In this document: piece by piece, positions 1 to 64,000 of the stretch
How positions within the stretch are numbered: the first letter of the stretch is position 1
Layout of the letters: each line of letters begins with the position of its first letter
From: Phocaeicola sp.
Lineage (GTDB): Bacteria; Bacteroidota; Bacteroidia; Bacteroidales; Bacteroidaceae
Direction of reading: 5' to 3'
Assembly: GCA_022764505.1 (NCBI GenBank)
Contig: JALEQJ010000004.1
Location: forward strand, 62,001-126,000
DNA length: 64,000 bases
Position numbers and translations under genes: made by a program
The notes under the pieces: generated by a model
The model's database searches: none
The model's input: the letters and a program-made list of their open reading frames with translations, nothing else
Told to the model about the DNA's origin: nothing

Positions 1-1
1 A

Positions 2-442
2 TTAGACAAGCAGATTTTACAGATCATCTCCCAGAACGCACGCATTCCCTTCAAAGACGTAGCCGCAGAATGTGGAGTATCTCGTGCAGCCATTCACCAA
101 CGTGTCCAACGTCTCATAGATATGGGGGTTATTACAGGTTCCGGTTACCATGTAAACCCTAAGAGCTTAGGTTATAACACTTGTACTTATGTAGGTGTAA
201 CTTTGGAACGTGGTTCTATGTACAAGGCTACTGTAGCAGAGCTTCAGAAAATTCCGGAAGTAGTAGAATGCCACTTTACCACAGGACCTTACACTATGCT
301 CATCAAACTATATAGTGTGGACAACGAACACTTGAAAGAGCTACTCAATAGTCGAATCCAAGAAATCCCCGGTGTAATATCTACAGAAACGCTCATTTCC
401 TTAGAAGAAAGCATCAAAAAAGTAACCCCTATCCGTAAATAA
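2..442 (+). CDS. Lrp/AsnC family transcriptional regulator (5' truncated by window edge)
   Basis: Reading frame is open from base 2 (LDKQILQIISQNARIPFKDVAAECGVSRAAIHQRVQRLIDMGVITG), an AsnC-type HTH followed by a RAM-like domain; the track ORF starts at an internal Met. Confidence 0.9.
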   Translation, partial: LDKQILQIISQNARIPFKDVAAECGVSRAAIHQRVQRLIDMGVITGSGYHVNPKSLGYNTCTYVGVTLERGSMYKATVAELQKIPEVVECHFTTGPYTMLIKLYSVDNEHLKELLNSRIQEIPGVISTETLISLEESIKKVTPIRK

Positions 443-449
443 CCAAGAA

Positions 450-782
450 ATGGATTGGTTACAAGCGCATCATTTAGGAGGCATCGCCATAGGTATCTGC
501 ACATTTTTCATCATAGGGATATTCCACCCTATCGTGGTAAAGTGCGAGTACTATTGGGGAACTACTTGTTGGTGGATATTTCTCATTTTTGGTATTTTGG
601 GCATAGTAGGTTCTATTTGGGTAGACAATATCCTACTCTCTTCTGCCTTGGGTGTCTTTGCTTTTTCTTCTCTCTGGACAATCAAAGAGATTTTTGAACA
701 AAGAGAAAGAGTTCTCAAAGGCTGGTTCCCTATGAATCCTAAGAGAAAGCACTTATATACCTCCAAAAAGAAAAAAGCATAA
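450..782 (+). CDS. DUF4491-family small membrane protein
   Basis: 110 aa hydrophobic protein (HHLGGIAIGICTFFIIGIFHPIVVKCEYYWG...) resembling the DUF4491 family. Confidence 0.75.
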   Translation: MDWLQAHHLGGIAIGICTFFIIGIFHPIVVKCEYYWGTTCWWIFLIFGILGIVGSIWVDNILLSSALGVFAFSSLWTIKEIFEQRERVLKGWFPMNPKRKHLYTSKKKKA

Positions 783-817
783 ATCATTACTGCCGGTGTG
801 CAGAAAAATGACTTTAC

Positions 818-855
818 AAAGAACATAACTCTGTACGAGTTATGTTCTTTTTTAT
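818..855 (+). terminator. Rho-independent terminator-like hairpin
   Basis: aaagaacataact-ctgtacg-agttatgttcttt: perfect 13-bp stem followed by T-rich tract. Confidence 0.85.
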
Positions 856-910
856 ATCTATCGGTTATCTGCATCATAGTTCACACAGAAAATCCACGCC
901 TATCGCTACA

Positions 911-987
911 TTTTCTATAAACTTCAATGGAAGTCTATATAAATCAAACCACAGTTTATATAAACTCAAGTGCAAGTTTATATAAAC
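911..987. repeat. 22-bp-period palindromic array, class 1 (copy A)
   Basis: Palindromic cores (GTTTATATAAAC or variants) at about 911, 933, 954, 976; spacing 21-22 bp. Confidence 0.8.
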
Positions 988-1021
988 CCCACTTGAGAAT
1001 AAAGAATTCCTCCTTACACTC

Positions 1022-1029
1022 TATTTTTG
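1022..1029 (+). promoter_or_regulatory. Candidate Bacteroidetes -7 element (TATTTTTG)
   Basis: Matches TAnnTTTG upstream of the HAD gene; -33 not clearly resolved. Confidence 0.4.
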
Positions 1030-1144
1030 GAAAAGAACAATCAAATTTCTTCGCAAGTTTTCTGTAGAAAAACAGAGCATACCTTGCATACAGGTAGAAA
1101 CTGTTTTTATATTTGCAGGTACAATTTCATTAGACAGCCACTTT

Positions 1145-1573
1145 ATGACCATAGCAGTAGATTTTGACGGAACCATCGTAACACACCAATACCCTGCTAT
1201 AGGAGAGGAAATTCCCTTTGCTATAGAAAGTCTTATCAAGCTCCAAAAACAAGGACACAAACTTATCTTGTGGAGCGTAAGAGAAGGAGCATTATTGGAG
1301 GACGCTATAGCCTACTGCCAAAGAAAAGGACTTGTTTTTTACGCTGTAAACAAGAATTACCCGGAAGAAGAAACAGATCACCCCAATTACTCCCGAAAAC
1401 TACAAGCAGATATATTCATAGACGATAGAAACGTAGGTGGAATGATGGATTGGGGACTTATATATAGAATTATAAGCAGGGGATTAACACTGAATGATTT
1501 ATTATCTCACGTAGACCATTTGGCTCCTACCAAAAAGAAAAAAAGCTTTTGGAGTAAACTACTCGGAAGCTGA
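1145..1573 (+). CDS. HAD-like hydrolase (BT0820-like)
   Basis: N-terminal DFDGTIV motif, LILWSVREG, FIDDRNVGG. Confidence 0.85.
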   Translation: MTIAVDFDGTIVTHQYPAIGEEIPFAIESLIKLQKQGHKLILWSVREGALLEDAIAYCQRKGLVFYAVNKNYPEEETDHPNYSRKLQADIFIDDRNVGGMMDWGLIYRIISRGLTLNDLLSHVDHLAPTKKKKSFWSKLLGS

Positions 1574-1634
1574 TATAACCGCACTGTAGAAACTTAACAT
1601 CAATCTTAAATCATAAACCCTTAAAATTAACATT

Positions 1635-2834
1635 ATGCCTTATTTATCCGAAAGAGGTGTCCGTATACCGGCATCTGCCATTAGAAAACTAACCCCACTT
1701 TCCGATGCTGCCAAAGCTAAAGGAATAAAAGTGTACCACCTAAACATAGGTCAGCCGGACCTGCCTACTCCTACTACAGCTTTGGAAGCGATAAGAAACG
1801 TAGGACGTACCACTTTGGAATATAGTCCCAGCCAAGGTTACCAAAGCTACAGAGAAAAATTGGTAACTTATTACAACAAATATGGTATTCACTTAAGTGC
1901 AGATGAAATTTTGGTTACTACAGGTGGTTCCGAAGCATTGCAATTTGCTTTCTTAGCTTGCTTAAATCCCGGAGATGAAATCATCACGACAGAACCTACT
2001 TATGCCAACTATATGTCTTTTGCCATCTCTGCGGGAGTTACTGTAAAGACTATCACCACAAGCATAGAAAACGGATTTGCACTGCCTCCCGTACACGCTT
2101 TCGAAGAGCTTATCACAGAGAAAACCAAAGCTATCCTTATCTGTAACCCCAATAACCCTACAGGCTATCTCTATACTAAAGAAGAGATGGAGCAACTGAA
2201 AGAAATAGTAAAAAAGCACGACTTATTCCTGTTCTCGGACGAAGTATATCGTGAATTCAGCTACACAGATACCCCATACATCTCTGCTTGCCATTTGGAA
2301 GGTATAGAAGACCACGTTGTGATGATAGATTCTGTTTCCAAACGCTACTCAGAATGCGGTATCCGCATAGGAGCACTCATCACTCGGAACAAAGAAGTAA
2401 GACAATCCGTACTGAAATTCTGTCAAGCTCGTCTTAGCCCACCACTTTTGGGACAAATAGCGGCAGAAGCCTCTATAGACGAACCGGATTCTTACGGTAA
2501 AGCTATCTATGATGAATACTTGGAACGCCGTAAATGCCTCGTAGAAGGACTAAACCGCATTCCGGGTGTATTCTCCCCTATGCCTATGGGAGCGTTCTAC
2601 ACCATAGCACGCCTGCCTATAGATGACTGTGATAAATTCTGTGCGTGGTGTCTGTCCGACTTCTCTTACGAAGGCGAAACCGTAATGATGGCGCCTGCTA
2701 CAGGTTTTTACTCCACTCCCGGTGTAGGTAAAAACGAGGTACGTATAGCCTACGTATTGAAGAAAGCAGACTTAGAGCGTGCATTGTTCATCTTGGAAAA
2801 AGCCTTAGAAGCATATCCGGGACGCACCCTATAA
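1635..2834 (+). CDS. PLP-dependent class I/II aminotransferase (aspartate aminotransferase-like)
   Basis: NPNNPTGYLYTKEE, SVSKRYSECGIRIG lysine region, typical length of 399 aa. Confidence 0.9.
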   Translation: MPYLSERGVRIPASAIRKLTPLSDAAKAKGIKVYHLNIGQPDLPTPTTALEAIRNVGRTTLEYSPSQGYQSYREKLVTYYNKYGIHLSADEILVTTGGSEALQFAFLACLNPGDEIITTEPTYANYMSFAISAGVTVKTITTSIENGFALPPVHAFEELITEKTKAILICNPNNPTGYLYTKEEMEQLKEIVKKHDLFLFSDEVYREFSYTDTPYISACHLEGIEDHVVMIDSVSKRYSECGIRIGALITRNKEVRQSVLKFCQARLSPPLLGQIAAEASIDEPDSYGKAIYDEYLERRKCLVEGLNRIPGVFSPMPMGAFYTIARLPIDDCDKFCAWCLSDFSYEGETVMMAPATGFYSTPGVGKNEVRIAYVLKKADLERALFILEKALEAYPGRTL

Positions 2835-2845
2835 AATAAGAATAT

Positions 2846-4096
2846 ATGAAGTGGCAATACCTACTTGCAAAACGAATTTATAAACGTAAGGAAGAGAAAA
2901 AAGAAATCTCCAAACCTGCTATTCGCATAGCTATGATAGGTATTGCCATAGGTCTGGCTGTAATGCTTGTATCCGTGTCTATTGTACTCGGATTCAAGCA
3001 TCAAGTCAGAGATAAAATAGTAGGGCTCGGCAGTGATATGACACTGACCAACCTACAAGGCAGTGGAGGAGAACATCTCTATCAAACAGAACCTCTTACT
3101 ATCTCTCCTGCCCTTATGGCTACTCTGCAACAGCTCCCGGAAATAGCACATATCCAAAGGTATGTACATAAATCCGGTATGATTATGACTTCGGAAGCCT
3201 TTCAAGGATTTATGCTCAAAGGGGTAGCGCAGGAATACGATTGGACGTTCCTGAAAGCGCATTTGTTGGAAGGAGAAATTCCACTTTACACAGACAGCGT
3301 AGCCTCCAACAAAGTATTGATTTCACGCTCACTGTCGGATAAGTTGCATTTGTCTTTGGGGGACAAGATAGACACTTACTATATAGAAGAGCGTGTCCGC
3401 ATCCGAAGATTGGAAATAGCAGGCATCTATCAGACTGCTATGCCTGCATTTGATGACTTTTTCCTCATCACAGACCTCTACACTGCCACACGTTTACAAA
3501 ACTGGGAAGCACACCAAGTAGGTGGTATAGAAATAGCTTGTACAGCTCCTCTCAACACTGATTTGGACGCTGTAAGAGAAGCCATACTGCCACATATTTC
3601 CCAACATCTCTCTACCCCCTTTCTACTCTCTACCGTAGAAGAAACCTATCCGCAGATTTTTGCCTGGTTAAGCGTATTGGACACCAATGTTTGGGTCATC
3701 TTAGTGCTGATGATTGCCGTATCCGGTTTTACGATGATTTCCGGCTTGCTCATCATTATATTGGAGCATACCCAAATGATAGGATTACTCAAGGCATTGG
3801 GAGCAAACAACAGATCTATTCGCCAAGTTTTTCTCATTATGTCCGTCTTTGTCATCGGCAGAGGAATGCTCATAGGGAATGCCATTGCATTGATTTTCTT
3901 CTTCGTGCAGTCCCAATGGAAGATTTTCTCATTAGATCCTACTATTTATTATTTAGAAGCTGTCCCTATTTCCTTCGGTTGGGGGTGGTATCTTCTCGTA
4001 AATATTTTGGCATTCTGTACCTCTGTACTTATGCTCATCGCCCCCTCTTATCTCATCAGTCGTATTCACCCTGCACGTTCTATTCGGTTTGAATAA
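2846..4096 (+). CDS. FtsX/LolC-E-like ABC transporter permease
   Basis: N-terminal TM, MacB-like periplasmic domain, three C-terminal TMs, LLKALGANNRSIRQVFL motif. Confidence 0.88.
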   Translation: MKWQYLLAKRIYKRKEEKKEISKPAIRIAMIGIAIGLAVMLVSVSIVLGFKHQVRDKIVGLGSDMTLTNLQGSGGEHLYQTEPLTISPALMATLQQLPEIAHIQRYVHKSGMIMTSEAFQGFMLKGVAQEYDWTFLKAHLLEGEIPLYTDSVASNKVLISRSLSDKLHLSLGDKIDTYYIEERVRIRRLEIAGIYQTAMPAFDDFFLITDLYTATRLQNWEAHQVGGIEIACTAPLNTDLDAVREAILPHISQHLSTPFLLSTVEETYPQIFAWLSVLDTNVWVILVLMIAVSGFTMISGLLIIILEHTQMIGLLKALGANNRSIRQVFLIMSVFVIGRGMLIGNAIALIFFFVQSQWKIFSLDPTIYYLEAVPISFGWGWYLLVNILAFCTSVLMLIAPSYLISRIHPARSIRFE

Positions 4097-4150
4097 ACAA
4101 AAGAACATCAAAGAGATGGCACTCCATTAGGTTCTATCATTTCTTATACT

Positions 4151-4158
4151 TAACTTTG
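4151..4158 (+). promoter_or_regulatory. Candidate -7 element (TAACTTTG)
   Basis: Matches TAnnTTTG upstream of the acyltransferase gene. Confidence 0.4.
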
Positions 4159-4173
4159 AAGTCAGAAAGACAA

Positions 4174-4207
4174 GTTTATATACACCTGTCGCAGATCAAG
4201 TATAAAC
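4174..4207. repeat. Degenerate 22-bp-period unit pair, class 1 (copy E)
   Basis: gtttatatacac ... agtataaac with 22-bp phasing; only partly matches the class-1 consensus. Confidence 0.4.
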
Positions 4208-4227
4208 TTTAGACAAACAATATAGGT

Positions 4228-5382
4228 ATGAACATTCCTGCTGTATTTAACGAAATACGTCCTTACACACCAGAAGAACTCCCTCAGGTTTTTGAAGAAT
4301 TGATAGCAGATCCTGCTTTTCAAGCTGTAGTGGCACAAGTGATGCCTCAAATACCATTTGAACAAATCGCTACACAATTACGCCAATGTAAAACCAGCTT
4401 GGAAGTACAAAAACGATTCTTTCACACGCTCCTTCATCAGCTTCTAAAAACCCACGCCAAAGGGTTTCTCTTGGATACCACAGCTCTCCCGGAGAAGAAC
4501 CTTCCTTACACATTTATCTCCAATCATAGAGACATTGTACTTGATGCCGGTTTTCTCTCTGTAGGTCTCATAGACAACGGATTTCCCACAACTGTAGAAA
4601 TAGCAATCGGAGACAATCTTCTCATTCACCCTTGGATAAAGAAATTGGTACGTATCAATAAATCTTTTATCGTAAAACGTGGATTAAGTATGAGAGAAGT
4701 CTTGGAAGCTTCCAAACTGATGTCTCAATACATTCACTTTGCAGTAAAAGAAAAAGCAGAAAATGTATGGATAGCACAAAGAGAAGGAAGAGCCAAAGAC
4801 TCCAACGACCACACACAAGAAAGTGTCCTCAAAATGCTGGCAATGGGAGGAGAAGGAGATTATGTAGACCAACTATTGGAGCTACACATCTGCCCACTTT
4901 CTCTCTCTTACGAATATGACCCTTGCGACTATCTGAAAGCCCAAGAAATGCAACTCAAAAGAGATATTGAGGATTACAAGAAGACACAAGCAGACGATTT
5001 GCATAATATGCAAGTAGGTATTTTCGGGTACAAAGGAATGATTAACTTTAAGGCAGCCCCTGTCATCAATCCATTCGTAGAAACATTACGACACTTGCCT
5101 AAAACAGAATTTTATACTCAAGTTGCCACACACATAGACCAAGAAATACACAAGAACTACATTCTCTATTCCGGGAACTATGCAGCTGTAGACTTATTGG
5201 AAGACAGTAACCGTATGTCTTCATATTATACAGAAGCAGAAAAACAAGTATTCTCGGATTACATTGCAACGCGCATAGAGATGATAAACATAGAGAATAA
5301 AGACATACCTTTTTTGCGTAAAGCATTGCTTACTATGTATGCCAATCCTACTTACAATTATCTTAAGGCACACCAAGCATAA
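4228..5382 (+). CDS. 1-acyl-sn-glycerol-3-phosphate acyltransferase family protein
   Basis: FISNHRDIVLD (NHxxxxD acyltransferase motif) and WIAQREGRAKD. Confidence 0.85.
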   Translation: MNIPAVFNEIRPYTPEELPQVFEELIADPAFQAVVAQVMPQIPFEQIATQLRQCKTSLEVQKRFFHTLLHQLLKTHAKGFLLDTTALPEKNLPYTFISNHRDIVLDAGFLSVGLIDNGFPTTVEIAIGDNLLIHPWIKKLVRINKSFIVKRGLSMREVLEASKLMSQYIHFAVKEKAENVWIAQREGRAKDSNDHTQESVLKMLAMGGEGDYVDQLLELHICPLSLSYEYDPCDYLKAQEMQLKRDIEDYKKTQADDLHNMQVGIFGYKGMINFKAAPVINPFVETLRHLPKTEFYTQVATHIDQEIHKNYILYSGNYAAVDLLEDSNRMSSYYTEAEKQVFSDYIATRIEMINIENKDIPFLRKALLTMYANPTYNYLKAHQA

Positions 5383-6020
5383 TGAAACACCTTCTGTATC
5401 TCTGCATAGTATTACTTTGCACAGCGTGCGGTAAAGAAGCACCTCTTTCTCCCAACGTTTGGGTAGAAATAGCCTGTATAGCCACCAATAGCAAAGGCGC
5501 ACCTGCATATTTCATCAAGGACGACGGAAGCCGTTATACCATTGCAGAGATACAGAAGAAACAAGATATACACGCTGCTGACAGTACCTACAGAGTGCAT
5601 TGCTCTTATACTAAAACAGGAGAAGATAGCATCAAGGTTTTTGCTTATGCCTTGGTTACTTCTCCTGTACCTCAGCCTACTTCTTTTTTTCCTAATGGCA
5701 TAAAAACGGCTCCCGTACATATAGAAGCTATTTGGAAATCAGGGGACTACATCAATATGATTCTTTATCCTATGATAAAAGAACAAAAGCACGTCTTTCA
5801 CTTCGTAGAGCAGCAACTCACTTTACAAGAAAACAACAGAAAACACCTCTCATTCCTCTTGTACCACGATAATAAAGAAGATACAGAAGCTTATAGAAAA
5901 AAGCACGTGCTTTCTCTCCCATTATCCCCCTACAAGTCCATATTAAAACAAGGAGATACTGTTTCTATAACAATCCAAACCTATAAAGAAGGTTTAAGCA
6001 CTTACACTTTTGTGTACTGA
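5382..6020 (+). CDS. Putative lipoprotein, possibly NigD-like
   Basis: Lipobox LLCTACGKE; beta-rich; overlaps the preceding stop (taATGa). Confidence 0.5.
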   Translation: MKHLLYLCIVLLCTACGKEAPLSPNVWVEIACIATNSKGAPAYFIKDDGSRYTIAEIQKKQDIHAADSTYRVHCSYTKTGEDSIKVFAYALVTSPVPQPTSFFPNGIKTAPVHIEAIWKSGDYINMILYPMIKEQKHVFHFVEQQLTLQENNRKHLSFLLYHDNKEDTEAYRKKHVLSLPLSPYKSILKQGDTVSITIQTYKEGLSTYTFVY

Positions 6021-6058
6021 AGTTCTTTAGTTCTGACGAACTTAAGGGGTATATACAA

Positions 6059-6100
6059 AGAAAAATCGTTGTAAAACATACGTTTTACAACGATTTTTCT
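6059..6100. terminator. Bidirectional terminator hairpin
   Basis: agaaaaatcgttgtaaaac-atac-gttttacaacgatttttct: perfect 19-bp stem with 4-nt loop between convergent units. Confidence 0.9.
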
Positions 6101-6120
6101 TGCTATCTAATACTTCTTTG

Positions 6121-6207
6121 CGGAAGCGGGGGGATTCGAACCCCCGGTACAGTTACCCGTACGTCAGTTTAGCAAACTGGTGGTTTCAGCCACTCACCCA
6201 CACTTCC
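6121..6207 (-). tRNA. tRNA-Ser(GCT)
   Basis: Reverse strand ggaagtgtgggtgagtggctgaaaccaccagtttgctaaactgacgtacgggtaactgtaccgggggttcgaatccccccgcttccg; GGTTCGAATCC T-loop, long variable arm, anticodon loop TTGCTAA; CCA not encoded. Confidence 0.95.
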
Positions 6208-6223
6208 TTTTTCAAAGATGATG

Positions 6224-6231
6224 CAAAGATA
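6224..6231 (-). promoter_or_regulatory. -7 element for tRNA-Ser (TATCTTTG)
   Basis: CAAAGATA on + strand immediately upstream of the tRNA. Confidence 0.55.
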
Positions 6232-6455
6232 TATGTAGTTTCTGTCTTTTGCAATTCTTGTCCTCCTTTTTTTACGTTTTCCTGTTGCAAAAGTTCCATT
6301 ACGAAGCACAAATAGCTTTCTATTGTTGCAAAAACAATGAAAGAACACTTGGGAAACGCTGTCTAAATGGGTAGAAAGCCCCGATAAAACAAAAGATTTG
6401 CTATCAGAATTTCTATAATAGCCGGTTGTTACTCTCTTCTCCTACCGGGTATCCA

Positions 6456-9239
6456 TCACATTTCTACGAGTTTCTCTTTTAAGAATTGTCCCGTATAAGA
6501 ATTTTCATTGCCGGCTATTTCTTGTGGTGTGCCTACTGCTACAATCTGTCCTCCTTTCTCTCCACCTTCCGGTCCCAAGTCTATAATATAATCCGCACAT
6601 TTTATCACGTCCATATTATGTTCTATGATGACAATGGTATGCCCACGTTCTATCATAGATTGAAATGCCTTGAGCAAATTCTTTATATCGTGGAAATGTA
6701 AACCTGTAGTTGGCTCATCGAAAACAAAGACTGTAGGCTGTATTTTCTCTTGTCCCAAGAAATAAGCCAATTTGACACGCTGATTTTCTCCGCCAGACAA
6801 AGTAGAAGAAGTTTGTCCTAATTTGATGTAGCCTAAACCCACATCTAAGAGTGGTTGCAGCTTCTTGGCTATCTTCTTTGCTCCCTTTTCTGTAAAGAAT
6901 TCTATGGCTTGTCTTACCGTCATATCCAAGACATCGCTGATATTCTTTCCTTCATATAGCACTTCCAAAGTTTCCGCTTTGAAACGTTTTCCGTGACAAG
7001 CTTCGCATTCCAATACAAGGTCTGCCATAAACTGCATTTCTATCGTAATGGTGCCATCTCCTTTGCATTCCTCACATCTTCCCCCTTCCGTATTAAAAGA
7101 AAAGAAGCCTGCATTATAACGCATTTGCTTAGCCAATGGTTGCTCTGCAAAGAGCTTACGAATTTCATCGTAAGCCTTAGTATAGGTAACAGGGTTACTA
7201 CGAGAAGACTTTCCTATAGGATTTTGGTCTACAAATTCTATGTCTTTCACCATAGAAATATCTCCTCTCATAGCGATATGCTCTCCCGGTCTTTCTGTAG
7301 CTTCCCCCAACTCTCTCTTCAATGATTTATAGAAGATGTCTTTTATCAAAGTACTTTTTCCGGAACCGCTCACACCGGTTACCACAGTCATTACATTGAG
7401 GGGAATTTTTACATCTACTCCTTTCAGGTTATTTTCTCTGGCTCCTATGATTTCTATATAGTTGTTCCAAGCTCGTGGTGAAGCAGGCAGTGGTATTTTC
7501 TCTTCTCCGAGTAAATAGCGTACCGTATGACTTTTCGTATTTTTTCTTAAGTCTTTCAAATCTCCCTCGTACACTATTTCTCCACCAGTTCTCCCTGCAT
7601 CCGGACCTATATCTATGATATAATCCGCCGCACGAATTATTTCCTCATCGTGTTCTACTACGACTACGGTATTACCTTGCTGCTGGAGTTGGCGCAAGAC
7701 TTTTATCAGTTTATCCGTATCTCTGCTATGCAATCCGATACTTGGTTCGTCCAATATATACAAAGATCCAACCAAGTTATTTCCCAAAGAAGTGGCTAAA
7801 TTGATACGCTGACTTTCTCCACCCGATAAAGAGTTACTCAATCTATTGAGAGTTAGGTAGCTCAAACCTACATTGTTCAAAAACTGAATGCGACTTTCTA
7901 TTTCTTCCAACAGCCTTTTGGAAATCTTTCGTTCTTGTTCTGTAAGCTCCAACTGCCGGAAAAACCGCCCTAATTCATTCATAGGTAACTCTACCAATTC
8001 TGTAATAGTAGCTCCTCCTACTCGTACATAAGAAGCCTCTTTCTTCAGTCTGCTACCATTACAAACAGGGCAAACCGTCTTTCCTCTGTAGCGTGCAAGC
8101 ATAACCCTATATTGAATCTTGTATTGGTTTTCTTCCAGCATTCTGAAAAAACGATCTATACAAATCGTATCGGGCTGTCCATCTCCATGCCACAGAAAAT
8201 CTTTCTCTGCTTTGGTCAGTTCATAATAAGGGGTAAATATGGGGAACTTATACTCCGGTGCTTTCAATAAAAACTGTTGGAGCCACTCTCCCATTTTCTC
8301 TCCTCTCCAGCAAATAACAGCTCCATCATATACACTAAGCGCTCTGTTCGGAACGACTAATTGTTCATCTATACCTATTACTTTTCCAAATCCTTCGCAC
8401 GCAGGGCATGCTCCTGCCGGAGAGTTAAAAGAGAACATTTGGTCTGTAGGTTCCTCAAATATAATACCATCTGCCTCAAATGTGGTAGTAAATGTATGCA
8501 GAACAGTATCTTCTCCCGAAGGATAAAAGCGTAACAAACAAACTCCCTCTCCCTCAAATATGGCAGTTTCTGTAGAGTCTACCAATCTGCTGACAGCATC
8601 TTTGCTATCATCGCATACCATACGATCTATGAGTAGATAAACCGTATCTGTATCCTTGTACGTATAATCCGATATACGCACCATTTCTCCATTTACCTCT
8701 ACCCTGCTAAAACCCTGTTTCTCGTCTATTTCCAGTTGCTCTTCTATGCTTCGCCCATTGCGTGGCAAAAGTCGGGTAAGGACGGTATAACGCGTCCCTT
8801 TTGGATAACTCAACATACAGTCTACCACATCTTGTGGGCTATCTTTTTTTACCAAAGTACCAGAGATGGGAGAATAAGTCTTCCCTATGCGTGCAAACAA
8901 CAAACGAAGATATTCATAGATTTCTGTAGAAGTCCCTACGGTGGAACGAGGATTTCTACTGATAACTTTCTGTTCTATGGCAATGGCAGGAGGAATACCT
9001 TTTATAAAATCACATTCGGGCTTATTCATTCTACCCAAGAACTGACGGGCATAAGAAGAAAGGCTTACCACATAACGGCGTTGCCCTTCTGCATAGAGTG
9101 TATCAAACGCCAAGGAAGACTTACCGGAACCGGAAACACCCGTAATAACCACGAGCTTATTTCGGGGAATATCCAAACTTATATTCTTTAGGTTATTTAC
9201 TCTTGCGCCTTGTATAGAGATGTATTTTGTATCGGACAT
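6456..9239 (-). CDS. uvrA: Excinuclease ABC subunit A
   Basis: Two ABC ATPase halves, [23 protein letters not shown], CxxC zinc motifs, LSGGE(S/N)QR signatures. Confidence 0.98.
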
Positions 9240-9313
9240 ATAGCTTATATTCTATCTTGATGTTTTCTGCGGAAGAAATTCTTTTTCAAGATACCTCCTC
9301 ACATACAGAACTG

Positions 9314-9321
9314 CAAAGGTA
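9314..9321 (-). promoter_or_regulatory. -7 element upstream of uvrA (TACCTTTG)
   Basis: CAAAGGTA on + strand. Confidence 0.5.
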
Positions 9322-9458
9322 ACCTATATTTATAAGTTCAGACCGTTACACAGTCTCCAAAATAACAAGTCAGCCTGTCATTTTACTTGACTTTGCAGAA
9401 TATAACAATCGCAAGGAACCGACAACGAGTGCTGTATGGGACAAGAGTCCCAAGTAGA

Positions 9459-9510
9459 AAAAAGGAAGTGCTACGCTGTAAGCTCTCTTACATCACGTAG
9501 CATCCTTTTA
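9459..9510 (-). terminator. Terminator hairpin downstream of the nitroreductase
   Basis: Imperfect inverted repeat aaaaggaagtgctacgctgtaag ... cttacatcacgtagcatcctttt. Confidence 0.65.
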
Positions 9511-9520
9511 CCTTATTCTT

Positions 9521-10264
9521 TTACTTCAGAAAACCTTGCTGTTTCAGCACATTAAGGAGTTTTTCCGAGAAGTATTCATTGTCTGTTTTCTTATAGCGAA
9601 TATCTGCAAATACCTGCGCCAAGGTTTCTACCTTGTTTATTCGGACAAACTCTCTGTTTACTTCCAAGGCTTCTTTCTCTTTATAGATATCTTCTATCCT
9701 CTGTGCATCGTATGCCTGATAAGTTTCCTTATGTATCAAAGCCGATGCCGGTAATCTTTCTACCTGAGAAGGATATTCTTGTGGATAACCTACAGACAGT
9801 GCCGCTACAGGAAATACTAAGGTAGGAAGTCCGAGTTTTTCTATGATTTGCTCCGGATTATACAATGCTGTTCCGAGATAACAAGTACCCAATCTTTCCG
9901 CTTCTGCCAATACGGTAAACGTTTGCAATACTAATAGCGCATCGGAAAAAGCATTGAGAAAAGACTGAAAATTATCATAACCGGCATGGGCATTTCTTAA
10001 GTCGCACCATTGGGTAACTCTATTAAAGTCTGCACAAAAGGTCAGCAAATAAGGAGCTTCTGCCACCATAGGCTGATTAAAATGTGCTGTGGCTAAATCT
10101 TTTTTCTTTGCTTCATCTTGTGTTATTACTACGCTATAGAGTTGCATATTCCCCATCGTAGGAGCACGAAATGCAGTTTCCAACAGCTCATAAATAAGTG
10201 ATTCCGGCACAGGTTTGTTTGAGAACTTACGAACCGTGCGTCTTTCTTTTATACTATTTTTCAT
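9521..10264 (-). CDS. Nitroreductase family protein (NfsA-like)
   Basis: MKNSIKERRTVRKFSNKPVPES...FRAPTMGNMQLYSVVI; start at 10264 preferred over the track start at 10309 because the latter falls in a terminator hairpin. Confidence 0.85.
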   Translation of the reverse strand: MKNSIKERRTVRKFSNKPVPESLIYELLETAFRAPTMGNMQLYSVVITQDEAKKKDLATAHFNQPMVAEAPYLLTFCADFNRVTQWCDLRNAHAGYDNFQSFLNAFSDALLVLQTFTVLAEAERLGTCYLGTALYNPEQIIEKLGLPTLVFPVAALSVGYPQEYPSQVERLPASALIHKETYQAYDAQRIEDIYKEKEALEVNREFVRINKVETLAQVFADIRYKKTDNEYFSEKLLNVLKQQGFLK

Positions 10265-10282
10265 CTTACTATTATATAAATG

Positions 10283-10314
10283 AAGGTGTGCAGCTTGAAT
10301 AGACTGCACACCTT
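10283..10314. terminator. Terminator hairpin between nhaA and the nitroreductase
   Basis: aaggtgtgcag-cttgaataga-ctgcacacctt: perfect 11-bp stem. Confidence 0.75.
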
Positions 10315-10337
10315 ATATGCTACATATAATGTATTTA

Positions 10338-11657
10338 TTATTCTTTTGTTTCCTTTGGCAATACGAAGTGCAAAACCAGAAAACCTAAAATACCAGCTAC
10401 AAGCGATCCTCCTATTACCCCAAGTTTGGCTTGTTCCAAGAATTCCGGGTGATTTTTACCGAAAGACAAGTTGCCAATAAAGAGAGATACAGTAAAACCA
10501 ATACCAGCCAACAACGACACTCCCGCCAAGTTACTCCAGTTCATACCTTCCGGTTTCTTAGTAATACCCAGTTTGATAGTAGCCCAAGTAAAACTATACA
10601 CTCCTACGAACTTACCTACAACAAGTCCCAATCCAACCCCCAAAGCAACAGGAGTAAAAATTTCCGTATCACCTTTAACTACAAGACCTGCATTGACAAA
10701 GGCAAACAGAGGCAATATCCAATAGTTTACAGCAGTATGCAGTTCATGTTCCAATTTCTGAAGAGGTCCTATTACTCTATTGGAAGCACGGGCTATATCT
10801 TCCAGCTGATTTATCTGAGTTTGATTCAGTACAACATTATCATCTTTCAAGGCAGGGAGATTCTGAAGACTGGTACGAATACGATCTATGTACTTACCTA
10901 CTCCCAATTGTGGACGTGCACGAATACAGAACGCCAATATCACACCGGCTATGGTACTATGAACACCGGATTGCAAAAAGAGATACCAAACTATAACGCC
11001 ATAAGCAAAGAGGAAAACCTCACTCAACTGGTAATTCTTGCTCAAGTAATACATGAGTATGAACATCACAGCCGCGGCTACCAAGTACCACAAAGATAAG
11101 TGGGTACTATAAAAAATAGCGATAACAAGGATACCACCTATATCGTCTACTACCGCCAAGGCAGTAAGAAAAATTTTTAAGCTCACAGGAACACGTGTTC
11201 CCAAAAGACTCAAGACTCCTAAAGAGAATGCGATATCCGTAGCCATAGGAATAGCCAAACCACGACCTGTAAGTTCTCCCGGGTGATTAAAAAAAGCATA
11301 TACCAAAACAGGAACAATCATACCACCACAAGCTGCCAAGATAGGTAAGAGTGCCTGACGAACAGAAGAAAGGTCTCCTGCCAATACCTCTCGTTTAATC
11401 TCCAAACCGACCATAAAGAAGAACAAAGTCATAAGTCCATCATTGATAAACTCTATCACCTTCAGAGGGTGTCCTCCATGAGAGAAAACATTGAACGCGC
11501 CTATACGGAAGTGCATTTCTTGATTCAGAAAAGCAGTATAGTCTGGAAACAAAGAAGAGTTTGCCACGACAGCTGCCGCAATGGCGGCACAAAAAAGGAG
11601 TACGCTGGAAGCAATACTCATTTTAGAGAATCTCTTAATACGCTCTACAAGTGTCAT
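10338..11657 (-). CDS. nhaA: Na+/H+ antiporter NhaA
   Basis: FINDGLMTLFFFMVGLEIKREVLAGDL, PMATDIAFSLGVLSLLG, LTALAVVDDIGGILVIAIFY. Confidence 0.97.
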   Translation of the reverse strand: MTLVERIKRFSKMSIASSVLLFCAAIAAAVVANSSLFPDYTAFLNQEMHFRIGAFNVFSHGGHPLKVIEFINDGLMTLFFFMVGLEIKREVLAGDLSSVRQALLPILAACGGMIVPVLVYAFFNHPGELTGRGLAIPMATDIAFSLGVLSLLGTRVPVSLKIFLTALAVVDDIGGILVIAIFYSTHLSLWYLVAAAVMFILMYYLSKNYQLSEVFLFAYGVIVWYLFLQSGVHSTIAGVILAFCIRARPQLGVGKYIDRIRTSLQNLPALKDDNVVLNQTQINQLEDIARASNRVIGPLQKLEHELHTAVNYWILPLFAFVNAGLVVKGDTEIFTPVALGVGLGLVVGKFVGVYSFTWATIKLGITKKPEGMNWSNLAGVSLLAGIGFTVSLFIGNLSFGKNHPEFLEQAKLGVIGGSLVAGILGFLVLHFVLPKETKE

Positions 11658-11706
11658 TTGTTTTTATTGTTTAGTTAAATATATTTCAATAATTAATCTG
11701 TCTTTG

Positions 11707-11714
11707 CAAAAATA
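11707..11714 (-). promoter_or_regulatory. -7 element upstream of nhaA (TATTTTTG)
   Basis: CAAAAATA on + strand. Confidence 0.5.
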
Positions 11715-11856
11715 AACAAAAATGACAGTTATCCAACAAAACTTCATAGAAAATGGGTTCTTCCTATCAGAAAATAAAGAAGAAAAGGTTCTGCCCAAAT
11801 GCATGACCTAACCAAGGCACTCAATAGCAACCTCATAGAGTACATACGCTACGAAG

Positions 11857-11922
11857 TTCCGTACACGCTCGGAAAAAATTCCGCACACGTTCGGAAACAT
11901 TTCCGTACCTGCTCGGAAAACA
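11857..11922. repeat. 22-bp-period palindromic array, class 2
   Basis: Three 22-bp units: ttccgtacacgctcggaaaaaa / ttccgcacacgttcggaaacat / ttccgtacctgctcggaaaaca, each TTCCG-N8-CGGAA. Confidence 0.85.
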
Positions 11923-12060
11923 AGCAGGGATTATGCTCAATTTAGAATCAAGGCTTTATCTCGCAGAAAAGTTTTATCAGACAAAATGGTAATAATCGGG
12001 TTTTATACTCGTAAGACGTAAATAAGCGGTAGAACTCCTATTATAGAGGAGCAAAAGAAT

Positions 12061-12068
12061 TATCTTTG
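12061..12068 (+). promoter_or_regulatory. -7 element (TATCTTTG) for the sensor-kinase operon
   Basis: TAnnTTTG 17 bp before the start codon. Confidence 0.55.
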
Positions 12069-12084
12069 GCTGTTTATAAACATT

Positions 12085-15000
12085 ATGAGGAAAATTATAC
12101 ACATTGCATATTGGGGTTTGGTCATCTGCTTATCCTGTTTGTCTATAGAAATTCAAGCACAACAAGCAGTAAATATAGCCTATATAGATTCTCTGAACAA
12201 CAAATCTTATGAAAGCAGATACAAGGATTTAACAGAGAGTGCAAACTATGCCGGCGAAGCATATTCCTTATCCGAAGAATATCCTGTAGGACGAGCACAA
12301 GCACTCAATAATTTAGGCTTTATCTCTTTCATGCGTATGGATTTTGAGCAAGCCTCCCGCTTATTTCAGAAAGTATATACCTGTACTGAAAATCAGTTGG
12401 AGTGCCTTATAGCAGATATTGGGCTGATGAAAATCACTCAGCGTACCTCTCAAAACAAGATGTATTACGACTCTTCCAATAGAGCACGTCTACGCATAGC
12501 CAATATCCAAGAAGTACTTCCCACCATACAAGATGAACTACTCCGCAAAAGATTTTATTATGCACTTTCCGAATATTACATCGTAAATAGTATTTATTAT
12601 TTTTATTTAGAGCAAATATCTCAATCCATAGATGCCTTAAAACAAATCAAAGAAGAATCCTTGGAAAATATCCCGGCACAACGCCTATACTATCTGTATG
12701 TAAAAGGTTCCGGCGGCTTGTCCGAAGGAGACGATATGGAAAAAATAGTGGTTCAAGAGTTTGAGATGCTCATAGAATGCCTCCTCCTTGCAAAAAAAGG
12801 AGATTATGCTTACTTTGAAGCCAATGCCTTACAAGGATTGGCAGAATTACTCATTCCTTTTGCTCATAGAGAAATCCTCCAAAAAAACACTCCTACGCTC
12901 CTTCGGTTACTGAATGATGGAAAAACTCCTTTGGAGGAACAGCCTTTACAATTTGCAGAAAAAGCACTGCAACTTTTCACAGAATACGGAGACTGGTATC
13001 AAAGTTCCGGTTGCTATCGTACTATGGCTACCTACTATAACTATCACCAAAATCCGGAAATGGCACTTTCCTGCTTGGCAAAATCTCTTAGTTTCGTAAA
13101 CAAGCACTACCAGAAGTATTACCAACCTATAGATAGCTTAGACTACCTGCAAACCTACTCCCCCTATGGACACAATGTTTCTACAGAATTGGAGTGGATA
13201 AAAAGAGAAGTAAAAACGATTCCGGAGTGGATAGCTCGTATAAGAGAACAACTGAGTCTTACTTATTCCGCATTGGGAAGAAAAACAGAGTCGGACTACA
13301 ATAGGAACATTTATCTGGATCTTTTGGACTACATCAGACAGGATAAAGAACTGGAAAGTAGAAAAGAAAATTTAGAACAGAAGGAAGCCCTCATCAGTAA
13401 AGTCTTAACCGGAGGTATCGTCGGTTTCTTGAGTTTTGTGTCATTACTTGTTTTACTCAATTACTACCAAAAAAAGCGAAACCAGCGGTATTCCTATAGG
13501 CTACATCAAGTCTTGAAACTGGGGCAACAGCTCATAGAGGCACTTCCTACTTCCATAGATGAATACAGTGCTATTCTCACCTCTATAGAACAAGTGCTAC
13601 AAAAAGAACTGCCACGTATTTTTGAAACGAAAGACATCTGCTTATCCCAAGAAGAAAAAAACAGCCTACAAGCCCAAGAACTTGTCTTTCCGCTTCAGCC
13701 ACAAGACCAACCTGTCCCTATAGGCTTCTTATACATTACCACTATTAAAACATGGAAAAAAGAAGATCAGGCTTTGGTTCAATTATTCCTCCCCTACCTC
13801 ATTTGGACATTAGAAAATGGGTTGAGATGGGCATACTTAGAAACAGAGAAACAACGATTGGAAACAGAAGAATATATCAATACACAGCATCTCATAGAAA
13901 ACAAATATCAGAATGCCACAAAGAAAGCATGTATCTTCATAGCTTCCGGTATTCAGCCTTATATAGACCGTATCATTCACCAAATAGATAAACTGCGCAC
14001 TGCCAGCTATGCACAGAACGAAGAGGTGAAACAAGGGAAACTCTCTTATATTCAAGAACTCATAGACAAGATAAACGAATACAATGAAATCCTTGCCACA
14101 TGGATCAAAATAAAAAAAGGAGATCTTAGTCTACACATAGAAACCTTCAATCTGAAAGATGTATTTGAAATTGTAGCTAAAGGGAAACGCACGTTTGAAA
14201 ATAAACAGCAGACCTTGGAAGTTACACCTACAGACTTTATGGTCAAGGCAGATAGGGCTCTCACTTTCTTTATGATTAACACCCTGCTGGAGAATGCACA
14301 TAAGTACACACCGGAAGGTGGAAGAATAAGACTCTATACAGAAGAATTTGACCAATACATAGAAATCTCTATCACAGATACGGGTATCGGACTAAGCTCG
14401 GAAGATATTCAAACCATATTGGGAGAAAAAGTTTATGAATCTCAACTCATAGGTATCAATCAAAGTACAGATACCCAAGCCCTCAAAGCACAGAAAGGAC
14501 ATGGTTTCGGTCTGATCAACTGTAAGGGTATCATTGAGAAATATAAAAAAACAAATCCACTATTCTCTATCTGCCACTTCGGGATAGAAAGTACGCTCAA
14601 GCAAGGTAGCCGTTTCTTCTTCCGTTTACCCAAAGGCATAAAAAGAACATTATTAGGAGGTCTTATCGCCTGCATTACATTGGGAGGAAGCAGTTGTTCT
14701 ACAGAGCCAAGAAATGCACATACCCAAAGAAACCCTTTCTTGTACGACAGCCTGTTTTCTATTGCCAACGTGTATGCCAACAAGATGTACAATGAGAATA
14801 TGAAAGGAGAGTACGAACAGGCACTTATCTATGCAGATTCCGTGATCCTTTTTATGAATGAGCATCACCTTTTGTACAATCAAGGCACAGCTCCTTTGCT
14901 TGAATTGGAGGGAAACCCCAATCAGCCCATCACAGAAATAGAATGGTTCAAGAGAGGTTATGATACAGACTACCATATATTATTGGATCTGAGAAATGAG

Positions 15001-16452
15001 GCAGCAGTAGCAGCATTGGCACTCAAAGATTTTTCTCTCTATAGATATAACAATAAAGCCTACACGATGCTCTATAAGCAAATCAGTCAAGATACCACAT
15101 TGGAAGACTATTGTTTACAAATGGAGCAAACCTCCAAAAATAAAAGTATAGCCATCTTTTTCTGCGTAGCTTTCAGTCTTTGTGCAGGGCTCATTTTTTA
15201 TTTATTGTATATCCGTAGGAACCTTAGAATGCGATATAACTTGGAGCAAGTGTTGCAGGTCAATAAAAAGATATTTTCCACCTCTCCTGTTGATGCACAG
15301 GAAGAAGAAGAGAAAGTACAATTGGAAAATATTTTAGCTACAGCTTACAATGCTATCAACCAAGTAATCCCTATTGGTAATATGGCATTCTGTGTAAAAG
15401 ATGAAGAAACTACTCTACAGCTTGTTTCCCAAACTGAGATTACGGAAGAAGAAAAGGAACAAATCTGCAAACACGCACACATTAAAACAGCCTTCGTGGA
15501 TAAAAACACTCATTGGGCATACTTCCCTCTCAATATCGCTTTCGGGAAAGAGAGTACCAATATAGGGACATTAGCCGTATATCTGCCTACAGAAAGCAAT
15601 ACAGGAGACTGTATTCTGTTTATCACGATGGTATCTCGCTATCTGGCATTGTACATTTATCATACTGTTATCAAGATCTCTTATAAATCTTCTATCGTAG
15701 AAATAGCACAAGACGATGTTTCAAGAATTCATTTTGAACAAGGGCTTATACACGTACAAAATATGGTGTTGGACAACTGTCTGTCTACCCTAAAGCATGA
15801 AACACTTTATTATCCACACCGTATCAAGCAAATTATAGCCAAATCCGAGCTACAAGATGATACTTCCACCTACCAAGAAGCCTTGATGAACATCTCAGAA
15901 GTAGTTACCCACTATAAAGAAGTATTCGGTTTACTCTTGTCTTGCGCAGAAAGACAATTGGAGAATGTAACCTTCAGAAGAGGAGATGTTTCCACCTATA
16001 AACTTATTCAGTATGCGGAAAAGTATAGCCAAAAACTATTGAAGAAAGCCGATTTTAATGTATACTTGCATACAGAAATAGAAGAAGATATGACAGCTAT
16101 AGGAGATGAAGTCCTCTTAAACCTACTGATAGAGTGCTTACTACACGAAGCTATAGCTTATCCCAAAGAGGGAAATCTTTCCTTACACATCTACCGAGAA
16201 GACAAATTTATCCGTTTTGACTTCACAGATGAGCGTAGAGAAATGACCCAAGAAGAAGCCAATCAACTCTTCTACCCTCAACAGCGGGAAGAATATCACA
16301 ATGGCAGCATTCTGTCTCAAGGATTTGAATGGCTCATTTGCAAACAAGTCATCAGAGAACACGATGAATATGCCAGTAGAAGAGGGTGCAGAATCAATGC
16401 TTGCCCTGCCGAAAAAGGTTTTAAGATATGGTTTACAATACCTATAAAATAA
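12085..16452 (+). CDS. Tandem sensor-kinase-like protein (resembles DUF5112/DUF5113 proteins)
   Basis: Signal peptide, TPR-like sensor, TM, HATPase (NTLLENAHKYTPEGG, DTGIGLS, GHGFGLINCKGII), second TM (LLGGLIACITLGGSSC), second sensor, TM (SIAIFFCVAFSLCAGLIFYLLY), H-box-like KHETLYYP, degenerate HATPase. Confidence 0.8.
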   Translation: MRKIIHIAYWGLVICLSCLSIEIQAQQAVNIAYIDSLNNKSYESRYKDLTESANYAGEAYSLSEEYPVGRAQALNNLGFISFMRMDFEQASRLFQKVYTCTENQLECLIADIGLMKITQRTSQNKMYYDSSNRARLRIANIQEVLPTIQDELLRKRFYYALSEYYIVNSIYYFYLEQISQSIDALKQIKEESLENIPAQRLYYLYVKGSGGLSEGDDMEKIVVQEFEMLIECLLLAKKGDYAYFEANALQGLAELLIPFAHREILQKNTPTLLRLLNDGKTPLEEQPLQFAEKALQLFTEYGDWYQSSGCYRTMATYYNYHQNPEMALSCLAKSLSFVNKHYQKYYQPIDSLDYLQTYSPYGHNVSTELEWIKREVKTIPEWIARIREQLSLTYSALGRKTESDYNRNIYLDLLDYIRQDKELESRKENLEQKEALISKVLTGGIVGFLSFVSLLVLLNYYQKKRNQRYSYRLHQVLKLGQQLIEALPTSIDEYSAILTSIEQVLQKELPRIFETKDICLSQEEKNSLQAQELVFPLQPQDQPVPIGFLYITTIKTWKKEDQALVQLFLPYLIWTLENGLRWAYLETEKQRLETEEYINTQHLIENKYQNATKKACIFIASGIQPYIDRIIHQIDKLRTASYAQNEEVKQGKLSYIQELIDKINEYNEILATWIKIKKGDLSLHIETFNLKDVFEIVAKGKRTFENKQQTLEVTPTDFMVKADRALTFFMINTLLENAHKYTPEGGRIRLYTEEFDQYIEISITDTGIGLSSEDIQTILGEKVYESQLIGINQSTDTQALKAQKGHGFGLINCKGIIEKYKKTNPLFSICHFGIESTLKQGSRFFFRLPKGIKRTLLGGLIACITLGGSSCSTEPRNAHTQRNPFLYDSLFSIANVYANKMYNENMKGEYEQALIYADSVILFMNEHHLLYNQGTAPLLELEGNPNQPITEIEWFKRGYDTDYHILLDLRNEAAVAALALKDFSLYRYNNKAYTMLYKQISQDTTLEDYCLQMEQTSKNKSIAIFFCVAFSLCAGLIFYLLYIRRNLRMRYNLEQVLQVNKKIFSTSPVDAQEEEEKVQLENILATAYNAINQVIPIGNMAFCVKDEETTLQLVSQTEITEEEKEQICKHAHIKTAFVDKNTHWAYFPLNIAFGKESTNIGTLAVYLPTESNTGDCILFITMVSRYLALYIYHTVIKISYKSSIVEIAQDDVSRIHFEQGLIHVQNMVLDNCLSTLKHETLYYPHRIKQIIAKSELQDDTSTYQEALMNISEVVTHYKEVFGLLLSCAERQLENVTFRRGDVSTYKLIQYAEKYSQKLLKKADFNVYLHTEIEEDMTAIGDEVLLNLLIECLLHEAIAYPKEGNLSLHIYREDKFIRFDFTDERREMTQEEANQLFYPQQREEYHNGSILSQGFEWLICKQVIREHDEYASRRGCRINACPAEKGFKIWFTIPIK

Positions 16453-16463
16453 AGAATTAGCAC

Positions 16464-17186
16464 ATGAAGAAATTCAAGGTTGTCATAGTAGAAGATGTAA
16501 AATTAGAACTCAAAGGAACAGAAGAAATTTTCCGCCATGAAATACCCAATGCCGAAATCATAGGAACAGCTATGACAGAAGCAGAACTCTGGGAAATAAT
16601 GAAACAAGAAGTTCCGGATCTTGTACTTTTGGATTTGGGTTTAGGAGGCTCTACCACCATAGGAGTAGACATCTGTGCAAAGTTAAGAACAGATTACCCG
16701 GCTCTGAAAATTCTCATATTCACAGGAGAAATTGTCAATGAAAAGCTGTGGGTAGATGCACTACAAGCCGGAGCCAATGGTATTATACTGAAAACAGGAG
16801 AATTACTCACTGCCACAGATGTACAAGCAGTAATGGACGGAAAAGAATACGTCTTCAATTATCCTATTTTGGAACGTATGGTAGAACGCTTCAAAGAAAC
16901 CATACAAACAGAACAACGCCGTACAGAAGCCATTATCAGTTATGATATAGATGAATACGATGAACGTTTACTGCGCCACCTTGCATTGGGGTATACCAAA
17001 GAAATGATAGCCAGCTTACGCAGTATGCCTTTCGGTGTGAAATCCTTAGAAAAAAGACAAAACGACCTCGTAAACCGTCTGTTCAAGGCTACCGAACGAA
17101 CCGGGATTAACGCTTGCAGACTTGTAACAAGAGCTTTTGAACTACGTATATTGGATATTGACCATTTAGAAGCAGATGAAGAGTAA
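16464..17186 (+). CDS. Response regulator (REC plus LuxR-like HTH; DUF5932-like)
   Basis: IVEDVK acidic pocket, DLVLLDLGLGG with Asp57, ILKTGE lysine; C-terminal LLRHLALGYTKEMIA...LEKRQNDLVNRLF resembles a GerE HTH. Confidence 0.85.
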   Translation: MKKFKVVIVEDVKLELKGTEEIFRHEIPNAEIIGTAMTEAELWEIMKQEVPDLVLLDLGLGGSTTIGVDICAKLRTDYPALKILIFTGEIVNEKLWVDALQAGANGIILKTGELLTATDVQAVMDGKEYVFNYPILERMVERFKETIQTEQRRTEAIISYDIDEYDERLLRHLALGYTKEMIASLRSMPFGVKSLEKRQNDLVNRLFKATERTGINACRLVTRAFELRILDIDHLEADEE

Positions 17187-17874
17187 ATACTTGCCACACC
17201 CCATTACGCTTTTTATCAGTCTTTCTATCTTCACCATCATGCTCTCATGGATAGGAAGCATATACAAATGGCAAGGAGTTCAAAATTTACTCAGTTCCGA
17301 AAATCTACGTTGGATTTTAACCCATGCCAGCACAGATTTCTTCGGACAAAAATTTGTAACACACAGCTTTTTCTTAGCTATGGGAATAGGCACAGTCCTA
17401 CATTCCGGATTGTATGCCACCATTGTTCGCCAATGGACAGGGAAAGCTCGCCTCACACACAAAGAACGCCGAGCACTTTGGACTATGCTCATCGGCTGTA
17501 TTTTCTATTTCGGAATATTGAGTGCCTTATTGCTCCTATCCAAAGACCTATTTTACAATATCTGGGGAGGCTGGGAGAACTCACCCTTTTCCTATAGTGC
17601 TGTATTTCTATTGGCACAGGGTATCTCACTATCCAGTATTCTATTTGGTTTTACTATGGATAGATACAGATCCGGGAAAGATGTATTTGCAGGCATAAGT
17701 TTTGGTCTTCAGCAAACCTCTCCTTTCTTTACGATCTATTTCTTTATATCATTTTTCTTCCTATTAGAAGACAGAGCCGGAATTTTTCTTTTTTTCTCCC
17801 TCACAGAAACCATTGTATTTGTTTTGAAGGTTGTTTGTATCATCGCTTCTACCTATCTTATTTATAAGAAGTAA
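17176..17874 (+). CDS. AbgT-like truncated/divergent membrane protein
   Basis: KYLPHPITLFISLSIFTIMLSWIGSIY...GIGTVLHSGL resembles the N-terminus of AbgT transporters but is only 232 aa; overlaps the upstream gene by 11 nt. Confidence 0.55.
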   Translation: MKSKYLPHPITLFISLSIFTIMLSWIGSIYKWQGVQNLLSSENLRWILTHASTDFFGQKFVTHSFFLAMGIGTVLHSGLYATIVRQWTGKARLTHKERRALWTMLIGCIFYFGILSALLLLSKDLFYNIWGGWENSPFSYSAVFLLAQGISLSSILFGFTMDRYRSGKDVFAGISFGLQQTSPFFTIYFFISFFFLLEDRAGIFLFFSLTETIVFVLKVVCIIASTYLIYKK

Positions 17875-18045
17875 ATCTACTGTCTCACTTGTAAAGGATC
17901 GGCTTTTTTATGTAATACGGAAATGCTATTCCTCTATATTTTTCTCGTTTTCTTTATCCCTCTATTCCCTTACTATAAAGAGGAACAAACAAACACTTCT
18001 ACTTATTTTTTAAGAAGTAGGTCTTTATATCTAAAACCAAAACCT

Positions 18046-18053
18046 TATCTTTG
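18046..18053 (+). promoter_or_regulatory. -7 element (TATCTTTG) for the GH92 operon
   Basis: TAnnTTTG 24 bp before the start codon. Confidence 0.55.
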
Positions 18054-18076
18054 GCAATTATAACCATTACCATAAG

Positions 18077-20275
18077 ATGATGATATCCTATAAAAACATT
18101 CTTACTGTGTTATTTCTTATAGCTACTTCATGCACTGCTATAGGAAAGAACTTGGTTTACTATGTCAATCCATTCATAGGAACAGACTATACAGGAAATA
18201 CTTACCCTGGAGCGCAAGTGCCGTTTGGTATGGTGCAATTAAGTCCGGACAACGGGCTACCCGGCTGGGACAGAATTGCAGGCTACTTTTATCCGGACAG
18301 TACCATAGCAGGTTTCAGCCATACACACCTCTCTGGAACCGGAGCAGGAGACCTATATGACATTTCTTTTATGCCGGTAACTCTTCCTTACAAAGAAGCA
18401 GAAGGGGACTTAGGTATCTACTCACGTTTCTCACACCAAGACGAAAGTGCCTATGCAGGTTATTATCAAGTCAGGCTCACAGATTATAATATCAATGTAG
18501 AACTCACTGCCACTCCAAGATGTGGTATTCAGCGATACACCTTCCCAAAAGCAAAAAGTGGCATTTACCTCAATTTGAAAAAAGCGATGAATTGGGATAA
18601 AACAGTGGATACCTATATAGAATTGGTAGATGCTTATACCATTCGTGGCTATCGCTTTTCCGATGGTTGGGCACGTAATCAAAAAGTCTATTTCGTAACT
18701 CGTTTTTCCAAACCTTTCAAGGAAGCTACTACCTTCAAAGAACCTCTACAAGGGGAACAAGGAACAGGATACATTGCTCGCTTTGATTTTGATACAGAAG
18801 AAGGAGAACAGATTGTAGTATCCACAGCTATTTCTGCGGTAAGTATGGAAGGAGCTATGAAAAACCTGCTCTACGAAGCTCCGCATAATAATTTTGATAA
18901 ATACCTTTCTTTGGCTACCAAAGCATGGGAAAAAGAATTGAGCAAAATCCAAATAAAAAGTAAGGATTTTGATAAACTCACTGTTTTTTATACTTCTTTC
19001 TATCGGAGTATGCTGGCTCCTACCCTCTTCAAAGATGTAGATGGACAGTATTATGGAGCAGACTTTAATGTTTATCATGCATTAGGTTGGAATAATTACA
19101 CCACGTTTTCTTTGTGGGATACCTATAGAGTAGCACACCCGCTCTTATTTTTGACACACCCCAAAGAAAGCAGAGATATGGTACTTTCCCTCATAGAGTT
19201 CGGGAAACAAAAAGGACGCTTGCCCGTGTGGAGCTTACACGGCTCGGAAACAGATATGATGCTGGGCTATCATTCTGTGCCTGTTATTGTGAGCCTGCTA
19301 CTAAAAGAAAAAGGAGGATATTCTACAAGAGAAATCTTGAATCTCTGCTTAAAAACCGCCAATTATGACACTTATAGAAACATTGGCGATTATAAAAAAT
19401 TCGGCTATGTTCCCTATGATATAACAGACCCTTACAATTCTGATAACTGGGCACTCTCTAAAACTTTAGAATACGCATACGATGATTATTGCATTGCACG
19501 TTTGGCTGAAAAATTGGGAGAAAAGGAAGTAGCTGAGACTTTCTACAAACGTGCCCAAAACTATCAGAACCTATTCAATAAAAACACCGGTTTCTTCCAA
19601 CCCAAAGACAGTAACGGAGAGTTCATTGAACCTTTTGACCCAGAAGATTACACTCCTTATATTGCGGAAAGCAATGCTTGGCAATACTTATGGTCTGTAC
19701 AGCATGACATAGATGGACTGATGAAACTATTAGGAGGTAAAGAACAGATGGCTAAGCGATTGGATCAAATGTTTACCACAGCTCCTACAGATTCTACTAA
19801 ATTACCTATCTTCAGTACGGGTATGATAGGACAATACGCTCACGGAAATGAGCCCAGTCATCATATACCCTATTTATACAATGCTGTAAGACAACCTTGG
19901 AAAACAGCAGAATACATCAATAAAATTTGTACGGAACTCTACAAAAATACGCCAAGTGGATTATGTGGCAACGAAGATTGTGGGCAAATGTCTGCTTGGT
20001 ATGTATTCAGCAGTATGGGTTTCTATCCCGTAAATCCCGTATCTAATGAGTACGAAATAGGAACTCCACAATTTGAGTCCATTACCCTCAACTTACCTAA
20101 CGGGAAAAAATTTACAGTCCTTGCACACGGACTTAGCAACAGTCATATTTTTATATCAAGAGCATTCTTCAATGGCAAGCGACATAGAAAAAGCACGCTC
20201 ACTTATGAAGAAATACAACAAGGAGGTACATTAGAACTCTTTATGACAGATCGTCCTGGAATTTGCTGGTATTAA
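18077..20275 (+). CDS. GH92 family glycosidase (alpha-mannosidase-like)
   Basis: VNPFIGTDYTGNTYPGAQVPFGMVQLSPD, GFSHTHLSGTGAGDLYDI, NEPSHHIPYLY, GNEDCGQMSAWYVFSSMGFYPV. Confidence 0.93.
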   Translation: MMISYKNILTVLFLIATSCTAIGKNLVYYVNPFIGTDYTGNTYPGAQVPFGMVQLSPDNGLPGWDRIAGYFYPDSTIAGFSHTHLSGTGAGDLYDISFMPVTLPYKEAEGDLGIYSRFSHQDESAYAGYYQVRLTDYNINVELTATPRCGIQRYTFPKAKSGIYLNLKKAMNWDKTVDTYIELVDAYTIRGYRFSDGWARNQKVYFVTRFSKPFKEATTFKEPLQGEQGTGYIARFDFDTEEGEQIVVSTAISAVSMEGAMKNLLYEAPHNNFDKYLSLATKAWEKELSKIQIKSKDFDKLTVFYTSFYRSMLAPTLFKDVDGQYYGADFNVYHALGWNNYTTFSLWDTYRVAHPLLFLTHPKESRDMVLSLIEFGKQKGRLPVWSLHGSETDMMLGYHSVPVIVSLLLKEKGGYSTREILNLCLKTANYDTYRNIGDYKKFGYVPYDITDPYNSDNWALSKTLEYAYDDYCIARLAEKLGEKEVAETFYKRAQNYQNLFNKNTGFFQPKDSNGEFIEPFDPEDYTPYIAESNAWQYLWSVQHDIDGLMKLLGGKEQMAKRLDQMFTTAPTDSTKLPIFSTGMIGQYAHGNEPSHHIPYLYNAVRQPWKTAEYINKICTELYKNTPSGLCGNEDCGQMSAWYVFSSMGFYPVNPVSNEYEIGTPQFESITLNLPNGKKFTVLAHGLSNSHIFISRAFFNGKRHRKSTLTYEEIQQGGTLELFMTDRPGICWY

Positions 20276-20310
20276 CTTCATTATGCACAATATAAAATAC
20301 ATCTCACATC

Positions 20311-22578
20311 ATGAAAAGAATTACTTATACACTCTTCATAGCATTCATTGCTATATTCAGTGCCTGTTCCACAAAGACAGAACAAGCAGAAACTGATTAC
20401 ACAGCATTCGTAGATCCATTCATAGGAACAGATGGACATGGGCATACTTTCCCCGGTGCAGTAGTTCCGCACGGTATGATTCAACCCAGCCCGGACACAC
20501 GCATAGATGGCTGGGACGCTTGCTCCGGTTATCATTACTCGGACAGCACTATCAATGGTTTCTCACAAACCCATGTGAGTGGTACGGGTTGTGCTGATTA
20601 CGGAGATATACTTCTTATGCCAACAGTAGGAGATCAGATCATAAATCCACAAGACCTCACCTCTCAAACGCTGCCCTATGCTTCTACATTCTCTCATAAC
20701 AAAGAAACTGCAGAACCCGGATATTATAATGTATGGTTGGACCGTTACAATGTACTGGCAGAAGTTACAGCTACCAAACGTGCAGCACTCTACAAATTCA
20801 CCTACCCCAAAGATGGTGAAGCAGGTCTAATTTTGGATTTAGACTACTCTATACAACGCCAGAACAATAGAGATATGATCCTTGAAGTGGTAAACGACAC
20901 AGAAATTCGTGGACACAAGGTTACCGGTTATTGGGCATTTGATCAAGTCATCAATTTTCACATTACCTTCTCAGAACCATTTACACACACAATCATAGAA
21001 GACAGCTTATTCACCGAGACCGGTAAACCTTATTTGCGCAAAAAGGCTTTGCTCAAATTCCAAAACCCTGAACCGGGGACTGTGTTTGCCAAAATAGCAG
21101 TATCTGCAGTAGACGTAGAAGGGGCTAAAAAGAACTTGTATGCAGAAATACCAGAATGGGATTTTGATGAGATACGCAAAAATGCCAAAGCAGAATGGAA
21201 TCAATATCTTTCTAAAATAGACATAGAAACAGAAAATAAAGACGAAAAAAAGATTTTCTACACAGCGATGTATCATACAGCTATAGCACCCAATCTCTTT
21301 ACAGACGTAGACGGACGCTACTTAGGTATGAACTTGCAAGCCCAACAAGGAGATGTAAAAAAGCCGATGTACACTATCTTCTCTCTGTGGGATACTTTCC
21401 GTGCTTTACACCCATTGCTCACCATCATTGACCCCGATTTGAATAATGAGCTTATACGCTCTCTCCTTATAAAGAAACAAGAAGGTGGCATCTTCCCTAT
21501 GTGGGAATTGGCAGGGAACTATACCGGTACAATGATAGGCTATCACGCCGTATCACTTGTAGCAGATGCCTACACCAAGGGTATATCTGACTTTGACTTA
21601 AAAGAGGCTTATGAAGCGTGCTTGCGTAGTGCCGAGTATGATACCACAGGTATCAGTTGTCCTCCTGCTGTACTCCCACATCTTATGCCTATGTCCAAAT
21701 ATTATAAGAATACTTTGGGGTACGTACCTTGCGATACAGAAAGCGAAGCTGTAGCGAAAGCCTTGGAATATGCATACGATGACTATTGCATTTCAATCTT
21801 AGCAGAAGCTGTAGGAGATAGTGCAAATGCAAAAAAATACAAAGAACTATCCAAAGCCTATACACACTACTTTGATCCTTCCGTACGATTTATGAGAGGA
21901 AAAAATCTGAAAGGTAAATGGCGCACTCCATTTGATCCACGCTCCTCCAATCACAGATCGGACGATTACTGCGAAGGAAATGCTTGGCAATGGACTTGGT
22001 TTGTACCACACGATGTAGAAGGTTTAGTCCAACTTATGGGAGGAGAAGAAGCCTTCATCAGCAAGCTGGATTCTCTCTTCAAAGCTCCGTCGGAACTCAC
22101 AGGAGAATTGGTTTCTGCCGATATTACAGGGCTGATAGGTCAATATGCGCATGGTAATGAACCCAGCCACCACGTAACTCACTTATACAATTATGTAGGT
22201 ATGCCGTGGGCAACACAAGCATTGGTAGACCAAATCCTACGTGAACAATATCGTGCAAATCCCGATGGTCTAACAGGCAACGAAGATTGCGGACAGATGT
22301 CCGCATGGTACATTATGAATGCTATGGGATTCTATCAGGTAGCACCGGGGAAACCGGTATATTCTATAGGTCGTCCGCTATTCCGGAAGTCCACAATCCA
22401 TCTGAAAGATGGCAAAACATTTACCATAGAGGCACTCAACAACAGCCCTGCCAATAAGTATATAGAAAAGATAGAACTCAATGGTAAAGTACTGAATACA
22501 CCTTTCTTTACACACCAAGATTTAGTAAACGGTGGCAAGTTAGTGCTTACTATGTCTCCTACTCCTTGCAGCTTATAA
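20311..22578 (+). CDS. GH92 family glycosidase (alpha-mannosidase-like), lipoprotein
   Basis: Lipobox IFSACSTK; VDPFIGTDGHGHTFPGAVVPHGMIQPSPD; NEPSHHVTHLYNYVG; GNEDCGQMSAWYIMNAMGFY. Confidence 0.93.
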   Translation: MKRITYTLFIAFIAIFSACSTKTEQAETDYTAFVDPFIGTDGHGHTFPGAVVPHGMIQPSPDTRIDGWDACSGYHYSDSTINGFSQTHVSGTGCADYGDILLMPTVGDQIINPQDLTSQTLPYASTFSHNKETAEPGYYNVWLDRYNVLAEVTATKRAALYKFTYPKDGEAGLILDLDYSIQRQNNRDMILEVVNDTEIRGHKVTGYWAFDQVINFHITFSEPFTHTIIEDSLFTETGKPYLRKKALLKFQNPEPGTVFAKIAVSAVDVEGAKKNLYAEIPEWDFDEIRKNAKAEWNQYLSKIDIETENKDEKKIFYTAMYHTAIAPNLFTDVDGRYLGMNLQAQQGDVKKPMYTIFSLWDTFRALHPLLTIIDPDLNNELIRSLLIKKQEGGIFPMWELAGNYTGTMIGYHAVSLVADAYTKGISDFDLKEAYEACLRSAEYDTTGISCPPAVLPHLMPMSKYYKNTLGYVPCDTESEAVAKALEYAYDDYCISILAEAVGDSANAKKYKELSKAYTHYFDPSVRFMRGKNLKGKWRTPFDPRSSNHRSDDYCEGNAWQWTWFVPHDVEGLVQLMGGEEAFISKLDSLFKAPSELTGELVSADITGLIGQYAHGNEPSHHVTHLYNYVGMPWATQALVDQILREQYRANPDGLTGNEDCGQMSAWYIMNAMGFYQVAPGKPVYSIGRPLFRKSTIHLKDGKTFTIEALNNSPANKYIEKIELNGKVLNTPFFTHQDLVNGGKLVLTMSPTPCSL

Positions 22579-22659
22579 TATCAAACTATAACAGATGGAA
22601 GTGTTTGGCGTTCAACCTTACACTCCATCTTTTTTATGTAATAAACTCTCAAATATTCA

Positions 22660-23994
22660 ATGGCACAGACACAATACAGATCTCCTATCACTTGGATTCC
22701 GACCTCTTATTTCGCTATGGGGCTTCCATTTGTAGTCATAAATATGGTTATTTCCATTATGTACAGTCGTATGGGCGTATCGGACGAGGTAATTACTCGC
22801 TGGACTTCCCTACTTATTCTACCTTGGACACTTAAACCATTGTGGAGTCCTTTTTTGGAAATCTACAAAACAAAGAAGTACTTCGTGGTCCTAACACAAC
22901 TCATATCGGGTGTTACTTTCGGGATTGTAGCATTGTGCTTACATCTGCCTCATTACTTTGCCATATCATTGGCATTGTTTGCCATCATAGCTTTTAGTGG
23001 TGCGACCCACGATGTAGCCTGCGATGGTGTATATATGGGTGTATTAAGTCCCAAAGAGCAATCCAAATACATCGGTTGGCAAGGTGCTTTTTATAACATT
23101 GCAAAAATCGTTGCCACAGGAGGTTTGCTCTACTTAGCAGGCGTACTCATAGAACAGTTTTCCGATGGTACACCGGAAGGTACACAAGCCATCACGCCTC
23201 AAGTATGGAGTTATATTATGGGGTTGATAGCAAGTATCTTTATAGCAATAGGTGTATACCACATCTTTTTCTTACCCACCCCTCCTTCCAAGTCCAAAGA
23301 AGTACATACTGCCAGCCAAGTGATGGCTGAACTAAAAAACTCATTGGTAGGCTTCTTCAAGAAGAAACACATCGCTTATTACATTTGTTTCATATTCCTC
23401 TACAGATTGGCAGAAGGATTTGCTGTAAAAATTGTACCACTTTTCCTTCTGGCAGAGAGAGCCAATGGAGGGCTGGGACTAAATGAAAAGGAAATCGGGA
23501 TTTACTTAGGAAGCTATGGATCGGCAGCCTTTGTAGTAGGTTCATTGCTGGCTGGCTATTACATCTCTGCCAAGGGATTAAAGAACACATTGTTCAAATT
23601 GTGTGCTTGTTTCAATATCCCCTTTGCAGTATATGCTTACTTTGCGGTATTCCAACCCACCAATGAATGGCTCATAGCGGGGGGAATTATTTTTGAATAC
23701 TTCGGATATGGATTCGGCTTTGTAGGGTTATCCTTGTTTATGATGCAACAAATAGCACCGGGAGAACAGCAAATGGCACACTATGCGTTTGCTTCGGGCA
23801 TTATGAATTTGGGAGTAATGATACCGGGATCAATCAGTGGAGATCTTTGTAAAGTCTTTGCAGAAATGTTTGATATGCCGGGAGGTTATGCACCTTTCTT
23901 CATATTTGTACTCATAGCCTGCATTCCTGCCTTCTTTATTACCTATTTTATTCCTTTCAGTTACGACGACAAAGGAAACTCATTACTTAAATAA
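22660..23994 (+). CDS. MFS transporter (AmpG/SLC45-like)
   Basis: 12-TM-like hydrophobic protein: [52 protein letters not shown]. Confidence 0.85.
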
Positions 23995-24025
23995 AATTTT
24001 ATTTCATCACAAAATACATCTACTT

Positions 24026-25009
24026 ATGGAAGAAAAAACAATGTGCCCTGTAGCACTTATGCCTTGGGAAGAAAAACCACAAGGTTGCAAAGAACCAATG
24101 TGGCGTTATAGTCAAAACCCTATTATAGATCGCTACGCAATCCCTACTTCAAACAGCATCTTCAATAGTGCTGTAGTTCCTTTCGGCGATGGTTTCGCAG
24201 GAGTATTTCGTTGCGACAACAAAGCCGTTCAAATGAATATCTTCGCAGGCTTTAGCAAAGATGGTATTCACTGGGATATAGAACACGAGCCTATCCGTTT
24301 CAAAGCCGGGAATACAGAAATGATAGAGTCCGAATATAAATACGACCCACGTGTAACTTGGATAGAAGACCGTTATTGGATTTCTTGGTGCAATGGTTAT
24401 CACGGTCCCACTATAGGTTTGGCTTATACCTTTGATTTCAAAGAGTTTTTCCAATGCGAAAATGCTTTCCTGCCTTTCAATAGAAATGGCGTTTTATTTC
24501 CCCAAAAAATAAATGGTAAGTACGCTATGCTCAGTCGCCCAAGCGACAATGGTCATACACCCTTTGGCGATATATACCTCAGCTATAGTCCGGATATGAA
24601 ATACTGGGGAGAGCACCGCTGTGTTATGAAAGTAACTCCATTCCCGGAAAGTGCTTGGCAATGCACCAAGATAGGAGCAGGCTCTGTTCCTTTCCTCACC
24701 AAAGAAGGTTGGCTTATGTTCTATCACGGTGTCATCAATACTTGCAATGGCTTCCGTTATTCTATGGGTGCCGCTATTCTGGACAAAGAAAATCCGGAAA
24801 AGGTACTCTACAGAACACGTCCCTATCTGCTCGCCCCTGCGATGCCTTACGAACTGGCAGGCGATGTACCTAACGTAGTATTCCCTTGTGCCGCTGTACA
24901 AGACGGCAAGCGTGTAGCAGTATATTACGGTGCAGCAGATACTGTAGTAGGTATGGCATTCGGTTATATAGACGAAATCATAGATTTCATCAAAGCGAAC
25001 TCATTCTAA
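24026..25009 (+). CDS. GH130 family glycoside phosphorylase (beta-mannoside phosphorylase; BT1033-like candidate)
   Basis: [84 protein letters not shown]. Confidence 0.9.
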
Positions 25010-25048
25010 GCGGATTTCTGCCTACAAAGGCAAAAGAAAATAATACAA

Positions 25049-25083
25049 GAGGGTGTATCAAATATGTATTTTGATACACCCTC
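25049..25083 (+). terminator. Terminator downstream of GH130
   Basis: gagggtgtatcaaa-tatgtat-tttgatacaccctc: perfect 14-bp stem followed by gttctttt. Confidence 0.88.
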
Positions 25084-25104
25084 GTTCTTTTATCCTATCA
25101 TTTG

Positions 25105-25225
25105 AAATCTCTGTTTTGTACTTAAGTTTACGTAAACCTCCACTATGGTTTATATAAACTTCCATTGCGGTTTATGTAAACTGTGGTACGAAATAGAGAT
25201 ATTCATATTAACCAGCCTTGAATAG
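25105..25225. repeat. 22-bp-period palindromic array, class 1 (copy B), 121-bp dispersed element
   Basis: GTTTACGTAAAC (25126), GTTTATATAAAC (25148), GTTTATGTAAAC (25170); closely matches 47512-47632 over 121 bp. Confidence 0.9.
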
Positions 25226-25287
25226 AAAATAAGTTTTCAAAATTTTCTTAGCACAATACCTATGGCATTGTTTTAATGCGTATCATA

Positions 25288-25471
25288 GGCAGGGTTCTAC
25301 GCTTCACTCCGAACTCCTGCCCTACCAACAGCAAATCCCCGATGGGGATTCCTTACTCAAACGCTATCCTGCAAAAATAACACCGTAGGTGTTATGCTTT
25401 TATTAGGGCAGGGTTAGAAACGAAGTGATAACCCTGTCTGTATGTATCTCACCATCACCAACCCCATGGGG
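25288..25471. repeat. Cluster of five short inverted repeats (REP-like structured intergenic region)
   Basis: ggcagggttc...gaactcctgcc; aatccccgatggggatt; ataacaccgtaggtgttat; cagggtta...taaccctg; ccccatgggg. Confidence 0.55.
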
Positions 25472-25656
25472 GGGTGTGTTAAGAGTTAAGAAATCGGGAA
25501 TTAACAATAGCATCATCTCTACTTATTTCCTTGGCACTATCAAGAAAAATAGAGTTGAAGGAAAGGAGATGAGATGTTCCTCTACAATCAAGAAAGAAAA
25601 TACACCCGCCTTACAAGGAAAGAAGCGTAGTACAAGGATATTCTACCGGAACTTCT

Positions 25657-25664
25657 TAATTTTG
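25657..25664 (+). promoter_or_regulatory. -7 element (TAATTTTG)
   Basis: TAnnTTTG upstream of 25696. Confidence 0.5.
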
Positions 25665-25695
25665 CAAAATTCTTAGACATCAGTATCAACTCACA

Positions 25696-26274
25696 ATGGA
25701 GATAAAAGATAAATTCACCTCTCAAGTATTACTCATTGACGCAGGATATATAGACAGAGTAGCCACAGATTTACGCCGGCATTTTTCTACACATATAGGT
25801 CGCCCACTTCCTCCCGTAGATTTGTCTGTCTTATTGGAATGCTTAGCATTAGATGCAGGTTTCCATAAAGAAGGCAGCAAACTACAAGTGATTTTCCTCT
25901 ATGAGGACAATGCCAAGGTATTAAAAAACTGTACTCCAGCCTCCTTGGACACAGCACTAAATAATGTAGCGTTTCAAGGCAAATACAGTGAATTTCTACT
26001 TTCCTCTTTTCCTACCAATGACTTGGTAGGGATAGAATCCCTCTACCAAGATATGCTACAGGTAATAGCCAATGCCGCAGAGGTAAAAGAATTGCTCATC
26101 ATTCCGCACGAACAGCAGTATCTACCCTACTTGTGGACTGATATAGAACAGATAGCCAAAGACAAAAAAGTAATTTTATTCGGTATGAATCCTCCCACAG
26201 AACAGCAAGTATCTTTTGAGATGTTAGGCTTTTCCGTTCTACGAGCATTGGGTGTCTCTCCTTCTGAAATTTAA
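25696..26274 (+). CDS. Conserved hypothetical protein (DUF6621-like)
   Basis: 192 aa ORF with promoter and tight linkage to the next genes; family recognition tentative. Confidence 0.6.
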   Translation: MEIKDKFTSQVLLIDAGYIDRVATDLRRHFSTHIGRPLPPVDLSVLLECLALDAGFHKEGSKLQVIFLYEDNAKVLKNCTPASLDTALNNVAFQGKYSEFLLSSFPTNDLVGIESLYQDMLQVIANAAEVKELLIIPHEQQYLPYLWTDIEQIAKDKKVILFGMNPPTEQQVSFEMLGFSVLRALGVSPSEI

Positions 26275-26276
26275 GT

Positions 26277-26972
26277 ATGAATATAAGACGCTACATACAT
26301 AAAAGAAATACAAGGTTACTACTTGTTATTGCAGTATTAGTAGGTATAGTAGGATTGGTCTATTGGCTCTCTCCTACCCGGAAAACAGGCTACCAATACA
26401 ATTCTCCACGCAATATAAAAGGTGTGTACAGCTATAAACAAGTATTCAATGATCTCAATGAAGTGCAACTGCTCTCTGCTCAGAAGTATGGTATCTCTCC
26501 TAATGCCAACATAGAGGCACTGAAGAAGAGTGAACGCCTACAGGAAATAGTTTCTTGCGAAGATTTCGTAGTAGATTCTCTCACACATTCTTCTCCTTAC
26601 TTGGTACCACGTGCCAAGAATTTACTGCACGACATAGGTAAGAATTTCCTTGATTCCCTATCCAGCAAAGGACTCAATCCCAATAAAATCATTGTTACTT
26701 CTGTGCTTCGCACCACAGATCATATCAAGAGGCTACGCACACAGAACGTAAATGCCAGTCAAAATTCTGCACATATCTATGCCACTACTTTTGATATATC
26801 TTGGAGACGTTTTCAGTACCTGCCACAGGTAGAACAGATGCAAATGGAGCCTGTAAGTGCAGACACCCTCAAAATGGTATTGGCAGAAGTATTGAACGAT
26901 CTTAGAACAGCAGGACGTTGCTACGTAAAACACGAGGCAAAACAAGCTTGTTTTCATATCACAGTAAGATAA
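26277..26972 (+). CDS. DUF5715-like protein, possible M15-type peptidase
   Basis: N-terminal [20 protein letters not shown] resembles the SxHxxxxAxD motif of D,D-peptidases. Confidence 0.65.
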
Positions 26973-26973
26973 T

Positions 26974-27720
26974 ATGCGCTATTTCATCTATTTGGATTTT
27001 GATGGTGCCAAATATCACGGTTGGCAGATACAGCCCAATGGCAATAGTGTGCAGGCAGAATTGGAAAAAGCACTGTTCACCATTTTGCGCACAGAAACAC
27101 CTATTACCGGGGCAGGAAGAACAGATGCAGGCGTACACGCCCGGCTTATGGTAGCGCATTTTGATGGCGAAGTAGCAGACTGCACTCTACTCGCAGACAA
27201 GCTCAACAGGCTCTTGCCTCCGGATATTTCTATTCACCGGATAGTGGAAGTGCAAACCACAGCACACGCACGTTTTGACGCTCTCTATAGAACTTACGAA
27301 TATCATATAACGCTGCGCAAAGACCCTTTCAGCAGAAACTATAGCACACGAGTATACCATCATTTGGACTTTTCACTGATGAACCAAGCGGCAGAAATAC
27401 TGAAAGAATATACAGACTTCACCAGTTTCAGTAAACTGCACACTGATGTAAAAACCAATAATTGTGAAGTGGTGTATGCGCTCTGGAGTGAGAAGAGCAA
27501 CAACGAATGGGTGTTCACCATCACCGCCAATAGATTCCTACGAAATATGGTAAGAAGCATAGTAGGAACGCTCTTTGAAGTAGGGAAAGGTAAACTCTCC
27601 CTCACAGATTTTAGAAAAATAATAGAAGCCAAAGACCGAGGCAAAGCGGGTTCATCTGCTCCGGCTACAGGATTATATCTTTGCGATATAGGCTATCCAT
27701 CAGAAGTATTCAAGTTATGA
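26974..27720 (+). CDS. truA: tRNA pseudouridine synthase A
   Basis: [32 protein letters not shown] catalytic Asp, [13 protein letters not shown]. Confidence 0.97.
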
Positions 27721-29021
27721 ATTATCAAGAAACTATCCAATACCTTTACGACAGTGCCCCTATGTTTCAACAGGTAGGGAGTAGTGCTTACAAAGAAGGA
27801 TTAAGCAATACGCACGCATTAGATGCATATTTGGGGCACCCACACCATCAGTTCCGTACCATACACGTAGGAGGAACCAATGGTAAAGGCTCTTGTTCAC
27901 ATACCTTGGCAGCAGTACTACAGTCTGCCGGCTACAGAGTAGGCTTATATACCTCTCCGCACCTCATAGACTTCAGAGAGCGCATCAAAGTGAATGGAGA
28001 AATGATTCCGGAACAATATGTGATAGATTTTGTAGCTACGCACAGAAACTTTTTTGAACCATTATTCCCCTCTTTCTTTGAGCTGACTACAGCCCTTGCT
28101 TTCCGATATTTTGCCGATGCAGGTGTAGACGTGGCGATTATAGAAGTGGGATTGGGAGGAAGATTGGACTGTACCAATATCATAGCACCGGCATTGAGCA
28201 TTATCACCAATATCAGTTTGGATCACACCCAATTCTTGGGAAAGACCTTAGCTGCCATAGCGCAAGAAAAAGCAGGTATTATCAAACCACAAACACCGGT
28301 TATTATAGGAGAATCTCACACAGAAACCCGCCCTGTTTTTGAGAAGACAGCACTTGCACAAAAAGCACCGGTTTTCTTTGCAGAAGATAAACCCATAGTA
28401 AAACAAGTGGTAAGAGAAGCGCAGACTGGAGTTTTACACTATGATACTACTCTATTCGGAGAAATCGTAGGAGAGCTTCGTGGCAACTATCAGATAAAAA
28501 ATACAAATACCATATTATGGGCTATAGCTCAGCTTTTGGAGGCTGGTTTTTCCATTCCGACAGAAGCTATCCGGAAAGGATTCTCAGAAGTATGTTCACT
28601 CACAGGACTAATGGGACGTTGGCAGATAATAGAACACCACCCACTTACCATTTGCGATACGGGACATAATATAGGAGGTATTACAGAACTTGTACAGCAA
28701 CTGCAAACTTTGCCTTGTGAACGTCTGCATATCATTATCGGTATGGTCAATGACAAGGATATCAGAGGTGTATTGTCCCTGCTACCACCTACAGCTACCT
28801 ACTATTTTACCCAAGCCTCTGTAGCACGCGCCTTGCCTGCACGAGAACTGGCAGAAATAGCCCAATCCTATCATCTGTATGGAAAAACGTACAATACGGT
28901 AGCAGAAGCCTACGAAGCAGCATTGTCTGTAGCAGAAGAAAAAGATGCCTTATTTATAGGTGGAAGTACATTTATTGTAGCAGATCTATTAAAATTTAAG
29001 GAAGAAGAAAGAAGAAAGTAA
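27717..29021 (+). CDS. folC: Bifunctional folylpolyglutamate synthase/dihydrofolate synthase
   Basis: [31 protein letters not shown]; start at 27717 ([10 protein letters not shown]) overlapping the truA stop is preferred over the track start at 27681. Confidence 0.95.
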
Positions 29022-29033
29022 GACAGACAATAC

Positions 29034-29041
29034 TAACTTTG
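29034..29041 (+). promoter_or_regulatory. -7 element upstream of serB (TAACTTTG)
   Basis: TAnnTTTG. Confidence 0.5.
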
Positions 29042-29078
29042 TAAAGAAGAAAAAGAAACAGAACTAAAAATAGAAATT

Positions 29079-30311
29079 ATGACGAATAATACAGAACTCA
29101 TATTGATACGTATCAGTGGGTTGGACCGTCCAGGTCTTACAGCATCTTTTACAGAAATTCTATCCAAATATGATGTAGACATTATGGATATAGGTCAAGC
29201 TGATATTCATCATACATTATCCTTAGGTATCCTCTTCAAGTGCGATGAAAGTGTTTCCGGAAACATTATGAAGGATCTGCTCTTCAAAGCTACAGAACTC
29301 GGGATACAAATCCAATTCTCACCTATTACCAAAGACGAATATAGTATATGGGTAAATGGACAAGGAAAGAACAGATATATTCTCACTATGCTGGGAAGAA
29401 AACTTACAGCCGAACAAATCTCCGGTGCCACTCGTATCTTGGCAGCACATAAGCTCAATATAGATGGTATCAAACGTCTTACGGGTCGTATTCCATTGGA
29501 AGAGGAAAAAGCGCAAACACGTGCTTGTATAGAATTTTCCGTGCGTGGTACACCAGATGATATAGAAGGACTCCGAGAAGAACTTATGGAACTGAGCCAC
29601 AATCTCGGCATAGACTTCTCACTCCAACAAGACAATATGTATCGCCGTATGCGTCGTGTTATCTGTTTTGATATGGATTCTACACTCATAGAAACAGAAG
29701 TGATAGACGAACTCGCTATGAAAGCCGGCGTAGGAGATGAAGTAAAAGCCATCACAGAAAGTGCGATGAGAGGAGAAATAGACTTCACAGAAAGTTTCCG
29801 TCAGCGTGTAGCTCTACTCAAAGGCTTAGATGTAAGTGTAATGAAAGAAATAGCAGAAAATCTGCCCATCACAGAAGGAGTAGAACGACTTATGTACGTA
29901 CTCAAAAGCTACGGCTATAAGGTGGCTATTCTATCTGGAGGATTTACCTACTTCGGCAATTATCTAAAAGAAAAATTCGGTTTAGATTATGTATATGCCA
30001 ATGAATTGGAAGTAGAAAACGGGAAACTCACAGGTAGATATATAGGAGATGTGGTAGACGGCAAACGCAAGGCAGAACTGCTCAGACTTATCGCACAAGT
30101 GGAAAAAGTGGATATTGCGCAGACCATCGCTGTGGGAGACGGAGCCAATGACTTACCTATGATAGGTATTGCCGGCTTAGGTATCGCTTTCCACGCAAAA
30201 CCCAAAGTAAAAGCCAATGCCAAACAATCTATCAATACTATAGGATTGGACGGCGTATTATACTTCTTGGGATTCAAGGATTCATACATAGACGAAAAAA
30301 ACAAATTCTAA
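29079..30311 (+). CDS. serB: Phosphoserine phosphatase with N-terminal ACT domains
   Basis: ICFDMDSTLIETEVIDELA, AILSGGFTYFGNYLK, AVGDGANDLPMI. Confidence 0.96.
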   Translation: MTNNTELILIRISGLDRPGLTASFTEILSKYDVDIMDIGQADIHHTLSLGILFKCDESVSGNIMKDLLFKATELGIQIQFSPITKDEYSIWVNGQGKNRYILTMLGRKLTAEQISGATRILAAHKLNIDGIKRLTGRIPLEEEKAQTRACIEFSVRGTPDDIEGLREELMELSHNLGIDFSLQQDNMYRRMRRVICFDMDSTLIETEVIDELAMKAGVGDEVKAITESAMRGEIDFTESFRQRVALLKGLDVSVMKEIAENLPITEGVERLMYVLKSYGYKVAILSGGFTYFGNYLKEKFGLDYVYANELEVENGKLTGRYIGDVVDGKRKAELLRLIAQVEKVDIAQTIAVGDGANDLPMIGIAGLGIAFHAKPKVKANAKQSINTIGLDGVLYFLGFKDSYIDEKNKF

Positions 30312-30342
30312 GCCACGCCCATACTTACCAAACAAACATTAG

Positions 30343-31578
30343 ATGAATTTTTACGACTTAGATTTAGAAGACAGCGTATTAGATGCCATAGATGCTATGA
30401 ACTTTAGCACCTGCACACCTATACAAGAGCAAACCATTCCTATCATCTTAGAAGGACATGACTTAATAGGGGTAGCACAAACAGGAACAGGTAAAACTGC
30501 CGCCTATTTACTCCCCGTAATCAATCAGCTAAGCAAGGGGAATCACCCCACAGATGCTATCAACTGTATTGTTATGTCCCCTACAAGAGAATTGGCACAA
30601 CAGATAGACCAACAAATGGAAGGCTTCTCTTATTTCCTCCCTATATCCAGTGTTGCGGTATATGGTGGAAACGATGGTATACGTTTTGAGCAAGAAAAAC
30701 GTAGCCTCAATATGGGCGCAGATGTAGTAATAGCCACACCGGGACGTTTATTGAGCCATATCAATTTAGGTTATGTAGACCTTTCTCGGGTATCTTTCTT
30801 CATTTTGGACGAAGCAGACAGAATGCTGGATATGGGCTTTTACGATGATATTCTTCAAATCGTAAAACTACTTCCCCCTACTTGTCAAACTATTATGTTC
30901 TCTGCCACTATGCCTACAAAGATTCAGCAGATGGCAAAGAAGATTCTGAAGAATCCCAAAGAAATCTCTTTGGCTGTTTCCAAGCCGGCAGAAAAAATCA
31001 TACAAACAGCTTATATCTGCTACGAAGCGCAAAAGATAGGCATTGTGAAATCTCTGTTTGCACAGAAAGAACCGGAACGAGTTATCGTTTTTGCCTCTTC
31101 AAAGCTCAAAGTAAAAGAAATAAGCAAAGTACTTAAGCAAGCACATAAAGCTGTAGGAGAAATGCACTCGGACTTAACACAGAGCGAGAGAGAACATATT
31201 ATGCACGAGTTCAAAAACGGGCGTATAGGTATGCTGATTGCTACAGACATCGTAGCACGTGGCATTGATATCGATGACATACGTCTGGTTATCAATTTTG
31301 ATGTTCCCAACGACAACGAAGACTATATCCACAGAATAGGAAGAACAGCCAGAGCCAACAATGATGGCTGTGCCATAACCTTCGTGAGTGAGAAAGAACA
31401 GACCAGATTCAAACAAATAGAGGATTTTTTGGAAAAAGAGATCTATAAGCTCCCCGTCCCCGAAGAATTGGGCGAAGCTCCGGCATACACCCCTGCCACA
31501 AGGAAATCTTTCTCTCCACGTTCCAAAGGCAAAAAGTTTTTCAAGAAAAAAACTCACTCTTCTACCTCTTCAAAATGA
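30343..31578 (+). CDS. DEAD/DEAH box RNA helicase (RhlE-like)
   Basis: AQTGTGKTAAY, PTRELAQQ, DEADRMLDMGF, SAT, HRIGRTAR. Confidence 0.95.
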   Translation: MNFYDLDLEDSVLDAIDAMNFSTCTPIQEQTIPIILEGHDLIGVAQTGTGKTAAYLLPVINQLSKGNHPTDAINCIVMSPTRELAQQIDQQMEGFSYFLPISSVAVYGGNDGIRFEQEKRSLNMGADVVIATPGRLLSHINLGYVDLSRVSFFILDEADRMLDMGFYDDILQIVKLLPPTCQTIMFSATMPTKIQQMAKKILKNPKEISLAVSKPAEKIIQTAYICYEAQKIGIVKSLFAQKEPERVIVFASSKLKVKEISKVLKQAHKAVGEMHSDLTQSEREHIMHEFKNGRIGMLIATDIVARGIDIDDIRLVINFDVPNDNEDYIHRIGRTARANNDGCAITFVSEKEQTRFKQIEDFLEKEIYKLPVPEELGEAPAYTPATRKSFSPRSKGKKFFKKKTHSSTSSK

Positions 31579-31925
31579 ATATAGAGAAAGTCTTACAAAT
31601 ACCCTTCTCTACAATTTATCCTCTCTATTTGCAAAAAGCAGAAAGAAAAGGACGTACACAGCAGGAGGTGAATACCATTATCTCTTGGCTTACCGGCTAC
31701 GATACCACTACCCTGCAACAACAAATAACGCAAGTCGTGAGCTTAGAACAGTTTTTCCAAGAAGCGCCACAATGGCAAAACAAAGCCTCGCTGATAAAAG
31801 GAAGTATTTGTGGCTACAAAGTGGAAGAAATAAAAGACGAAATGATGTGGAAAATTCGTTGTTTAGATAAACTTATAGATGAACTTGCAAAAGGTAAGAG
31901 CTTAGAAAAAATTCTCCGAGCATAA
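31575..31925 (+). CDS. DUF2200 family protein
   Basis: Characteristic PFSTIYPLYLQKAERKGRTQQEVNTIISWLTGY and MMWKIRCLDKLIDELAKGKSLEKILR. Confidence 0.85.
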   Translation: MNIEKVLQIPFSTIYPLYLQKAERKGRTQQEVNTIISWLTGYDTTTLQQQITQVVSLEQFFQEAPQWQNKASLIKGSICGYKVEEIKDEMMWKIRCLDKLIDELAKGKSLEKILRA

Positions 31926-31943
31926 ACAAAATCACATACCAAT

Positions 31944-32777
31944 ATGAAAACTTATTCAATCATTGTGATGCTGGCTACTCTATTCATAGCCTGCACACAC
32001 AAAGTAAACTCAAATAATATGAAAGAAACAAACGAAACACAGGTAATCATAGAAACCACAGAGGGTAATATCATTGTGAAACTCTATGATGAAACACCGC
32101 TACACAAAGAAAACTTCTTAAAACTCGTAAAAGAAGGTGCTTACGATAGCACACTTTTCCACCGTGTCATCAAGAATTTTATGATACAAGCAGGAGATCC
32201 ACAAAGCAAAAACGCTTCGGACACAGCTACACTGGGTGGAGGAGATGTAGGTTATACCATTCCAGCAGAAATTGTACCTGCGCTTTACCATAAACAAGGA
32301 GCATTAGCCGCCGCCAGAATGGGAGATGATGTAAACCCACAGCGTGCCTCTTCCGGTTGCCAATTCTATATTGTAACAGGAAAAGTCTTTACAGAAGCAC
32401 AACTTACCAACTTAGAAAATCGTATGAATGAGGCTCTACGTGATACTATATTCAATAGACTCGTAACACCACACAGAAAAGAAATTCTTCTTATGCGCAA
32501 AGAAGGAGATCAAGCAGGACTTATGCAACTACAAGATTCATTAGAAGCAGAAGCCAGAAGAATCGTAGCAGAAAAACCTGCTGTAAAATTCACTGCCGAA
32601 CAAAGAAAAACCTACACTACACAAGGAGGTACTCCACACTTAGATGGTGCTTACACTGTCTTTGGCGAAGTAGTGAGTGGATTGGACATAGCACTTAAAA
32701 TAGCCGAGGTAGAAACCGGCGTAGCAGACAGACCGAAGAAAGACGTACGCATTCTCAAGGCTACAGTGAAAGAATAA
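31944..32777 (+). CDS. Cyclophilin-type peptidyl-prolyl isomerase, lipoprotein
   Basis: Lipobox LFIACTHK; FHRVIKNFMIQAGDP, YTVFGEVVSGLDIALKIA. Confidence 0.93.
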   Translation: MKTYSIIVMLATLFIACTHKVNSNNMKETNETQVIIETTEGNIIVKLYDETPLHKENFLKLVKEGAYDSTLFHRVIKNFMIQAGDPQSKNASDTATLGGGDVGYTIPAEIVPALYHKQGALAAARMGDDVNPQRASSGCQFYIVTGKVFTEAQLTNLENRMNEALRDTIFNRLVTPHRKEILLMRKEGDQAGLMQLQDSLEAEARRIVAEKPAVKFTAEQRKTYTTQGGTPHLDGAYTVFGEVVSGLDIALKIAEVETGVADRPKKDVRILKATVKE

Positions 32778-32779
32778 AA

Positions 32780-34018
32780 ATGATTCAAATCAATAAATAT
32801 ACCCTCTCCAATGGGCTACGCATAGTACACCACGAAGACCTCTCTACACAAATGGTGGCTATAAACATAGCTTACAATGTAGGAGCCAGAGATGAAGACG
32901 CTTCGCATACAGGATTTGCTCATCTATTTGAACATCTTATGTTTTGTGGCTCTCTTCATATTCCAGAATACGATGTTGCCATACAAGAAGCAGGAGGAGA
33001 AAACAATGCGTGGACAAGCAACGATCTGACCAATTACTACTTAACCCTCCCCTATCCAAATGCAGAAATTGGCTTTTGGTTAGAAAGCGACCGTATGTTA
33101 GGCTTGGACTTTGAGGGACGAGGCTTGGAGGTACAACGCCAAGTAGTGATGGAGGAGTTCAGACAAAGAAGCCTCAATCAGCCGTATGGCGACTTAAATC
33201 ACCTAATTCGTAATTTGGCTTATCGGGTGCACCCTTATAAATGGCCTACCATTGGTTTGGAATTGGCGCACATAGAAAAAGCGACGAAAGAAGAGGTAAA
33301 ATCATTCTTTTATCGGTTCTACGCTCCCAATAATGCGATATTGGCTGTAACAGGAAGGATTTCGTTTCAAGAAACCATCAGACTGGCAGAAAAGTGGTTC
33401 GGAGATATTCCTGCAAGAGAAGTAAAAATTCGCCGGTTGCCTATAGAACCATTACAAACAGAGCAACGCAGGAAAACAGTAGAGCGAAATGTACCGGCTC
33501 ATATGCTTTATATGGCATTCAAGATGGGAGGAAGAACAGACATAGATTATTATCCATCTGATATGCTCAGCGATTTACTGTCCAATGGTTCCTCATCTCG
33601 CCTCATTCAGCGATTGGTCAAAGAAAAGAAACTCTTCTCTTCTATAGATGCACACATTGATGGCAGTATAGATCCCGGATTATTCCACATAACAGGAAGA
33701 CTCGCAGAAAACATCTCTTTTCAAGAAGCAGAAGAGGCTATATGGCAAGAATTAAAGAACTTACAAGAAAATCTTGTAGAAGATTTCGAATTAGAGAAAA
33801 TAAAAAACAAATACGAGAGTCAGCAGATTTTCAATAGAATGAGCTACCTCAACGTGGCTACGGACTTGGCATACTATGAACTAATAGGAGATGCTGAGCT
33901 TATCAACACAGAAGTAGAATGCTATAGGAGTGTAAGCAAAGAAAACATACGAGCGGTTGCCCAAAAGCTTTTTGCTCCACAGAACAGCAATATCATTCAT
34001 TATTATGCAAAACAATGA
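32780..34018 (+). CDS. M16 family zinc metallopeptidase
   Basis: HxxEH motif in GFAHLFEHLMF. Confidence 0.95.
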   Translation: MIQINKYTLSNGLRIVHHEDLSTQMVAINIAYNVGARDEDASHTGFAHLFEHLMFCGSLHIPEYDVAIQEAGGENNAWTSNDLTNYYLTLPYPNAEIGFWLESDRMLGLDFEGRGLEVQRQVVMEEFRQRSLNQPYGDLNHLIRNLAYRVHPYKWPTIGLELAHIEKATKEEVKSFFYRFYAPNNAILAVTGRISFQETIRLAEKWFGDIPAREVKIRRLPIEPLQTEQRRKTVERNVPAHMLYMAFKMGGRTDIDYYPSDMLSDLLSNGSSSRLIQRLVKEKKLFSSIDAHIDGSIDPGLFHITGRLAENISFQEAEEAIWQELKNLQENLVEDFELEKIKNKYESQQIFNRMSYLNVATDLAYYELIGDAELINTEVECYRSVSKENIRAVAQKLFAPQNSNIIHYYAKQ

Positions 34019-35373
34019 TTACTACATATCCACAACATTATAAAAGATTACTACAAATAGGTATTCCTATTGTGATAGGACAGATAGGAATGATAATATT
34101 GGGGTTTGCAGATACCCTTATGATAGGCTGGTATGGCAAAAACGAATTGGCAGCAGCCGGATTTGTGAATAATATGTTCAATATAGGCATCATCTTTGCT
34201 ACGGGTTTCTCCTACGGGCTTACTCCCATTGTAGGCAGCGCTTATGGACAAGGAGAAAAAAAGATGATAAGCAGTGCTTTGAGAAACAGTTTATATGCCA
34301 ATATGATTATAGCTGTTTTTCTTTGCTTACTCTTCGGGATACTCTACCTCAACATAGGAGCATTAGGGCAACCGGAAGAACTACTCCCACTCATACGCCC
34401 CTACTTCTTAGTATTATTGGCATCTATTCCTTTTATTTTATTCTTCAATGCGTTCAAACAGTTTGCAGATGGTATCACAGATACAAAGATTCCTATGTGG
34501 ATACTCTTAGGAGGGAATGCATTCAATATTATATTCAATTACCTGCTCATTTATGGTAAATGGGGCTTTCCGGAATGGGGTTTATTAGGTGCAGGAGTAG
34601 CTACATTGGGTTCTCGCATACTTATGTGTGTTATGGCAGTGATAGTTTTTCATACATCACGATATAAAGAATATAGCCGTAACTTTTGGAGTTCTGTTTT
34701 TGACAAAGCCATCTTCACCAGATTGAATAAGTTAGGGTGGTCTGTGGGATTGCAAATGGGAATGGAATCTGCCGCCTTCAATTTGAGTACCCTTATGATA
34801 GGCTGGTTAGGAGTAAATGCATTGGCAGCCAATCAGATTATGCTCACTATTTCGCAAGTAACTTTTATGATGTATTATGGTATGGGTGCAGCCGTATCTG
34901 TACAAACCAGCTATTATTACGGCAGTGCTAAGGTAAAAGAAACAAGAGAAGTAGCTATGGCAGGATTCCACATCATACTGCTGATGATTGTAATAGCTAT
35001 CATACCACTCTTCTCACTGAGAGAACAAATAGGTTCACTTTTCACAAACGATGCAGACGTAATACAGATGGTTTCTTACCTCATCTTCCCCTTTGTCGTT
35101 TATCAGATAGGAGACGGATTACAAATTATATATGCCAATGCACTTAGAGGTATAGCCGATGTAAAGAAGATTATAGTCCACGCATTCATTGCTTTCTTTA
35201 TGGTATCTCTTCCTCTCGGTTATTTCTTCGGCTTCATCTTAGAAGGAGGAATTACGGGAGTATGGATGGCTTACCCCATAGGACTGAGCTGTGCCGGCAT
35301 ATTGTTCTACAACAGATTCAGAAAAACTACAGAACAAACCTTGAAAAAAGACATCACCTCTTCTATTTCTTAA
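34015..35373 (+). CDS. MATE family efflux transporter
   Basis: PIVIGQIGMIILGFADTLMIGWYGKNELAAAGF...; 12-TM pattern; 4-nt overlap with the upstream gene. Confidence 0.95.
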   Translation: MITTYPQHYKRLLQIGIPIVIGQIGMIILGFADTLMIGWYGKNELAAAGFVNNMFNIGIIFATGFSYGLTPIVGSAYGQGEKKMISSALRNSLYANMIIAVFLCLLFGILYLNIGALGQPEELLPLIRPYFLVLLASIPFILFFNAFKQFADGITDTKIPMWILLGGNAFNIIFNYLLIYGKWGFPEWGLLGAGVATLGSRILMCVMAVIVFHTSRYKEYSRNFWSSVFDKAIFTRLNKLGWSVGLQMGMESAAFNLSTLMIGWLGVNALAANQIMLTISQVTFMMYYGMGAAVSVQTSYYYGSAKVKETREVAMAGFHIILLMIVIAIIPLFSLREQIGSLFTNDADVIQMVSYLIFPFVVYQIGDGLQIIYANALRGIADVKKIIVHAFIAFFMVSLPLGYFFGFILEGGITGVWMAYPIGLSCAGILFYNRFRKTTEQTLKKDITSSIS

Positions 35374-35376
35374 TAT

Positions 35377-35961
35377 ATGATACAAATAGACGATGTAATA
35401 GTACACTTAGATGTGCTGAAAGAAGAGTTTCTTTGCGATTTGTCTTCCTGTAAAGGAGCGTGCTGTATAGAAGGAGATGCAGGTGCGCCTGTCTCCGCAG
35501 CCGAAATAGAAAAAATAGAAGCACTACTTCCTACCATTTGGGAAGATCTTTCGGAAAAAGCCAAGCAAGAAATAGAGAAAAATGGCGTAGCCTACATAGA
35601 CGAAGAAGGAGACTTGGTTACAACCATCATCAATGGAAAAGATTGTGCTTTCACTTATTACGACGAATCAGGAAACTGCTTTTGTGCTATAGAGAAAGCC
35701 TATAGAGAAGGAAAAACAGACTTCTACAAGCCCATTTCTTGCCATCTATATCCTATACGCGTAGGGGATTACGGCGTGTACAAGGCACTGAATTACCATA
35801 AATGGGATATTTGCCAATGCGCCAGAAAACTGGGGAAAGAAAAGAAAGTACGAGTATATCAATTCTTGAAAGATCCTCTCATCAGACTCTTTGGAGAAAC
35901 ATGGTACACCGAACTTGAGGAGGTGGCAGAAGAACTCAAGAAACAGAATATCATAAAGTAA
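35377..35961 (+). CDS. DUF3109 family protein
   Basis: Cys-rich: CDLSSCKGACCIEGDAGAPV, NGKDCAFTYYDESGNCFCAIE, PISCHLYPIRV. Confidence 0.88.
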   Translation: MIQIDDVIVHLDVLKEEFLCDLSSCKGACCIEGDAGAPVSAAEIEKIEALLPTIWEDLSEKAKQEIEKNGVAYIDEEGDLVTTIINGKDCAFTYYDESGNCFCAIEKAYREGKTDFYKPISCHLYPIRVGDYGVYKALNYHKWDICQCARKLGKEKKVRVYQFLKDPLIRLFGETWYTELEEVAEELKKQNIIK

Positions 35962-35979
35962 ATATAGCCATAGGAAGAG

Positions 35980-36010
35980 AAAGGACAGGAAAAAGAAACT
36001 GTCCTTTTTT
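35980..36010 (+). terminator. Terminator hairpin
   Basis: aaaggacag-gaaaaagaaa-ctgtccttt followed by T-run. Confidence 0.85.
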
Positions 36011-36080
36011 CTTACCTTATATGACCCATCATCTACAAGCTACCTTCCCAAGTAATAACGGATAACTTACAAAGTCTGTT

Positions 36081-36146
36081 CCCCACTATGGTTTATGTAA
36101 ACTTCAATGCAAGTTTATATAAACCGCAGTATGAAACAGGTAAACT
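36081..36146. repeat. 22-bp-period palindromic array, class 1 (copy D)
   Basis: GTTTATGTAAAC (36091), GTTTATATAAAC (36113), degenerate half site ending at 36145. Confidence 0.75.
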
Positions 36147-36251
36147 TCGGTGCAAAAATAAAGATGATAGCATATCTCTTGCATAGAGGTAGATTCCCCT
36201 CTCCCATTTCCACCTTAAGCTTATAAAAAGCAGAAACTAAGATATTTCCAT

Positions 36252-36276
36252 CTTTTCTATCATTTTGATAGAAAAG
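36252..36276. other. Perfect hairpin upstream of the aspA promoter
   Basis: cttttctatca-ttt-tgatagaaaag, 11-bp stem. Confidence 0.6.
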
Positions 36277-36310
36277 TCTATGCTTTTTTGGTTGTAATAG
36301 GTCTTATTTG

Positions 36311-36318
36311 TAGATTTG
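36311..36318 (+). promoter_or_regulatory. -7 element upstream of aspA (TAGATTTG)
   Basis: TAnnTTTG. Confidence 0.55.
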
Positions 36319-36347
36319 CGCCATAAACAACCTTAATAAAAAGAAAT

Positions 36348-37772
36348 ATGGAAGAAGTTAAATTCCGAATTGAAAGCGACCTGCTTGGTGAACGCCAAAT
36401 ACCGGCCGATAAACTTTATGGTGTACAGACGTTGCGTGGTATAGAAAACTTCCGTATCAGCAAATTTCTTTTGAGTGATTATCCTTTATTTATTTATGGT
36501 TTGGCTTGGACAAAAGAAGCAGCAGCCATCGCCAATCATAGATTGGGACTACTCACAGACGCACAAAAAGATGCTATCGTAACGGCTTGCCATGAACTAT
36601 TGGAAGGAAAACACCATGAAAATTTCCCTATAGATATGATCCAAGGCGGAGCAGGAACTACTACAAACATGAATGCAAACGAAGTGATTTGTAACAGAGC
36701 TCTCCAAATTATGGGACATCAAGCCGGAGAGTTTCAGTATCTCACTCCCAATGACCATGTAAATGGCTCACAATCTACAAACGATGCTTATCCTACAGCT
36801 ATTCATTTAGGTTTGTATGCCTCTCACTTGAAGTTCCGCACACACCTCATCAATCTAATTGCTGCCTTGAGAAAGAAAAGCACAGAGTTTGCGCATGTAT
36901 TGAAGATGGGACGCACTCAGCTCCAAGATGCAGTTCCTATGACTTTAGGACAAACATTCAGTGGTTTTGCCTCTATTTTGGAAGCAGAAGTAGAACATTT
37001 AGATTATGCAGCAGAAGAATTCCTTGAAGTAAATATGGGTGCTACAGCCATAGGTACCGGTATCTGTGCAGAACCTCATTATGCCGAATATGTAATAGAG
37101 GCCTTGAAACAAATCACAGGTTGGAATGTAGTTTTAGCAAAAGACCTTGTAGGTGCTACCAGCGACACTTCTGTGATGATTTCTTATAGCTCTGAGCTGA
37201 AACGCATAGCAGTGAAAGTAAACAAGATCTGTAATGACCTTCGTCTTTTGAGTAGTGGACCACGCTCCGGATTAAACGAAATCAACCTGCCTCCTATGCA
37301 GCCGGGGTCTTCCATTATGCCGGGAAAAGTAAACCCGGTTATCCCCGAAGTGATGAGCCAAATCTGCTACAAAGTAATGGGCAACGATCTTACTGTAACT
37401 ATGGCAGGAGATGCGGCACAAATGGAGCTGAACGCTATGGAACCAGTAATGGCACAATGCTGCTTTGAGTCTTTGGAAATACTCGCCAATGGCTTTGATA
37501 CTCTCTGCGAAAGATGTATAAATAATATAGAAGCCAACGAAGAAGTATGTAGAGAACACATTAAAAACAGTATAGGTATAGTAACTGCACTTAACCCTAT
37601 CATTGGTTACAAGAACTCTACCAAGATAGCCAAAGAAGCTATGGAAACAGGCAAAGGCGTTTACGATCTCGTATTGGAACACGATATCTTGGATAAGAAA
37701 GATTTAGACACGATCCTTGCACCGGAAAATATGATAAGCCCTGTAAAATTGGATATTAAACCCAAACACTAA
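36348..37772 (+). CDS. aspA: Aspartate ammonia-lyase
   Basis: ERQIPADKLYGVQTLRGIENF, GGAGTTTNMNANEV, GSSIMPGKVNPVIPE. Confidence 0.92.
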   Translation: MEEVKFRIESDLLGERQIPADKLYGVQTLRGIENFRISKFLLSDYPLFIYGLAWTKEAAAIANHRLGLLTDAQKDAIVTACHELLEGKHHENFPIDMIQGGAGTTTNMNANEVICNRALQIMGHQAGEFQYLTPNDHVNGSQSTNDAYPTAIHLGLYASHLKFRTHLINLIAALRKKSTEFAHVLKMGRTQLQDAVPMTLGQTFSGFASILEAEVEHLDYAAEEFLEVNMGATAIGTGICAEPHYAEYVIEALKQITGWNVVLAKDLVGATSDTSVMISYSSELKRIAVKVNKICNDLRLLSSGPRSGLNEINLPPMQPGSSIMPGKVNPVIPEVMSQICYKVMGNDLTVTMAGDAAQMELNAMEPVMAQCCFESLEILANGFDTLCERCINNIEANEEVCREHIKNSIGIVTALNPIIGYKNSTKIAKEAMETGKGVYDLVLEHDILDKKDLDTILAPENMISPVKLDIKPKH

Positions 37773-37794
37773 TTCTACAGAAAAGTACGAGTAA

Positions 37795-37842
37795 AAAGAG
37801 GTGTGCCAAAACAAAAGATTTTGGTGCACCTCTTCTTTTTTT
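37795..37842 (+). terminator. Terminator downstream of aspA
   Basis: aagaggtgtgccaaaa ... ttttggtgcacctctt with T-run. Confidence 0.85.
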
Positions 37843-37914
37843 AGATAAAAAATAAATCTACAATTCTCTCCTACCTATCCGCTTTCTCGCGCTTGCCCAT
37901 CGGCAAAGTATTGC

Positions 37915-37922
37915 TAAATTTG
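37915..37922 (+). promoter_or_regulatory. -7 element (TAAATTTG)
   Basis: TAnnTTTG upstream of 37948. Confidence 0.55.
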
Positions 37923-37947
37923 CACACATATATCAAGACCTAACATC

Positions 37948-39120
37948 ATGAGTAATCAACGGTACATGAAACGTGGTGTATCTGCTTCCAAAGAAGACGT
38001 ACACGCAGCCATTAAAAACATAGATAAAGGAATTTTTCCACGTGCTTTCTGCAAAATCATTCCGGATATATTGGGAGGAGACCCTGAGTATTGCAACATT
38101 ATGCACGCAGACGGAGCAGGAACGAAGTCCTCTTTGGCATATATGTATTGGAAAGAAACAGGAGATCTCAGTGTTTGGAAAGGCATTGCACAAGATGCCC
38201 TTATTATGAATATAGATGATTTGCTTTGTGTAGGAGCTGTAGACAACATTCTGGTATCTTCTACCATAGGAAGAAACAAACTGCTCATACCCGGCGAAGT
38301 CATTTCTGCTATTATCAATGGTACAGATGAGCTGATGGCAGAGTTGCGAGAAATGGGTATAGGGGTATATGGTACAGGAGGAGAAACCGCAGATGTGGGA
38401 GATTTGGTACGTACTATCATAGTAGATTCTACAGTAACTTGCAGAATGAAACGATCCGATGTGATAGACAATGCAAACATTTGTCCGGGTGATGTCATAG
38501 TAGGTATGGCGTCCTATGGACAAGCTACTTACGAAACTGCTTACAATGGTGGTATGGGAAGCAATGGTTTGACCAGTGCCAGACACGATGTATTCTCCGA
38601 TTATTTGGCAAAGAAATATCCGGAAAGTTATGATGCCGCCGTACCGGAAGATTTGGTATATAGTGGTTCACTCCGTCTTACTGATAACGTAGAGGGTTCT
38701 CCCTTAGATGCAGGAAAATTGGTACTCTCTCCTACACGTACCTATGCTCCCGTAATCAAAGCTGTTTTGGACTCTGTACGCCCACATATACATGGTATGG
38801 TACATTGCTCGGGTGGCGCACAAACTAAAGTACTACACTTCGTAGGAAACAATTGCAAAGTAATAAAAGATAACCTCTTCCCCGTTCCCCCTCTTTTCCG
38901 CACCATCAAGGAAGAAAGCGGTACAGACTGGGAAGAAATGTACAAGGTCTTCAATATGGGACATCGTATGGAAGTATATCTACCCGCAGATTATGCAGAA
39001 GAAGTGATGCGTATCACACGCACTTTTGGTATAGATACGCAAATAGTGGGACGAGTAGAAGAAAACACGAAGAAAGAACTCATCATAGAAAGTGAATTTG
39101 GCACTTTCCATTACGAATAA
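37948..39120 (+). CDS. AIR synthase (phosphoribosylformylglycinamidine cyclo-ligase)-related protein
   Basis: HADGAGTKSSLAYMYWKETGDLSVWKGIAQDALIMNIDDLLCVGA; purM-like C-terminal FNMGHRME. Confidence 0.9.
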   Translation: MSNQRYMKRGVSASKEDVHAAIKNIDKGIFPRAFCKIIPDILGGDPEYCNIMHADGAGTKSSLAYMYWKETGDLSVWKGIAQDALIMNIDDLLCVGAVDNILVSSTIGRNKLLIPGEVISAIINGTDELMAELREMGIGVYGTGGETADVGDLVRTIIVDSTVTCRMKRSDVIDNANICPGDVIVGMASYGQATYETAYNGGMGSNGLTSARHDVFSDYLAKKYPESYDAAVPEDLVYSGSLRLTDNVEGSPLDAGKLVLSPTRTYAPVIKAVLDSVRPHIHGMVHCSGGAQTKVLHFVGNNCKVIKDNLFPVPPLFRTIKEESGTDWEEMYKVFNMGHRMEVYLPADYAEEVMRITRTFGIDTQIVGRVEENTKKELIIESEFGTFHYE

Positions 39121-39138
39121 AAAAATACATACATATAC

Positions 39139-40251
39139 ATGGCAGGAAACAGCACACTATTAGAGAAATTAGAAGGATTAGTAGCACGTTTTGAAGAAGT
39201 ATCTACGCTCATTACAGACCCCAATGTGATAGCCGACCAAAAAAGATACGTCAAGCTCACCAAAGAATACAAAGAACTGGGAGATTTAGTACGCACCAAA
39301 AACGAATATGTACAGTGCATACAAGGGATAGACGAAGCCAAAGAAATACTGCTCAATGAGAGCGACCCCGAAATGAAAGAAATGGCAAGAGAGGAACTCA
39401 CGCTTTGCGAAGCACGTCTACCGGAACTTGAAGAAGAAATAAAGCTACTCCTTGTACCTGCCGACCCACAAGATGATAGAAATGCCATCTTAGAAATACG
39501 TGGTGGAACAGGTGGAGATGAAGCTGCCATATTTGCAGGAGACCTCTTCCGTATGTACACCAAATACTGCGAAGACAAAGGCTGGCGTATGGAAGTGTCC
39601 AGTCTTAGTGAAGGTGCTGCCGGTGGTTTCAAAGAAATTATCTGCTCGGTATCCGGAGAAAAAGTCTATGGGATACTGAAATATGAATCCGGAGTACACC
39701 GTGTACAACGAGTACCTGCCACAGAAACACAAGGTCGTGTACATACATCTGCTGCCTCTGTAGCTGTGCTACCGGAAGCAGAACCTTTCGATGTAGAAAT
39801 AAACGAAGGCGAAATAAAATGGGACACCTTCCGTAGTAGCGGAGCCGGAGGACAAAACGTAAACAAGGTAGAATCCGGAGTACGCCTGCGTTATAACTGG
39901 AAAAATCCCAATACAGGTGTAGTAGAAGAAATCCTCATAGAATGTACAGAAACCAGAGACCAGCCTAAGAACAAGGAAAGAGCATTGGCACGTCTGCGCA
40001 CATTCATCTACGATAAGGAACACCAAAAATACATAGACGATATTTCCAGCAAACGTAAAACTATGGTTTCTACAGGAGACCGTTCTGCCAAAATACGTAC
40101 TTATAACTATCCACAAGGTCGTATTACAGACCATAGAATAAACTATACCATCTATAATCTATCTGCTTTTATGGACGGCGATATTCAGGATTGTATAGAC
40201 CACCTCATCGTAGCAGAAAATGCAGAACGCCTCAAAGAAAGTGAATTGTAA
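39139..40251 (+). CDS. prfA: Peptide chain release factor 1
   Basis: RGGTGGDEAAIFAGDLFRMY, RSSGAGGQNVNKVES (GGQ), DHRINYTIYNLSAFMDG. Confidence 0.97.
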   Translation: MAGNSTLLEKLEGLVARFEEVSTLITDPNVIADQKRYVKLTKEYKELGDLVRTKNEYVQCIQGIDEAKEILLNESDPEMKEMAREELTLCEARLPELEEEIKLLLVPADPQDDRNAILEIRGGTGGDEAAIFAGDLFRMYTKYCEDKGWRMEVSSLSEGAAGGFKEIICSVSGEKVYGILKYESGVHRVQRVPATETQGRVHTSAASVAVLPEAEPFDVEINEGEIKWDTFRSSGAGGQNVNKVESGVRLRYNWKNPNTGVVEEILIECTETRDQPKNKERALARLRTFIYDKEHQKYIDDISSKRKTMVSTGDRSAKIRTYNYPQGRITDHRINYTIYNLSAFMDGDIQDCIDHLIVAENAERLKESEL

Positions 40252-40275
40252 ACTCTATAAACTCTCCCCTCTCTT

Positions 40276-41103
40276 ATGAATAAGCAAACGCTCATAGAAA
40301 ACATTCGCAGAAAGCAGAGCTTCCTCTGCGTAGGATTAGATACGGATATAAAGAAAATCCCGGCACATTTATTGCAAGAGGAAGATCCCATATTTTCATT
40401 CAATAAAGCGATTATTGATGCCACAGCACCTTATTGTATAGCTTACAAACCAAACTTGGCTTTCTATGAAAGTATGGGCGTAAAGGGTTGGATAGCTTTT
40501 GAGAAAACAGTAAAGTATATTCAAGAGCATTATCCGGACCAATTCATCATAGCAGATGCCAAGCGAGGAGATATTGGAAATACCTCTCAAATGTACGCAC
40601 AAACTTTCTTCGGAGAACAAAACATAGATGCGGTTACAGTAGCTCCTTATATGGGAGAAGACAGTGTTACGCCATTCTTGAATTACGAGGGGAAATGGGT
40701 AATTCTACTCGCCCTCACTTCCAACAAAGGTTCGCAGGATTTCCAATTGACAGCAGACGCACAAGGAGAAAGACTCTTTGAGAAAGTATTGCGCACCTCT
40801 CAACAATGGGGAAGTACAGAAAATCTTATGTATGTAGTAGGTGCTACACAAGGCAAAATGTTTCAAGACATTCGTGCTATTGCACCTCATCATTTCTTAT
40901 TGGTACCCGGTGTAGGTGCACAAGGAGGCTCCCTCGAAGAAGTCTGTCAATATGGAATGAATAAGGATTGTGGACTTATCGTAAACTCCAGTCGTGCCAT
41001 TATTTACGCAGACAAGAGTGAACACTTCGCAGAAGTAGCAGCTATAGAAGCGAAAAAGGTACAAGCCGAAATGGCTATTCAATTACAAAAACACCACGTA
41101 TAA
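40276..41103 (+). CDS. pyrF: Orotidine 5'-phosphate decarboxylase
   Basis: [41 protein letters not shown]. Confidence 0.96.
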
Positions 41104-41107
41104 CTAT

Positions 41108-42025
41108 ATGAAGAAAATTCTATTCTTACTCGCACTCTGTACTGTTTTCGCCTCTTGCAAGACCTATCATATGCAAGAGAGCCAAGTATTTATCCCCGGG
41201 AAATACATAGCCAAAGATACACTACAGATGAAGCCCGTTCCGGAATGGAAGCAAACTCCCAAAGAAGTTTACCTCTCTATCATAAAAAAAGCAGAAGGTA
41301 CAGTGTACCAAGACAAAAAACTCTGTGTAACAAGAAAGTACTTTACAAACAAAGCGGGAAAGAAATTGGAATTGTTGTATTTTACCCCTACAAAATACAA
41401 AAAGAAAGGCATCTTCTTCCCCGGCAATGGTACCAAAGTGTACGATTATTACGTAGCATTGAAAAACTTGGCTATACAAGCAGAGAGCCAAGTTATTTAT
41501 GTCAATTACGAAGGATATGGACACAGTGATGGAACTCCCTCTTTTCAAGCTACCTTTGCAGACAATAATGAACTTATCGCTTACTTGCGTGAAAATGACA
41601 ATGCACCAACCTTTGTTTGTGGATATTCTATAGGCACCATCTTTGCTACCTATGCTGCCGCAGATATGCAAGTACCCAATTTGTTTTTGGTTTCTCCTCT
41701 CAGCAGTAGCTTGGATTACGCTACCTTCCTCAAGAAAAGCTACACAAGAGGACTGAAGGTAATCTTCCGTCCTTTCTTACGCCTAAAAGGCACACAAAAT
41801 TTGATGGAGATATCGCCTAAGAGCAAAATCAGCCACTATACAGGAACTCTACACATCTATCACTCTAAGAAAGACCAAACTGTACCTTATAGTATGGGAG
41901 TTACTATGTATAAGACGGCTCTCACCCGGCAAAAGACTTTACATACACAAAATACAGGAAATCACGCTTCTTATTTTGACAAAGAGAATTGGGAGAAAGT
42001 GATTCTAAAAATCAAAGATTTATAA
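41108..42025 (+). CDS. Alpha/beta hydrolase lipoprotein
   Basis: Lipobox TVFASCKTY; VNYEGYGHSDGTP, CGYSIGTIFA (GxSxG nucleophile elbow). Confidence 0.85.
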   Translation: MKKILFLLALCTVFASCKTYHMQESQVFIPGKYIAKDTLQMKPVPEWKQTPKEVYLSIIKKAEGTVYQDKKLCVTRKYFTNKAGKKLELLYFTPTKYKKKGIFFPGNGTKVYDYYVALKNLAIQAESQVIYVNYEGYGHSDGTPSFQATFADNNELIAYLRENDNAPTFVCGYSIGTIFATYAAADMQVPNLFLVSPLSSSLDYATFLKKSYTRGLKVIFRPFLRLKGTQNLMEISPKSKISHYTGTLHIYHSKKDQTVPYSMGVTMYKTALTRQKTLHTQNTGNHASYFDKENWEKVILKIKDL

Positions 42026-42039
42026 CAGCAGACAAGCGT

Positions 42040-42636
42040 ATGAATTTTCTACAATTAGCAAAAGAAAGATACACTACAAAAGCCTACAATGGAACAACTC
42101 TGAATGAAGAAACCATAGAAGATCTAAAGCAGATATTACGCCTCAGTCCCTCTTCCATCAATAGTCAGCCTTGGAAATTTATATTTGTAAGCGATAAGGA
42201 AATCAAAGAAGAACTTGCCAAACGCTCTTTCTTCAATGAGGAAAAGGTAAGAAAAGCCTCTCACATAGTCATTTTCTGTGTACGCAATAACACCCAAGAT
42301 TTCGAGCAATATCTTAAAGAGAACTTGGCAGAGCGTGTGCAAGAATACTACGCCAGAATGCTGAAGCCACAAGGCGATGCTGCTGTACAAACGTGGTTGG
42401 AGAAACAAGTCTACATAGCATTGGGTTACTTTCTATCTGCTTGTGCCGGTATGAATGTAGACAGTACTGCTATGGAAGGCATAGACACAAACGCTTACGA
42501 TGAAGTACTGAAACCTGAGGGTTATAAAACACTCTTTGCTGTAGCGATAGGCAACAGAAATCCAGAAGATAGCAATCAACCTCTGCACACACCTAAATGG
42601 AGAAGAGCAGAGGAAGAAGTAATCGTTTCTATCTGA
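42040..42636 (+). CDS. Nitroreductase family protein
   Basis: MNFLQLAKERYTTKAYNGTTLNEETIEDLKQILRLSPSSINSQPWKFI; start at 42040 avoids overlap with the previous CDS. Confidence 0.88.
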   Translation: MNFLQLAKERYTTKAYNGTTLNEETIEDLKQILRLSPSSINSQPWKFIFVSDKEIKEELAKRSFFNEEKVRKASHIVIFCVRNNTQDFEQYLKENLAERVQEYYARMLKPQGDAAVQTWLEKQVYIALGYFLSACAGMNVDSTAMEGIDTNAYDEVLKPEGYKTLFAVAIGNRNPEDSNQPLHTPKWRRAEEEVIVSI

Positions 42637-42641
42637 AGATC

Positions 42642-44006
42642 CTAAACCGGTTTAGAAAAGGCGTAGGTATTTCCTATCATCAGAGGATCAAGGCTGGCTA
42701 CGATATTGCGTACAAAAGCATAACCCGCAGGCGTTACTTGAAGCTGTTCCTCATCATAGACCAATAAACCATCTTGTACAAAGCCATTGAGTACCTCTTC
42801 TCGGTAAGCAGTGGCTTTTTTTAGTGCCTTTACACTGAAACCCAATTTAGCAGACAATTCTGTCCAATGCAGGCGATAATTGCACATCAGAGACTCTACA
42901 ATCTCTCTCATACATTGCTCTTGGGAATTAAGCTCATACCCCTTTGCTACCCCGAAAATCCCGGCTTCTACACAGTTTATATAGGTAGCTATATCTTTGG
43001 TATGCTGGATATACGCATCTTGTAGCTGACTGATACCTGTTACCCCCAAAGCATACACTTGTGCTGTGGTACGCTTGGTACAATAACCTTGAAAGTTACG
43101 ATGCAATTGATTGTTCTGCAAAGCCAAATATAACTCATCTTCAGGTGTTACGAAATGGTCCATACCTATAGGCATATAGCCTGCTACTTGCAATCTCTCT
43201 TTTGCCGTATGAAATATCCCGTTTCTTTCTGCACCGGTAGGTAATCCTATTTTCTCCAATACTAATTGCTGTTTATTCACCCAAGGTACGTGTGCATAAG
43301 CGAAAGTTACCAATCTATCCGGACGTAATGCTATTATACGTTCTACCGTATTCAGAAAACTTTCTACAGTCTGATGAGGTAATCCATACAATAAATCTAC
43401 ATTGATAGAAACTCCTTTGGTACGGAGTAAAGAGAATATCTGCTCCAACGGTAATGCCGAAGGTCTACGATTGACAGCTTTCAGCACTACAGGATTAAGG
43501 TCTTGCACTCCGATACTGAATCTATTGAAATAGCTTTCTGTCAGTCCTTCCCAATCTTGCTCTGTAAGATACGCAGGGTGGCATTCTATGGCTATCTCCG
43601 GAGTATCTATAGTAGAGAAATGAGAAAGTAAATGCTCATTCAGTTCTTTCAGCACAGTATAAGGTAAGGCTGTAGGACTTCCTCCGCCGTAATGTATCTG
43701 TGAGATACATCTGTCTTTGTCCAAGAGAGGCAATAACAAGTCTATTTCTTTGTGCAAGGTAGCTACATACTTATCAATCCATTCTCTATCCGGCATAGCA
43801 TAAGAATTGCAACCACAATAATGACATAAATGCCTGCAATAAGGTATATGAAAATAAAAAGAAAGATTACGTTCCGGGAGAGTATTGGAGCGCAAGATAG
43901 CTTCTTTATATGCCTCTTCGTTATAGCTCGAAAAATGATTGGCTGGCGGATAGCTGGTGTATCGTGGCACAGCGTAATTGTATTTGGATAATATATCTTC
44001 GTTCAT
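42642..44006 (-). CDS. hemN: Oxygen-independent coproporphyrinogen III oxidase
   Basis: NYAVPRYTSYPPANHF, FHIPYCRHLCHYCGC (CxxxCxxC radical SAM), IHYGGGSPTAL; start at 44006 preferred over 44069. Confidence 0.92.
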   Translation of the reverse strand: MNEDILSKYNYAVPRYTSYPPANHFSSYNEEAYKEAILRSNTLPERNLSFYFHIPYCRHLCHYCGCNSYAMPDREWIDKYVATLHKEIDLLLPLLDKDRCISQIHYGGGSPTALPYTVLKELNEHLLSHFSTIDTPEIAIECHPAYLTEQDWEGLTESYFNRFSIGVQDLNPVVLKAVNRRPSALPLEQIFSLLRTKGVSINVDLLYGLPHQTVESFLNTVERIIALRPDRLVTFAYAHVPWVNKQQLVLEKIGLPTGAERNGIFHTAKERLQVAGYMPIGMDHFVTPEDELYLALQNNQLHRNFQGYCTKRTTAQVYALGVTGISQLQDAYIQHTKDIATYINCVEAGIFGVAKGYELNSQEQCMREIVESLMCNYRLHWTELSAKLGFSVKALKKATAYREEVLNGFVQDGLLVYDEEQLQVTPAGYAFVRNIVASLDPLMIGNTYAFSKPV

Positions 44007-44010
44007 TCGT

Positions 44011-45252
44011 TTAGTCGGTTTTATGTGATAAAACTCTTTCCTTTCTTCCGAGCCAGCAAACATACACAAAAGACAGAGTAGCCAAGAATACTTCTACATA
44101 AAAAAGTCCACTATATCCCCACAAATCTGCTATTCTGCCACTCAATACAGCTATCACAATACCCATAAGATGTGTAATAACGGTCTGCACGGTAAAATCT
44201 GTGCCTTCTCTTCCAGTACGTACACATTCCATAGAAGAAGTGTATACGACTACGGTAGCCATACCGTAACTACCCCAAAGCAGCATAATCATAGCATAAA
44301 TCATAAACGTAGTAACTGCTATTCTTGAGCAGTAAGCAAAGACAAGTGCACAAAATACTATCAAGCCTGCAAACAATATACGTGCTTTTCCAATACCCAC
44401 TCTCTTGACTATTAAACCGGATAGAAAAGAAGCAAGGAAAGCTGTAAATGTACCTACAACCCCACTCATAAATCCTATTTCTTTCAGAGAATAGCCCGAG
44501 TCTACCAAGTAAGGTCGCAGTATAGACAAGGTTCCCACAATACCCCCATAATACAAGACCAAGAACAATACTTGTTTCCAGATACCTCTTTGCGCAAAAA
44601 AATATGCAAAGTCCGCCCAATGTACCTTGACTTTTTCCGACCTTGCCCTAAGCGGTTTATTCTGCCTAAACATCAATGGAATAATAGCCAATAGTACGAA
44701 GAGTGCCAAGCAAGACAATACTATCTTCCAGCCATACAGAGAAAGAATGAGTAGCAAGACGCCTCCTCCTACCAATGTACCGCCAAAACTTCCCATAGAC
44801 TGCATACTATTGAGCAAGCTCTTGTCTTCACGCTCAAACAAACGAACAGCCAATGCGTCTGTAGCTATATCTTGCGTAGCAGAAGCGATAAGAGAAAGAA
44901 CTATCAGCGTTATTACCAATAAGAAATTTGTACTCAAGTCCAACCAAGCCACTATAAAAATAAGTCCTGCATATAGTAGTTCCGAGGAAATAATGAAACG
45001 CTTATAATCTGCCATCGTTCTGCACTGCTTGTCTACCAATGGTGCCCAAAGAAACTTCAACACCCACGGCAACTTTATGATTTGCAACATAGCGATAGAA
45101 GAAAGAGAAAAGTCCGACTCCCTCATCAGTACTTGTATAGCTGTAGAGAAAAAGCTCATCGGGATAGATTGAGCTATATACAAGAAAAAGAAAGTGCCCA
45201 AGTGAAGCACTTTCTCTTTCGGTTCGGATATGTGGTTAGTATATTCCTCCAT
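44011..45252 (-). CDS. MFS transporter (AmpG/RhtX-like)
   Basis: FFFLYIAQSIPMSFFSTAIQVLMRESDFSLSSIAMLQIIKLPWVLKFLWAPLVD; 12-TM pattern. Confidence 0.85.
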   Translation of the reverse strand: MEEYTNHISEPKEKVLHLGTFFFLYIAQSIPMSFFSTAIQVLMRESDFSLSSIAMLQIIKLPWVLKFLWAPLVDKQCRTMADYKRFIISSELLYAGLIFIVAWLDLSTNFLLVITLIVLSLIASATQDIATDALAVRLFEREDKSLLNSMQSMGSFGGTLVGGGVLLLILSLYGWKIVLSCLALFVLLAIIPLMFRQNKPLRARSEKVKVHWADFAYFFAQRGIWKQVLFLVLYYGGIVGTLSILRPYLVDSGYSLKEIGFMSGVVGTFTAFLASFLSGLIVKRVGIGKARILFAGLIVFCALVFAYCSRIAVTTFMIYAMIMLLWGSYGMATVVVYTSSMECVRTGREGTDFTVQTVITHLMGIVIAVLSGRIADLWGYSGLFYVEVFLATLSFVYVCWLGRKERVLSHKTD

Positions 45253-45261
45253 TAAGTCTAT

Positions 45262-47337
45262 TTAGAGATTGAATATGAATGACGCACCTATGGCTATAGG
45301 TCTTCCTCTCTGTGCTATATATCCACCGGCTCCCATATTGGTGAGGAAGCTCAAGTATTTTGTGTCTGTAAGATTCTTTCCCCAAAGTTCGTAAGTAAAT
45401 CTACCCTTAGATGCACTGATCTTTCCATTTAAGATAAAATAAAGCTCTTGCTTTGTAGCATTGGTTTCATTCCAGAAGAAAGGACCATTGCCTGTAAGAC
45501 CTGCACTGAATGTAAGTCTATCTAAGAGATTGCCTACTTTATACAGCGTATATGCCGAGTGAAGAGAAATAGTATGTCTTGGTACTAAGGGCAAGAAGTT
45601 TCCTGCATAGTTTGTTTTTTGGTCTTTCTGATAGTCTAAGAACTTCACATAAGTATAACCGTAATTGGCTTGAAAAGTAAGTCCTTGGCAAGGATTCAAG
45701 AAGATAGAAGCTTCTACTCCTTTACTTTCCGAGTGTCCGGCATTGCGTTGCTGGTTACCTACGCCCGGTATAAACTGACTGAATTGTTGGTCTTTCCAAT
45801 CAATATAGAAAGCTGCCAATTCTGCTCTTAACTTCCCGTCCCAAAATGATTTCTTCACACCTATTTCATAGTTCCAGTTATATTCCGGATCAAAAGCGAT
45901 ATTAGAATTGTCTGTTACGGTAATGTTAAAACCACCTGTCTTATAACCTCTTGTTACAGAAGCATAGAGTAAATCGTGGTCATTAAAGGCATATTGCAAG
46001 CTGAACTTAGGATTGAATTGTTTGAAATTCAGTTTACTATTATACTCTTTATCAAACTTAGCCGGTGCATTTTCTACTCTAAGGTTTCTCACATAAGCCA
46101 GTTGTGTGTATTTAGCACGTTCGTAATCAAAGCGCAAACCCAAAGAAGCAGAAAGTCCTCCCACGATATCTAAAGTAGACTGATGATAAAGTGAAACACC
46201 ATACGTAGGAATTTCAAAGAACTTAGGAGTAGAACGACCTTGGGCGAGATAAGATACCTCTGTCTGGTTATCCATCTTTTGGTGGAATGCAAACAGACCG
46301 ACGATCCATCTATAAGCACGTTCTCCCTCAGATTTCAATGTAAACTCTTGAGTGTACATATGCTGCTTATTTCTTGTATCTGTGAAGAAAACCTTTTTAG
46401 GAGTAAAATCTTGGTCTATTACCATTCTATCATTGAAGTATTGGTAAGCTGTTTGGCTATTGAAGCTGAAAGACTCTCCCTTATAATTCGCCCCGAAACC
46501 CAAAGTAAGGAGATTTCTATTGTACTTACTTTCTTCATTATAATTCACATCTGCTGTTTTTCCGGTTTTGGGGTCGTGCAGACCATAAGGAAAACCATTT
46601 TGGCGGGTATAGTCGTAAGATAGGTTTAGGTTGGTAGTCCAACGCACGGCTGGCTTCCACACAAAACGAGTACGGAAGCTGGCGGTATGTGCCATATCTG
46701 CATTTTCGTTACGATAAACATTGGTAAGGAAACCATCATTGTAAGTATAGTTACCCATAACGGAAATACCAACATTGTCCGACAATCGCTGATAAGTAGA
46801 TGCTGTGAGCTGCGTATCGTTTCTACTACCGTAACTTACTCTGAAACGTGTATTCTGATAGTCAAGTGGAGAATGTGTATAGACATTGATAAGTCCTCCT
46901 ATCGCATTTCTTCCATAGAGTGTACCTTGTGGACCACGTAACACCTCTACATTGCTCACATCTGCCATATCTATATCAAAAGCAGAACGTTCAAAGTGAG
47001 GTACACCATCTATGTACAAACCTACAGAAGGCGCATTGGTACGAGAGCCTACTCCGCGTACAAACACTGGTGCTCCCTGACGAGAACCATAATCCGGCAT
47101 AAAAAAATTGGGAAGCATTCCGCTTATTTCTTTGATACTACGAATATCGTTGTAACGCAAAAAGCGATTGTCCAATGAAGTTACAGAAATAGGAGCCACC
47201 TTCTTGTCATCTTGCTTAAAACCGACTACGGTAACCTCTTCCATATCTATTTTTCTCACATAAGAAGTATCTACTTCCGGCTCTGAACCCATAGGAGCAG
47301 TTGCAATAAATGTAGAAATCAACAATGAATAAAGCAT
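45262..47337 (-). CDS. TonB-dependent outer membrane receptor
   Basis: MEEVTVVGF TonB box region, plug domain VEVLRGPQGTLYGRNAIGGLINVYT, C-terminal aromatic residue (IFNL). Confidence 0.93.
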   Translation of the reverse strand: MLYSLLISTFIATAPMGSEPEVDTSYVRKIDMEEVTVVGFKQDDKKVAPISVTSLDNRFLRYNDIRSIKEISGMLPNFFMPDYGSRQGAPVFVRGVGSRTNAPSVGLYIDGVPHFERSAFDIDMADVSNVEVLRGPQGTLYGRNAIGGLINVYTHSPLDYQNTRFRVSYGSRNDTQLTASTYQRLSDNVGISVMGNYTYNDGFLTNVYRNENADMAHTASFRTRFVWKPAVRWTTNLNLSYDYTRQNGFPYGLHDPKTGKTADVNYNEESKYNRNLLTLGFGANYKGESFSFNSQTAYQYFNDRMVIDQDFTPKKVFFTDTRNKQHMYTQEFTLKSEGERAYRWIVGLFAFHQKMDNQTEVSYLAQGRSTPKFFEIPTYGVSLYHQSTLDIVGGLSASLGLRFDYERAKYTQLAYVRNLRVENAPAKFDKEYNSKLNFKQFNPKFSLQYAFNDHDLLYASVTRGYKTGGFNITVTDNSNIAFDPEYNWNYEIGVKKSFWDGKLRAELAAFYIDWKDQQFSQFIPGVGNQQRNAGHSESKGVEASIFLNPCQGLTFQANYGYTYVKFLDYQKDQKTNYAGNFLPLVPRHTISLHSAYTLYKVGNLLDRLTFSAGLTGNGPFFWNETNATKQELYFILNGKISASKGRFTYELWGKNLTDTKYLSFLTNMGAGGYIAQRGRPIAIGASFIFNL

Positions 47338-47394
47338 TCTTTTACTCTCTTTTAATGATTTGTATGATTATATTATGTACGCATTTTTGTAAGG

Positions 47395-47402
47395 CAAAAT
47401 TA
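47395..47402 (-). promoter_or_regulatory. -7 element for the TonB receptor operon (TAATTTTG)
   Basis: CAAAATTA on + strand. Confidence 0.5.
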
Positions 47403-47511
47403 GACGCATCGGTACAAGTACACAATCCTCACAAATGAGGATTTTTTCACTATCTAAACATTAAGTAAAGATTGAGGTTTAGAACTAAGACAGAAAAGAA
47501 AAAGGAATTTG

Positions 47512-47632
47512 AAATTTCTATTTCGTACTTGAGTTTATGTAAACCTCCATTATGGTTTATATAAACTTCCATTGCGGTTTATGTAAACTGTGGCACGAAA
47601 TAGAGATTTTCATATTTACCTCCATTGAATAG
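47512..47632. repeat. 22-bp-period palindromic array, class 1 (copy C), 121-bp dispersed element
   Basis: GTTTATGTAAAC (47533), GTTTATATAAAC (47555), GTTTATGTAAAC (47577); colinear with 25105-25225 without gaps. Confidence 0.9.
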
Positions 47633-47691
47633 GTAATAGAGTTCAGACAGTATAAGGGAGATTAAATTGGGAAGAGGAATTGAGACAAAGA

Positions 47692-47727
47692 AATAGGGGT
47701 ATGCCTATTTCTTGACATACCCCTATT
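47692..47727 (-). terminator. Terminator downstream of hisS
   Basis: aataggggtatg-cctatttcttga-catacccctatt: perfect 12-bp stem. Confidence 0.8.
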
Positions 47728-47746
47728 CATTGGTTTATAAATATGA

Positions 47747-49114
47747 TTATTTATTTCGTAATTGTTTGAGCAAGGCTTCCGGAGTGAGCGATTGTTGTTC
47801 GCCGGTTTCCATATTCTTCAGCAAGATCATACCTTGTGCCAATTCGTCCTCCCCTACTATCGCTACGTAGGCTATTCCTTTATTATTGGCATAAGTCATT
47901 TGTTTTTTCATTTTTGCGGTATCCGGATAAAGCTCTGCACGCACACCTGCATTGCGCAACTCCTGCAATACAGGCAATACGAATGCTACTTCTTTTTCTC
48001 CGAAGTTTACAAAGAGTAATTCTGTAGTCTGTGTAGTATGTGCCGGATAAAGTTCCAACTGATTCAAGACATCGTAAATTCTATCTGCGCCAAAGGAAAT
48101 ACCTACACCGGAAACGCCTTGCATACCGAATACACCGGTAAGATTATCGTAACGTCCGCCTCCGCTAATACTACCTATCTGCACATCTAAGGCTTTCACT
48201 TCCAAGATAGCACCTGTATAATAATTAAGTCCGCGCGCAAGTGTAAGATCCAGTTCCACTTCGGACTGAATTTCCAAACCTTTCAGTGTTTGCAAAATAA
48301 AGTCTGTCTCTTCTATACCTTTCAAGCCTACCTCGCTACCTGCCAAAACCTCTTTCAAGACAGCAAGTTTCTCATCGTTTGTACCTGCCAACTGAATGAT
48401 GGGTTGCAGATGTGCTATGCCTTCGAGAGAGATACCTTTGGCAAGTAATTCTGCATTGACATTGTCTATACCTATTTTGTCCAATTTGTCAATAGCCACC
48501 GTAATATCTACAATCTTGTCTGCTTCTCCTATGATTTCCGCTATTCCGGACAAGATTTTACGATTGTTCAGTTTGATAGACACACGAATACCAAACTGCG
48601 TATATACGGCATCTATCATTTGCACCAATTCTACTTCGTTCAAAAGAGAATCACTGCCCACAACATCTGCATCACACTGATAAAACTCTCTATAGCGTCC
48701 TTTTTGTGGACGGTCTGCCCGCCAAACAGGCTGTATCTGATAACGTCTGAAAGGGAAAGTAAGTTCATCTCTGTGCATCACTACATAACGAGCAAAAGGA
48801 ACAGTAAGGTCATAGCGCAATCCTTTTTCGCAAAACTTACTTGCCAATTTAGGCGCATTGCGAGAAAGCAATTCTTCGTCTGTAATGCCCGAGAAATAGT
48901 CTCCGGAGTTCTGTATCTTGAAAAGCAGCTTATCTCCTTCTTCTCCATATTTGCCCATAAGGGTAGACAAGTTTTCCATAGAAGGCGTTTCTATCTGTTC
49001 AAATCCGAAGCGATGAAATACTTCCTTGATAGTAGAAAAGATATAATTACGCTTTGCCATTTCTATGGGAGAGAAGTCTCTTGTACCTTTGGGTATGCCG
49101 GGTTTTGTTGCCAT
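47747..49114 (-). CDS. hisS: Histidine-tRNA ligase
   Basis: [36 protein letters not shown]; start at MATKPG (49114) preferred. Confidence 0.96.
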
Positions 49115-49138
49115 AAATTCTATGTTATTTAGAGATTG

Positions 49139-49146
49139 CAAAAGTA
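49139..49146 (-). promoter_or_regulatory. -7 element upstream of hisS (TACTTTTG)
   Basis: CAAAAGTA on + strand. Confidence 0.5.
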
Positions 49147-49196
49147 GTAAATACTTCTGCCGGTTATATGCGTTGAAATAAGAAAACCACGATACA

Positions 49197-50924
49197 TCAG
49201 TCTGCTACGAGTGTACCTACGTGTTCCACCTTGCTTTCCGTATGGGGGAATATGGGTACAAAGTCTGTATTGGTCTGCACTTGATTCTTCCGGAAAAGGA
49301 ACTCCCGAACAGACAATGCGAAATACAGAGGAGAATCAAATGTATGGAATACATTGTCCTCTACTACCACTCTTCCGTGATAATAGGCTTTATCCGAGAC
49401 TTCTTTCAATACAGGATAGATAGAAATCACTCCTTTCGTAAACTGATATTTGGCTGTAAGTGCATTGATAAAGGTATTATGGTGAATATGCACGTCTTCG
49501 CAAGGTCCACTTTCGTACCAGCCATTGGCATCACCACAAAGCAGGATAGCACTACCGTGTGTATGGTCAAAGACATTGTAGGCACAAATCACAGGTTTCG
49601 GAGTAGAAAAGAGAGCTCCACGTGCCCTATTGTTTCGGACTATATTTTTCTCAAATTCCACAGATGGGTGAGCTGTAAGGTTTTCCACAGCCATTTGACA
49701 ATCCTTAAGTCCTGCCAAGGCATCTACAGAAGCAAACTTGAGTTGCAATTGATGAGTATTGAGCTTTTCTACTGTTGCTCCCATACCTCCAGTAAGAGGA
49801 AGCAAGGTATTTCTATCTATGAGTCTGAGAGCATCTCCCTCTTCGTACCACGTATAACCGAAAGATTGTTCATGCGCAAAAGCAGCTATCACAGTTTGGT
49901 TATCTATAATGCTATCTACACGCAGGTAAGTACCGTGTACATTGATAGCATCGTCTGCCATATGTTCATATAACCCTTGCGTAGAAATAATTTTTCCTCT
50001 ACACCCGGAGAAGTGTGTAGCATCTGCCTGAGTAGTAAAATAGCGTTCAGACTTTTCCGGAACTGCCACAGAGAAATGGTGCAAGGTTACATTGGTACAA
50101 TTTTGCGCCACAAGAGCCATACCTTCTGCATAATGTACGGTTACGTCTTGAATTTGAGTATCCACAGCATCACTTAGGAGAATGCCGGGTGTAGGTCTAT
50201 AGTAAGAACGAAGTACATATCTATCTCCCACTTCCACATAAGGTTGTTCTCCCCAATGGTAGAGATACAAGTTACCTTGCTCGTTTACTTCTATTTGTTT
50301 AGGATTAAAACTTACATCGGCTCTGTTCCATTTCATATGTCTGTCTGCACGGAAAGGCATTGCCACGAAGAGAGATTGTTCATAACCTTCTCCTTTCAGT
50401 ACAAAACGATTCTCTTTAATTTCGTATTGTGTTTCCGGTAATACACGAACTTCCACTCTATTGTCTTTTATCCCTACTACCTCTATTTGCGATAAAGCAG
50501 GACGTGGATAATCAATCCTGAACCCTTGCAATTTCACATTTTTACTTTTTTGCACCACGACAGGTATCATACGCCCGTGCATAGCAAGCAATGTATTATT
50601 CCCTTTAATTGTAAGGTTTTCTGCCTTGTCTATGAAAAGTGCTACAGGGCGTAATGGTTCATGATCATGATTGGAAATAAATAGTTCGTACTTTTTTGCC
50701 TCTGTAGGATAAAAATGATAGGTTCCATTTCCCAATACGATTTCTACACTTCTCCCAGCACGCATCTCTGTTTGGGCTGCCTCTATTAAACGAGCAAAGG
50801 CGAGTGTATTATCTTGTGTTTCGTCATTGGCTACTGCTCCAAAACTTTCGGGAGTCAATACGACATTTGTTGTATCGTAAGCCCATAAGATAGGAAGTAA
50901 GAGGAAGAAAAGAAGTTTTTGCAT
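49197..50924 (-). CDS. GH110-like alpha-1,3-galactosidase (right-handed beta-helix)
   Basis: Signal peptide; [85 protein letters not shown]. Confidence 0.82.
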
Positions 50925-50933
50925 ATACCAATG

Positions 50934-51482
50934 TTATTTTTTGCGAAGTGTTTGTTCTTGCTTTATCAAAACTGTAGGACACACCACTTTCTGTACCTGT
51001 GCGAAGTGTGCTATATCTACATGACAATAGCCACGTGGGTTGTTTATCAAATAATCTTGGTGATATAATTCTGCTGGATAATAAGAACGTAAATCATCAT
51101 TCTCTACACAGATAGGGTCTGCGTATTGTTCCTGCAGTCTATTCAATGCAGCCGTAACAATGGTTTCATCTGCCGGATCGGTATAGTAAACACCAGTGCG
51201 ATATTGCGTACCGATATCGTATCCTTGCCGGTTCAGTAAGGTAGGGTCTATGATGAGAAAGAATTGTTCCAAAAGAAAAGAGAGAGCTATCTGTTCGTCA
51301 TCATAAATCACTCGTACCGTTTCTACGGCATGCGTAGTTCCGGTACAAACCAATTCATAAGAAGGATTTGGGATAACGGATTGCGCATAGCCGCACTCTG
51401 TAGAAACTACCCCTTTGAGCAGTCCCATATAGTGGTCTACTCCCCAGAAGCAACCACCTGCTAAATATATAGTTCGGTGCAT
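50934..51482 (-). CDS. msrA: Peptide-methionine (S)-S-oxide reductase
   Basis: IYLAGGCFWGVDHYM, HQDYLINNPRGYC. Confidence 0.96.
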   Translation of the reverse strand: MHRTIYLAGGCFWGVDHYMGLLKGVVSTECGYAQSVIPNPSYELVCTGTTHAVETVRVIYDDEQIALSFLLEQFFLIIDPTLLNRQGYDIGTQYRTGVYYTDPADETIVTAALNRLQEQYADPICVENDDLRSYYPAELYHQDYLINNPRGYCHVDIAHFAQVQKVVCPTVLIKQEQTLRKK

Positions 51483-51492
51483 AACGCTTTCC

Positions 51493-52464
51493 TTATACGT
51501 AGGTTTCCAAGAACTTCACATTACCCTCCGGATAGATGGTTACATCTTTCAATGCAGCAGGCAAAAGTATAGTTTCTCCTGCACGAAGCGATAAACGTTC
51601 TCCATTTTCATCTGTTACCACAGCAGAACCTTCTAATCCTATCAGAATCACGAAAGAATCCAATTCCGTATAGTCCAAAGTCATACTCTCTGTAAGATCA
51701 TACACAGAGGTAGTAAAGTAGGGACACGATACAAGCTCTATTCCTTCGTTCTGTTTAGCTACATAATTCGTACGATAATCCGAGTGTACACTGTAGTCTA
51801 TCACAGATTTGGCTTGTTCTGTATGTAGTTCTCTGGCATTGCCGTCTTTATCTCTTCTATCGAAGTCGTAAATACGATAGGTTATATCCGATGTTTGCTG
51901 TATTTCTGCAATGAAACAACCTGCGCCTATGCTATGAATACGTCCGGCAGGCAAGAAAAACACATCGCCGGACTTTACATTATACTCTGCCAAAGCTTCG
52001 CAAATGGTATTGTTCTTTACCATAGTTTCGTACTCCTCCGGTGTGAGTTCCCGATTAAGTCCGGAGCGCAGTTTGGCGTGTGCATCACAGTTTTCCATTA
52101 CATACCACATTTCCGTTTTTCCCATAGACTTATGTCTCTCCATAGCTATGTTATCGTCCGGGTGTACTTGGATAGAAAGGTCGTCGTTGGCATCTATAAA
52201 CTTGATGAGCAAAGGGAATCTATCTCCGAAACGTTTATAGTTCTCTTCTCCTACTAAAGCACCTTTGTACTTTGCTACCAATGTGCTGAGTTTCTCGTCT
52301 GCAAAAGCACCGTTTGCTACTACAGATTCATTACCGGGTACGTCCGATACTTCCCAACTTTCTCCTACGGCAGGAGCTGCATTTTCTATATGCTTAAAAG
52401 CCGCAATTTTTTCGCCACCCCAAATGGTGGACTTCAGTATAGGGTGAAATTTTAATGGATACAT
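51493..52464 (-). CDS. manA: Mannose-6-phosphate isomerase, class I
   Basis: PILKSTIWGGEKIAAF, LIKFIDANDDLSIQVHPDD, GKTEMWYVM, FFLPAGRIHSIGAG. Confidence 0.93.
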   Translation of the reverse strand: MYPLKFHPILKSTIWGGEKIAAFKHIENAAPAVGESWEVSDVPGNESVVANGAFADEKLSTLVAKYKGALVGEENYKRFGDRFPLLIKFIDANDDLSIQVHPDDNIAMERHKSMGKTEMWYVMENCDAHAKLRSGLNRELTPEEYETMVKNNTICEALAEYNVKSGDVFFLPAGRIHSIGAGCFIAEIQQTSDITYRIYDFDRRDKDGNARELHTEQAKSVIDYSVHSDYRTNYVAKQNEGIELVSCPYFTTSVYDLTESMTLDYTELDSFVILIGLEGSAVVTDENGERLSLRAGETILLPAALKDVTIYPEGNVKFLETYV

Positions 52465-52487
52465 ATTATTATAAGTGTTGTATTTGT

Positions 52488-53828
52488 TCAATTAAAGTAT
52501 CTTTCCAAATTCTTGATCATACCACGCATACAGAAGACTACCACGTGATCGTTTTCTTGTACTCTACTGTTTCCATCTATGAGCAGTCCTACTCCATCTC
52601 TGATAACGCCCCCTATGGTAGCTCCCTTGGGCAGAGAAACTTCTTTTATGGCGTGTTGCGTGATACGAGCCTCTTTCTTTACGATAAACTCTGCCACATC
52701 TGCATTGGCAAAGGTAAGGCATTTCACATTGGACACATCTGCGTCCAACATCATTTGATAAATATGGCTGGCGGCAATGTATTTCTTATTGATAACCGTA
52801 CCTATATCCAAGCTCTCCGCCATATGGATATAGTCTATGTTTTCCACTTCGGCTACCGTCTTGGCTACCCCCATTCTTTTGGCTGCCAAGCAAGCCAGGA
52901 TATTGGTTTCCGAATTTCCTGTAAGTGCGACGAAAGCCTCTGTATTTCTGATGCCTTCTTCTTTGAGCAATTCCATATCCCGCCCATCTCCGTGTATCAC
53001 CAAGACGCTATCGTCTACGAGTTCTGTGAGTCGTACACAGCGTGCCATATTCTGTTCTATGATTTTGGCGTCCATATAGTCCGGCAAGTATTGGGCAGTA
53101 CGCACTGCGATACGCCCCCCTCCCATAATCATTACATTTTGTACATCGGGAAGTTCGTCTTTTCCGGAAACCTTACGGATATAAGGGATATATTTCTTTG
53201 TAGTGGTAAAGTAAACAATATCATTGAGTCTGATAGTATCGCTTCCTCGTGGGATTATGGTTTCCGTACCTCGCTTGATAGCTACCACGTGGAAAGGTAC
53301 TTCTGCTTTGCTAAACTCCTTCAATACCTTATCCAGCAGTTCTGATGTAGGTCCCATTTTTGCACCCAATAAGATGAGTTCTCCATCTGCAAATTCCCAC
53401 CACTGTCTGATCCAGCTCATTTTCACAGCATCTACTATATCTTTTGCTGCCAGCATTTCCGGATATATCAGCGAGTGTACTCCGAGTTTGGCAAAAAACT
53501 CTTTCTGTTTGGGTTGCAGGTACTCATAGTTATCTATACGTGCCACAGTCTTCTTCGCTCCCAAATTAGTGGCTATCATACAAGCCGTCATATTTCTGGA
53601 TTCGTCCGGTGTTACAGCTACGAACAAGTCTGCTTGAGGAACTCCTGCTTCTTTCAGTCCGGTAATAGATACGGGAGATTGCTTGATGGTCATAAGATCC
53701 AAGATGCCTTCAAGAGGTTTGAGATTTTCCTCGTTCTCATCCATTAAGACTATATCTTGCTTTTCTCCAGCCAACATTCGGGCAAGATAAGTTCCTACTT
53801 CCCCTGCTCCTGCGATGACTATTCTCAT
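52488..53828 (-). CDS. trkA: Trk system potassium transporter TrkA
   Basis: Two Rossmann folds ([36 protein letters not shown]) each followed by a TrkA-C domain. Confidence 0.95.
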
Positions 53829-55732
53829 AAGCTCAACAAACTTTTTATCTTTTCGTAAATTGCATTTTCGTCCATTTCACAGATGGCGTGTAGTTCCGGG
53901 ATAGTACCATGCTGAATAAATTTATCCGGGATTCCGATACGTGTTACCTGCGGTTGGTAGCCATAATCCATCATAAATTCCAATACTGCTGTACCCATTC
54001 CTCCCATAAGCGCACCATCTTCCACCGTGAGTACGTGCTTATACTGCTGTCCTATGCGATGCAAGGTTTCTGCGTCCAATGGTTTTAGGAAACGGAGGTC
54101 TATGTGTGCTATTTCTTTCCCCAGTTCTTTCTCTGCTCGTTCTATGGCACGGTGAGCTGCTTTCCCAATTGGTCCTAAAGAAACAACAGCCAAATCTTTT
54201 CCTTCTTTCAGCCAACGAGATGTTCCTACTTCCACTGCGGTAAGCGGACACTTCCAATCCGTATTTTCTCCTCTACCACGCGGATAACGAATAGCAAAAG
54301 GTCCTTGATCGGGTAGCTGTGCTGTGTACATAAGCCTACGTAGCTCTTGCTCATCGTAAGGAGAAGATATGGTCATATGAGGAATGGTGCGCAGATAAGC
54401 TAAATCAAAAGCACCGTGGTGCGTAGCTCCGTCTTCTCCCACAAGTCCGGCACGATCCAGACAAAAAACCACATTGAGTCGTTGCATAGCTACATCGTGA
54501 ATGATATTATCGTAAGCTCTTTGCATAAAGGCAGAGTAAACATTACAGAACGGCAATAAGCCTTCTTTGGCTAAACCACCGGAGAAAGTTACAGCATGCC
54601 CTTCTGCTATCCCTACATCGTAGGCTCTGTCCGGCATAGCTTTCGTCAGTTTATTCATAGAGCAACCCGTAGGCATAGCAGGAGTTATTCCCACTATCTG
54701 AGGATTTTTTTCCGCCAGTTCTACCAAAGTTTCTCCAAATACATCTTGAAACAAAGGAGGTTGTATGCCTTGGCAAGAACTGATGCGCTCTCCCGTTTCC
54801 TTATTGAATTTTCCCGGCGCATGCCAAATGGTAGCAGACTCTTCGGCAGGTTTATAGCCTTTTCCTTTCTTAGTATGTACGTGCAGGAGCTTAGGACCTT
54901 TCATATCCTTTATTTCATTCAGCACCCGAACAAGTCCTTGCACATCGTGCCCATCTACAGGACCGAAGTAGCGAATGTTCATACCTTCAAACATATTGTG
55001 CTGTTGCATAACTAAGGACTTCAGACTATTGTTGAAACGGATAATGGCTTTTCTCCTTTCGTCATTGAGTAATCCCATTTGAGAGAGCTTCTCAGATGCA
55101 AACTTGCGTAATCTATTATAAGACTCTGAGGTATGCAATCCCATAAGATACTCTTTCATTCCTCCCACACTATGATCTATAGACATATCATTGTCATTCA
55201 GAACTATAAGTAAGTTGTTAGGAAGAGAAGAGGCATTGTTTATTCCCTCAAAAGCCAGCCCACAGCTCATAGAGCCATCTCCTATCACTGCCACGATGTG
55301 TCTGTTTTCTTCTCCTGCTTTCTTTGCCGCTACAGACATACCGAGGGCTACAGAAATAGAGTTGGCGGCATGTCCGCACGTAAAAGTATCGTACTCGCTT
55401 TCTGTCGGAGATGGAAACGGGCAAAGCCCATTAAGCTTTCTATTGGTATGAAATAAATCTCTACGTCCTGTAAGGATTTTATGCCCATACGCCTGATGTC
55501 CTACGTCCCATACAATACGGTCATAAGGAGTATTGTGAGTATAGTGCAGAGCTACGGTGAGTTCTACTACTCCTAAGCTGGAGGCAAAATGTCCAGGGTT
55601 TACAGATACTTCGTCTATTATTTTGTTTCTCAACTCCTTACAAACTTCCGGTAGCACGTCCTGTTTCAAGGCACGAAGGTCATTGGGACTATCTATAGAA
55701 GTGAGGTATTGATAGTTAGTTATTTCTTCCAT
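53825..55732 (-). CDS. dxs: 1-deoxy-D-xylulose-5-phosphate synthase
   Basis: [55 protein letters not shown]. Confidence 0.97.
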
Positions 55733-55757
55733 TATAGGTCTCGGTTCATTACGTACA

Positions 55758-55765
55758 CAAAGGTA
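55758..55765 (-). promoter_or_regulatory. -7 element upstream of dxs (TACCTTTG)
   Basis: CAAAGGTA on + strand. Confidence 0.5.
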
Positions 55766-55980
55766 AAATAAATCTCTATCATTCTATAGCACAAGCGTAA
55801 AATAAGCCAAGAATAGACCGGCATACATAGGAAATAGCATAGTTATAGTCTGAAGAAAAGAAACATTTATTCAGTTAACTCACTACTCTTTTTATGATTT
55901 CAATGCAACTCCATTTTCTTTATTGAAAACGCCACTACAACAGCTTCTCACAAGGGTGTTCATAGCAAGCCTTGCTACCA

Positions 55981-56046
55981 CGATAAGATATGCTCCGTAT
56001 CATGATAAGATATGCTCGCTATCACGATACGGAACATATCTTATCA
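55981..56046. repeat. 22-bp-period palindromic array, class 3
   Basis: cgataagatatgctccgtatca / tgataagatatgctcgctatca / cgatacggaacatatcttatca; third unit is the inverse of the first two. Confidence 0.85.
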
Positions 56047-56182
56047 ACATAGTCATATATTCGTAGGAATCTCCTCAAAAAAGTGTACATTCAGACTTGC
56101 GTTTCTATCAATCACTAAATAGAGATTTTTCATATCTACGTATTTCTTCCTTGCACCTATAGTCATAAACATAGAATATACA

Positions 56183-56190
56183 TATCTTTG
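56183..56190 (+). promoter_or_regulatory. -7 element (TATCTTTG)
   Basis: TAnnTTTG upstream of 56231. Confidence 0.55.
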
Positions 56191-56230
56191 GAAAGAAAGA
56201 AGGTAGTACACAAATCTATAAAGTAAAGAG

Positions 56231-56503
56231 ATGAAAACAAAAGAAGAAGCTATCAAGACACTTACCATTATTCCGGGTATAGGAAAATCGCTCGCCACAG
56301 ATTTATGGAATATAGGAATTACTTCCATTGGGGACTTGAAAGACAAAGACCCCGAAGTGCTTTTTGAATTATCTAACCGATTTGCAGGCGTGAAACAAGA
56401 TCGCTGTGTACTCTACGCTTTCAGATGTGCCGTATACTTTGCACAAACCCCTCCTCACGAAAGAGAAATGGAAAAACTGAAATGGTGGTTCTGGAAAGAT
56501 TGA
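56231..56503 (+). CDS. Helix-hairpin-helix protein, 'pathogenicity locus' Cdd1-like
   Basis: LTIIPGIGKSLATDLWNIGITSIGDLKDKDPEVLF...CVLYAFRCAVYFA. Confidence 0.82.
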   Translation: MKTKEEAIKTLTIIPGIGKSLATDLWNIGITSIGDLKDKDPEVLFELSNRFAGVKQDRCVLYAFRCAVYFAQTPPHEREMEKLKWWFWKD

Positions 56504-56509
56504 ATATAA

Positions 56510-56539
56510 AAAAAGCTATTCCGTTTGGAATAGCTTTTT
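56510..56539. terminator. Bidirectional terminator
   Basis: aaaaagctattcc-gttt-ggaatagcttttt, 13-bp stem. Confidence 0.85.
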
Positions 56540-56570
56540 CTTTTAACCATTAAAGAGTTATCTTGCGAAA

Positions 56571-56738
56571 TTATCCCAAGCTAATAGCTTCAGAAGGACA
56601 AACATCTGCACAAGTACCACACTCTGTACATGCTGAAGCATCAATAGAATAGATGCTACCTTCAGAGATTGCACTTACCGGGCATTCATCTATACATGTT
56701 CCGCAAGCAATGCAGTCATCACTTATTACGTAAGCCAT
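56571..56738 (-). CDS. 2x[4Fe-4S] ferredoxin (55 aa, absent from the ORF track)
   Basis: Translation MAYVISDDCIACGTCIDECPVSAISEGSIYSIDASACTECGTCADVCPSEAISLG*: two CxxCxxCxxxCP clusters. Confidence 0.95.
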   Translation of the reverse strand: MAYVISDDCIACGTCIDECPVSAISEGSIYSIDASACTECGTCADVCPSEAISLG

Positions 56739-56783
56739 AATTTTATTAAGTTAGTTAGTTATTAGTTATGTTCGTTATACGTG

Positions 56784-56791
56784 CAAAGATA
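56784..56791 (-). promoter_or_regulatory. -7 element upstream of ferredoxin (TATCTTTG)
   Basis: CAAAGATA on + strand. Confidence 0.5.
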
Positions 56792-56872
56792 CACTCCCCA
56801 CGCATATATCCAATATCTCGTTGTGAAAATCGGTTTAATTTATAAGTGTTCTAAATAGAAAAGTCCCTCTTT

Positions 56873-59830
56873 CTATTTCAGAGAATCATAAATAAGCCCT
56901 TGAATACGTGGTCTTATCTCCAATCTTCCCAGCGCATTTCTACCATATACTTGTGGATAGATTCTATTGCTCAAGAAAACATATACCAAACGATTATCAG
57001 GATCTGCCCATACGCAGGTACCCGTAAATCCCGTATGACCGAATACACTCTCCGGTACACCTTCTGCACAGGGACTTTTATCCGGGTTTCTTGTATCAGG
57101 TTTATCAAAACCTAAGCCTCTTCTACTACCCTTCGCCTTAAAGTCTAAGAAAAGCGTACACGTAGAACGATTCAGATAACGTTTATCTCCCATTACTCCT
57201 TTATTCAGTAGCATTTGATAAATCTTTGCTACATCTGTAGCTGTGGAAAACAAACCTGCATGCCCTGCTACACCTCCCAGTACGCTGGCAGCTTCATCGT
57301 GTACATAACCTTGGAGGAGTCCACGCTTCAGGACATCATACTTTACAGTAGGAGCTATTTGCTCCTTAGAAAAAGTCCGAAGTGGATTGTAGGCTGTATG
57401 CAGTAAGCCCATCGGTTGGAAAAACTGTTCACTGAGGTATTTATCCAAAGGCTGACGAGAGATAGCCTCGGCTATTTCTTTGAGCAAGATAAAATTGAGG
57501 TCGCTGTATTTATAACTAGTACCTCGCAAAGGAAAGTCGCCTATCATTTCCAAGACTTTTTCTCTGAAACGAGGAGAAATAAACAGATGGTCTGCCATAG
57601 GCAAAGTGTGTTCTGCAGTAGGAACAGTACTCACCCACGCTGTATCAAAGGCATAAGAAGTATTGGCATAAAGACGATCTTCTACTTGGAGTGTATAGTC
57701 GTTATCTTTGGTGCGTTTATAAAAACCACGAGGCAATGTCTCCTTGCGTATCAGTTCTTGGTAGAAAGGATAAAAAGCCGGAAGTCCGGACTCATGCAAA
57801 AGCAATGCTTGTACACTCACCCTTCCTACAGCTTTTCCTGCATACTGTGGCAAATACTTGCTGACAGGGTCTACAAGTCCTATCTTGCCCTCGTCATAGA
57901 GTTTCATAATAGCCAGCAGTGTCCCTGTAGTTTTGCTCAAAGAAGCCAAGTCGTACATAGTATCTGCCGTTACTTCTTGTTCTTTCTCGTAAGTATAATG
58001 TCCGAAGCTCTTATTGTATACAGGGAAACCATCTTTCAATACCAAAACTCTGCAACCAGGATAAGCTCCTGCTGCAATTCCTTCTGTAGCTACAGCATCA
58101 ATCTGCTCCAATACCTTCTCATTCATTCCGAAATCCGATGGACGATAAGTAACAGGACTGGCTTGTGGGTCTAAGGTTACTCCTGTACCTGCGGGGAAAT
58201 TGAGTATTGGAATAGACAATCTTCCATCTATGCGTTCCTGTCCTATAAGTGCCTTTGCTACGTGCGTAGTTACCACCCCATCTGCAGAATGTGCCCAAAT
58301 AACAGTTTGAGCTGTAGCTATGGTTTGGGGTATATCTCGGAAAGCACGTGCATCTGTGTAAACCACCACTACTGTAGGCTTCTCTGCTGCCAGCTCTGAC
58401 AAGACTTTATCGTAAGCACGTAAGTTCCTCTGATGAATGGCAATAATCAATCGTTGTGCCGGACGAAGTTCTTCTTTGATACGTGAAAGTGCATCGGATT
58501 TCAAATGTACCCAATTCAAATCCATCTGAGATTGCAGTGATTGATAGAAAGCGTGTCCTTCACTCATAGCAGAAGCCACAGTAATCAACGTAGTACCGGA
58601 CTCCGATAAATCCAATGGAAGCAAGAAACGATCATTCTTTATCAAGGTTACAGCCGCTTTTTGCATATCTTCTCGCAAAGCGGTGGTTGCAGCAGTTTCC
58701 AATAAAGAAGCTACATTAGAAACGATAGGGGTAGGACGCTTGGACAGTCCCAAAGCATACTTATATGTAAGAACTTTTCTACAACGTTCGGTTATTTCCG
58801 CTTCGCTTATCTTGCCTGAGCGAACAGCAGACATCAGTGCGGAAATACCTTTGCCCAAATGGAGAGGAGCCAATAAAATATCATTCCCTGCCAAGAAAGC
58901 ATCTACACTGGTTTTCTCAGTAGCCGGAACTCCTTTCATTTCCAACGCATCTGTGAAAATCAATCCTTTGAAACCCAATTCTTCCCGAAGCAGTTTCGTA
59001 GTCAATGCAGGAGAAAGGGAAGCCGGTTTACTATCCAAGCGTGGCAAGAGTAAATGTCCTGTCATTACTCCACTCACTCCTGCTTGAAAAGCACTCTTGA
59101 AAGGATACAACTCCACACTATCCAAACGCTCACGTGTGAAATTCAGTACCGGGAGCGACTTATGTGAATCTGCATCTGTATCACCGTGTCCCGGAAAGTG
59201 CTTGACAACTGCCATTACACCACCCGCTTCCAATCCTTTGGAGTATGCCATCACTTTATTGGCCACTTGCTGTGGAAGACTGCCGAAAGAACGGATATTA
59301 ATAACCGGATTGGCCGGATTATTGTCTACATCTGCTACAGGTGCAAAATTTACCTGAATTCCGAGCAGTTTGCATTGCCGTGCCATTTCCTGTCCAAAAC
59401 GATAGAGAATATCGTCGTTCTGAATACACCCCAATACTCTGTTGCGTGGGAATGTAGGGCTGTTCTTCAGTCGCATAGCAGTACCCCATTCTCCATCGAA
59501 AGTTATCATCAAAGGCACGTCTGCCAGTTCTTGCGAAGCATTGACGATTTCTACGTGTTGTTCTACTGTACCTCCGTAGAACAGCAGACCTCCCACTCCA
59601 TTTTCTTTTACCACAGTCCGTAGCAGCTCACGCTTACGTGAGTTCATATTCATATCTGTGTGATAAACAAAAAGCTGTCCTATCTTTTGTTTCAGAGTAA
59701 GTTGCTTTAGGGTACTTTCTACCCATATTTCGCACGCCTGCTTATCTGTGCTTTGCTTTAAGATTTGTGGTTGCGCCATAAGAGGGAGCAACAGCACCCA
59801 CGAAAAAAGTATGATTAAGTATTTTTTCAT
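56873..59830 (-). CDS. GH3 (NagZ-like) plus serine hydrolase/beta-lactamase-like fusion protein
   Basis: N-terminal KHFPGHGDTDADSHKSLPVL (GH3 NagZ-type loop); C-terminal LASLSKTTGTLLAI (SxxK), YKYSDLNF, GHTGFTGT. Confidence 0.92.
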   Translation of the reverse strand: MKKYLIILFSWVLLLPLMAQPQILKQSTDKQACEIWVESTLKQLTLKQKIGQLFVYHTDMNMNSRKRELLRTVVKENGVGGLLFYGGTVEQHVEIVNASQELADVPLMITFDGEWGTAMRLKNSPTFPRNRVLGCIQNDDILYRFGQEMARQCKLLGIQVNFAPVADVDNNPANPVINIRSFGSLPQQVANKVMAYSKGLEAGGVMAVVKHFPGHGDTDADSHKSLPVLNFTRERLDSVELYPFKSAFQAGVSGVMTGHLLLPRLDSKPASLSPALTTKLLREELGFKGLIFTDALEMKGVPATEKTSVDAFLAGNDILLAPLHLGKGISALMSAVRSGKISEAEITERCRKVLTYKYALGLSKRPTPIVSNVASLLETAATTALREDMQKAAVTLIKNDRFLLPLDLSESGTTLITVASAMSEGHAFYQSLQSQMDLNWVHLKSDALSRIKEELRPAQRLIIAIHQRNLRAYDKVLSELAAEKPTVVVVYTDARAFRDIPQTIATAQTVIWAHSADGVVTTHVAKALIGQERIDGRLSIPILNFPAGTGVTLDPQASPVTYRPSDFGMNEKVLEQIDAVATEGIAAGAYPGCRVLVLKDGFPVYNKSFGHYTYEKEQEVTADTMYDLASLSKTTGTLLAIMKLYDEGKIGLVDPVSKYLPQYAGKAVGRVSVQALLLHESGLPAFYPFYQELIRKETLPRGFYKRTKDNDYTLQVEDRLYANTSYAFDTAWVSTVPTAEHTLPMADHLFISPRFREKVLEMIGDFPLRGTSYKYSDLNFILLKEIAEAISRQPLDKYLSEQFFQPMGLLHTAYNPLRTFSKEQIAPTVKYDVLKRGLLQGYVHDEAASVLGGVAGHAGLFSTATDVAKIYQMLLNKGVMGDKRYLNRSTCTLFLDFKAKGSRRGLGFDKPDTRNPDKSPCAEGVPESVFGHTGFTGTCVWADPDNRLVYVFLSNRIYPQVYGRNALGRLEIRPRIQGLIYDSLK

Positions 59831-59831
59831 A

Positions 59832-60689
59832 TCAGCGTTTTTTTAGTTCAAGGGAAACACGTCCTACGTAAGCACCACTTTTCCCCATTTGTTGTACACC
59901 AACAGGTTTACCCGCAGCATTGTTATAAAATTGGAGTTTGTCAAAGAAAGAATGAGAGTGTCCTCCCAATACCAAGTCAATATACTCGGTAGACTGGATA
60001 AGTTTCACGTCATTGTATTCTCCTCCTTTCCAACCTAAATGCGAAAGGCAGATCACGACATCGCATTTTTCTTTCTTTTTCAAATATTCGGAAACTTCTT
60101 TAGCTCGTACTATAGGGTCTTGAAACTTCACCTCTCCATAATTATTTTTGGACACCAATCCGTCCAAAACCGGACTTAAACCGAAGACTCCGATACGTAG
60201 TTTCTTTCTCTTGATGATGGTATAAGGTTTCACCAAACCTTCCAATACAGTTCCTGTTACATCATAATTGGCACACACGATGGGGAATTTTGCCAAACGG
60301 AACAAACGAGCCATATTCTCCAATCCGAAATCAAATTCGTGGTTTCCTATAGTTCCCGCATCATAGCACATTTCATTCATAGCTTTCACTTCTACTTCGC
60401 CTTGAAACAGGTTATAGTAGGGTGTTCCTTGAGAAAAGTCTCCACTGTCAAAAAGCAACAAGTCTGCGTTCTGCTCTCTCTCTTTTGCTATAAAGTAAGC
60501 ACGACGTTTGAGTCCTCCCTTTCCTGCCAAGTCTTCGTCTGCAAAACTTTCTGCATAAGGTTCTATTCTACTATGCACATCATTGGTATGATATATAAGG
60601 AGCTTACGTACACGCTGTGCAGATATTGTTAATATACTCCCACACAGCAGTAAAGCAAAAAGTAATTTCTTTTTCATAGCTATACACAT
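59832..60689 (-). CDS. Metallophosphatase (5'-nucleotidase N-terminal domain protein)
   Basis: LLIYHTNDVHSRIEPY, DSGDFSQGTPY, GNHEFDFG, LGGHSHSFF. Confidence 0.93.
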   Translation of the reverse strand: MCIAMKKKLLFALLLCGSILTISAQRVRKLLIYHTNDVHSRIEPYAESFADEDLAGKGGLKRRAYFIAKEREQNADLLLFDSGDFSQGTPYYNLFQGEVEVKAMNEMCYDAGTIGNHEFDFGLENMARLFRLAKFPIVCANYDVTGTVLEGLVKPYTIIKRKKLRIGVFGLSPVLDGLVSKNNYGEVKFQDPIVRAKEVSEYLKKKEKCDVVICLSHLGWKGGEYNDVKLIQSTEYIDLVLGGHSHSFFDKLQFYNNAAGKPVGVQQMGKSGAYVGRVSLELKKR

Positions 60690-61454
60690 CTATAATACAA
60701 CAATACGCCCTTCTATAGTAGCAGAAACTTCTTTTCCTGCTTTCTCTAAAGAGCGTACATATTCAAAAAACAATTGTCTGAGAGTGATATTCTCTGGAAA
60801 TTCCACCCGATTACTTTCCAAAAAAGCGGTCATTTTATCGTTTCCTTCTGCCAAGTAATCTATAGTAGCTACCCGATAAATTCTATTAGGGTCTATTTCT
60901 TTTCCATTTACTTCTGCACTCACTAAAGTCTTATCTTTGAGTGCCAACTTTACGTGGCTCACACCTTCTCCTCCTACAGCAGCTACTTGCGACAAAAGTT
61001 TCTGCAAGGTATGTCCGTTCATTGTGGCAATACACAGTTTATTTTCAAAAGGAGCAATTTCAAAGATATCTCCATAAGTAATAGTGCCTTTCGATAAATC
61101 ACTGCGGATACCACCCATATTCATAATGGAAAGGTCTACAGGTGTACCACTTTTCTCTGCCGCTCCCCAAAAGAGAATATCCGCCATAAGATTGGACATC
61201 GGGGATTCCGGTCTGTATCTTGCATAATTGCCGGCACTATGTCCTACTGCAGGAGACATAATACTATCTACTCTTTCACGATAACTATCTACCAATACAT
61301 TCATAGAAGTGTGCCCTCTATCGTATTGTGCAGTCATAGGAATGGCTGTTCCTACTGCTCCAGAAACGAAATAGCTTCCTTTGCAAGCGGTTATCAGCAA
61401 AGAAAAACAACAAGCTGCTACAGCTGTGTGCTTTCTTAAAAATACACTTTTCAT
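60690..61454 (-). CDS. 5'-nucleotidase C-terminal domain lipoprotein
   Basis: Lipobox LLITACKGS; SNLMADILFWGA, SIMNMGGIRSDLSKGTITYGDIFEIAPFENKL. Confidence 0.92.
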   Translation of the reverse strand: MKSVFLRKHTAVAACCFSLLITACKGSYFVSGAVGTAIPMTAQYDRGHTSMNVLVDSYRERVDSIMSPAVGHSAGNYARYRPESPMSNLMADILFWGAAEKSGTPVDLSIMNMGGIRSDLSKGTITYGDIFEIAPFENKLCIATMNGHTLQKLLSQVAAVGGEGVSHVKLALKDKTLVSAEVNGKEIDPNRIYRVATIDYLAEGNDKMTAFLESNRVEFPENITLRQLFFEYVRSLEKAGKEVSATIEGRIVVL

Positions 61455-61458
61455 ACGC

Positions 61459-63456
61459 TTATTCTACTTTCTTCGTAAATTGCTTTATCAGGCTATAGGC
61501 TGAATATATACCCAATTCTCCTGCCTTACTTAAGTCTTTAATTCCTTGTTCTCCGTCTTCCAAATAAATATGAACCAACCCACGATTATAGTAGGCATCG
61601 GAAAAATAAGGATCTATTTTGAGAGCTTTATCATAGTATTTCAGTGCTACCTGATAGTCTTTGAGCAGCACAGCTATATTGGCTCTATTGTAACAGGCAA
61701 AAGCAAACTCCGGTTCCAATTTTAAGACGGTTTCCAAGTCTGCTATGATTGGCGCATATTCTCCTTTCTGAAACTCTGTACCCAATGTGCCCAACTCTTT
61801 TGTCATATCTGTTTTTCCGTCTTTTTCCACTTCTATCATTTTGTATGCGATAGTGGCTCTCATAAAATATGCCAAATAGAAGATGCTGTCTATCTCTATT
61901 ATCGCATTGAGATCTGCTGTGGCATTATCAAAGTCTTGCATCAAATAGTAATCCATAGCACGTGCGAAGTAGATATATTTATTGCTTTCTCTGTTCGCTA
62001 TTCTGCGTGTTTGGAGATCTATGGACTGAGTATGTTCTTTGATTTGGATATCGGTAAGCGGTGCTTCCGCATTAGTGAGGAGTAAACGCTTAGGCAATAA
62101 ACGCTGTGCATTGATTTGGGCTACAGTTTTTGCGTGATTAACTTGACGTTTCACATCGTCCGGCTTCTCGTAATAGCTCAACACGAACATACCTTGCGGA
62201 CGAATGGCAACTTCTTTGTTCTGTACTTTTCCTCTATAAAGAGTCTTATAAGCAGGGGTATTATCTTCTGCATCTGCTACTACAAGGCTCCGGTAATCTT
62301 GTATATTTTTATCGGACTTCTTGCGGGTAGGACTGTTTTTCCCTATTACAGGACGTTTTCCTTGGCTGATAGAAATCTGCGCATTGAGCAGGAGGAGTTC
62401 ATCTGCTTGTGCACCTTTTATATCTCCTATCCTACGACGCAACTGCGCACGTTGGGCATAACCTTCCATAAAGTTGGGATAGGCTTTCAGTACAGAGGAG
62501 TAGTCTTGTATAGCTCCTTTATAATCTCCGGTTCTATCTCTCAGCAAGGCTCTATTGAAAACCGCAATCCAGTTGTCCGGTTCTATAGAGAGAACATAAT
62601 TGAAGTCTTCTATGGCGGCATTGTCTTCTCCTACCTGCGCACGCAATAAACCTCTGTTATAATGACCTATAAAGTTGCTTTTGTTTATTTCCAATGCGGC
62701 ATCGTAATCTGCCATAGCTCCTCTCAAATTTCTAAGATGATAACGTGCCAATGCTCTATTGATATACACTCCATCGTTTTTCATAGAGAAACGTATGGCT
62801 TCCGTAAGATCTGCATCTGCATCTGCGTATTTGGCACGTTGTAAATAAATAAGTCCTCTTGCTATCCAAGGCTCGGCACTAAATCTGTCCACTTCTATAG
62901 CTTTGTCCGCATCGGACATAGCTTGCACAGTATCTTTCTGGCGAAGAGAAATCTCGGTCTTCATCATATAACCCTCTATATAGCGTGGGTGTATGCTCGT
63001 AAGTGTATCCAACTGTGCACGTGCATCTGCATATTCCTCCAGATGAATATGACAAAGTGCCAAATTATGCCTAAAAGTAGTATTCACAGGATCCATCTTC
63101 AGAGCCTTCTTATAGTCGCCAATAGCTTCCTTGTACTTATTCTGTCTGATACGTGCGATACCACGCACCTGATAAGCATTGACGACAAAAGGGTTTCTGC
63201 CGATAGCCTCATCACAATCCGCTTCAGCACCTATATAGTCCTCTAAATTCAGTTTTGCCAATCCCCTATAAAAATAAGCTTCAGCCAAGTAAGGTTTGGC
63301 ATTGATGACTTGGTTAAAATACTGCATAGAAAGGACGTAATCTTCAAAAAAGAGTGCATTCTTCCCTACGCTCATTACTCGCTCCGTATTAATCTGAGCA
63401 AAGAGTGAGCAAATCCAAATCCAACTTATACCAATAAGAGACAGGCGTCTTTTCAT
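61459..63456 (-). CDS. Tetratricopeptide repeat protein
   Basis: Signal peptide and many TPR units (AYFYRGLAKLNLEDYIGAEADCDEAIGRNP...). Confidence 0.92.
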   Translation of the reverse strand: MKRRLSLIGISWIWICSLFAQINTERVMSVGKNALFFEDYVLSMQYFNQVINAKPYLAEAYFYRGLAKLNLEDYIGAEADCDEAIGRNPFVVNAYQVRGIARIRQNKYKEAIGDYKKALKMDPVNTTFRHNLALCHIHLEEYADARAQLDTLTSIHPRYIEGYMMKTEISLRQKDTVQAMSDADKAIEVDRFSAEPWIARGLIYLQRAKYADADADLTEAIRFSMKNDGVYINRALARYHLRNLRGAMADYDAALEINKSNFIGHYNRGLLRAQVGEDNAAIEDFNYVLSIEPDNWIAVFNRALLRDRTGDYKGAIQDYSSVLKAYPNFMEGYAQRAQLRRRIGDIKGAQADELLLLNAQISISQGKRPVIGKNSPTRKKSDKNIQDYRSLVVADAEDNTPAYKTLYRGKVQNKEVAIRPQGMFVLSYYEKPDDVKRQVNHAKTVAQINAQRLLPKRLLLTNAEAPLTDIQIKEHTQSIDLQTRRIANRESNKYIYFARAMDYYLMQDFDNATADLNAIIEIDSIFYLAYFMRATIAYKMIEVEKDGKTDMTKELGTLGTEFQKGEYAPIIADLETVLKLEPEFAFACYNRANIAVLLKDYQVALKYYDKALKIDPYFSDAYYNRGLVHIYLEDGEQGIKDLSKAGELGIYSAYSLIKQFTKKVE

Positions 63457-64000
63457 CGGAATGTTTTTATTTTATAGGAACATCTTACTTTGCCGTCTAC
63501 CATATTATTGAGCTTGCTGCGTATCATTTTCTTGCGCAAGCCGGATAAATGGTCAAAGAACAGCATACCATCTAAATGGTCTATTTCGTGTTGTAAGACA
63601 CGTGCGAGAAATCCCTCTATCCATTCATCTTGTGCTATGAAATTCTCGTCCATATATTGCAGGCGAATGCTTTTGGGACGTTTTACACTTTCGTGCAATC
63701 CCGGTAAGCTCAAGCAACCTTCTTCCATAGAACATTCCTCTTCACTTACCTCCACTATGTGTGCATTGATATAGGCTTTCTTAAATCCTTTGTATTCCGG
63801 AAATTCATCGGAAAGTGCATCTAAACCTACCACCAAAAGACGAATATCCAAACCTATTTGTGGAGCAGCCAATCCTACACCGTCTGCATACTCCATAGTT
63901 TCAAACATATTGGCAATAAGCTCTTTCAGCTGAGGATAGTCCGGTGTTATATCTGTAGTCTCTTTTCTCAGCACAGGCTGTCCATATACGTATATAGGTA
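63453..64000 (-). CDS. def: Peptide deformylase (5' truncated by window edge)
   Basis: GVGLAAPQIG, EEGCLSLPG, LQHEIDHLDG; frame stays open to the window end (PIYVYGQPVLRKE). Confidence 0.96.
   Translation of the reverse strand, partial: PIYVYGQPVLRKETTDITPDYPQLKELIANMFETMEYADGVGLAAPQIGLDIRLLVVGLDALSDEFPEYKGFKKAYINAHIVEVSEEECSMEEGCLSLPGLHESVKRPKSIRLQYMDENFIAQDEWIEGFLARVLQHEIDHLDGMLFFDHLSGLRKKMIRSKLNNMVDGKVRCSYKIKTFR

Follow-up and report, generated by a model that had tools for sequence, protein, structure and literature searches.

By its catalytic motifs, a single gene of Phocaeicola sp. encodes two histidine kinase modules in tandem, an ATPase half without a phosphate acceptor and an acceptor half without an ATPase. 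The best explanation of the whole, and one that we consider fairly probable, is a single-gene split histidine kinase: the ATP-binding domain of module 1 (CA1) would phosphorylate His1238 of module 2, His1238 would pass the phosphate to a neighboring response regulator, the DHp domains of the two modules would pair, and the joint between the halves would be cut. The gene lies in a 64,000-nt window (GCA_022764505.1, contig JALEQJ010000004.1, positions 62,001 to 126,000 of the forward strand), and all positions given here are those of the window (Table 1).

Domain organization of the double sensor kinase

A Pfam scan of the open reading frame (ORF) identified DUF5112 at residues 34 to 299, two stretches of DUF5113, and one clear HATPase_c domain, which belongs to module 1. 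A preliminary description of this DNA had noted a resemblance to DUF5112/DUF5113 proteins; the protein is in fact a direct member of both families, with scores of 296.4 and 308.9 bits for PF17139 and PF17140, respectively, against curated cut-offs of 29.4 and 27.1. The motifs quoted in that description and the codon of His1238 were all found in place within one 1455-aa frame. We found no paper naming DUF5112 or DUF5113 (PF17139, PF17140) in the literature searched and, therefore, located no described mechanism.

An AlphaFold2 model of residues 425 to 1455 had good domains (mean pLDDT of 87.6) but a pTM of only 0.62. In the model, each module has a helical hairpin followed by elements of a Bergerat-type CA fold, as in canonical HisKA kinases. 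By DSSP, CA2 is consistent with a retained fold of this type, and Foldseek returned histidine kinase DHp-CA structures, including HK853 and WalK, as well as the pseudokinase sensors RetS and DivL. No CheA family was matched in the Pfam scan of the ORF, and the architecture is DHp-CA rather than the P1, P3, P4, P5 order of CheA. The phospho-His and intact CA domain of a canonical HisKA kinase do not occur within the same module; both are present only when the two modules are taken together.

Table 1. Features of the double sensor kinase gene and its partner in the window
Feature	Position	Strand	Basis or remark
Double sensor kinase (putative precursor), whole ORF	12085..16452	+	1455 aa, single uninterrupted frame; homologs in 312/399 Bacteroidaceae genomes
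N-terminal signal peptide, lipoprotein-like, residues 1-26	12085..12162	+	Lipobox pattern in 101/114 homologs assessed
DUF5112, TPR-like, predicted periplasmic sensor 1, residues 34-299	12184..12981	+	Pfam PF17139, E 2.5e-88
DUF5113 copy 1, about residues 300-437	12982..13395	+	Two PF17140 stretches in protein; two places in genome search
TM1, residues 440-458	13402..13458	+	Hydropathy
DHp1, helical hairpin without phospho-acceptor His	13840..14124	+	Alignments, hhalign; AlphaFold2 helices 559-639, 646-678
DHp1 residue equivalent to His, Ser621/Gly622	13945-13950	+	Alignments
CA1, intact ATP-binding domain (N-box Asn737, DTGIG 765-769, GHGFG 805-809)	14125..14640	+	PF02518; complete in 175/175
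Internal signal-peptide-like segment KGIKRTLLGGLIACITLGGSSC; putative lipobox Cys871 at 14695-14697	14632..14697	+	Sequence rules, conservation
Predicted periplasmic sensor 2, DUF5113 copy 2	14698..15147	+	PF17140; Pfam match 887-1044 extends into TM3
TM3, residues 1022-1040	15148..15204	+	Hydropathy
DHp2, invariant KHET.YYP, His1238 at 15796-15798	15670..15978	+	Alignments; AlphaFold2 helices
CA2, degenerate ATPase without N-box Asn, DxGxG (DERREM 1382-1387) or glycine-rich G2	15979..16449	+	Alignments
CA2 C-terminal conserved tail, CKQIIR.HDE...RRGCRI	within 15979..16449	+	Alignments
Partner response regulator, Response_reg + DUF5932, Asp57 at 16632-16634	16464..17186	+	Pfam

Complementary loss of catalytic motifs

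We counted motif states over 175 nonredundant homologs. The CA1 catalytic residues Asn737, Asp765, Gly767, Gly769, Gly807, and Gly809 are all present in 175/175, and Lys1237-His1238-Glu1239 (KHE) of module 2 is likewise kept in every homolog. In CA2, DxGxG occurs in 0/175 homologs, the N-box Asn in 1 (lost in 174/175), and a glycine-rich G2 motif, looked for in the same 175, in none. Module 1 has no usable H-box in any of them, and its DHp1 carries a conserved VxGIxPYIDR motif instead. The preliminary description had proposed from one sequence that the ATPase resides in module 1 and the acceptor His in module 2, and the homologs bear this out throughout. Because these motif states are near-invariant across the 175 homologs, the complementary loss is ancient, fixed, and strongly constrained. 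As judged by motif complementarity in 175/175, the gene qualifies as a split kinase, i.e., one with the ATPase and the phospho-acceptor on separate modules predicted to be unable to work alone.

CA2 is best explained as a catalytically dead ATPase fold that would be kept for structure or regulation. In genus g30, CA2 is only about 106 to 129 aa long, and KHE is retained. In five homologs, mostly of this genus (L098, L099, L100, L110, and L119), CA2 measures about 106 to 126 aa, and the linkers upstream of both DHp domains have shrunk together.

Gly622 had initially been assigned to the position of the phospho-accepting His. No homolog has a His there, and the lack of a usable H-box stands; the identity of the equivalent residue is less certain, as His1238 corresponds to Ser621 by profile alignment and to Gly622 if counted from a CLSI motif common to the cousin kinase described below. 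Because module 1 has a one-residue deletion at this place, the assignment to Gly622 is defensible but ambiguous. The adjacent column 621 holds a His in 8/175 homologs, with the acidic neighbor absent. We rejected His621 as a surviving phospho-acceptor, given the missing acidic +1 residue and the placement of its carriers on the tree, where they require at least four changes and are nested among His-less lineages.

A comparable division of labor is known from CheA3/CheA4 of Rhodobacter sphaeroides, in which the ATPase is confined to one partner and the phospho-His to the other, and autophosphorylation requires both together (PMC3591291). The likeness lies in the ATPase and phospho-His being divided between partners. 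CheA3/CheA4, however, are of the CheA type, soluble, and encoded by two genes, and they have a separate P1 domain, whereas the kinase described here has HisKA-like DHp domains, membrane sensors, a full DHp-CA outline in each half, and one gene.

Pseudokinase sensors exist, and module 2 might instead serve as an HPt-like acceptor of a different kinase, with module 1 a regulatory ATPase as in RetS and DivL, both of which are among the Foldseek matches. Like the present halves, RetS and DivL have a histidine kinase fold missing a catalytic part and work through another kinase, but their partner is a complete kinase, whereas the present halves are each missing the part that the other retains. The joint retention of the CA1 residues and KHE in one gene, each in 175/175, and the dedicated regulator that adjoins this gene both argue against an HPt-like role, which we regard as very unlikely.

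The partner response regulator

A regulator with a DUF5932 domain adjoins the kinase gene in 113/118 loci; Asp57 and much of the receiver are invariant. Among 38 genomes chosen for a targeted comparison, genus g54 included, this regulator was present in 19/19 kinase-positive and 0/19 kinase-negative genomes. In genus g54, it is sometimes unlinked: in L115, L151, and L152, it is not directly downstream of the kinase gene and was found on another contig of those genomes. Among the other Bacteroidales sampled, it was absent except in the genus of the cousin kinase. Adjacency, Asp57, and co-occurrence support that the kinase has a dedicated regulator with an acceptor Asp, as in a two-component system. 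In the reaction that we favor, DHp1-CA1 would bind ATP and catalyze the kinase reaction, His1238 of DHp2 would accept the phosphate, and the phosphate would then move from His1238 to Asp57. We consider this phosphotransfer very likely.

The end of the regulator gene overlaps a gene for a small predicted membrane protein (17176-17874) with no confident NCBIfam match. Farther downstream, two adjacent related ORFs (18077-20275 and 20311-22578) resemble GH92-type glycosidases by eye.

The seam between the two halves

Module 1 ends with LPKGIKR, and the short hydrophobic stretch that comes next terminates in GGSSC. Across homologs, the median hydrophobic core at this seam is 12 residues, which resembles the N-terminal signal of these proteins (14) rather than TM1 (20) or TM3 (22). 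A lipobox rule was satisfied in 69/119 cases at the seam versus 2/119 at TM1 and 13/119 at TM3. Cys871 is present in 52/59 Bacteroides/Phocaeicola homologs, mostly after Ser, Gly, or Ala, and its flanks vary freely; in this group, the entropy of column 871 is 0.79 bits versus 1.6 to 3.8 bits for nearby columns. In other lineages, the seam has type-I-like ends, e.g., AMSAQ, FAAQ, and LNAQ, although all signal peptide calls were made with simple rules, and the type-I rule is permissive and fires at TM1 and TM3 too. A Pfam lipoprotein model did not match the internal segment. Residues 820 to 880 contain no ATG or GTG codon in frame and, therefore, no separate module 2 start that keeps this signal.

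The most economical reading of the seam is that a gene fusion kept the signal peptide of the second gene and that this peptide is still cut. We judge cleavage of the precursor at the seam to be somewhat more probable than its absence. The cut would probably be made by signal peptidase II here, with lipidation of Cys871; elsewhere in the family, signal peptidase I would probably take this role. If the joint is cut, the working form is probably a 1:1 heterodimer of two membrane-anchored chains. The full proposal of a sensor kinase polyprotein, in which signal peptidase II or I releases an ATPase chain and a phospho-acceptor chain that are both membrane anchored and form an obligate heterodimer, stands at about even chances. 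The preliminary description placed both halves on one polypeptide; this is correct for the uninterrupted ORF and may fail after maturation, given the signal-peptide-like joint. In Bradyrhizobium, a pair of membrane proteins is synthesized as a single precursor, the cytochrome b/c1 protein FbcH, which is cleaved at a signal sequence in its interior. FbcH resembles the present protein in this arrangement; its cleavage is demonstrated, whereas ours is predicted, and its products are respiratory cytochromes rather than a kinase. If the seam is cut, it would represent a new route to obligate heterodimeric receptors, and it would be wrong to annotate the product as a single protein.

Cleavage at an internal signal peptide is rare, and the same catalytic complementation could operate in a precursor that is never cut, with the segment remaining in place as a signal anchor (TM2) and the single multi-span chain forming an intramolecular pseudo-dimer. 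The ORF is continuous in nearly all full-length homologs sampled, and some polytopic TM helices encoded in the window likewise have short hydrophobic cores; both observations fit an uncut chain. The lone conserved lipobox Cys amid variable flanks and the type-I-like ends elsewhere speak against it, and we consider it possible but somewhat doubtful. Genomes in which the homolog aligned in two or three pieces still hold one ORF, with G020 as the sole exception. Separate genes for the halves would have argued naturally for a two-chain form; we rejected this line of support, as the split in G020 lies inside linker 1 and not at the seam.

Proposed pairing of the DHp domains

We propose that the two DHp hairpins form a pseudo-homodimeric bundle, and if DHp1 and DHp2 pair in this way, CA1 would phosphorylate His1238 across the pair. 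Using mean-field DCA, tested against full and within-clade permutation, we observed that the DHp1-DHp2 bands, which lie close to where a mixed four-helix bundle would place them, reached 0.26 versus 0.121 ± 0.019 under full permutation; the signal was lost against within-clade permutation (0.247 ± 0.022). CA1-CA2 coevolution gave a small, similar peak. Because the signal did not withstand the within-clade control and the CA1-CA2 peak was similar, we treat the DHp1-DHp2 coevolution as suggestive only. Overall, we consider the pairing likely. Canonical histidine kinases homodimerize via DHp, and separate DHp1-DHp1 and DHp2-DHp2 homodimers might thus form, with CA1 reaching His1238 of the neighboring bundle. 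That arrangement is improbable, since CA1 would have to act on a bundle to which it is not attached, and the weak coevolution pattern points to DHp1-DHp2 pairing.

With two sensor regions feeding two half-kinases obliged to cooperate, the protein could be a coincidence detector, as initially suggested, in which phosphorylation of His1238 requires both periplasmic sensors to be occupied. However, in genus g45 (L283 to L285 and L287 to L289), nearly all of the second periplasmic DUF5113 has been lost, and the seam, KHE, and an intact CA1 are retained. AND, OR, and antagonistic logic are moreover all compatible with the architecture, and we regard a strict requirement for both inputs as unlikely. 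In the split kinase that we favor, the placement of the catalytic parts in different modules would make the protein a naturally asymmetric pseudo-dimer, and simple point mutants could address two-input logic, half-of-sites behavior, and phosphorylation in cis versus in trans.

Distribution and origin

Homologs were found in 59/60 relatives, with full-length or near full-length matches solely within the genus; the matches in other families among these 60 were ordinary kinases. At the family level, the kinase was present in 192/251 genomes and then in 312/399 Bacteroidaceae genomes, so that the system with its dedicated regulator is held by about four fifths of the sampled genomes of the family. 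A search beyond Bacteroidaceae gave hardly any homologs. One DUF5113 match outside the order (L063) was rejected as an ordinary TPR protein.

By profile alignment, modules 1 and 2 are homologous end to end over about 520 columns (local E 5e-33). In a tree of the modules, module 1 and module 2 form two separate groups with the same sampled lineages in both. Because each group is sampled across the family, the duplication is older than the Bacteroidaceae radiation. One other Bacteroidales genus has a single-module cousin kinase of 718 aa with the H-box RHDMSPY, an intact CA domain, and a lipobox in a lipoprotein-like N terminus; a regulator with a DUF5932 match lies directly downstream. The cousin kinase likely represents the preduplication state, the line of descent itself being inferred. 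An ancestral lipoprotein-type TPR sensor kinase would have undergone tandem duplication and fusion before the Bacteroidaceae genera split.
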